The position numbers and the translations under genes were made by a program. From assembly GCF_011682075.1 (NCBI RefSeq), contig NZ_VSMK01000802.1, positions 1 through 32,990 of the forward strand: 32,990 bases of DNA, read 5' to 3'. The notes beneath the pieces are model-generated. The model saw only the letters and a program-made list of their open reading frames with translations, was not told the origin of the DNA and searched no databases. Of this stretch, positions 1 to 32,990 are shown piece after piece (positions within the stretch are counted from its first letter, which is position 1; each line of letters opens with the position of its first letter). Source of the DNA: Nitratidesulfovibrio liaohensis (GTDB taxonomy: Bacteria; Desulfobacterota; Desulfovibrionia; Desulfovibrionales; Desulfovibrionaceae).

Positions 1-953
1 GTTCGCTGGCCGACGCCGTGCGTGTCGCCTATGCCGCGGGCGAGACCGACGAGTTCGTCACCCCCCGCGTGGTGGCGGAAGGTGGCGCGCCCGTGGGCCG
101 GGTGGCCGACGGCGACGGCGTGTTCTTCTTCAATTTCCGGGCGGACCGCGCCCGCCAGCTGACCCGCGCCTTCATCGATCCCGCCTTCGACGGCTTTGAC
201 CGCGAGGCCGACGGCGGCAGGCGGCCCGCGCTTTCCGGCTTCGTGACCATGACCGGCTACGACGCCAGCTTCGACGTGCCCGTGGCCTTCGCCAAGGACA
301 ACCTGGCCATGACCCTCGGTGAGGTGGTGTCCGGCCTGGGGCTGCGCCAACTGCGCATCGCGGAAACGGAAAAGTACGCCCACGTCACCTACTTCCTGAA
401 TTGTGGCCGCGAGGACCCCTTTCCCGGCGAGGAACGTCGTCTGGTAGCCTCCCCGCGCGACGTGGCCACCTATGACCAGAAGCCGGCCATGAGCGCGGTA
501 GAGGTTACCGACCTGCTGCTGGAAGAATGGCGGCAGGGCGGTTATTCCCTTGTGGTCTGCAATCTGGCCAACTGCGACATGGTGGGCCATACAGGCATCA
601 TTCCTGCGGCCATTGCCGCCGTGGAAACGGTGGACGCCTGCGTGGGCCGCATCGCAGAGGCGGTGCTGGGCGCTGGCGGACGGCTCATCGTCACCGCCGA
701 CCACGGCAATGCCGAGGAACTGCTGGACGGCGCGGGCAACCCGCAGACCGCGCACACCACCAACCGGGTACACTGCGTGGTGGCGGAGCGCGATGCGGCG
801 CAGCCCGACGGCATGCGCCTGCTGCGCCTGCGCGGCGACGGCAGGCTGGGAGACATCGCCCCCACCATCCTTGGCCTGTGGGGCGTGGACAAGCCGGACC
901 TGATGACCGGCGCATCGCTGATTGCAAACGACGGCGACACGGAGGCGGCATAG
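1..953 (+). CDS. gpmI: 2,3-bisphosphoglycerate-independent phosphoglycerate mutase, C-terminal part
   Basis: Interconverts 3- and 2-phosphoglycerate in glycolysis and gluconeogenesis. The open frame runs in from the left edge (first full codon at 3), so the N-terminal third with the catalytic serine is outside the window; the GTG at 18 is internal. About 316 of the usual 510 or so residues are present. Family hallmarks read in order: FFNFRADRARQLTRAF, TMTGYDASFDVPVAF, LRIAETEKYAHVTYF, the metal-binding block CDMVGHTG, the second metal block TADHGNAEE, and TAHTTN. The block usually written NPDMVGHTG reads NCDMVGHTG here, a small divergence next to metal ligands. The next gene starts on the base after the stop codon, so the two are probably co-transcribed. 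Confidence 0.95.
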   Translation, partial: SLADAVRVAYAAGETDEFVTPRVVAEGGAPVGRVADGDGVFFFNFRADRARQLTRAFIDPAFDGFDREADGGRRPALSGFVTMTGYDASFDVPVAFAKDNLAMTLGEVVSGLGLRQLRIAETEKYAHVTYFLNCGREDPFPGEERRLVASPRDVATYDQKPAMSAVEVTDLLLEEWRQGGYSLVVCNLANCDMVGHTGIIPAAIAAVETVDACVGRIAEAVLGAGGRLIVTADHGNAEELLDGAGNPQTAHTTNRVHCVVAERDAAQPDGMRLLRLRGDGRLGDIAPTILGLWGVDKPDLMTGASLIANDGDTEAA

Positions 954-1232
954 ATGGCCGGTGACAACAGGAACGGGAACAACGGGCAGGACGGCAAGAG
1001 CCGCAAGCCCCTCAACCCGGTGCGCCCCGACGGGCTGGAAGTGATCTTCTTCTACCCCTGCCCGCACTGCCGCCGCCAGGTGCCGCTGATCAGCCCCACC
1101 CAGCCCTCCATGGCCCAGTGCGATTCGTGCATGCAGCACTTTCCCATCGTGCCTGTGGACGAGCGCACCGTGCGCTTCCTGAAGGTGATGCTGGACAATG
1201 GGCGGGCGGCTATCGACCCCGATTTTGCGTAG
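954..1232 (+). CDS. Small zinc-ribbon-like protein of unknown function
   Basis: A 92-residue protein that I do not recognise beyond its cysteine pattern. CPHC (C36, C39) and CDSC (C56, C59) form two CxxC knuckles 16 residues apart, which suggests one bound zinc. A polar, charged, probably disordered N-terminus (about 1-25) precedes the ribbon, and a short helical tail follows it. The ATG abuts the gpmI stop (TAGATG), and GGAGG lies 8 nt upstream inside gpmI, so start and translational coupling are well supported. It ends just before a strong terminator and is the last gene of the gpmI transcript. A nucleic-acid-binding or accessory role is possible but unproven. Confidence 0.75.
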   Translation: MAGDNRNGNNGQDGKSRKPLNPVRPDGLEVIFFYPCPHCRRQVPLISPTQPSMAQCDSCMQHFPIVPVDERTVRFLKVMLDNGRAAIDPDFA

Positions 1233-1272
1233 GGGCAGCACGCTTCGGCATATTGAAACGGAACCAACACAC

Positions 1273-1319
1273 AAAGAAAACGTCCCCCATTCGCAGCTGC
1301 GAGTGGGGGACGTGCTTTT
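1273..1319. terminator. Bidirectional intrinsic terminator
   Basis: A 14-bp stem (arms 1281-1294 and 1299-1312, one G-T pair) closes a 4-base loop. It is flanked by an A-rich run on the left (1273-1280) and TGCTTTTG on the right. Read on the minus strand the left flank becomes TTTTCTTT, so it can stop both the gpmI transcript and the converging minus-strand gene that ends at 1346. Confidence 0.85.
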
Positions 1320-1345
1320 GCGAAAAGTGCAGTTTCTTTGGTGGG

Positions 1346-1783
1346 TTAGGCGTTGTCGCGGCAGTGGGCGAAGGCTTCGGAAATGCGTTCCTTCACGTAG
1401 AGCATGAACTCTTCGTCGCCGTCTTCCAGATTGAAGCAGCGGGCGTCGTTGCCGTTGAGACCGGTGGGAATCCAGTCGCCGCGTTCTTCCGGGTCGGTCA
1501 GGGAATCATCGTGAAAGCACACCGACAGCCAGCGTTCGGCGGGGTCATCGTCGATCACGTCCACCAGCACGGCCAGCGGGCGAGCGGTCCAGCCGGGAAA
1601 GGTGCCGCGCAGCGAATGACTGACGCCGGGGCGGCTGACGAATTCCACCACCGCACCGGCATGGGTATGCAGGTGCCCGCACAGGGCCACGAATACGGGC
1701 AGTACACCCGCGCCGTCTTCTCCGGCGGTCCATTGGGCAATGAAAGCATTCACGGCGGCTTCGGTGGCGGCGTCGGCGTACAT
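1346..1783 (-). CDS. Conserved-looking hypothetical protein, 145 aa
   Basis: Function not recognised. The 145-residue product is acidic and soluble, with no signal peptide or membrane segment. It looks like a compact alpha/beta domain: a hydrophobic stretch LPVFVALCGHLHTH (about 28-41), an arginine/tryptophan segment RGTFPGWTARP, the strand LAVLVDVIDDD, and an acidic C-terminal part with EDGDEEFMLYVKERI. Start codon 1781-1783 is preceded by GGAG 6 nt upstream. The promoter is unusually legible, with TTGACA and CATATG spaced 17 bp and a perfect 14-bp palindrome at the predicted start site, so the gene is probably regulated by a dimeric repressor. It is transcribed alone and ends against the bidirectional terminator shared with the gpmI unit. 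Confidence 0.7.
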   Translation of the reverse strand: MYADAATEAAVNAFIAQWTAGEDGAGVLPVFVALCGHLHTHAGAVVEFVSRPGVSHSLRGTFPGWTARPLAVLVDVIDDDPAERWLSVCFHDDSLTDPEERGDWIPTGLNGNDARCFNLEDGDEEFMLYVKERISEAFAHCRDNA

Positions 1784-1831
1784 GGGCGTCTCCGTGGTTG
1801 TCGGTTGCGGTGGCCACGCGGATCAGGCGTT

Positions 1832-1845
1832 TGCAAGCGCTTGCA
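1832..1845. promoter_or_regulatory. Perfect 14-bp palindrome, candidate LacI-family operator
   Basis: TGCAAGCGCTTGCA is fully self-complementary with a central CG, the layout typical of LacI/CcpA-family operators. It begins inside the -10 box of the promoter above and covers the predicted transcription start, where a bound repressor would block initiation. No regulator gene lies nearby. Confidence 0.5.
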
Positions 1846-1872
1846 TATGCATCCGCAGGCGGTGCCTGTCAA
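1844..1872 (-). promoter_or_regulatory. Sigma-70-type promoter of the 145-aa gene
   Basis: Read on the minus strand: a perfect -35 TTGACA (1867-1872), a 17-bp spacer and the -10-like CATATG (1844-1849). It lies about 60 bp upstream of the start codon at 1783. The -35 is consensus; the -10 matches 3 of 6 positions. Confidence 0.55.
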
Positions 1873-2033
1873 CTCGGGCACGAGACGGCGGGAAGGCAAA
1901 CCGGAGGGATATGGCGAAAGGGATCGCCCGGATAACCGGGTGACGCAACTGGGCCAGAGAGGCCAGATGAGTCAGGCTAGCCGGATGGCCTGCCAGGTTC
2001 GGCGGGCAAGTCGGGCAGGTAGCGCGTGGCAGT

Positions 2034-2432
2034 CTACGCCTTGTCCGCAGCAGGGGCGGGCACGGGGCGCAGGTCGTAGCGGCGGATCTGGGGCAGGGGG
2101 TAGAAGCGCAGGGTGCCGTCGGGCAACAGCACCTGCAGGGTGCCCTGCGGGGTGGCGAGGCATTCCAGGCAATCCTGGGTCACCGTACCCCCGTCGATGA
2201 ACGCGATGTCCAGCCGCCAGCGCAACACCGCACCCGCCTTGTGACCGGATAGTTCGTTCATGGCGCGTATCTCGCGCTCCATCAGGGCGCGCCATGCCGT
2301 CTTGACCAGCTTGCGGTTGTCCGGGGTGTCGTGCTCGCGGCACAGACCCATCTTCAGGTTGTCGGGCGAGGGCACGAAGCCAAGCACCCAGCCGGTGGAG
2401 GCGTCGGCGCCACAGGCATGGCAACGAATCAT
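2034..2432 (-). CDS. Zinc-binding hypothetical protein, 132 aa
   Basis: Function not recognised. The 132-residue protein opens with MIRCHACGAD: C4 and C7 form a CxxC pair, with C31 and H34 (CREH) as probable second knuckle. Another CxxC (C88, C91) follows in the middle, so one or two zinc sites are likely. The C-terminal third reads as beta strands (TLQVLLPDGTLRFYPL) and ends in a proline/alanine tail. The frame stays open upstream to 2735, but AGGAGG lies 8 nt before the ATG at 2430-2432 and the upstream extension crosses the purQ terminator, so the short start is chosen. It is the gene after purQ on the minus strand but separated from it by that terminator. Confidence 0.72.
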   Translation of the reverse strand: MIRCHACGADASTGWVLGFVPSPDNLKMGLCREHDTPDNRKLVKTAWRALMEREIRAMNELSGHKAGAVLRWRLDIAFIDGGTVTQDCLECLATPQGTLQVLLPDGTLRFYPLPQIRRYDLRPVPAPAADKA

Positions 2433-2604
2433 GGCGTGCGCCTCCTGGATGGGGCTGTTGAACCGGTTAGGGATGGCGGGCCAATTGGATGTGTCGGGAC
2501 TGCCGGAAATGTCGTTGCGCTGGGTTGCGCCGGGGATTCCCGCGCTCAGCCTTATCCGCCTATACCGCCCCGGTCCCGGCTTGAAAAGGTGCTCGGCACA
2601 CACG

Positions 2605-2644
2605 AAAAAGCGCGGGAAGGGGATGCGTGCATTCCCTTCCCGCG
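2605..2644 (-). terminator. Intrinsic terminator downstream of purQ
   Basis: An 11-bp perfect stem (2611-2621 with 2634-2644, arms CGCGGGAAGGG and CCCTTCCCGCG). On the minus strand it is followed by a run of five T (2605-2609). It ends the purQ transcript about 40 bp past its stop codon. Confidence 0.85.
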
Positions 2645-2685
2645 TTGTGTGCGGATATGTGGCGGTGCCTGCGGGCTGTTTCGGA

Positions 2686-3495
2686 CTATTGGCCGCGCAA
2701 GTGGCGTACCGCGTTTTCGAACAGCACCGTGCCAAGGGTGGCAGGCTCGCCCCGCGTCCAGCCCGGATGGTTGGTGGGGTGGTTGAAGGCTTCGGGGTGG
2801 GGCATCAGGCCCAGGATGCGACCGGACGGGTCGGTCAGGCCGGCGATGCCCAGCGGCGAGCCGTTGGGGTTCCACGGGTATTCCATGGTCACCGCGCCGG
2901 TTTCCGGGTGGGCGTATTGCAGGGTGACCAGGTTTTCGGCCACCAGGCGGCGCATCACCTCGTCGTCCAGCGGCACCAGCTTGCCTTCGCCGTGGCGCAC
3001 GGGCACGTACAGCGTCTCGATGCCCTTGGTGAACACGCAGGGGCTGGCAGGGTTCACCTTCAGGGTTACCCAGCGGTCTTCGTAGCGGGCCGAATCGTTG
3101 TGGCCCAGCGACACCTGCCGCTCGAAGTACTTGCCGTCCAGCGCGGGCAACAGGCCCAGCTTTACCAGCAGCTGAAAGCCGTTGCAGATGCCGATGGCCA
3201 GGCCGCCCCGGGCCACGAATTCCTTCAGGCGGTCCAGCAGGGCCTGTCCGTCGGCGTCGGAAAGGTGCAGCCAGCGCTGCGCGGCAGCATGGGCCGCGCC
3301 CAGGTCGTCCCCGTCCAGAAAGCCGCCGGGAAAGACGATGAAGTTGTAGTCCTCGATCCTGATCCTGCGGGCCACGATGTCGGCGAAATGCGCCACATCG
3401 GCCCGGTCTGCGCCGGCAAGGCGGGCCGCGTGGGCCGATTCCTCGTGCGAGTTCGTGCCGTAGCCGGTGATGACCAGCGTGTTCACCTGCGCCAT
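2686..3495 (-). CDS. purQ: Phosphoribosylformylglycinamidine synthase, glutaminase subunit
   Basis: Class I glutamine amidotransferase that supplies ammonia to the PurL synthase subunit in step four of IMP synthesis. The 269-residue protein carries the nucleophile elbow GICNGFQ with C104 and the His/Glu pair in MPHPEAFNH (H233, E235), completing the Cys-His-Glu triad. FPGGFLDGDDLGA near residues 55-67 is the oxyanion-side motif, and the PWNPNGSP segment before the triad is typical of PurQ rather than of other GATases. Length is at the upper end for stand-alone PurQ. The start is backed by GAGGAG 6 nt upstream. It is transcribed alone, divergent from pyrG, with a predicted leader of about 340 nt that can fold. 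No purL or purS gene is in view. Confidence 0.92.
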   Translation of the reverse strand: MAQVNTLVITGYGTNSHEESAHAARLAGADRADVAHFADIVARRIRIEDYNFIVFPGGFLDGDDLGAAHAAAQRWLHLSDADGQALLDRLKEFVARGGLAIGICNGFQLLVKLGLLPALDGKYFERQVSLGHNDSARYEDRWVTLKVNPASPCVFTKGIETLYVPVRHGEGKLVPLDDEVMRRLVAENLVTLQYAHPETGAVTMEYPWNPNGSPLGIAGLTDPSGRILGLMPHPEAFNHPTNHPGWTRGEPATLGTVLFENAVRHLRGQ

Positions 3496-3596
3496 GCGCT
3501 GCTCCTCGATGGGTTTCTTGTCTGTCCTGACAGTCTTGACAGGGGGATGTGCCTCGACTAGCTACTCGTCAGCGCTGCGCCGTCCGGTTGTTGCCG

Positions 3597-3669
3597 GGCA
3601 TGCCCCCCGGCATGTCTGGAACATGCCAAGGCATGCCCCATGTCCTTGCGACCTGTGGGGACGCATGCC
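3597..3669. repeat. Phased cluster of CATG-centred palindromes
   Basis: Six CATG cores occur in 70 bp, centred at 3600.5, 3612.5, 3623.5, 3633.5, 3640.5 and 3665.5. Two are full GGCATGCC palindromes (3597-3604 and 3630-3637); the others are half-matches such as GGCATGTC and AACATGCC. The first four are 10-12 bp apart, about one helical turn, as in cooperative protein-binding arrays. The cluster lies in the purQ-pyrG divergent region, within the predicted purQ leader. Confidence 0.5.
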
Positions 3670-3727
3670 CGGATGGGGCCTGCCCGTCAAGGACGTTTCC
3701 GCGAAAGTGGCCGGAAAAGTTTTCGGA

Positions 3728-3818
3728 CGCCTGAACGACACTGCGGAAACGGGGGCCGTGCCCGAACCGTTTCCGCTGTCCTGCGCCCGCTGTTTCAGGC
3801 GCTTCGGCAATGCTGCCG
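3728..3818. other. Nested inverted repeats, candidate structured leader of purQ
   Basis: An outer 8-bp pairing (3728-3735 with 3794-3801, CGCCTGAA/TTCAGGCG) encloses an inner stem of 10 bp (3743-3752 with 3767-3776, GCGGAAACGG/CCGTTTCCGC), extended by GACA/TGTC across a 2-base bulge. A separate 5-bp hairpin with loop ATGC sits at 3805-3818. All fall just downstream of the predicted minus-strand promoter, so they would be transcribed in the purQ leader. I match no known riboswitch class. Confidence 0.45.
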
Positions 3819-3844
3819 TGCGCTGGGGATAGCCGGGACCGTCG

Positions 3845-3874
3845 ATATTACGTTCCAGTGGTACATCACGTCAA
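3845..3874 (-). promoter_or_regulatory. Predicted purQ promoter
   Basis: On the minus strand, TTGACG (3869-3874), an 18-bp spacer and TAATAT (3845-3850). It would start purQ mRNA near 3838, leaving about 340 nt of leader. Its -35 is only 3 bp from the -35 of the plus-strand pyrG promoter, so the two are back to back. Confidence 0.45.
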
Positions 3875-3877
3875 CGG

Positions 3878-3907
3878 CTGACCTTCATGCCGAAAATGTG
3901 GCATAAG
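3878..3907 (+). promoter_or_regulatory. Predicted pyrG promoter
   Basis: CTGACC (3878-3883), an 18-bp spacer and CATAAG (3902-3907), each 4 of 6 against consensus, would start transcription near 3914, about 110 nt before the pyrG ATG. The remaining leader contains a run of seven T near 3920 but no convincing attenuator hairpin. The rest of the 528-bp gap 3496-4023 holds the phased CATG cluster and nested repeats described separately. Confidence 0.4.
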
Positions 3908-4023
3908 GTCCTGATGGCGTTTTTTTGCGTATCGCGTCAACCGAAGGGCGAGCGCTGTAACGGGCGTGCGGCAAGGTCTGCGCGCCGCGAGCGAGAGCAA
4001 CCAGTCACTCAGGCAGGAGTTTC

Positions 4024-5676
4024 ATGAAGACCAAGTTCATATTCATCACCGGGGGCGTGCTGTCCTCGCTCGGCAAGGGGCTGGCCGCCGCCTCCATCGG
4101 GGCGCTGCTGAAGGCCCGTGGACTCAAGGTAACCATCCAGAAGCTCGACCCCTACATCAACGTCGACCCCGGCACGATGAATCCGTTTCAGCACGGCGAA
4201 GTGTACGTCACCGATGACGGCGCGGAAACCGACCTCGACCTTGGACACTACGAGCGGTACCTTGGCGAGTCGCTGTCGCAGAAGAACAACTACACCTCCG
4301 GGTCCATCTACAACCGCGTCATCACCAAGGAACGCCGGGGCGACTACCTGGGCGGCACCGTGCAGGTCATCCCGCACGTGACCGACGAGATCAAGAACGC
4401 CATCCTCGGCCTGGCCGAGGACGAGCCCGACGTGGCGCTGATCGAAATCGGCGGCACCGTGGGCGACATCGAGGGCCTGCCCTTTCTGGAAGCCATCCGC
4501 CAGTTGCGCGGCGACCTCGGCAAGGACCACTGCCTGTACGTCCACCTGACGCTGGTGCCCTACCTGAAGGCCGCGGGCGAACACAAGACCAAGCCCACCC
4601 AGCACAGCGTCAAGGAACTGCGCTCCATCGGCATCCAGCCCGACATCATCCTGTGCCGTTGCGAAAAGGCCATCAGCGCAGAGCTCAAGCGCAAGATCGC
4701 CCTGTTCTGCGACGTGGACCAGGACGCCGTGTTCTCGTCGGTGGACGTGGACAACATTTACGAGGTGCCGCTGCGCTTCTATGAAGAAGGCTTCGACCAG
4801 AAGATCGCCATCATGCTGCGCCTGCCCGCCAAGAACGCCAACCTGGAGTCGTGGGAGACGCTGATCCACACCTGCTCGCATCCGGAAGGTCAGGTGACCA
4901 TCGGCATCGTGGGCAAGTACGTGGACCTCAAGGAGGCGTACAAGAGCCTGCACGAGGCGCTGATCCACGGCGGCGTGGCCAACAAGGTAAAGGTGAACCT
5001 GCGCTACGTGAACTCGGAAGAGATCACCGAGGCCAACGTGGCCGAAAAGCTGGCCGGTTGCGACGGCATCCTGGTGCCGGGCGGCTTCGGGCATCGCGGC
5101 GTGGAAGGCAAGATCCGCTCCATCCGCCACGCGCGCGAGCACAAGATTCCCTTCTTCGGCATCTGCCTTGGCATGCAGTGCGCGGTCATCGAATACGCCC
5201 GCAACGTGCTGGGCCTTGCGGACGCCAACTCCGAAGAATTCAACGAGCTTACCGACAACAAGGTCATCTACCTGATGACCGAGTGGTACGACTTCCGCAA
5301 GGGCGCGGTGGAACGCCGCGATGCCTCCAGCGACAAGGGCGGCACGCTGCGCCTTGGCGCGTACCCCTGCGTGGTGGTGCCCGGCACCAGGGCGTGGGAC
5401 GCCTACGGCGCCGAGCGCGTGGACGAACGCCATCGTCACCGCTTCGAATTCAACAAGTCCTACTTCGAGGCCATGGCCGAAAAGGGCTTGGTGTTCAGCG
5501 GTCTTTCGCCCGACGGCGAACTGGTGGAAATCGTGGAATTGCCCGACCACCCGTGGTTCCTGGGCTGCCAGTTCCACCCCGAGTTCAAGTCCAACCCCAT
5601 GCGCCCGCACCCCTTGTTCCGCGAATTCATCAAGGCGGCCAAGAAGGAAGCCATGGGCGGCAAGAAGGGCAAGTAG
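4024..5676 (+). CDS. pyrG: CTP synthase
   Basis: Makes CTP from UTP, ATP and glutamine in the cytosol, the last step of pyrimidine nucleotide synthesis. The 550-residue protein has the standard two-domain build and length. The N-terminal synthetase domain opens with [16 protein letters not shown] (P-loop), then [15 protein letters not shown] and [20 protein letters not shown]. The C-terminal class I amidotransferase domain (about 290-545) has VPGGFGHRG, the nucleophile elbow FFGICLGMQ with C381, and CQFHPEF with H518 and E520. AGGAG lies 4 nt before the ATG. The C-terminus is lysine-rich ([11 protein letters not shown]). It is monocistronic: a long divergent control region precedes it and two hairpins follow it. 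It shares that upstream region with purQ, so nucleotide-responsive coordination is plausible. Confidence 0.97.
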
Positions 5677-5703
5677 CGCGTCGTCGGCGCACATCACGGA
5701 TAC

Positions 5704-5742
5704 AAGGCAACGCGCCTTCCCCGGTGGAAGGCGCGTTGCCTT
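5704..5742 (+). terminator. Long perfect hairpin after pyrG
   Basis: A 17-bp perfect stem (5704-5720 with 5726-5742) with loop CCGGT starts 27 bp after the pyrG stop. The T-rich tail is short (TTCTGTG), so it may act as a 3'-end stabiliser or a weak terminator backed up by the next hairpin. Confidence 0.65.
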
Positions 5743-5783
5743 CTGTGAGGGCGACGTGTTGCGGCGTGGGGGGCTTGCGCGGT

Positions 5784-5823
5784 TGCCCGTGCGGGTATCC
5801 ATGGGCACGGGCAGCTGTTTTTT
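5784..5823 (+). terminator. Second pyrG terminator
   Basis: A 9-bp stem TGCCCGTGC/GCACGGGCA (5784-5792 with 5805-5813) is followed after GCTG by six T (5818-5823), a canonical intrinsic terminator about 110 bp past pyrG. Confidence 0.75.
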
Positions 5824-5857
5824 CGCGCACTCTTGACGCGGCGGCAATCCGTCGCAT

Positions 5858-5866
5858 TGTTACTAT
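5858..5866 (+). promoter_or_regulatory. Possible extended -10 promoter for the kdsA operon
   Basis: TGTTACTAT fits an extended -10 element (TG-n-hexamer, 4 of 6 in the hexamer). A TTGACG at 5833 lies 22 bp upstream, too far for a normal spacer. It is the best promoter-like signal in the 478-bp gap before kdsA and would leave a leader of about 280 nt. Confidence 0.3.
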
Positions 5867-5933
5867 TCTGGCACTTGCGGGGGCACAGCCCCCTTGGGCC
5901 AGCCCGAAGGCCGCCTTTCGCAGGAGATGCTTC

Positions 5934-5976
5934 CACCTTTCGCCGGGGCATCGACAACCCGATGTGGCGAAAGGTG
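5934..5976. repeat. Inverted repeat in the kdsA leader region
   Basis: Arms CACCTTTCGCC (5934-5944) and GGCGAAAGGTG (5966-5976) pair perfectly over 11 bp. A nested CATCG/CGATG pair lies inside. No T-run follows, so it is not a terminator; it may be an RNA structure or operator. A smaller GGGGGC/GCCCCC hairpin lies at 5879-5893. Apart from these hairpins, the terminators and the weak promoter, nothing else was seen in 5677-6154. Confidence 0.5.
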
Positions 5977-6154
5977 TCGACTGATGGTAGAAGCGTCCGG
6001 CGGGGCAGGGGAGCACGCCGCTTCCGTCCTGCCCGACCAGCCGTTACCCGGCATATTTCCGAAGCGCACCGCCCGCGCGCACCCCATGCGGCCACATTTG
6101 CCGCATCCGGTCAGGCAGGCCGGTCCGCCGCGCCCTCATCCGCCACGGAGAACC

Positions 6155-7015
6155 ATGCATCCCGAATCACCCAGCACCACCTTGGCTACCGCCTCTGGCG
6201 GCATGACGCCGGACGCCCTGTACGAACGCCTGCGCGCGCGCCGGTTCATTTTCGCCGGGCCGTGTGCCCTTGAAAGCCTGGAACTGGCCCTGGATACCGC
6301 CCACGCCGTGCGCGAGGCGGCCGAGGCCGCCGGGCTGTTCGTCGTGTTCAAGAGTTCGTGGGACAAGGCCAACCGCACGTCGCTGGACGGCTTTCGCGGC
6401 CCCGGCCTTGTGCGCGGCATGGAATGGCTGGCCCGCATCAAGCAGGAAACCGGCCTGCCCGTTGTCACCGACATCCACGAGCCGGAACAGGCGAAGCCCG
6501 TGGCCGAAGTGGCCGACGTGCTCCAGATTCCCGCCTTCCTGTGCCGCCAGACCGCCCTGTTGCTGGCCGCCGCCCAGACGGGCCGGGTGGTCAACGTCAA
6601 GAAGGGCCAGTTCGTGGCCCCGTGGGACATGGCCCCCGCGCTGGACAAGCTGCGCTCCACCGGCAACAACCGCATCCTTCTGACGGAACGCGGGGCCAGC
6701 TTCGGCTACAACAATCTGGTGGTGGATTTCCGCTCGCTGCCCATCATGCAAGGCTATGGCGTGCCGGTGGTGTTCGACGCCACCCATTCCGTGCAACTGC
6801 CCGGCGGCAAGGGCACCTCTTCCGGCGGCGACCGCCGCTTCGTACCCATGCTGTCCCGCGCCGCCGTGGCCGCCGGTGTGGACGGAGTGTTTCTGGAAAC
6901 CCACCCTGACCCGGACCATGCCCTGTGCGACGGCCCCAACAGTTGGCCGCTGGACAAGTTGGCACCGCTGCTGCGCGACTTTGCCGCCCTCTGGAGTCTG
7001 CCGTATGCGTGCTGA
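6155..7015 (+). CDS. kdsA: 3-deoxy-8-phosphooctulonate (Kdo-8-P) synthase
   Basis: Condenses PEP with arabinose 5-phosphate to Kdo 8-phosphate, the committed step towards the Kdo of lipopolysaccharide. The product is 286 residues, a normal length. TIM-barrel motifs of the DAHP/Kdo-8-P synthase family read in order: [111 protein letters not shown]. The frame is open further upstream, but the ATG at 6155 has GGAG 4 nt upstream and fits the family's start. The 3' end overlaps kdsC by 11 nt. It heads a five-gene overlapping block whose products make Kdo and transport LPS. Confidence 0.95.
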
Positions 7016-7532
7016 AGACCTGGCCCGGTCCATTTCGCTGCTGGTGCTGGACGTGGACGGGGTGATGACCGACGGCGGCCTGTACTATGACGACGAAGGC
7101 CGGGTGACCAAGCGCTTCAACGTGCAGGACGGCCTGGGCATCAAGCTGGCGCAGGCAGCGGGCATCACCGTTGCTGTGATCACCGGGCTTGCCTCCGGCG
7201 CGGTGGAAGCGCGCATCCGCAGCCTGGGCATCCAAGACTACCACGCGGGCTTCCTGCACAAGTCGGAGTGCATCGACGGTATTCGCCGCAAGTACAATCT
7301 TGAATGGTCGCAGGTGGCCTACCTTGGCGACGACTGGGTGGACTTCGGCCCCCTGAAGCTGGTGGGGCTGCCCATGGCCGTGGCCAATGCCCAGCCCGAG
7401 GTCAAGGCCCTGGCCCGCTACGTGACCGCCGCCAACGGCGGGCACGGCGCGGTGCGCGAGGCCATTCGCTTTCTGCTGGCAGAGCAGGGGCTGCTGGACC
7501 GCATGCTGGAAAGCTGGCCGGAGCAGGCATGA
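7005..7532 (+). CDS. kdsC: Kdo-8-phosphate phosphatase (HAD family)
   Basis: Dephosphorylates Kdo 8-phosphate to Kdo, the step after KdsA. The 175-residue protein is a cap-less HAD phosphatase. Motif [14 protein letters not shown] carries D16 (nucleophile) and D18. [14 protein letters not shown] is motif II, and [13 protein letters not shown] gives the motif IV acidic residues. Length and motifs match the tetrameric KdsC group. GGAG lies 8 nt before the ATG, inside kdsA, and the two genes overlap by 11 nt. The stop overlaps the lptC start as ATGA. This is the second gene of the kdsA-kdsC-lptC-lptA-lptB unit. Confidence 0.93.
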
Positions 7533-8335
7533 GACGCCGTACGCTGTTGCTTTTGCTACTGGTGGTGCTGGTTGTCGGCGGTGCCGCCGCGTGGCGCTGG
7601 CAGGCCGGGATGCGCAAGGCGCTGGAAACGGCCATTTCCGGTGGCGACGTTGATCCCGCCACGCTGGAAGAGGCCGTGGGCGTGGCCATGAAGGGCATCG
7701 AACTGGTGCAGGGCGAAAAGGGCATCGAGCTGTGGCGGCTGAAGGCTACCTGGGCCCAGCTGCGCCAGAGCAACAACATCATCGACGTGGACAGTCCCGA
7801 CATCGTCTACCAGATGGACGGCGGCAAGCAGGTGCGCATTTTGGCCAAGAAGGGCGAAGTGCAGCAACAGGCCCAGATGATGCGCATGTGGGACGACGTG
7901 CATGCCACCCATGACCGCCATGAACTGTTCGCCAGGCTGATGGTCTACAACGGCACCAGCCGCACCATGTATTTTCCGGAAGGGGCGCGCATAGAGGGGC
8001 AGAGTCTTTCGGGCAACGCCACCAGGCTGGAGTGGGACATGACCAACGACGTGCTGCGCGGCAGCGACGGCGTGAGCATGCTGCTTGCCCCGCATGCGGG
8101 CGACGGCAGCGGTCAGCCCGGTCCGGGCAAGGTCGCCGCTCCCCAGACGTCTCCCAAGGCATCCTCCCAGAAGGCAATCCCGCAGAAGGCCGCCGTGCAA
8201 AAGAAAACCGTGCAGAAGTCGCCTGAAAAGAAATCACCAGACAAGAAGGCACCGGTCCAGAAATCTCCGGCTGCCAAGGCCGCGCAGCAGGGCGCGGGCG
8301 CTTCCAAGTCAACCAAGCAGGAGACCAGGCAATGA
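7529..8335 (+). CDS. lptC: LPS export protein LptC with a lysine-rich C-terminal tail
   Basis: Bitopic inner-membrane subunit of the Lpt bridge; its periplasmic beta-jellyroll passes LPS from the LptB2FG transporter to LptA. The 268-residue protein begins MRRR, then one hydrophobic segment (about 5-21), then a periplasmic region. The OstA/LptC-like domain (about 55-185) contains GIELWRLKATWAQL, DVDSPDIVYQMDGGKQVRI, MYFPEGARIEG and ATRLEWDMTNDVLRGSDGV. Residues about 190-268 form a low-complexity tail rich in K, A, P, Q and S, with 15 lysines and repeated QK units, which the E. coli-type protein lacks. Assignment rests on the membrane anchor, domain character and position between kdsC and lptA. 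It overlaps both neighbours by 4 nt; GGAG precedes the ATG. Confidence 0.85.
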   Translation: MRRRTLLLLLLVVLVVGGAAAWRWQAGMRKALETAISGGDVDPATLEEAVGVAMKGIELVQGEKGIELWRLKATWAQLRQSNNIIDVDSPDIVYQMDGGKQVRILAKKGEVQQQAQMMRMWDDVHATHDRHELFARLMVYNGTSRTMYFPEGARIEGQSLSGNATRLEWDMTNDVLRGSDGVSMLLAPHAGDGSGQPGPGKVAAPQTSPKASSQKAIPQKAAVQKKTVQKSPEKKSPDKKAPVQKSPAAKAAQQGAGASKSTKQETRQ

Positions 8336-9033
8336 GACATACCGGCATCCGCTCCGCGCTGTGCGTGGCGCTGCTGTTGACCTTTTCCGTTCCCGCCGTG
8401 GCCCCTGCCGTGGCGGCGGACGCCAAGTCCGCCACCGAGGTGCGTCGCGACGTGCCCACCGCCGTCAAGTCCGACCGCATGCAGTACGACGCCAAGGGCC
8501 AGGTGGTGATCTTCGAGGGCGACGTGTACGTCCAGCGGCCCGACTTCGAGATGTGGGCCGAAAAGATTACCCTGCACCTGCGCAAGAAGGCGGCCAAGCC
8601 CGGCAAGGCCGGGGCGGGGCAGGGGGCTGATGCGTCTGCCCCGTCTGGTCCGGCTGGTCCGGGCGGGATGGACGCGGGTGAGATCGACCGCATGGTGGCT
8701 GAACGCAATGTGCGCATGAAGCGCGAGAACCGCACCGGTGAATGCGAGAAGGCCACCTACACCGTGGACAACGCCGTGCTGGTCATGGAAGGCAACCCCG
8801 TGCTGCACGAGGGCGAGAACAGTATCAAAGGTGACGTCATCACCTTCTACACCCGCGAGAACCGCAGCGAAGTACGCGGCACCTCCACCAAGCGGGTCCA
8901 GGCGGTGTTCACCTCGTCCGGCGACGTGAACCCCCTCGGCGAATCCAAGGACAACGGCAAGGGCAACGGCAAGGACGCCAAGGAGACCAAGGACACCGCC
9001 GGCGATGCCGCCCCCAAGGGGGCTGCCCAGTGA
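8332..9033 (+). CDS. lptA: Periplasmic LPS transport protein LptA
   Basis: Forms the periplasmic bridge that carries LPS to the outer-membrane LptD complex. The 233-residue precursor has a signal peptide with a hydrophobic core (about 9-27) and probable cleavage after AVA near 29. The OstA domain is in two parts: SDRMQYDAKGQVVIFEGDVYVQ (about 44-65) and NAVLVMEGNPVLHEGENSIKGDVITFYTRENRSEV (about 145-180). They are split by a Gly/Ala/Pro-rich insert (about 87-118) that is not part of the core fold. The C-terminus is a K/D/G-rich tail (NGKGNGKDAKETKD). The start overlaps the lptC stop (ATGA), with AGGAG 8 nt upstream; the end overlaps lptB by 4 nt. Confidence 0.88.
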   Translation: MRHTGIRSALCVALLLTFSVPAVAPAVAADAKSATEVRRDVPTAVKSDRMQYDAKGQVVIFEGDVYVQRPDFEMWAEKITLHLRKKAAKPGKAGAGQGADASAPSGPAGPGGMDAGEIDRMVAERNVRMKRENRTGECEKATYTVDNAVLVMEGNPVLHEGENSIKGDVITFYTRENRSEVRGTSTKRVQAVFTSSGDVNPLGESKDNGKGNGKDAKETKDTAGDAAPKGAAQ

Positions 9034-9755
9034 GCTCGGTGCTGCGCGGAGAAGACCTGCACAAGCAGTTCGGCCAGCGCGAAGTGGTGCGCGGCGTATC
9101 GCTGACGGTGACCCAGGGCGAGACCGTGGGCCTGCTGGGCCCCAACGGCGCGGGCAAGACCACCACGTTCTACATGCTCATCGGCATCATCAAGCCGACG
9201 TCTGGACGGGTAGAGCTTGATGGCCGCGACATCGCCGACTGGCCCCTGCACGAGCGGGCACGGGTGGGGCTGAGCTACCTGCCGCAGGAAAGCTCCATCT
9301 TTCGCCGCCTTACCGTGCGCCAGAACCTTCAGATGATTCTGGAGCACACCGGGCTCTCCAAGGCGCAGCAGAAGGAACGCGGCGACATGCTGTTGGAGGA
9401 CTTCGGCATCACCCACCTGGCCAATTCCGTGGCCCTGCACCTTTCCGGCGGTGAGCGGCGGCGGCTGGAAATTGCCCGGTCCATGATCCGCGAACCCAAG
9501 TTCATCCTGCTGGACGAGCCGTTCGCGGGCATCGACCCGCTGGCCGTGGACGACATCCAGCAACTCATCACCGGCCTGCGCAACAGAGGCATCGGGGTGC
9601 TCATATCCGACCACAACGTGCGAGAAACCCTGCACATCTGTGACCGGGCCTACCTGGTGCACCAAGGCGAGGTGATCCTGGAAGGCACCCCCACGCACAT
9701 CGTGGACAACCCGCGCGCGCGGGACGTGTACCTGGGAGAAGGCTTTTCGCTGTAG
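9030..9755 (+). CDS. lptB: LPS export ABC transporter ATPase LptB
   Basis: Cytoplasmic ATPase that powers LPS extraction from the inner membrane together with LptF and LptG, which are not in this window. The 241-residue protein is a complete ABC domain: Walker A GPNGAGKTT (37-45), Q-loop YLPQESSIFRRL, signature LSGGERRRLEIAR (138-150), Walker B FILLDEPFAGIDP (158-170) and H-loop H195 in SDHNVRETL. Sequence and length are typical of LptB. The start codon is GTG, overlapping the lptA stop (GTGA) with AGGGGG about 7 nt upstream; translation is probably coupled. It is the last gene of the overlapping LPS block; a 379-bp gap separates it from rpoN. Confidence 0.95.
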   Translation: MSSVLRGEDLHKQFGQREVVRGVSLTVTQGETVGLLGPNGAGKTTTFYMLIGIIKPTSGRVELDGRDIADWPLHERARVGLSYLPQESSIFRRLTVRQNLQMILEHTGLSKAQQKERGDMLLEDFGITHLANSVALHLSGGERRRLEIARSMIREPKFILLDEPFAGIDPLAVDDIQQLITGLRNRGIGVLISDHNVRETLHICDRAYLVHQGEVILEGTPTHIVDNPRARDVYLGEGFSL

Positions 9756-9820
9756 TCCGGGCCTTGCTTGTTGCCCGTTGTGGCCGCTTCGCCATGTGCG
9801 ACGGCAACGCGTTCATGTTC

Positions 9821-9851
9821 ACGGCGCCTTCCGCATTGCGGGGGGCGCCGT
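9821..9851 (+). terminator. Hairpin after lptB
   Basis: An 8-bp stem ACGGCGCC/GGCGCCGT (9821-9828 with 9844-9851) with an inner CCGC/GCGG pair follows lptB. No T-run follows directly (a T5 lies about 20 bp on), so termination is uncertain. The rest of 9852-10134 shows no gene and no convincing promoter; I could not place the rpoN start signal. Confidence 0.35.
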
Positions 9852-10134
9852 AACCGTTGTGGCCACCGCCCTTTTTCGGGGCCGTGGGCAGGGGGACGAA
9901 AGGTGCCCGGAAGTATCGCGACGTACTGGCGACAGCGGTTGCATACTTCTTGCTTCTGTGGCATGGTTTCCCTAACCTCTTGGGGAAGGGAACACATTTC
10001 CACAGTGGGCCGTTTCTTGCTTGTCGTCGCACTTCGTGTTGCGTCGTCATATCGTTCGGCCCCAACGCAAGGATACAAGGGCCACAGCGCAAGGCCGTTC
10101 GGCCACGGTGCAAGGTCATAGGGGTTGTCCACGC

Positions 10135-11568
10135 ATGGCATTGGAACTCAGGCAACAGCTCAAGCTCACCCAGCAATTGGTGATGACGCCGCAGCTGCAA
10201 CAGGCCATTCGGCTGTTGCAGCTTTCGCGGCTGGAGCTTGTCGAGACGGTGCAGCAGGAGATGCTGGAAAACCCGTTTCTGGAGGAAGCTCAGGACGAAG
10301 GGCCGCAGGTCGAGACTCCTGACCCGCGCGAAACCGCCACCGCAGCTGCCGACGTCGCCTATGACCGTGAAATCGCACGCGATGCCGACTGGGAAGATTA
10401 CCTTGGCGACTTCGCCAGCACCAGCCGCCAGTCCACGGTGCGCGAATCGGAGATGCCCGAGGAAATGACCTCGTTCGAGGCGCGCTACGCTGCCAAGCCC
10501 TCGCTGGAAGGGCACCTGATGTGGCAGTTGCGCCTGTCCTCGCTGACCGAGCGCCAGAAGGACATCGGCGAGGTGATCATCGGCAACATCGCGTCATCCG
10601 GCTATCTGCACGCCACGGTGGAAGACATCGCCGAAATGGCGGGCGTGCTCCCCGGCGAGGTGGAACCGGTGCTGCACGCCGTGCAACGCTTCGACCCCGT
10701 GGGGGTATCCGCGCGCACGGCGCAGGAATGCCTGCTGGTGCAGATAGAGGTGCTGGGCTACACGCGCGACAAGGTGCTGGTGGAACTGGTGCGCGACCAC
10801 CTGGAAGATCTGGAAAAGCGCCGCTACAAGCCGCTGTTGCGAAAGTTCCGTCTGACCATGGAGGATTTGAAGGAGTACCTGGACCTCATCCAGACCCTGG
10901 ACCCCATGCCCGGCGCCAGCTACGGCGGCGGCGACCCGCAGTTCGTCAGCCCCGACGTGTACGTCTACAAGTACGACGACGATTTCATCATCATGCTCAA
11001 CGAGGACGGCCTGCCGCACCTGCAACTGAGCACCATGTACGAGCGGTCCGCCGCGGCGGCTGCATCTGCGGGCGAGCGCGAATATTTTCAGGAAAAGATG
11101 CGCTCCGCCTCTTGGCTCATCAAGAGCCTGTACCAGCGCCAGCGCACGCTGTACAAGGTGGTGGAATCCATCGTGAAGTACCAGCGCGGCTTTTTCGAGG
11201 ACGGCGTTTCGCGCCTGAAGCCGCTCATCCTGAAGGACATCGCCGACGACATCGGCATGCACGAATCCACCGTCAGCCGCATTACCACCAGCAAGTATGT
11301 GGCCACGCCGCACGGCATCATGGAGTTGAAGTTCTTCTTCAACAGCGCGCTGGAACTGGACGATGGCAGCCAGGTGGGTTCCGAGAGCGTCAAGGCGCTG
11401 ATCAAGAAGCTGATTGCCGACGAAGACCCGCGCGAACCGCTGAGTGACGAGCGCATCGGCGAAATTCTGAAGGATCAGCTCAAAGTCAATATTGCCCGCA
11501 GGACCGTTGCGAAGTATCGTACTGCCATGGACATTCCCTCCTCTTCCAAGCGGAAGGAACTGTTCTGA
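10135..11568 (+). CDS. rpoN: RNA polymerase sigma-54 factor
   Basis: Sigma factor for -24/-12 promoters that need AAA+ activators. The 477-residue product has the three RpoN regions. The N-terminal glutamine/leucine-rich region I (MALELRQQLKLTQQLVMTPQLQQ, about 1-50) contacts activators. An acidic linker (about 55-115) leads to the core-binding domain, and the C-terminal DNA-binding domain has the HTH around DDIGMHESTVSRITTSKYV and the RpoN box ARRTVAKYR (454-462). The frame is open upstream, but the ATG at 10135 matches the family start and has AGGGG 10 nt before it. Gene order lptB-rpoN-hpf-ptsN-rapZ is conserved with E. coli. No clear -24/-12 site was found in the window. Confidence 0.97.
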   Translation: MALELRQQLKLTQQLVMTPQLQQAIRLLQLSRLELVETVQQEMLENPFLEEAQDEGPQVETPDPRETATAAADVAYDREIARDADWEDYLGDFASTSRQSTVRESEMPEEMTSFEARYAAKPSLEGHLMWQLRLSSLTERQKDIGEVIIGNIASSGYLHATVEDIAEMAGVLPGEVEPVLHAVQRFDPVGVSARTAQECLLVQIEVLGYTRDKVLVELVRDHLEDLEKRRYKPLLRKFRLTMEDLKEYLDLIQTLDPMPGASYGGGDPQFVSPDVYVYKYDDDFIIMLNEDGLPHLQLSTMYERSAAAAASAGEREYFQEKMRSASWLIKSLYQRQRTLYKVVESIVKYQRGFFEDGVSRLKPLILKDIADDIGMHESTVSRITTSKYVATPHGIMELKFFFNSALELDDGSQVGSESVKALIKKLIADEDPREPLSDERIGEILKDQLKVNIARRTVAKYRTAMDIPSSSKRKELF

Positions 11569-11689
11569 CAGCCAAGGTCCCGCGCCGTACCTGGCGCAGG
11601 GCGGCTCCGTCTCCGGCGGCGCCCCCCGGCAGCAGCACCCCGAGTGCGGGCCGCGCGCCGCATTCCCCCTCTCACCACAGGAGGAGCGT

Positions 11690-12235
11690 ATGAACATCGC
11701 CTTCACCTTCAAGAACTTCGAACCCTCCGACCACCTGAAGAAGTACGCCCGCCGCCGTCTTGAAAAGCTTGGCCGGTTCGTCGGCAAGTCCGCCCTGGAA
11801 ATGCAGGTGAACCTTTCCGTCGACAAGTTCCGCCACAAGGCGGAAGTGCAGATGACCGGCGACGGCTTTACGTTCTCCGCCGTCGAACAGTCGGAAGACA
11901 TGTACGCCACCATCGACCTGGTGCTGGAAAAGCTGGAATCGCAGCTGCGCAAGCAGGTCGAAAAGCAGAAGGACCGTCGCCGTTCCGTGCAGTCCGACAA
12001 GCTGGGCAAGGGCATCGACGTGTTCACCTTCGGCACCGTGGGCGAAGGCGAGGAACGGACCATCACCGGCACCGACCACTTCGCCCCCAAGCCCATGCAC
12101 GTGGATGAAGCGGCCATGCAGCTCGACCAGAGCGACAACGAGTTCCTGGTGTTCCTGAACGCCGAGGTGGAGCGCATCAACATCATCTACCGGCGTCGCA
12201 ACGGCGATTTCGGCCTTATCGATCCGGTCGTCTAG
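11690..12235 (+). CDS. hpf: Ribosome hibernation-promoting factor, long form
   Basis: Binds the small ribosomal subunit and, in the long form, drives 100S dimer formation in resting cells. The 181-residue protein has the S30AE/YfiA domain at residues 1-100 (MNIAFTFKNFEPSDHLKKYA start, then VQMTGDGFTFSAVEQSEDMYATIDLVLEKLESQL split over strands and helix). After a charged linker, a C-terminal dimerisation domain (about 125-181) ends NAEVERINIIYRRRNGDFGLID, which matches long HPF rather than the short enterobacterial HPF (about 95 aa). AGGAGG lies 6 nt before the ATG at 11690. It sits between rpoN and ptsN, as in many proteobacteria. Confidence 0.93.
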   Translation: MNIAFTFKNFEPSDHLKKYARRRLEKLGRFVGKSALEMQVNLSVDKFRHKAEVQMTGDGFTFSAVEQSEDMYATIDLVLEKLESQLRKQVEKQKDRRRSVQSDKLGKGIDVFTFGTVGEGEERTITGTDHFAPKPMHVDEAAMQLDQSDNEFLVFLNAEVERINIIYRRRNGDFGLIDPVV

Positions 12236-12244
12236 GCACCATAC

Positions 12245-12694
12245 ATGAGGCTTTCGGAGTATCTTCACGATGATCTGATCCTGCCCGAGCTCTCCGCCGG
12301 CACCAAGAAAGAGGTGCTGGCGGAACTCGTGCAGGCCGTGGTACGGCGGCATCCCGAAGTGGATGCCGCCGTTGCGCTGGGCGTGCTGCACGACCGTGAA
12401 TCGCTGGGCACCACCGGCATAGGCGACGGCGTGGCCATCCCCCACGGCAAGCTGGCAAACATCAGCGACATCGTGGTGGCCGTGGGGCGTAGCGTGACGG
12501 GCATCGACTTCGACGCGCTGGACATGAAGCCCTGCCACCTCTTTTTCCTGGTGCTGGCCCCGGAACAGGTGGCGGGCATGCACCTGCGCATCCTGGCCCA
12601 TATTTCGCGCCTGCTGAAGGACCCGCAGTTTCGCCGCGCCATGATCGACGCCCCGGACGGCAAGGCCTTCACGGCCCTCATGCGTACGACCTGA
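12245..12694 (+). CDS. ptsN: Nitrogen-type PTS EIIA protein
   Basis: Regulatory phosphocarrier of the PTS-Ntr branch, which adjusts potassium, nitrogen and envelope responses in other proteobacteria rather than importing sugar. The 149-residue protein is a single EIIA-fructose/Ntr domain. The phosphorylated histidine is H67 in GVAIPHGK, preceded by LHDRESLGTTGIGDG, and the C-terminal part HLRILAHISRLLKD is typical. The start lies 9 bp after hpf with only a weak AGG ribosome site, so coupling to hpf is likely. Downstream Man-type PTS genes offer possible phosphotransfer partners, but EI and HPr are not in this window. Confidence 0.93.
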   Translation: MRLSEYLHDDLILPELSAGTKKEVLAELVQAVVRRHPEVDAAVALGVLHDRESLGTTGIGDGVAIPHGKLANISDIVVAVGRSVTGIDFDALDMKPCHLFFLVLAPEQVAGMHLRILAHISRLLKDPQFRRAMIDAPDGKAFTALMRTT

Positions 12695-12854
12695 CGCGTA
12701 CCGCCTGACACACGGCACCCGCCGGAACGTCAGGGCAGGGCGGAGCACCGCGCCCCGCCGGGGCGTGCCGCGCACATCCCCCACGCAGTTGTCGGCGCGC
12801 AGCCATCGCGCCCCCTGAAACGGCACCCGGCACGGGCCGCCCGAGGAGTCCGCC

Positions 12855-13871
12855 ATGCCCACCAAGGCCTCGCCACCCGATACATCGTCCGCCCCGGTGT
12901 CTGCCTCGTCTACCTCATCTGCCTCGTCTACCTCATCTGGCGCCACCGGCTCCGCAGCAACCGCCAGGGGTGCCGATGCGGGCAGCCTGGTGGCAGCCCC
13001 CGACTTTCCCGTCATCATCGTCACCGGATTGTCCGGCGCAGGCAAGAGCACGGTGCTCAACGTGCTGGAAGACCTGCGCTACTTTACCGTGGACGGCCTG
13101 CCCGCCAGCCTTGCCCCGCAGATGGTCACCATCCTGAACCGCGAGGCGCTGTCCCACTATCAGGGCCTGGTGCTGGGCATGGACCTGCGCGAGAGCAATT
13201 TCGTGCGCAATCTGGAAAAGTCGCTGGAACGGTTGCAGGGCATGGGCGTGCGCCCCGCGATGGTGTTCATAGAGGCCAACGCCGCCGTGCTCAACCGGCG
13301 CTATGCCACCACCCGCCGCCCGCACCCGCTGGAGAGCGAAGGCATGGGGCTGGAACAGGCTCTGGAGCAGGAGCGTCTGCGCCTTGCCCCGGTGCGCCAA
13401 ACCGCCGACCTCGTTGTGGACACCTCCAGCTATTCCATCCACGACCTGCGCCGGGTCATCCAGAAGAAGTGGAGTTCCATCCAGGGGCGCATCCGCTCCC
13501 TGCGCATCAATATCGTCACCTTCGGGTTCAAGTACGGCGTGCCCGCCGACGCGGATCTGGTGTTCGACCTGCGCTTTCTGCCCAATCCCTATTTCGTGCC
13601 AGATCTGCGCCCGTTGTCCGGCCTGGACGAGCCGGTGGCCAAATACGTGCTGGAAGCGGGGCACGGCGATGCCTTTCTGGCGAAGCTTCTGGACTTTCTG
13701 CACTTTCTGCTGCCCCAGTACGAGGCGGAAGGACGCTACCGCCTGACCATCGCCATTGGCTGCACCGGCGGGCGGCACCGTTCGGTCTCGGTGGCGGAGG
13801 CCCTGCTTCGCGCCTTGAAAAAATCTGATTATGCCGTATCGATAGAGCACCGCCACATGGAACTGGGTTGA
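12855..13871 (+). CDS. rapZ: RNase adapter / nucleotide-binding protein RapZ with an extra N-terminal tail
   Basis: P-loop protein; in E. coli it guides RNase E to the GlmZ small RNA and so controls GlmS and amino-sugar supply for the envelope. The 338-residue product has an N-terminal Walker [10 protein letters not shown] (58-66), the [12 protein letters not shown] region, and the RapZ C-terminal block with [19 protein letters not shown] and [11 protein letters not shown]. Normal RapZ is about 285 residues; the extra 50 at the N-terminus are Ser/Thr/Ala-rich and include two identical SASSTS units from a DNA tandem duplication. The ATG at 12855 has GAGGAG 6 nt upstream, so the tail is probably translated. 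It follows ptsN as in E. coli; an RNA role in this lineage is unproven. Confidence 0.92.
12900..12935 (+). repeat. 18-bp perfect tandem duplication inside rapZ
   Basis: The 18-base unit TCTGCCTCGTCTACCTCA is repeated exactly at 12900-12917 and 12918-12935. It keeps frame and encodes SASSTS twice in the disordered N-terminal tail of RapZ. Copy number could vary between strains by slippage. Confidence 0.9.
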
Positions 13872-14006
13872 ACGAAAGGATGCGATGTTTCCGTCGGAGT
13901 CCTGCCAGAACCTGATGCCGTGGCACATCGGCCCGGAATTTCACCGGACGGCATGCCGTCCCCGCACCTTGCCCCAACCACACAGGCTCGGCCTGAACGC
14001 ACCAGC

Positions 14007-14525
14007 ATGTCCACCACCGAACAGCAGCAAGCAGGGCAGTCCCGCAAGGGGACAGGAAACGTTGCCCAAGGCAACAGCAGCAAGCCCGGCGACGGCCAGT
14101 CCGCCCCGGAATCGCGCATCGGCGTGATTCTGGTGACCCACGCCGACTACGGCGCGGCGTTGTTGCGCGCCGCCGAATTCATCCTCGGCCCGGTGCAGGA
14201 TTGCGCCTCCATCAGCGTGGACGTCTCACTGGAAGTGGACGAGACGGTCAAACGCCTGAACGAAGCGGTGAAACGCCTGGATACCGGGCGCGGGGTGATG
14301 ATCCTTACCGACATGTTCGGCGGCACCCCCACCAATCTCAGCCTGGCCCTGCTGGGCAAGGGCAACGTGGAAGTGCTGACCGGCGTCAACCTGCCCATGC
14401 TGCTCAAGGTGTTCGGCGGGCGCGACGGCGACCTGGCCGCCCTTTCACGCGATGCGCGCGACGCTGGCACCAAGGGTATCGTGGCGGCGGGCGAACTGCT
14501 GCGCAGCCGGGTCAAGAACGGGTAG
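14007..14525 (+). CDS. PTS system mannose/sorbose-family EIIA component
   Basis: Phosphocarrier that takes phosphate from HPr and passes it to EIIB. The EIIA-Man domain begins at RIGVILVTHADYG with probable active histidine H45 and continues with TDMFGGTPTNLSLALL and VNLPMLLKVF, all typical. The start is uncertain. ATG 14007 gives 172 residues but has no good ribosome site; a GTG at 13920 in the same frame gives 201. The region before the domain is Gln/Ser/Gly-rich and looks disordered under either choice. A different-frame ATG at 13885 has the best ribosome site nearby (GAAAGGA). It follows rapZ by about 135 bp; the EIIB gene starts 4 bp after its stop. Confidence 0.85.
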   Translation: MSTTEQQQAGQSRKGTGNVAQGNSSKPGDGQSAPESRIGVILVTHADYGAALLRAAEFILGPVQDCASISVDVSLEVDETVKRLNEAVKRLDTGRGVMILTDMFGGTPTNLSLALLGKGNVEVLTGVNLPMLLKVFGGRDGDLAALSRDARDAGTKGIVAAGELLRSRVKNG

Positions 14526-14529
14526 GGTC

Positions 14530-14994
14530 ATGCTCTGGTTCCGCATAGACAACCGCCTGGTGCACGGCCAGATCATCGAGGCGTGGCTGCCCTATACGGG
14601 GGCGCGGCGCCTGCTGGTGGCCAATGACGCCCTGGCGGCGGACGACCTGCAACAGCAGATCGTCTCGCTGGCCATTCCCGGCCGGGTGGAAGTGCACTTC
14701 GTGCGGGTGGACGCACTGGCCCAGTACTGTACCGGGCGCGCGGACGACGGGCACGACACGCTCGTGCTCTTCGCCACGTGCGCAGACGCTCGCCGTGCCT
14801 TCGATGCGGGAGTGGGCATGAGCACCCTGAACATCGGCAACCTGCACTACACCCCAGGCAAGAAACAGTTGTGCGCGCATGTTTCCGTTTCGGACGATGA
14901 CGAGGCCTGCCTGCGCTTCTTCAACCGCCACTCCGTGTCCCTGGACTTTCGGTGCGTACCCAACGAACCGGTGCAGATAAAGGGGTGGTCATGA
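14530..14994 (+). CDS. PTS system mannose/sorbose-family EIIB component
   Basis: Cytoplasmic domain that accepts phosphate from EIIA and donates it to the sugar bound by EIIC/EIID. The 154-residue protein opens MLWFRIDNRLVHGQIIEAW, with active-site H12 in the family motif RLVHGQ. VLFATCADARRAFDAG and LNIGNLHYTPGKKQL are also typical of sorbose-type EIIB. TAGGG lies just before the ATG, and the gene starts 4 bp after the EIIA stop. Its stop overlaps the EIIC start as ATGA. Substrate cannot be read from the sequence; attachment to the rpoN locus suggests regulation as much as transport. Confidence 0.9.
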   Translation: MLWFRIDNRLVHGQIIEAWLPYTGARRLLVANDALAADDLQQQIVSLAIPGRVEVHFVRVDALAQYCTGRADDGHDTLVLFATCADARRAFDAGVGMSTLNIGNLHYTPGKKQLCAHVSVSDDDEACLRFFNRHSVSLDFRCVPNEPVQIKGWS

Positions 14995-15694
14995 CCGATT
15001 TCCTTCCCGTGCTCACCCTGGCGCTGCCCATCGCTTTTTTTTTGCCGTTTTTTCGCTGCTGCGCTTTTCGCTGAACCTGGGCTTTCTGGAACGCCCGCTC
15101 GCCATCGGCTTTCTGTGGGCCGTCATGACCGGCGAGTGGGGGCTTTCCATGCACATCGCCATCTTTCTTGAGCTGTTCTGGCTCGATCTGTTTCCCGCCG
15201 GTACCTACATTCCCCCCAATTCCATCATCTCCCTGCTGCTGTCCCTGAGCGTTGCCGGGCACTTCGGCCTGGAATCCGCCGGGCAGCTGGCCATTCCCGT
15301 GCTGCTCGCACTGCCCGCCGCCCTTGCCGGCGCGCATGTGGAATACCTGCACCGGCGCTGGCGCAACCAGCAATACACCGACCTGTTGCACTGGGGCAGG
15401 ATGGCGGAACACTCCGGCAAGGGCGATTCGCCCCTGTGGCGCATCATGGTGCGCTCGCTGGGCGAACTGTTTGCGCTGAACCTGGGCCTGTTTTGTGTGT
15501 GCCTGCTTGTGCTTGTGGGAACTATCGAGCTGATGTCCAACTATATCGGTCATCTTCCGGCAGTTCCCGGCATTGCGTGGGGGCATGTGTGGTTCGTGGG
15601 AGCCATGGGCGGCATGCTGGCCCTGCGCCTGCGCCGGGCCTATGTGGCCTTTGCGTTGGCCTTGCTGGCCGCGTCGGCGGCTTCGTTCATCTGA
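14991..15694 (+). CDS. PTS system mannose/sorbose-family EIIC, frame interrupted at a T9 run
   Basis: Membrane channel subunit of a Man-type PTS. Translation from the ATG at 14991 (overlapping the EIIB stop, AAGGGG upstream) gives only 27 residues before a TGA at 15072. From 15044 the -1 frame continues for 216 codons with clear EIIC character: SLLRFSLNLGFLERPLAIGF, then HIAIFLELFWLDLFPAGTY, then several membrane segments to 15694. The switch falls in nine T (15035-15043). Adding one T, or slipping back one base at T TTT TTG, restores a 234-residue protein of normal EIIC type. It is therefore a sequencing error, a phase-variable or dead allele, or a slippage-expressed gene. An ATG at 15125 would give an N-truncated 189-residue product. 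No EIID gene follows. Confidence 0.75.
15035..15043 (+). repeat. Nine-T homopolymer at the EIIC frame break
   Basis: GC followed by nine T and then GCC. In the zero frame the last codons read TTT TTG, so T TTT TTG forms a possible -1 slippery heptamer. A second run of six T (15048-15053) lies 4 bp on. Such a run is exceptional in this GC-rich window. Confidence 0.9.
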
Positions 15695-15739
15695 TTCACA
15701 TTCGTCACCGGAAATTGACCGTGCGAAGGCGAGGGGTAC

Positions 15740-15768
15740 TTGGCAGCCGGGAATGTTTGTGCTATTTG
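15740..15768 (+). promoter_or_regulatory. ppaC promoter with extended -10
   Basis: -35 TTGGCA (15740-15745, 5 of 6), a 17-bp spacer and -10 TATTTG (15763-15768) preceded by TGC, an extended -10. Transcription would begin near 15775, giving a leader of about 72 nt. A 6-bp hairpin TGCGAG/CTCGCA (15792-15806) lies close to the predicted 5' end and may stabilise the message. Confidence 0.6.
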
Positions 15769-15776
15769 GCACAAAC
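15755..15776. promoter_or_regulatory. Candidate Rex operator overlapping the ppaC -10 box
   Basis: Perfect 8-bp arms GTTTGTGC (15755-15762) and GCACAAAC (15769-15776) flank the -10 hexamer. The core reads TTGTG-N8-CACAA, the spacing of the known Rex (NADH/NAD+ sensor) consensus TTGTGAANNNNTTCACAA. Bound repressor would occlude the -10, coupling pyrophosphatase expression to redox state. Confidence 0.6.
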
Positions 15777-15847
15777 AATTTCGCAGCAGCATGCGAGCTA
15801 CTCGCAGCACCAAACCCCAATGCCACATGCAACGGAGGAAAACCGAC

Positions 15848-16768
15848 ATGGCAGCTCTTGTTCTTGGTCACATGAATCCCGATACCGACTCCATCATCGC
15901 CGCCATCGGCGTTGCCGACCTGATGACCAAGCGCGGCATCGAAGCCAAGCCCGTCGCGCAGGGTGCCTGCACCCCCGAAACCGAATTCGTCCTCGGCAAG
16001 TTCGGCCTGAAGGCCCCCGAAGTGGTGACCTCCGTGGCTGGCCAGAAGGTCATCCTGGTTGACACCACCGAGCGTGCGCAGCTGCCCGCCGACCTGTCCG
16101 ACGCCGAACTGCTCGGCGTGGTCGACCACCACAAGCTGGGCGACGTGACCACCTCCAACCCGCTGGAAATGTGGGTGTGGCCTGTGGGCTGTTCCTGCAC
16201 CGTCATCAAGGCGATGTACGACTTCTACGGCATCGAAGTGCCCAAGGCCATCGCCGGCGGCCTGCTGTGCGCCATCCTGTCCGACACCGTCATGTTCAAG
16301 TCCGTCACCTGCACCCCCGAAGACAAGAAGGCTGTCGAAGCCCTTGCCAAGATCGCGGGCGTGGCCGACGTGATGGCCCTGGGCATGGAAATGTTCAAGG
16401 TGAAGTCCGCCGTTGAAGGCGCGTCCATGAAGGACCTGGTCTTCCGCGACTACAAGGACTTCGACATGGGCGGCAAGAAGGTCGGCATCGGCCAGTTGGA
16501 AGTGGTGGACCTGTCCATCCTCGAGCCCGTGAAGGCCGGCCTGTACGAAGAAATCACCAAGGTGAAGGGCGAAGGCCGTCACTCGGTGTTCCTGCTGCTG
16601 ACCGACATCATGAAGGAAGGTTCCGAAATGCTGATCGTTTCGGACGACGCCTCCATGGTCGAAAAGGCGTTCGGCGTGAAGGCCGAAGGCAAGTCGGTGT
16701 GGCTCGACGGCGTGATGAGCCGCAAGAAGCAGGTGGTGCCCAACTTCGAAAAGGCCTTCAAGGGCTAG
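15848..16768 (+). CDS. ppaC: Manganese-dependent inorganic pyrophosphatase (family II)
   Basis: Hydrolyses pyrophosphate to phosphate. In sulphate reducers this pulls the ATP sulphurylase reaction towards APS, so the enzyme is central to energy metabolism. The 306-residue protein is a DHH/DHHA2 phosphoesterase. Metal ligands are visible in GHMNPDTDS (H8, D12, D14), VDTTE (D72) and VDHHKLGD (D93, H94, H95), and the C-terminal SRKKQ substrate motif is present near 290-294. GGAGGA lies 8 nt before the ATG at 15848, so a longer reading from upstream is not used. It has its own promoter with a Rex-type operator and a strong terminator, so it is monocistronic. Codon choice is strongly biased (AAG, GAA, CTG), fitting high expression. 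Confidence 0.96.
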   Translation: MAALVLGHMNPDTDSIIAAIGVADLMTKRGIEAKPVAQGACTPETEFVLGKFGLKAPEVVTSVAGQKVILVDTTERAQLPADLSDAELLGVVDHHKLGDVTTSNPLEMWVWPVGCSCTVIKAMYDFYGIEVPKAIAGGLLCAILSDTVMFKSVTCTPEDKKAVEALAKIAGVADVMALGMEMFKVKSAVEGASMKDLVFRDYKDFDMGGKKVGIGQLEVVDLSILEPVKAGLYEEITKVKGEGRHSVFLLLTDIMKEGSEMLIVSDDASMVEKAFGVKAEGKSVWLDGVMSRKKQVVPNFEKAFKG

Positions 16769-16808
16769 TCGAAGCGGCTCTCCAACCGACGCAGACTGAC
16801 GCATACGG

Positions 16809-16845
16809 GGCCCGGCGGCATATGTCGCCGGGCCTTTTGCATTTT
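16809..16845 (+). terminator. ppaC intrinsic terminator
   Basis: A 9-bp stem GGCCCGGCG/CGCCGGGCC (16809-16817 with 16826-16834) with an 8-base loop is followed by TTTTGCATTTT, 40 bp past the ppaC stop. Confidence 0.85.
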
Positions 16846-16882
16846 CTGGGAGGGGGGAAGGGAGGGCAGGGCGACAGCCCAC

Positions 16883-16982
16883 TGCCTGCCCGGACGCCAG
16901 AACGGATCAGACCACCCGGACGGCAATGCCTGCCCGGAAGGTCCAATCTGTCCGGACGGCGCGACTTGGCCAGTCCGGACGG
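16883..16982. repeat. Cluster of short CCGGACG repeats after cca
   Basis: Five copies of CCGGA(C/A)G start at 16890, 16916, 16934, 16952 and 16975. Two 12-mers TGCCTGCCCGGA (16883 and 16927) and two 10-mers GTCCGGACGG (16950 and 16973) are exact. They fill the gap between the ppaC terminator and the 3' end of cca. They look like local duplication; role unknown. Confidence 0.5.
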
Positions 16983-16991
16983 GCCGCCCGG

Positions 16992-18407
16992 TCAGTCGAT
17001 CGTTGTGCCGGTGCGTTCATCCAGCCGGGCAAGGGCCATGCAGCGCAATTCGCGCAGGTGCACACCAGAGGCCGCGCCCTTGTTGCACAGGTCCGGCGGC
17101 AGCTTGACGGCCAGCAGCACGGCAAGTTCGGCCTCGGTGCGCTGGCGCAGCATTTCCAGCCGGGCCAGGCAGGCCTCGGGGATGGGGGGCGGATCATATG
17201 GGGCAAGCGGATCAACGGGGGTGGACGAAGACGGGGATTCTTCTCCTGAAACGGCGGCGTCATCCCTGTTCAGGGCGGGGGCAGCACCTTCCGGCTGCCG
17301 CAACGCGCAGTCCGGGCCGGTACCTCTGCCCTTGCCGGTACCATCGGCCAGCACCAGCAGTCGCATGGCGGGCAGCAGGCCGCGTGTGTGCAGTGCCAGC
17401 AACAGGTCCACCCGGGTGCCGGGTCGCAGTTCCCCATGCCGGGCCAGACGCATGTGCAGCCGGGCCGCAGCCTCGCCCGCCTCGATGAACCGGGTGGGCA
17501 TGGACAGCCGGACCCCCATGGCACGCGCCAGCGGCGCACCACGATCTTCGTGTCCGTAATGATGCGGCAGCACGTCCGCCGCCGTGGTCACCTTGCCAAG
17601 GTCGTGGCACAGGGCCATCCAGGTTGCCAGTTCGGGCGGGGGCTGTTGCGCGGAGCGGGTATGCCCGATCGCGCCATCCGCCGCGGGGGAAGTCTCCAGA
17701 TAAGGCGATGACGCGTGGTCCCCGACACGGGACACAGGCCCGGCCAGCACGGCGACCATGTCCATGACCCGCGCCACATGGTCCAGCACCGACCCGCTGT
17801 GGTAGCGCGCGGGTCCGGCGGGCACTCCATCGGCCCCGGCCAGTTCGGCAAACCACGGCAGCAGGCATCCGCCCGCGTGCAGCACCTTCAGGTAGCGGCC
17901 GGGGCAGGGGGCGGCCAGGGCCTTCAGGGTTTCGCGGCACACCTGCTCGGCGGGCAGGGTGGCCAGCGCACCGCGTTGTGCCACGGCCCGCATCTGGTCC
18001 AGCGTTTCCGCGTGCACTGAAAAATCGGGAAACTGCGCGGCAAAGCGCGCGGCGCGAAAGGCCCTGATCGGGCTGTCGGCCAGCGCCGTGGGTGATGCCG
18101 GGCGCAGCACGCGGTCCGCAAGGTCGCGCAACGCCTGCGGGTGGGCATGCAACACTCCCGCTTCGGCCAGCGCCAGGGCATTGATGGTGAAGTCGCGGGC
18201 GGCCAGGTCTTCATCCAGCGTGCCGCGCAAGGGCATGTGCTCCACGCCGTCCAGCAGGTACACGTCAACGTCGCGGCCAACCTTGCGGGCACCGGGGTTC
18301 TGCCGTACAAAACACGCCGCATCACCTTCAAAGGCCACGTCATGGTCGTGTATCGGCCTGCCCAGCAACAGGTCGCGCACGGCTCCGCCCACGAGGTACG
18401 TCTTCAT
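16992..18407 (-). CDS. cca: tRNA nucleotidyltransferase (CCA/CC-adding type) with HD domain
   Basis: Class II nucleotidyltransferase for the 3' CCA end of tRNA. In the 471-residue protein, YLVGGAVRDLLLG (4-16) and the metal-binding D21/D23 (IHDHDVAF) are followed by motif B RDFTINALA (71-79). An E. coli-type HD phosphohydrolase domain is present (H267, D268 in LCHDLGK; HHYGHEDRGA at 281-290). Three things are unusual. Motif A to motif B is about 20 residues shorter than in E. coli Cca, removing the flexible-loop region. The usual EDPxR motif D reads DSPIR (111-115). Low-complexity inserts occupy about 223-258 and 354-408. It may add CC only, or have altered specificity. The start at 18407 has only a weak ribosome site. 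Divergent from the biotin ligase gene. Confidence 0.88.
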   Translation of the reverse strand: MKTYLVGGAVRDLLLGRPIHDHDVAFEGDAACFVRQNPGARKVGRDVDVYLLDGVEHMPLRGTLDEDLAARDFTINALALAEAGVLHAHPQALRDLADRVLRPASPTALADSPIRAFRAARFAAQFPDFSVHAETLDQMRAVAQRGALATLPAEQVCRETLKALAAPCPGRYLKVLHAGGCLLPWFAELAGADGVPAGPARYHSGSVLDHVARVMDMVAVLAGPVSRVGDHASSPYLETSPAADGAIGHTRSAQQPPPELATWMALCHDLGKVTTAADVLPHHYGHEDRGAPLARAMGVRLSMPTRFIEAGEAAARLHMRLARHGELRPGTRVDLLLALHTRGLLPAMRLLVLADGTGKGRGTGPDCALRQPEGAAPALNRDDAAVSGEESPSSSTPVDPLAPYDPPPIPEACLARLEMLRQRTEAELAVLLAVKLPPDLCNKGAASGVHLRELRCMALARLDERTGTTID

Positions 18408-18489
18408 GGGGATGAGCCTAGCCGATTTCAGCCCGGACGGAAATGCGTCCGGGTTCGCAAGGTCTCATCCCCACGGAAAATTCCTGCAC

Positions 18490-19602
18490 ATGGCCGGAAA
18501 GGCCATGCCCAGAGGTGCCATGTCCCGCAGCAATACCCAGCCAGACCGCACCTACGCCGCCTCGCAGTCTGCCGCCAGCCGGAAGGGGCAGGGCGCTCCT
18601 GTTGTGCATCTGTTGCGCGAAGGGCTGCCCCTGCCGTCTGCCGAACCTTCGTCCGGCGCGGCCACCGGCCAGCCTGCCGACGACGCCCGGTGGATGGCCG
18701 ACCCGCTGCCGCCCGAAGTTCTGCGCGGCCTGCCCGGCTGGAACGAGGACTTTGCCGCTCTCCCCGGTTTCGTGCCCACAAGCCTCGGCAGCGTGCCCAT
18801 GCTGGCGACGCGGCCAGACAGTGGCCCATCAGTCGAATTCATCGCATCTTCCTCGCAGTCCGCGTCTGCCAATGCTCTCCCGCCGGTGATCGTGTGCGGA
18901 CCATGCACCTCGAGCCTGGATGTGGCCCACACCCTTGCCGCCGCCGGTGCCTTGCCGGAATGGGGGACGGTGCTGGCCGTATCGCAGCGGGCCGGGCGCG
19001 GCCAGTTGCGCCGCCCGTGGGAATCGCCGCCGGGCAACATCTATGCGGCCTTGCGCCTGCCCGCCGCCGGAGTGTTCGCCACCGAGGCGGCAGCCATCGC
19101 CCTGGGCTGCCTGTTCGCGGAAGCCTTCAACGCGCTGGGCGTGCCCGTGCAGCTCAAGTGGCCCAACGACCTGTTGCTGGGCGATGCCAAGGTGGGCGGC
19201 ATGCTGATAGAGGAAAAACGCGGGGTGGTGCTGGCGGGCATCGGCATCAACGTGGTATCGGCGCCACCGCCCCAGGCGCTACGCCAGGGCTGGGCGGTAC
19301 CCGCCGCAAGCCTGGCCGACCGTGGCATTTCCGCCACGCCGTTGACGCTGTGGCGCCATCTTGTGGAAGATTCACGTTTCTGCTATGAAGCGCAAGTTCT
19401 ACGCGCCGGTGGGGCCGATTTCGTATCGTGCGCGGAAAAGCATCTTGCCTGGGTAGGCCGTGGGGTTGTGGTTCACGGTGGCGAAGTGGGTGACTGTCCG
19501 GGCAGGATTCTTGGACTCGAACCGCAGGGGGGCCTGCGGATTGTCATTTCGGGCAGGGAACACATACTCCGCTCCGGCAGCATCACGCCCATACCTTCGT
19601 GA
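18490..19602 (+). CDS. birA: Biotin--[carboxylase] ligase, without DNA-binding domain
   Basis: Activates biotin as biotinyl-AMP and transfers it to a lysine of the carrier domain. The catalytic core starts near residue 135 of this 370-residue reading. GRGQLRRPWESPPGNIYA (about 169-186) is the biotinyl-AMP loop motif (family GRGRxGRxWxSPxGN), KWPNDLLLGDAKVGGMLIE (223-241) is the ATP/biotin site, and GIGINV follows. There is no N-terminal HTH, so it should not repress biotin genes as E. coli BirA does. Instead about 130 residues of Ser/Ala/Pro-rich, probably flexible sequence precede the core. Starts at 18490, 18505 and 18520 are all possible; AGAGG before 18520 is the clearest ribosome site. 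The next gene is pyruvate carboxylase, its likely substrate. Confidence 0.88.
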   Translation: MAGKAMPRGAMSRSNTQPDRTYAASQSAASRKGQGAPVVHLLREGLPLPSAEPSSGAATGQPADDARWMADPLPPEVLRGLPGWNEDFAALPGFVPTSLGSVPMLATRPDSGPSVEFIASSSQSASANALPPVIVCGPCTSSLDVAHTLAAAGALPEWGTVLAVSQRAGRGQLRRPWESPPGNIYAALRLPAAGVFATEAAAIALGCLFAEAFNALGVPVQLKWPNDLLLGDAKVGGMLIEEKRGVVLAGIGINVVSAPPPQALRQGWAVPAASLADRGISATPLTLWRHLVEDSRFCYEAQVLRAGGADFVSCAEKHLAWVGRGVVVHGGEVGDCPGRILGLEPQGGLRIVISGREHILRSGSITPIPS

Positions 19603-19687
19603 TCCGTATTCCATGCGCCCCGCGCATGCGCGCACGTCAATTCCGGTCGCCCGTTGCGGGCCGGACAGCCAGGATACCGAGGATTAG

Positions 19688-22600
19688 ATGGGCATCAAGA
19701 CCTTCGAGCAGGTGTTGGAAGAGGTGAGGGGCAAGGCGATTCTGGTGGCCAACCGGGGCATCCCGGCCCGCCGGATCTGTCGCTCCATCCGTGAACGCTT
19801 CGATGCCGTGGCCGTCATGACCGCCACCGACATCGACAAGACCTCTCCGGCCGCCTCCGCAGCACAGGAGCTCCTGCTGCTCGGTTCCGACCCCAGAGCG
19901 TATCTGGACATCGATCACATCATCGCGCTGGCCAAGCAGCGCGGCATCGTTGCCATCCATCCCGGATGGGGCTTCGCCTCCGAAGACGAACGCTTCCCCG
20001 CCAAATGCAAGGCCGCCGGGCTGACCTTCATCGGGTCCACGGCAGAGGCCATGAACCTGCTCGGCAACAAGGTGCAGGTCCGCAAGCTGGCGAAGAAACT
20101 CGACATCCCCGTGGTTCCCGGTTCCGAAGGCGCCGTGGACATTCCCACCGCGCGCACCATCATCGACGAGATCGGCCTGCCGGTCATGCTGAAGGCGGAA
20201 GGCGGGGGCGGCGGCCGGGGCATCTTCGCCATCCATCGCGCGGAAGAACTTTCCGACGCCTTCATGAAGGCGTCCACCATGGCGCAGGCCTCGTTCGGCA
20301 ACCCGCGCCTGTACGTGGAAAAATACCTGCCTTCGGTGCGCCACATCGAAATACAGGTCATCGCCGACATGTACGGCAACGTGTTCGCCTTTGACGAACG
20401 CGACTGTACCGTGCAGCGCAACCACCAGAAGCTCATCGAGATCACGCCGTCGCCGTGGTCGGGCATCACCCCCGAACTGCGCGAACGGCTGAAGGAATAC
20501 TCGCGCATGCTGGTGCGCGAGGTGGGCTACCATTCGCTGTGCACCGTGGAATTCCTGGTCACCGCCGACGGCACGCCGTACCTGATCGAGGTGAACACCC
20601 GCCTTCAGGTGGAGCACGGCATTACAGAATGCCGCTACGGCATCGACCTGGTGGAAGAGCAGATTGCCGTGGCCTTCGGGGCCAGGCTGCGCTTCACCCA
20701 GGAAAACACCACGCCGCAGCACGTGGCCATGCAGGTGCGCATCAACTGCGAAGACCCGCAGAACCATTTCGCCCCCAACTCGGGTCTGGTCAGCCGCTAC
20801 GTGTCGCCCGGCGGCCCCGGCGTGCGCCTGGACTCGAACATGTGTGCGGGCTACGAGTTTCCGTCCAACTACGACTCGGCGGGGTCCCTGCTCATTGCCT
20901 ACGGGCAGGGCTGGGAAAAGGTGCTCGGCATCATGGAGCGCTGCCTTGGCGAGTACGTCATCGGCGGCATCAAGACCACCATCCCGTTCTACAAGCAGGT
21001 GCTGAAGCACCCCAAGTTCCGCGCGGGCGACCTGGACACCAACTTCATCGCCAACACGCCGGAACTGATGTGCTACTCCGACCTCGCCCCCGAAGCGGAG
21101 CGCCTGGCCCGGCTGGTGGCCGAGGTTTCGGCCAAGGGCTACAACCCCTACGTGCAACTGGGTGAATACCGCACCCGCGAAACGCCGCGCATGCCCCGCT
21201 TCGAGCCGGTGCTGCCGCACATTCCCGGCACCGTGCGCCGCGCGCCCTCGCCGTATCCCACCGGCGACCGCACCGCGCTGCTGGACTACCTGCGCGACGC
21301 GGGCCATGTGCACTTCACCGACACCACCCCACGCGACATGACCCAGTCGAACAGCGGCAACCGCTTCCGCCTGGCGGAAGATGCGCTGATCGGCCCGTAC
21401 CTGGACAACTGCGGGTTCTTCTCCATCGAGAACGGCGGCGGCGCCCACTTCCACGTGGCGCTCCTGGCCAACATGACCTACCCCTTCTCGGAAGCGAAGG
21501 AATGGAACCGCTTCGCGCCCAAGACGCTGAAGCAGATCCTGATCCGCTCCACCAACGTGCTGGGCTACAAGCCGCAGCCCAGGAACCTGATGCGCATGAC
21601 CGGCGAGATGGTGTGCGACACCCACCACATCATCCGCTGCTTCGACTTCCTGAACCACATCGAGAACATGCGGCCCTTCGCCGAAGTTGCGCTGAACCGC
21701 ACCGACGTGGTCTTCGAACCGGCACTGTCGCTTTCGTGGGCCAAGGGCTTCGACGTGGACCACTACCTCGGCGTCACCGAGGAAGTGCTGCGCATGGTGG
21801 GCAGCGTGGCCGGGGTCGGTCCCGACCAGGCCGCGAAGATGATCATCCTCGGCCTCAAGGACATGGCGGGCATGTGCCCGCCCCGGTTCATGACCGCCCT
21901 GGTTTCCGCCCTGCGCAAGCGCTGGCCCTCGCTGGTGCTGCACTACCACCGCCACTACACCGACGGTCTGTTCGTGCCCTCCGTGGGTGCCGCCGCCAAG
22001 GCGGGCGCGCACATCGTGGACGCCGCCCTGGGCGCTTCTGTGCGATCGTACGGGCAGGGCGACGTGCTGGCCACTGCCGCCTACATCGAGGACGAGCTGG
22101 GCCTGAAGACCAACCTGAACAAGAACATGATCCGCGACTGCAACTTCGTGCTCAAGCAGATCATGCCGTACTACGACCGCTACTGCGCGCCGTACTTCCA
22201 GGGCATCGACCACGACGTGGTCGAGCACGCCATGCCCGGCGGGGCCACCTCGTCGTCGCAGGAAGGGGCCATGAAGCAGGGGTACATCCACCTTCTGCCG
22301 TACATGCTCAAGTTCCTGGCGGGCACCCGCAAGATCGTGCGCTACCACGACGTGACGCCCGGCTCGCAGGTGACCTGGAACACCGCCTTCCTGGCCGTGA
22401 CCAACGCCTACAAGCGCGGCGGCGAAGAAGAGGTGCGCTACCTGCTGGAAGTGCTGGACCACGTGGCCCGGCACGACGAGACCGACCTGACGGCGGAAAT
22501 GCGCAAGGCGCGCCTGTCCATCTACCAGGACTGCAACGACGCCTTCCGCAACCTGCTGCTGGGCCGCTTCGGCAAGCTGCCCCTCGGCTTCCCGGCGGAT

Positions 22601-23392
22601 TGGGTGTACGAAAGCGCCTTCGGCAACGAATGGAAGAAGGCCATCGCCTCGCGCACCGAGGCATCGCCCCTTGATGCGCTGGCCGACGTGGACCTGGCGG
22701 CGGAAGAGCGCGGCTACGTCGAGATCATGCGCCGCAAGCCCACGGAAGAAGAGTTCGTCCTGTATCTGAACCACCCCGGCGACGCCATCAAGACCATCCA
22801 GTTGCGGGCACGTTTCGGCAACCCCAACAACCTGCCGCTGGACGTGTGGTTCGAGGGCGTGGCCCCCGGCGAGGACCTGAACTTCGTCGATTCCAACGGC
22901 AAGCCGCATCATCTGGCGCTGCTCAGCATCTCGCGCCCCAACGAGGCGGGCATGAGCGTTGTGCGCTACGTGCTCGATTCCGAGTTCATGAGCTGCGAGG
23001 TGCAGGTGGCCAAGGCCGCCATTGCCGACGGCAAGGGCTCGGAAAAGGCCGACCCGTCCAACCCCATGCACGTGGCCGCGCCCAGCAACGGCGACCTGTG
23101 GGTGATGTACGTGCACCCCGGCGACGTGGTGAAGCAGGGCGAGGAGTTGTTCAACATCTCCATCATGAAGCAGGAAAAGGCGGTGTTGGCCCCGGTTTCC
23201 GGCATGGTCAAGCGCGTGCTGAAGACCGCCGACTACCGCGAAAGCAAGCAGATGATGCCCGTTCGCGAGGGCGAGCTGATAGTGGAGCTTGGGCCCATCC
23301 CGCGCACCTGCCCCAACACGGCGTGCTCGCGGCCCATCACCATGGAAGGCATCGACTTCTGCCCCTACTGCGGCGAAGCCTTGAATCCATAA
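19688..23392 (+). CDS. pyc: Pyruvate carboxylase, divergent, with C-terminal zinc ribbon
   Basis: Carboxylates pyruvate to oxaloacetate (biotin- and ATP-dependent, anaplerotic). The 1234-residue chain has all three parts. Biotin carboxylase (about 15-480): KAILVANRGIPARRI, Gly-loop at 169-178 (K169), RDCTVQRNHQKLIEI, EVNTRLQVEH. Carboxyltransferase (about 535-810): TDTTPRDMTQSN (543-555 region), metal-binding HYHRH (752-756), GLKDMAGMCPP, EHAMPGG. Biotin carrier (about 1115-1190): lysine K1161 in ISIMKQEK, where the usual motif is AMKM. A four-cysteine zinc ribbon (C1208, C1213, C1225, C1228) ends the protein, which standard pyruvate carboxylases lack. GAGG lies 5 nt before the ATG. It follows birA by 85 bp and precedes PEP synthase. 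Confidence 0.93.
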   Translation: MGIKTFEQVLEEVRGKAILVANRGIPARRICRSIRERFDAVAVMTATDIDKTSPAASAAQELLLLGSDPRAYLDIDHIIALAKQRGIVAIHPGWGFASEDERFPAKCKAAGLTFIGSTAEAMNLLGNKVQVRKLAKKLDIPVVPGSEGAVDIPTARTIIDEIGLPVMLKAEGGGGGRGIFAIHRAEELSDAFMKASTMAQASFGNPRLYVEKYLPSVRHIEIQVIADMYGNVFAFDERDCTVQRNHQKLIEITPSPWSGITPELRERLKEYSRMLVREVGYHSLCTVEFLVTADGTPYLIEVNTRLQVEHGITECRYGIDLVEEQIAVAFGARLRFTQENTTPQHVAMQVRINCEDPQNHFAPNSGLVSRYVSPGGPGVRLDSNMCAGYEFPSNYDSAGSLLIAYGQGWEKVLGIMERCLGEYVIGGIKTTIPFYKQVLKHPKFRAGDLDTNFIANTPELMCYSDLAPEAERLARLVAEVSAKGYNPYVQLGEYRTRETPRMPRFEPVLPHIPGTVRRAPSPYPTGDRTALLDYLRDAGHVHFTDTTPRDMTQSNSGNRFRLAEDALIGPYLDNCGFFSIENGGGAHFHVALLANMTYPFSEAKEWNRFAPKTLKQILIRSTNVLGYKPQPRNLMRMTGEMVCDTHHIIRCFDFLNHIENMRPFAEVALNRTDVVFEPALSLSWAKGFDVDHYLGVTEEVLRMVGSVAGVGPDQAAKMIILGLKDMAGMCPPRFMTALVSALRKRWPSLVLHYHRHYTDGLFVPSVGAAAKAGAHIVDAALGASVRSYGQGDVLATAAYIEDELGLKTNLNKNMIRDCNFVLKQIMPYYDRYCAPYFQGIDHDVVEHAMPGGATSSSQEGAMKQGYIHLLPYMLKFLAGTRKIVRYHDVTPGSQVTWNTAFLAVTNAYKRGGEEEVRYLLEVLDHVARHDETDLTAEMRKARLSIYQDCNDAFRNLLLGRFGKLPLGFPADWVYESAFGNEWKKAIASRTEASPLDALADVDLAAEERGYVEIMRRKPTEEEFVLYLNHPGDAIKTIQLRARFGNPNNLPLDVWFEGVAPGEDLNFVDSNGKPHHLALLSISRPNEAGMSVVRYVLDSEFMSCEVQVAKAAIADGKGSEKADPSNPMHVAAPSNGDLWVMYVHPGDVVKQGEELFNISIMKQEKAVLAPVSGMVKRVLKTADYRESKQMMPVREGELIVELGPIPRTCPNTACSRPITMEGIDFCPYCGEALNP

Positions 23393-23400
23393 GCAGACAT

Positions 23401-23440
23401 TCCGCGCGCGGCCCCGGAACCCCTGCGGGCCGCGCGCGGA
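23401..23440 (+). terminator. GC-rich hairpin after pyc
   Basis: A 14-bp perfect stem TCCGCGCGCGGCCC/GGGCCGCGCGCGGA (23401-23414 with 23427-23440) starts 8 bp after the pyc stop. There is no strong T-run, so it may be a weak terminator or may stabilise the 3' end. The remaining 220 bp before the next gene show no clear promoter. Confidence 0.5.
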
Positions 23441-23660
23441 TACATCCTTCGGCTGTACCAGGCACCGCCCGGCCCGGCTTGCACGGACCGCGGGCGACGA
23501 TGCGAGAACCCCCCATAAGGAGACCGGCACCCCATGCCAGCCCCCTGCATGATACCCACCGGTTGACCCCGCCACGCCCCGCGTACGTGGGACAAGACCG
23601 TCGTTTTCGGGTATCGGACCTTCAGGCAAGCGTTTCTATCCCCCACAGGAGGATTCACGA

Positions 23661-26600
23661 ATGGGCAAAACTCCGGTTGAAAAGCCCGCGGCCAAGGCCG
23701 CCAAGGCTGGCGCCGAGATTTCCGAACTCACCAAGAAGCTGGTGCTGACCGGCGCAGACATCGTGCGCATCGGCGACGATGCCGAGCTGCTGGTCGGCGG
23801 CAAGAACTACAACACCGCCATCATCAGCCAGGTGGAAGGAATCCGCGCACCCGAGTTCCGCGCCATCTCGTCGCAGGCATTCCACATGCTGCTCGACGAA
23901 ACCAGGGTCAACGCATCGCTCGTCCGCGCCACCGTGGACAGGGAATACAACCGCATCGACTGGAACGATCCCGAGATCAACAAGGACTCGGAGTTCCTGC
24001 AAAAGTTCGTTCGCAACCTGGCAAAGGAAATCCGCGCCCAGGCTTCGGCCAAGCCCGGTGAAACCCAGATCAAGCTGCGCACCTTCGTCAACAACGTGGT
24101 GGAAGGCTTTGCGACCTCGCCGGAAGGCATCGACCAGCTGCGCAAACGCTCGGTGCTGGTACAGGCAGGCATCTTGTGCGTGGAGTTGCCCAAGGCCGTG
24201 GACGAATGCGTGCGCGAGGCCTACCGCTCCATCTGCAAGGAAGCGGGCGCCGAAGACGTACCCGTGGCCGTGCGTTCCTCCGCCGCCGGCGAAGACTCGC
24301 GCAAGAAGGCCTTTGCCGGCCTGCAGGACACCTACCTGAACATCGTGGGCGACAGCCGCGTGTCCGCCGCCTATCACTGGGACTGCGCATCGGCCTACAA
24401 CCTGCGTTCCATGACCTACCGCCGCGAGGCGATCCTGGACGCGCAGGCCCGCGCCGAAGCCACCGGCGACGAATCCATCGCCATCAAGGCCAAGCAGGAA
24501 TGGGCCATCGAGAACACCTCGCTCTCGGTGTGCATCATGCGCATGATCAACCCGGTCATTTCGGGCACCGCCTTCAGCGCGGACACCGCCACCGGCTGCC
24601 GGGGCACCGTCCGCAAGGACCTGGTGGGCATGGACGCCAGCTACGGCCTGGGCGAGGCCGTGGTGGGCGGCATGGTCACCCCCGACAAGTTCTACGTCTT
24701 CCAGCGTGACGACGGGCCCGAGGTGGTCATCCGCCAGATGGGCTGCAAGGACAAGAAGATCGTCTACGACGAGAAGGGCGGCACCAAGAAGGTTTCCGTG
24801 CCCGAGATCGAGGCGTACCGCTGGTCGCTTTCGCTGGCCCAGGCCGAACAGGTGGCCAAGGGTGTGCGCGCCATCAGCCGCGCCTATGGCGACATGATCA
24901 TGGACACCGAATTCTGCATCGACTCGGCCGACCGGCTGTGGTTCGTGCAGGCCCGCCCCGAAACCCGCTGGAACGAAGAGCTGGAAAAGCACCCGCACAC
25001 CATCTTCATGCGCCGCCGCGAGGTGGACCCGAAGGCGGCCAGCCAGGCCGAGGTGCTGCTGGAAGGCAACGGCGCATCGCGCGGGGCCGGGCAGGGCAGG
25101 GTGAAGTTTCTGCGCTCGGCGCTGGAACTGAACAAGATCAACAAGGGCGACATTCTCGCCGCCGACCGCACCGACCCCGACATGGTGCCCGGCATGCGCG
25201 TGGCCGCCGCCATCCTTGCCGACGTGGGCGGCGACACCAGCCACGCCGCCATCACCTCGCGCGAACTGGGCATCCCCGCCGTCATCGGCATCCAGCGTCT
25301 GGAAATCCTGCGCGCCCTGGATGGCCAGGAAGTGACCGTGGACGGCACCCGGGGCCGGGTATACCGCGGCATGCTGCCCCTGCGCGAAGTGGGCGGCGAG
25401 ATGGACCTGTCGAAGCTGCCCACCACCAAGACCAAGGTCGGCCTGATCCTGGCCGACGTGGGCCAGGCCATGTTCCTCTCGCGCCTGCGCGAGGTGGAAG
25501 ACTTCGAGGTGGGCCTGCTGCGCGCGGAGTTCATGCTGGGCAACATCGGCGTGCATCCGCAGGCGCTGGAAGCCTTCGACAGCGGAGAACTGGACCACGC
25601 CGTGCACGCCAAGCTGCGCGAGCTGGATTCCCGTCTGTCCAAGATACTGCGCGAGCAGCTGTCTGCCGGGCTCATCGCCATCGACATGAAGCTGCGCGAG
25701 TACGTGGGGCACATAACCGGCCTTTCGGCGGAAATCGAGGCCCTGGCCTCGCGCGAGAACCTGCGCGGCACCGAACAGGTGCTGGTCATGCACCGCAAGA
25801 TGCGCGAACTGGACCACAAGCTGGACGAGCATGTGGAACTGGCAACCCGCCGCATCGACATCCTGAAGACATCCATCGACCTTGAAGACCACGTGCGCGT
25901 GATCATGGGCTACGACGACCAGCTGGCCCTGCTGAACGGCATCGACCCCGATACGGTGAAGCGCCGCGCCGAAATCGAGGCCAACATCCGTGCCCAGGTG
26001 GAACGCGTCGAAGACATCCCCGCCGTGCAGGACGCCCTGGCCAAGATCGCCCGCCTGCGTCACGAAGTGGGGCTGCGTAGCGGCCTGCAAAAGGAAATGG
26101 ACGACATGCGCGCCGTGCCGGACAAGATCCGCGCCCTGATCCGCTCGCGCGGGTTCCGCACCGGCAAGGAGCACTACGTTCAGACCCTGTCGCAGGGCCT
26201 GGCCCTGTTCGCCATGGCCTTCTACGGCAAGGACATCGTTTACCGCACCACCGACTTCAAGTCGAACGAGTACCGCAACCTGCTGGGCGGCAACCTGTTC
26301 GAGCAGATCGAAGACAACCCCATGCTGGGCTTCCGTGGGGTGTCGCGCAACCTGCACGACTGGGAAATCGAGGCCTTCAAGCTGGCGCGCGGCGTGTACG
26401 GCGGGTGCAACCTGCAACTCATGCTGCCCTTCGTGCGCACCCTGGAAGAAGCGCGCTCCATGCGCCGCTACCTGGAACAGGTGCACAAGGTGAAGAGCGG
26501 CGTCGACGGGCTGAAGATGATCCAGATGTCGGAAATCCCGTCCAACGCCGTGCTGGCCAAGCAGTTCATAGAGGAGTTCGACGGGTTCTCCATCGGCTCC

Positions 26601-27239
26601 AACGACATGACCCAGATGGTGCTGGCCACCGACCGCGACAACGCGCGTCTCGGCCACATCTACGACGAGGAAGACCCCGCCGTGGTCTGGGCCATCCTTG
26701 TGACCATCTTCACCGGCCAGAAGTGCGCCCGCAAGGTGGGCTTCTGCGGTCAGGGCGTGTCCAACAGCAAGATCCTGCGCGGCCTGGTGGCCATCGCGGG
26801 CATCGTGTCCGCCTCGGTGGTGCCCGACACCTACTACCAGACCAAGCTGGACATGGCCGAGGTGGAGGCCGAAAACATTCCCACCTCGGAACTGGGCAAC
26901 TGGCTGCGCAACCAGCATCTGGCCAACCTGCGTGCGCTGCTGGAGGAAAAGGGCTACGGCCACATCCTCAAGAAGTACACCCAGGCCGAAGACCTGATGG
27001 ACTGGTACGAAGGTGAACTGCGCCGCCTGCACGAACTGCTGCGCGAAAGCCTGGAAACCCCCAAGGAAAAGTTCTACCGCTCCGAGTTGGAACAGTTCCG
27101 GGCCACCTTCCACAAGCCGGTCATCTACGCCACCTGGGACTGGGCGGGCACCGTGTCCGACGCCCTGCACCAGGCCGGGTTCGCCAGCTTCGAGGAGCAG
27201 GCCAAGGCCCTGGAGGCCCAGCGCGCCCAAAAGTGGTAG
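23661..27239 (+). CDS. ppsA: PEP synthase (pyruvate, water dikinase), enlarged form
   Basis: Makes phosphoenolpyruvate from pyruvate and ATP for gluconeogenesis. At 1192 residues it is some 400 longer than ordinary PpsA (about 790). An N-terminal ATP-grasp part (VGGKNYN near 46, VPVAVRSSAAGEDS near 206, LWFVQARPETRW near 425) leads to the phosphohistidine domain with H528 in GGDTSHAAI. The C-terminal PEP/pyruvate barrel has LLRAEFMLG then GVHPQAL (631), RTTDFKSNEYRNLLGG, NPMLGFRG, MSEIPSNAVLA, DGFSIGSNDMTQ and C1029 in GFCGQG. Extra material sits near the N-terminus (about 70-190), between GVHP and the rest of the barrel (about 170 additional, helical, charged residues near 640-840), and as a C-terminal tail of about 120. 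AGGAGG lies 8 nt before the ATG. It follows pyc: both consume pyruvate. Confidence 0.9.
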   Translation: MGKTPVEKPAAKAAKAGAEISELTKKLVLTGADIVRIGDDAELLVGGKNYNTAIISQVEGIRAPEFRAISSQAFHMLLDETRVNASLVRATVDREYNRIDWNDPEINKDSEFLQKFVRNLAKEIRAQASAKPGETQIKLRTFVNNVVEGFATSPEGIDQLRKRSVLVQAGILCVELPKAVDECVREAYRSICKEAGAEDVPVAVRSSAAGEDSRKKAFAGLQDTYLNIVGDSRVSAAYHWDCASAYNLRSMTYRREAILDAQARAEATGDESIAIKAKQEWAIENTSLSVCIMRMINPVISGTAFSADTATGCRGTVRKDLVGMDASYGLGEAVVGGMVTPDKFYVFQRDDGPEVVIRQMGCKDKKIVYDEKGGTKKVSVPEIEAYRWSLSLAQAEQVAKGVRAISRAYGDMIMDTEFCIDSADRLWFVQARPETRWNEELEKHPHTIFMRRREVDPKAASQAEVLLEGNGASRGAGQGRVKFLRSALELNKINKGDILAADRTDPDMVPGMRVAAAILADVGGDTSHAAITSRELGIPAVIGIQRLEILRALDGQEVTVDGTRGRVYRGMLPLREVGGEMDLSKLPTTKTKVGLILADVGQAMFLSRLREVEDFEVGLLRAEFMLGNIGVHPQALEAFDSGELDHAVHAKLRELDSRLSKILREQLSAGLIAIDMKLREYVGHITGLSAEIEALASRENLRGTEQVLVMHRKMRELDHKLDEHVELATRRIDILKTSIDLEDHVRVIMGYDDQLALLNGIDPDTVKRRAEIEANIRAQVERVEDIPAVQDALAKIARLRHEVGLRSGLQKEMDDMRAVPDKIRALIRSRGFRTGKEHYVQTLSQGLALFAMAFYGKDIVYRTTDFKSNEYRNLLGGNLFEQIEDNPMLGFRGVSRNLHDWEIEAFKLARGVYGGCNLQLMLPFVRTLEEARSMRRYLEQVHKVKSGVDGLKMIQMSEIPSNAVLAKQFIEEFDGFSIGSNDMTQMVLATDRDNARLGHIYDEEDPAVVWAILVTIFTGQKCARKVGFCGQGVSNSKILRGLVAIAGIVSASVVPDTYYQTKLDMAEVEAENIPTSELGNWLRNQHLANLRALLEEKGYGHILKKYTQAEDLMDWYEGELRRLHELLRESLETPKEKFYRSELEQFRATFHKPVIYATWDWAGTVSDALHQAGFASFEEQAKALEAQRAQKW

Positions 27240-27297
27240 ACGTTGTAGACGGCGTGCGCGCCACGCGCGTGCCGGATTCACGTTGAGGAATGTACGG

Positions 27298-27330
27298 ACG
27301 GGCGGCCTTCGGGCCGCCCGTTTTCCGTTT
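27298..27330 (+). terminator. ppsA intrinsic terminator
   Basis: A 10-bp perfect stem ACGGGCGGCC/GGCCGCCCGT (27298-27307 with 27312-27321) closes a TTCG tetraloop and runs into TTTCCGTTT, about 60 bp after the ppsA stop. Confidence 0.9.
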
Positions 27331-27493
27331 CGTGCCGGGCAGATGCAACGGAGAGGGCGGAAAGACGGCGGGACGCCGGGAGATGTCCGCCGAACTTCGG
27401 GCGCATGCCGCTGCCCGGTCTTGCCACAGGCCGTTTCGCGTCGCATTTGAGAGGTGAATGCGTGTTCCCGGAGCGTCAGACAAGGAGGCGGCC

Positions 27494-27874
27494 ATGGCGG
27501 AACTGCGAATGCGGCGCGTGTACGAGATGGGAGCGGCGAATGACGACGCCGATGACGGAATGCGCGTGCTGGTGGATCGGCTCTGGCCGCGCGGCCTTGC
27601 GCGTGACAAGGTCCGCATCGACCACTGGCTGCGCGGCGTGGCTCCGTCCGACGAACTGCGCCGCTGGTTCGGCCATGATCCCGCCCGGTGGCAGGAATTC
27701 CAGACACGCTACCATTCGGAACTGCGCGGGTCCGCACATCCCGACCTTGCCCTGCTGCGGCATCTGTCGACGAGTCCGGGCCGGATCACCCTGCTGTACG
27801 CGGCGCGTGACGAGGCACGCAACAACGCCGTGGCCCTGAAGGCATTTCTGGAGCAGCAGCGGGGAGCCCCATAG
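27494..27874 (+). CDS. DUF488 family protein (YeaO-like)
   Basis: Small cytosolic protein of unknown biochemical role. The 126-residue product has the DUF488 signature VDRLWPRG near 31-38 (here preceded by MRVLV), the start RMRRVYE, WFGHDPARWQEFQTRY in the middle, and a strand ITLLYAARDEARNNA towards the end, which together match the YeaO-like group. AAGGAGG lies 5 nt before the ATG at 27494, so the 12-residue longer reading from 27458 is not used. It stands alone between the ppsA terminator and the converging peptidase gene. No catalytic function can be assigned from sequence. Confidence 0.88.
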   Translation: MAELRMRRVYEMGAANDDADDGMRVLVDRLWPRGLARDKVRIDHWLRGVAPSDELRRWFGHDPARWQEFQTRYHSELRGSAHPDLALLRHLSTSPGRITLLYAARDEARNNAVALKAFLEQQRGAP

Positions 27875-28051
27875 GGCAGGCCGAAACGTGTCGTGCGCAC
27901 AACCATTTGAAACCACACTTCTTCGTACGGAGCAGGGACAGGGGTTACTGTGAACGCGACCATCGTTTAAAGTACTGGATGAACCTCGTTCCGCCTTGCC
28001 GCCCGGTACGGAAACACATTGCCCTGATTGCAGGGCAACACCCTGAACAGC

Positions 28052-28082
28052 AAAAAAACGGGGAGTCCATCGGACTCCCCGT
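28052..28082 (-). terminator. Intrinsic terminator of the M23 peptidase gene
   Basis: An 11-bp perfect stem ACGGGGAGTCC/GGACTCCCCGT (28058-28068 with 28072-28082) with a 3-base loop. On the minus strand it is followed by seven T (28052-28058), 55 bp past the peptidase stop. The segment 27875-28051 holds no gene that I can support. Confidence 0.9.
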
Positions 28083-28136
28083 CATGCGTTCGGATTGCCG
28101 TTCCCTGCATGGCCGCGTGGCCGGGCAGGGTGGGCG

Positions 28137-29447
28137 CTACTTCAGACGTGCCGTCACGTTGTCCTCGATCCAGTGCGGGTCCAGCCATTCCAGCGGTTGC
28201 ACCTGCACCCCGCCGATGGTCACCCCGAAGTGCAGGTGGTCGCCGCCTGCCATGCCGGTGGTGCCGGTCTTGCCGATGATGTCGCCCTTCTTCACCTGCT
28301 GGCCCACGTTGGCCGAAATCTCGCTGAGGTGCGAGTACAGGGTTTGCAGGCCAAGGCCGTGGTCGATGACGACAAGGTTGCCGTAGATGCCAAGATGCCC
28401 GGTAAAGACCACGCGCCCGCTGTTGGAGGCGGGTACTTCGGCCATGGCCAGCGAGGCGAAGTCAAGGCCGAGGTGGGTCTGGTTGTCCACCTTCTGTCCG
28501 TTGTGCAGGTAGCTGCGGTTGTCGGCAAATCCGGCGCGGGTGGCCGAGTTGGGCAGTTGCAGGAAGGCCCCGTGCCAGAGCATGGCGGGGGCGGTATCCC
28601 TGCCGATTTCCAGCAGCTTCTGCTCGTTGGAGGCGCGCAGTTCGTTGTTCACCTTCAGGAAGCGCTCCAGCGGGCTCAGCTCGCCGGGCACGTCCTGCTC
28701 GAATTCGGGCATCTTGCTGGCCAGAAAGCTTTCCGAAATGTTGATGTTGTCATGCCGGAACACCCTGTCCAGCGGACGAATGACCAGCCGACTGGCCATG
28801 GCGTTGCCGGAAAGGTCCACGGCGGTGATTTCGGGGGCGTATTGGGCCATGGTGAGAAAGTGGGGAAAGGCGAAGAAGCACAGGTAGTCGCCGCTGGGCT
28901 GCTTGAACCCCGGAAAGTACAGGTCGCCCACCTTCACGCCGGTGCGTTCCACGTCCTCGTTGACCGAGTAAAGGATGGAACCGGTGCCACCGCGCCGCAC
29001 GTAGGGGGGCATGCTCTTTACCGAAACGCGCGGGGGCTGGGTGTCCAGGCGCATGGGATACACCCGGGTGGTGGTGTTGCCCTTGCCGAACCCGGCCAGC
29101 GAAGTGTCGGCCGTGCGCACTTCAAGGTCGAAGGCGCCGTCCTTCAGGCCCGCATCCTTCAAATTGAAGGTCACGCGCTGTTCGCGGCGGCCATCGGTGA
29201 AGGCGCTGTCGAGCACGACCAGCGAATGCGAATTCTTTTTCACCGTGACGGTGACGGACCGGATGCCCGACTTCTTGTCGCGCAGGGTCAGGGTCAGGTC
29301 CTGATGCGGCGAGGCACGCCCCGTGTCCGGGGTAAGGATGACTTCCGGCCCTTCCATGTCCTGGAAGAGCATGAAACCGCCGATGCCGAGCAGCCCCAGC
29401 AGGGCCGCGAAGACGATCACGATGGAAAGATTCTTTGCTGCAGTCAT
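28137..29447 (-). CDS. M23-family metallopeptidase, membrane anchored
   Basis: LytM/M23 endopeptidase that probably cleaves peptidoglycan crosslinks in the periplasm. The 436-residue protein has one N-terminal membrane segment (about 8-28) and a long beta-rich periplasmic stretch (about 33-225; DTQPPRVSV and EITAVDLSGNAM look like Ig-like folds). The C-terminal peptidase domain (about 315-425) has the zinc ligands H325 and D329 in THLGLD and H404/H406 in GDHLHFGV, plus YSHLSEI. All catalytic residues are present, so it should be active rather than a degenerate activator. The start at 29447 has AGGAG only 2 nt upstream; an in-frame TTG at 29504 is less likely. It lies downstream of a CBS gene with a terminator-like hairpin between them. 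Confidence 0.88.
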   Translation of the reverse strand: MTAAKNLSIVIVFAALLGLLGIGGFMLFQDMEGPEVILTPDTGRASPHQDLTLTLRDKKSGIRSVTVTVKKNSHSLVVLDSAFTDGRREQRVTFNLKDAGLKDGAFDLEVRTADTSLAGFGKGNTTTRVYPMRLDTQPPRVSVKSMPPYVRRGGTGSILYSVNEDVERTGVKVGDLYFPGFKQPSGDYLCFFAFPHFLTMAQYAPEITAVDLSGNAMASRLVIRPLDRVFRHDNINISESFLASKMPEFEQDVPGELSPLERFLKVNNELRASNEQKLLEIGRDTAPAMLWHGAFLQLPNSATRAGFADNRSYLHNGQKVDNQTHLGLDFASLAMAEVPASNSGRVVFTGHLGIYGNLVVIDHGLGLQTLYSHLSEISANVGQQVKKGDIIGKTGTTGMAGGDHLHFGVTIGGVQVQPLEWLDPHWIEDNVTARLK

Positions 29448-29460
29448 GTCTCCTGATCCT

Positions 29461-29495
29461 TTCAAGTGAAAAGCCGCCCTGAAAGCCGGGCGGCT
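29461..29495 (-). terminator. Terminator-like hairpin between the CBS and M23 genes
   Basis: An 8-bp stem AGCCGCCC/GGGCGGCT (29472-29479 with 29488-29495). Read on the minus strand it is followed by TTTTCACTTG. It begins 28 bp after the CBS stop and ends only about 15-20 bp before the M23 start, which leaves no room for a promoter. Confidence 0.65.
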
Positions 29496-29522
29496 CGTGT
29501 CCAAACCGTTTGGGCAGCCTGC

Positions 29523-29951
29523 CTAGGGATGTTCGACGGCATCCAGCAGGCTGATGGTCAGCTTCAGGAAGTCCGCCTCGGTCACGATGCCCACCAGCCT
29601 GTCACCCTCGGTAACGGGCAGACACCCGTACTTGTGGTGCAGCAGCAGTTCGGCGGCATCGCGCAGCAGGGTGTCGGGGTGCACGCGCACCACATCGGTC
29701 CGCATGATTTCGCCCACCGGAATGCCCGCGTCGATCTCGTTCTGAACCGCCTCGTCCACGTCGGCGAAGCGCGAGATGGTGGCGGACAATATGTCGCGGT
29801 GGGTCAGCAACCCCTGAAAGTCGCCCTTGCCATCCACAATGGGAATGTGCCGGATCCGGGCCAGTTGCATCAGCGAGCGGGCCGCCCGGAGCGAATCGGT
29901 CTTCTTCAGGGTGAAGAGCCCGGTGGACATGAGATCGCCGACGTAGAGCAT
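29523..29951 (-). CDS. CBS-domain pair protein
   Basis: A 142-residue stand-alone Bateman module: two CBS motifs that usually bind adenosine nucleotides or S-adenosyl compounds and regulate a partner. CBS 1 covers about 6-62 (VGDLMSTGLFTLKKTDSL ... HIPIVDGKGDFQGLLTHRDIL). CBS 2 covers about 79-138 (VGEIMRTDVVRVHPDTLL ... GCLPVTEGDRLVGIVTEADFL). There is no fused enzyme, transporter or HTH domain. The ATG at 29951 has GGGGGA 4-5 nt upstream, and a promoter is readable 28-55 bp upstream. The partner is unknown; the downstream M23 peptidase shares the strand but a hairpin separates them. Confidence 0.9.
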   Translation of the reverse strand: MLYVGDLMSTGLFTLKKTDSLRAARSLMQLARIRHIPIVDGKGDFQGLLTHRDILSATISRFADVDEAVQNEIDAGIPVGEIMRTDVVRVHPDTLLRDAAELLLHHKYGCLPVTEGDRLVGIVTEADFLKLTISLLDAVEHP

Positions 29952-29978
29952 GGTTTCCCCCGCAAGCGCGTTTCCTCA

Positions 29979-30006
29979 AGTGTCGCACACTCGGCGCATA
30001 AGTCAA
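29979..30006 (-). promoter_or_regulatory. Predicted promoter of the CBS gene
   Basis: On the minus strand, TTGACT (30001-30006, 5 of 6), a 16-bp spacer and GACACT (29979-29984, 3 of 6). It would start transcription about 20 nt before the ATG at 29951. Confidence 0.4.
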
Positions 30007-30452
30007 GCAAACCGGAACGCCGTGGGCGGCTGCCTGCGGCATGCAGGGCAGGGGTGCGACCAGGGGGGCGGAATGTCACGGAACGAACGATGGCAGCGCT
30101 TCGGGACGGGCGCTACGCCCCCTGTGATTGACGCTGGGGACAAAATCTGTTTTCCAAACCATGCCGGGGCCGTATGGACGAGGTGACTCGCAACGCCCGT
30201 CCCGACCGTTTGGACCCCGTTCCGCCATTCGCCCGCACACGATTTCCGTCGCGGCCCATCATGCTGCGCCGCCGTCTGCCAGATGACTGACGCGGTCTCT
30301 GGCCAGGCCGTTGCCGGGCCTTTGGCAGACCGCTGGCCGACGCAGTATTCCTGACGTACCTGATGTGCGTGATGGAGGCGACCGCGCACGGCGCCACGGC
30401 AACGCGACGACCAGCCCCCCCGGCAGGGCACCCATTCCAGAGAGGACCGCGC
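30007..30452. other. Intergenic region between the divergent CBS and pcm genes
   Basis: No supportable gene in these 446 bp. An inverted repeat GTCTGCCA/TGGCAGAC (30274-30281 with 30323-30330) flanks a GC-rich segment with a GGCC-rich inner pairing. A bulged CTGCCTGC/GCAGGGCAG hairpin lies near 30030-30052. A TTGACG near 30128 has no good -10 partner. The pcm promoter was not located. Confidence 0.4.
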
Positions 30453-31100
30453 ATGCTCGACATGAAGCGCAACCGTGAGCGCATGGTGAAACAGCAGATC
30501 GAGACGCGCGGCATCACCGACACGGCCGTACTTGCGGCCATGCGTTCCGTGCCGCGTCACCTGTTCGTGCAGGAAGCCCTGCGCGCCCAGGCCTACGAGG
30601 ACCACCCCCTGCCCATCGGGCATGGCCAGACCATTTCGCAGCCGTTCATAGTGGCGCTCATGTCGCAGATCATCGAGCCGCAACCGGGCCTGCGCGTGCT
30701 GGAGATCGGCACGGGATCCGGCTACCAGGCCGCCGTGCTGGCGGAAATGGGCATGGACGTGTACACGGTGGAACGCATCCGCGAACTGCACGCCGCCGCG
30801 CGCGACCTGTTGCGCACGCTGAAGTACCGCAAGGTGCGGCTGAAGCTGGACGACGGTACTCTGGGCTGGCCAGAGGCCGCCCCCTACGACCGCATCCTGG
30901 TCACGGCGGGCGGACCGGAAGTGCCGCTGCCGCTCATCGAGCAACTGGCCGACCCCGGTATCCTGGTCATTCCCGTGGGGGCCAGCAAGCGCATGCAGGA
31001 ACTGGTTGTGGTGCGCAAGCAGGGCGGCCGCGTGGTGCGCGAAAGCAAGGGGGGCGTGGCCTTCGTGGACCTGGTGGGCACCCACGGCTGGCGCGGCTGA
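30453..31100 (+). CDS. pcm: Protein-L-isoaspartate O-methyltransferase
   Basis: Repairs damaged proteins by methylating L-isoaspartyl residues with S-adenosylmethionine, starting their return to normal aspartyl bonds. The 215-residue protein is a normal length for bacterial PCM. Motif I of the SAM fold is [15 protein letters not shown] (83-97). The family-specific substrate loop reads [17 protein letters not shown] (54-70), and [21 protein letters not shown] is the post-motif region. AGAGGA lies 6 nt before the ATG at 30453, so the upstream in-frame extension from 30363 is not used. It is not paired here with surE or nlpD/rpoS as in enterobacteria; the next gene is a YqaA-like membrane protein 123 bp downstream. 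Confidence 0.95.
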
Positions 31101-31223
31101 CCTCCGCGCCTGGCCGGGCGGTGGAGGGAGCATTCCGTCCCTTCGCAATCCTTGCCTTCGTCCTCCCTGCCTTGTAGCGCCCAAGCCCGCGCCGCCTCCA
31201 ACACCCCGAGGACAATCGACGTC

Positions 31224-31811
31224 ATGCGTTTTTTCTCCCGCCTTCTCGACAGGCTGTGGGCCGCAGCAGCATCGCGCGGCGCCGTGCGCATGCTGGTGCT
31301 GGTCTCGTTCACCGAGTCGGTCTTCTTTCCGCTGCCGCCGGACCTGCTGCTGATTCCCATGGCCCTGGCCGCGCGCGAACGGACGCTGCGCCTTGCTGCC
31401 ATCTGCCTTGCCGCATCGGTGGCGGGCGGCGTTGCGGGATATTTCGTAGGCATGTTCTTCATGGACGTGGCAGGCATGCCCATCGTGCGGTTCTACGGTC
31501 TGCAGGAGCAGTACCACGCTGTGAAGGAATGGTACGACGCCTACAGCGCCTGGGCCGTGGCGGTTGCCGGGCTTACCCCGGTGCCGTACAAGCTGTGCAC
31601 CCTCACCGCCGGGGCCTTCCGCATCGACTTCGCCACCTTCCTGCTGGCGTCGGTGGCCAGCCGGGGGCTGCGCTTCTTCGTCATCGCGGGGCTCATCTAC
31701 CTGTTCGGCGAACGTGTGCGCTATTTTCTGGAACGCCGGTTCGACCTCGTGCTGCTGGTTACGCTGGTGCTCGGGGTGCTGGGTTTCATGGCGCTCAAGT
31801 TCCTGAACTGA
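31224..31811 (+). CDS. YqaA/VTT-family membrane protein
   Basis: Integral inner-membrane protein of the DedA/VTT superfamily, YqaA-like branch. Some family members act as lipid scramblases or flippases, but the specific substrate is unknown. The 195-residue protein has about five hydrophobic segments: around 20-45 (FTESVFFPLPPDLLLIPMAL, with the family's acidic residue before the proline-rich turn), 53-76, 110-135, 137-165 and 172-193. The glycine/arginine motif TAGAFRIDFATFLLASVASRG is typical. The start at 31224 has GAGGA about 11 nt upstream, a longish gap; a start at 31152 would add 24 low-complexity residues and is less likely. Confidence 0.85.
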   Translation: MRFFSRLLDRLWAAAASRGAVRMLVLVSFTESVFFPLPPDLLLIPMALAARERTLRLAAICLAASVAGGVAGYFVGMFFMDVAGMPIVRFYGLQEQYHAVKEWYDAYSAWAVAVAGLTPVPYKLCTLTAGAFRIDFATFLLASVASRGLRFFVIAGLIYLFGERVRYFLERRFDLVLLVTLVLGVLGFMALKFLN

Positions 31812-31974
31812 CGCCCGGTTCGCAGCGCCTTTGGGCGCCGCGCCGTTGTCCGGTCCTTTTGCTTGACGGGGCGGCGCGATTCATTACCTTACCGGGGCGG
31901 GCAAGCCCCGCCGCATCGCAATTCCATGGCCCGCCGCGCCACCGGCCAGGCGGCCACAGACAAGGAGCATCCAT

Positions 31975-32871
31975 ATGTCCTCGTGCAGCACCTGCCCCTC
32001 GGCGAAGAACAAGGCCGAAACGGGCAAGCCCAGCGCCGGCATGGCCATTCAGGACGAGATCATCTCCTCCACGCTGGGGCGGATCAGATACAAGCTCTTC
32101 ATCATGAGCGGCAAGGGCGGGGTGGGCAAAAGCTCCGTCACCGTGAACACGGCGGCTGCCCTGGCCGCACGCGGCTACAAGGTGGGCATCCTGGACGTGG
32201 ATATCCACGGCCCCAGCGTGCCCAACCTGCTGGGCCTGCGGGCGGGCATAGAGGCCGACGAACGCGGCGGCCTGCTGAATCCCGCGAAATACAACGACAA
32301 CCTGTTCGTCATCTCCATGGATTCGCTGCTCAAGGACCGCGACACGGCGGTGCTGTGGCGTGGCCCCAAGAAGACGGCGGCCATCCGCCAGTTCGTGTCC
32401 GACGTGAACTGGGGTGACCTCGACTTCCTGCTCATCGATTCCCCCCCCGGCACCGGCGACGAACACATGACCGTGCTGAAGACCATCCCCGACGCCCTGT
32501 GCGTGGTGGTGACCACCCCGCAGGAAATCTCGCTGGCCGATGTGCGCAAGGCCATCAACTTCCTGCAGTACGCCCAGGCCAACGTGCTGGGCGTGGTCGA
32601 GAACATGAGCGGCCTGTACTGTCCGCATTGCGGCGGCGAAATTTCGCTGTTCAAGAAGGGCGGTGGCCGCGAACTGGCCGAGAAGTACGGTTTGACCTTC
32701 CTGGGGGCCGTGCCGCTGGACCCGGCCACCGTGGTGGCTGCCGACCGGGGCGTGCCCGTGGTGATGCTGGAAGAGGATTCGCGCGCCAAGCAGGGCTTTC
32801 TGGAACTGGCCGACAACATCGCTGCCGCGTCCGAGAACAGCCTGGAAGCCGTGGCCAGCACCCACGCCTGA
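31975..32871 (+). CDS. Mrp/NBP35 family ATP-binding iron-sulphur carrier protein
   Basis: P-loop ATPase of the Mrp/ApbC/Nbp35 group, which holds and delivers Fe-S clusters to apoproteins; Desulfovibrio has many Fe-S enzymes. The 298-residue protein has Walker A MSGKGGVGKSS (44-54), a deviant type with the signature lysine, then DVDIHGPSVPNLLG and IDSPPGTGDEHM. CPHC (C216, C219) is the cluster-binding pair bridging the dimer. The N-terminus has a second CxxC, C4 and C7 in MSSCSTCPS, resembling the N-terminal cluster site of Nbp35 more than short Mrp. AAGGAG lies 7 nt before the ATG. It is transcribed alone and followed by a GC-rich hairpin. Confidence 0.92.
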   Translation: MSSCSTCPSAKNKAETGKPSAGMAIQDEIISSTLGRIRYKLFIMSGKGGVGKSSVTVNTAAALAARGYKVGILDVDIHGPSVPNLLGLRAGIEADERGGLLNPAKYNDNLFVISMDSLLKDRDTAVLWRGPKKTAAIRQFVSDVNWGDLDFLLIDSPPGTGDEHMTVLKTIPDALCVVVTTPQEISLADVRKAINFLQYAQANVLGVVENMSGLYCPHCGGEISLFKKGGGRELAEKYGLTFLGAVPLDPATVVAADRGVPVVMLEEDSRAKQGFLELADNIAAASENSLEAVASTHA

Positions 32872-32909
32872 TATCCGCCCGACGGCCGCCTGACGTAGCC
32901 AGACTGAGA

Positions 32910-32947
32910 CCGGGCCGGTGCGTGCGAAGTCGCGCGCCCCGGCCCGG
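32910..32947 (+). terminator. Hairpin after the Mrp gene
   Basis: A 9-bp stem CCGGGCCGG/CCGGCCCGG (32910-32918 with 32939-32947) begins about 40 bp past the stop. There is no T-run, so it is a terminator candidate only. Confidence 0.4.
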
Positions 32948-32990
32948 CTGCCTCCCTCTGCCAAGGCCGCCTGCGCGCCGGTTGCCGCCC

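Follow-up and report, generated by a model that had tools for sequence, protein, structure and literature searches.

The gene for EIIC of a Man-family PTS in Nitratidesulfovibrio liaohensis lay in two reading frames that meet at a run of nine Ts (T9), and this run is probably a programmed transcriptional slippage site, at which one extra U would be added in part of the mRNA. A probability of roughly 0.78 is given to this reading, which was drawn from sequence comparisons. The split frames, the invariant T9, the conservation across the order, and the natural one-frame genes without T9 were seen directly. The window, meaning the whole stretch of DNA that was analysed (32,990 nucleotides), was a single contig from a 4.24-Mb draft genome (813 contigs, 86.84% complete). 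Nitratidesulfovibrio oxamicus NCIMB 9442, a member of the order Desulfovibrionales, and Desulfovibrio sp. A2 were the closest named relatives that were found. The genes of the region were arranged in the order hpf, ptsN, rapZ, EIIA (Man), EIIB (sorbose type), EIIC, and ppaC, with the following features.

11690–12235, + strand: hpf, ribosome hibernation-promoting factor; start placed from the open reading frame, the search query being two codons longer upstream
12245–12694, + strand: ptsN-like EIIA (PTS_EIIA_2); profile match
12855–13871, + strand: rapZ; profile match
14007–14525, + strand: Man-family EIIA (PF03610); profile match, with the ATG start at 14007 placed by eye
14530–14994, + strand: Man/sorbose-family EIIB (PF03830); profile match
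14991–15074, + strand: EIIC zero-frame N-terminal open reading frame (27 codons), its ATG overlapping the EIIB stop (ATGA)
15035–15043, + strand: candidate T9 slippage site; exactly T9 and shifted in 163/177 order loci
15044–15694, + strand: EIIC remainder in the -1 frame (216 residues and a stop); profile match, model, and conservation
15848–16768, + strand: ppaC, manganese-dependent inorganic pyrophosphatase; downstream neighbour

The open reading frame on the 5′ side of hpf resembled rpoN by eye. One EIID was present elsewhere in the same genome, and the EIIA, EIIB, and EIID partners of EIIC were thus all found. The neighbours of EIID in a relative (L116) resembled rsmI and HPr by eye.

The zero frame of EIIC began at the ATG at 14991, passed through the run as NNT TTT TTT TTG, and ended after 27 codons at a stop at 15072–15074. 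The remainder of the gene, 216 codons from 15044, lay in the -1 frame and ended at the stop at 15692–15694. A reading made from the letters of the window (the sequence-only reading) had already placed the start at 14991, the zero-frame stop at 15072, the rest of the protein in the -1 frame from 15044, and the frame switch within T9, and all of these positions were confirmed exactly. Neither strand of the window had another run of nine T or A besides T9; 0.06 such runs were expected from shuffles, and a run of nine arose in 6 of 100 shuffles of the window. The -1 frame of the gene contained no ATG, GTG, or TTG between the upstream stop and T9, and its first start codon 3′ of the run was at 15125. 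A second run, T6 at 15048–15053, followed to give the sequence T9-GCCG-T6. The sequence-only reading had also pointed to this T6, which is indeed present in the window. It was not a general feature; since a T6 lay in the same place downstream in only 33 of 163 shifted relatives, it does not belong to the core signal.

The -1 frame encodes a remote PTS EIIC of the Man family. Against PF03609 (cut-off 26.3), the post-run part scored 24.1 bits and the open frame including T9 scored 27.0 bits, and the score against NCBIfam TIGR00822 was 18.8 (cut-off 339.85). A profile built from 32 EIIC sequences, one per genus of the family, matched the mannose EIIC chains of the PDB, with 7dyr as the best match (E 1.9e-06). 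The AlphaFold2 model of the post-run part had a mean pLDDT of 88.7, and its predicted fold is of the ManY-type IIC. The best 11 PDB matches of the model in Foldseek were all chains of Man-PTS entries (6k1h and 7xno by name), with E values of 3.0e-03 to 1.5e-01, none below 0.001, and TM-scores (query) of 0.41–0.60. The mannose EIIC structures 6k1h and 7dyr thus shared both the profile match and the best fold matches with the EIIC of the window, whereas the relationship was remote, with an identity of 20–21%, a Foldseek E value of 3.0e-03 at best, and a TM-score (query) of 0.53–0.55. The gene of the window also differed from these in being split between two frames. This EIIC was the only match of PF03609 found in its own genome, which is 86.84% complete.

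The split was identical throughout the genus. All eight same-genus genomes compared, the present one included, carried T9-GCCG-T6 and the same split, and one of these was a single contig. The post-run part of EIIC was 94–98% identical within the genus, and the longest stretch free of differences among the 705 bases compared in the eight genomes was 39 bases around T9, followed by 26 bases for the next longest. Among the 32 sequences of the family, the post-run part had nine invariant columns. A pseudogene or a sequencing error would be suggested by the homopolymer itself and by a draft assembly of 813 contigs and 86.84% completeness, and the sequence-only reading had listed both a read error and a recent inactivation. 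These explanations are contradicted by the recurrence of the same split in separate assemblies of 39 genera, by the identical sequence in all eight same-genus genomes, and by the conservation of the downstream protein, and such an origin is close to excluded.

Functional data from a relative pointed the same way. Excerpts of a study of Desulfovibrio vulgaris Hildenborough (PMC10102598) describe PtsI and the putative EIIA DVU1632 as cofit with r = 0.89, with shared defects on alternative nitrogen sources. PpaC is DVU1636 in this strain, according to excerpts of PMC6470260, and we infer from this that DVU1632 is the EIIA of the operon described here. The shared phenotypes of PtsI and an EIIA indicate that the PTS is live in a relative, in which case a long-dead EIIC would be odd.

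The comparison was extended to the order. A family search with the query P0001 gave a match in 111 of 149 genomes, and a profile search matched 208 of 247 order genomes and 85 of 297 phylum genomes. Among the matches listed, 177 order loci from 176 genomes were read; these comprised the P0001 family loci (111 less L111, which was cut by a contig end and excluded), 35 further places in the family, and 32 places from five other families. Loci L009–L012 were left uncounted as, judged by length, the same contigs as in G001, G005, G004, and G002. The terms order and family in these counts are group codes of the genome collection, and the name Desulfovibrionales was carried over from named relatives.

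Exactly T9 together with the same shift was found in 163 of the 177 order loci read among the matches listed, in 39 genera and six families, with 133 loci in the own family and 30 in five others. Thirteen loci had an unshifted, one-frame EIIC; eight of these had no run of seven or more Ts, four had T8, and one (L037) had T9. The remaining locus, L150 (G264, genus g5), is counted in the 177, is placed in neither class, and was omitted from the tree. With L150 omitted, T9 and the shift occurred together in 163 loci, T9 without the shift in one, the shift without T9 in none, and neither in 12 (Fisher p 1e-17, which is a guide only as the species are related). The 12 order genes without T9, L150 aside, were all unshifted with an in-frame ATG, GTG, or TTG, so that the orthologues lacking T9 were those that need no recoding. 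The same was true of the outgroup from the rest of the phylum, where 28 of 28 loci, a non-random choice of mostly better-scoring places from 75 listed, carried an in-frame ATG, GTG, or TTG and lacked any run of seven or more Ts.

The organisation around the run was equally constant. Of the 163 shifted loci, 162 had a zero-frame start codon (ATG in 156, otherwise GTG or TTG) within 22 codons 5′ of the run, and the one exception, L130, was cut by a contig end. A zero-frame stop followed within 14 codons 3′ of the run in 150 of the 163. Two EIIC copies, L129 and L130, both with T9, were present in one genome of family f3 (G186; listed contamination 7). Two of the features by which transcriptional slippage is recognised, an A/T homopolymer of at least about nine at the frame transition and the same organisation of open reading frames with the same run in non-identical homologues, were found. 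The same split with the same nine Ts in about nine in ten of the relatives read across the order indicates that the gene is not broken and is probably read by slippage. The recoding option of the sequence-only reading, by the polymerase or by -1 slippage of the ribosome, is therefore strongly supported, and the result that it named as an argument against conserved recoding, orthologues with no T-run, was not borne out in 163 of 177 loci, which kept T9.

A run of nine Ts is prone to replication slippage. The run could therefore act as a phase-variable switch, with its length changing between cells and EIIC turned on and off, and L150 does have a run of T10. However, no shifted EIIC with a run length other than nine was found among the 177 order loci from 176 genomes, although on-state lengths would be expected often from such a switch. 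The frame-joining length occurred once, in L150, and this gene had a second frame break downstream at a G7 run, which may reflect gene decay or, in this single-contig assembly, read errors at homopolymers. Phase variation, another option of the sequence-only reading, is thus very improbable.

In a FastTree tree of 204 rows, in which 63 of 199 inner branches were weak and some rows were long, the order alone required at least nine changes of state, and inclusion of the outgroup raised this to 10. These changes indicate that the recoding trick is not needed everywhere, and the one-frame genes suggest that some species do without it. One old gain followed by several losses of the shift would suit this tree with its unshifted outgroup. 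L037, which keeps T9 in frame, shows that the run can persist without being needed.

The column, wobble, and folding statistics were obtained from the 128 shifted loci that were gathered first, out of 163. All nine columns of the run were 100% T in these loci, while the 30 columns upstream carried 0.05–1.02 bits each. The first T of the run was the third base of a GCT (94), GGT (37), AGT (24), or TGT (8) codon in the 163 loci. Any base is allowed at this third position in Ala and Gly codons, and T or C in those for Ser (AGY) and Cys, but only T was found there; the usage of T at third positions in the same genes was 13% for Ala and Gly and 27% for AGY. The resulting probability product for a constant first T was 10^-34.9 for one gene per genus in 39 genera, treated as independent, which they are not. 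The base 3′ of the run was G in 161 and A in 2 of the 163 loci. Nine is a run length reported for efficient slippage of bacterial RNA polymerase in excerpts of PMC5009743, and runs in coding sequence are avoided at length nine in many genomes, according to the main text of PMC1088944.

The main rival explanation is a programmed -1 shift of the ribosome on U UUU UUG (or U UUU UUU), which would give full-length EIIC from an unchanged mRNA. The phase of the run fitted the slippery heptamer X XXY YYZ in the zero frame in all 163 shifted genes, including the following G or A, and longer U runs may also aid slipping of the ribosome. Such a shift would yield a product of the same length as slippage and fits three of the one-frame genes described below. 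Six Ts would suffice for the heptamer U UUU UUG, yet all nine are conserved, including the first T at a third codon position, and none of the 163 shifted genes among the 177 loci had another run length. Stimulatory elements were likewise sought. By locus, the mean z of downstream folding was -0.14 (50 nt) and -0.10 (80 nt), compared with -0.11 and -0.11 (50 nt) and 0.03 (80 nt) for controls, and no clear strong structure was found downstream in the 128 loci against shuffles or controls, folding being computed without pseudoknots. When averaged by genus (39), folding in the 80 nt downstream was slightly stronger than in shuffles (mean z -0.36, sd 0.74) and in the control (0.08, sd 0.71), which is a weak hint of a stimulator. 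Shine-Dalgarno-like 4-mers occurred at -22 to -4 in 10 of 128 loci, compared with 0 to 18 loci of the same 128 at five other positions, and no enrichment upstream of the run was found in the 128 loci. Ribosomal frameshifting is regarded as unlikely, and transcriptional slippage on T9 is preferred.

The length of the N-terminus was compared in four genera, in each of which a one-frame gene was set beside two to four chosen shifted relatives of its genus. In L037 and L112, the N-terminal length was as expected for the gain of one nucleotide or a -1 ribosomal shift and not for the loss of two nucleotides; the comparison of L037 with L028 holds if the first GTG of L028 is the start. L135 fitted the gain of one nucleotide or the -1 ribosomal shift with three of four relatives, and the fourth, L148, had a longer N-terminus. 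L060 fitted the loss of two nucleotides from the start codon (16 codons) and the gain of one nucleotide only by eye from a shared Trp. The N-terminal lengths thus speak against loss of two bases in the mRNA in three of the one-frame genes, and for it in L060 when the count begins at the start codon.

Internal initiation was also considered, in which translation of the long frame would begin at a start codon of its own, with the short open reading frame encoding a separate leader peptide. Within 90 nt before the conserved core, an ATG in the EIIC frame was present in 8 of the 163 shifted genes and any ATG, GTG, or TTG in 43, so that some species may use other starts. The gene of the window has no such codon before the run, a protein started at 15125 would lack the invariant residues R7 and P18, and the nine invariant Ts would be left unexplained. 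Internal initiation as the general explanation is therefore highly improbable. The shifted loci L021, L022, L036, and L044 of genus g8 had an EIIC-frame ATG 27 nt 5′ of the conserved core, which is a possible second start.

In the proposed mechanism, RNA polymerase would slip on T9 and add one U in a fraction of the transcripts. The added U would join the short N-terminal frame to the long downstream frame and give full-length EIIC, while unslipped transcripts would yield only a peptide of about 27 residues. The sole EIIC found in the genome would thus be made by way of the slip, and its amount would be held below that of EIIA and EIIB, which are encoded just upstream. The action of RNA polymerase, the single added U, its frequency, and the role in dosage are what we infer from the comparisons above. 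In reiterative transcription, slippage on U tracts can vary with UTP supply. The EIIC site could therefore act as a UTP-linked nucleotide sensor, tying the assembly of the permease to the energy or nitrogen status of sulfate reducers, a suggestion that is tentative and rather unlikely.

A whole-genome search listed T9 at 17 places, two of which were one T10 run. A search for T14 gave none. The T10 run (L182/L183, C46), followed by A6, was the only run longer than nine among these places. Four other T9 runs of the genome lay in long open stretches, L180 (C13), L181 (C22), L188 (C143), and L190 (C189). Pfam matches in these stretches were RimP-like for L190 and Sdh_cyt for L180, with none for L181 and L188. 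Slippage at these four runs, if they are inside genes, would truncate the products.

A gene of this kind can pass for a pseudogene or a sequencing error in annotation, which can make the PTS of these bacteria look incomplete. The one-frame genes and the unshifted outgroup are natural controls, by which both the mechanism and its purpose are directly testable.

Among known systems, prfB uses a +1 ribosomal frameshift near the 5′ end of a chromosomal gene to make its full-length product in many bacteria, and this shift takes place at an in-frame stop codon with a Shine-Dalgarno-like stimulator. The EIIC gene resembles prfB in that recoding near the 5′ end would be needed for the full-length product, whereas the prfB event is ribosomal and occurs at a stop codon. 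Closer parallels are found in transcriptional slippage. In dnaX of Thermus thermophilus, nine identical bases in the coding sequence give slipped mRNA and a second product, and in mxiE of Shigella the slip gives a longer product, as proposed for EIIC (excerpts of PMC1088944 and PMC5009743). In dnaX, spa33, and mxiA the slip gives a shorter product, unlike EIIC, and dnaX, mxiE, spa33, and mxiA are other genes of other bacteria, with no transporter among them, as described in the same excerpts (PMC1088944, PMC5009743). The tssM1 gene of Citrobacter rodentium and the T6SS-3 tssM gene of Yersinia pseudotuberculosis are stop-cut chromosomal genes restored by homopolymer slippage, with short and full-length products both made, according to excerpts of PMC4256274. 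These are secretion genes with eleven As before the missing C-terminal domain (PMC4256274), whereas EIIC is a PTS gene with nine Ts near its 5′ end that are conserved across the order.

The 9A/9T candidates from a scan of 108 bacterial genomes, described in the main text of PMC1088944, are the same kind of site as the T9 of EIIC. The seven conserved cases of that scan were six IS elements and mapW of S. aureus, with nine As, so that conserved transcriptional slippage in ordinary chromosomal genes has rarely been reported; no PTS or Desulfo- term was found in this main text. Term searches of the accessible parts of PMC3711429 and PMC5009743 gave no PTS or Desulfovibrio case, and among the papers listed from the open-licence literature none was found to describe slippage in a PTS gene or recoding of this kind in Desulfovibrio. 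The kind of mechanism is therefore known from dnaX, mxiE, and tssM, while what seems new, within the literature that could be searched, is the gene concerned, its apparent dependence on the slip, and the fixation of nine Ts across the order.
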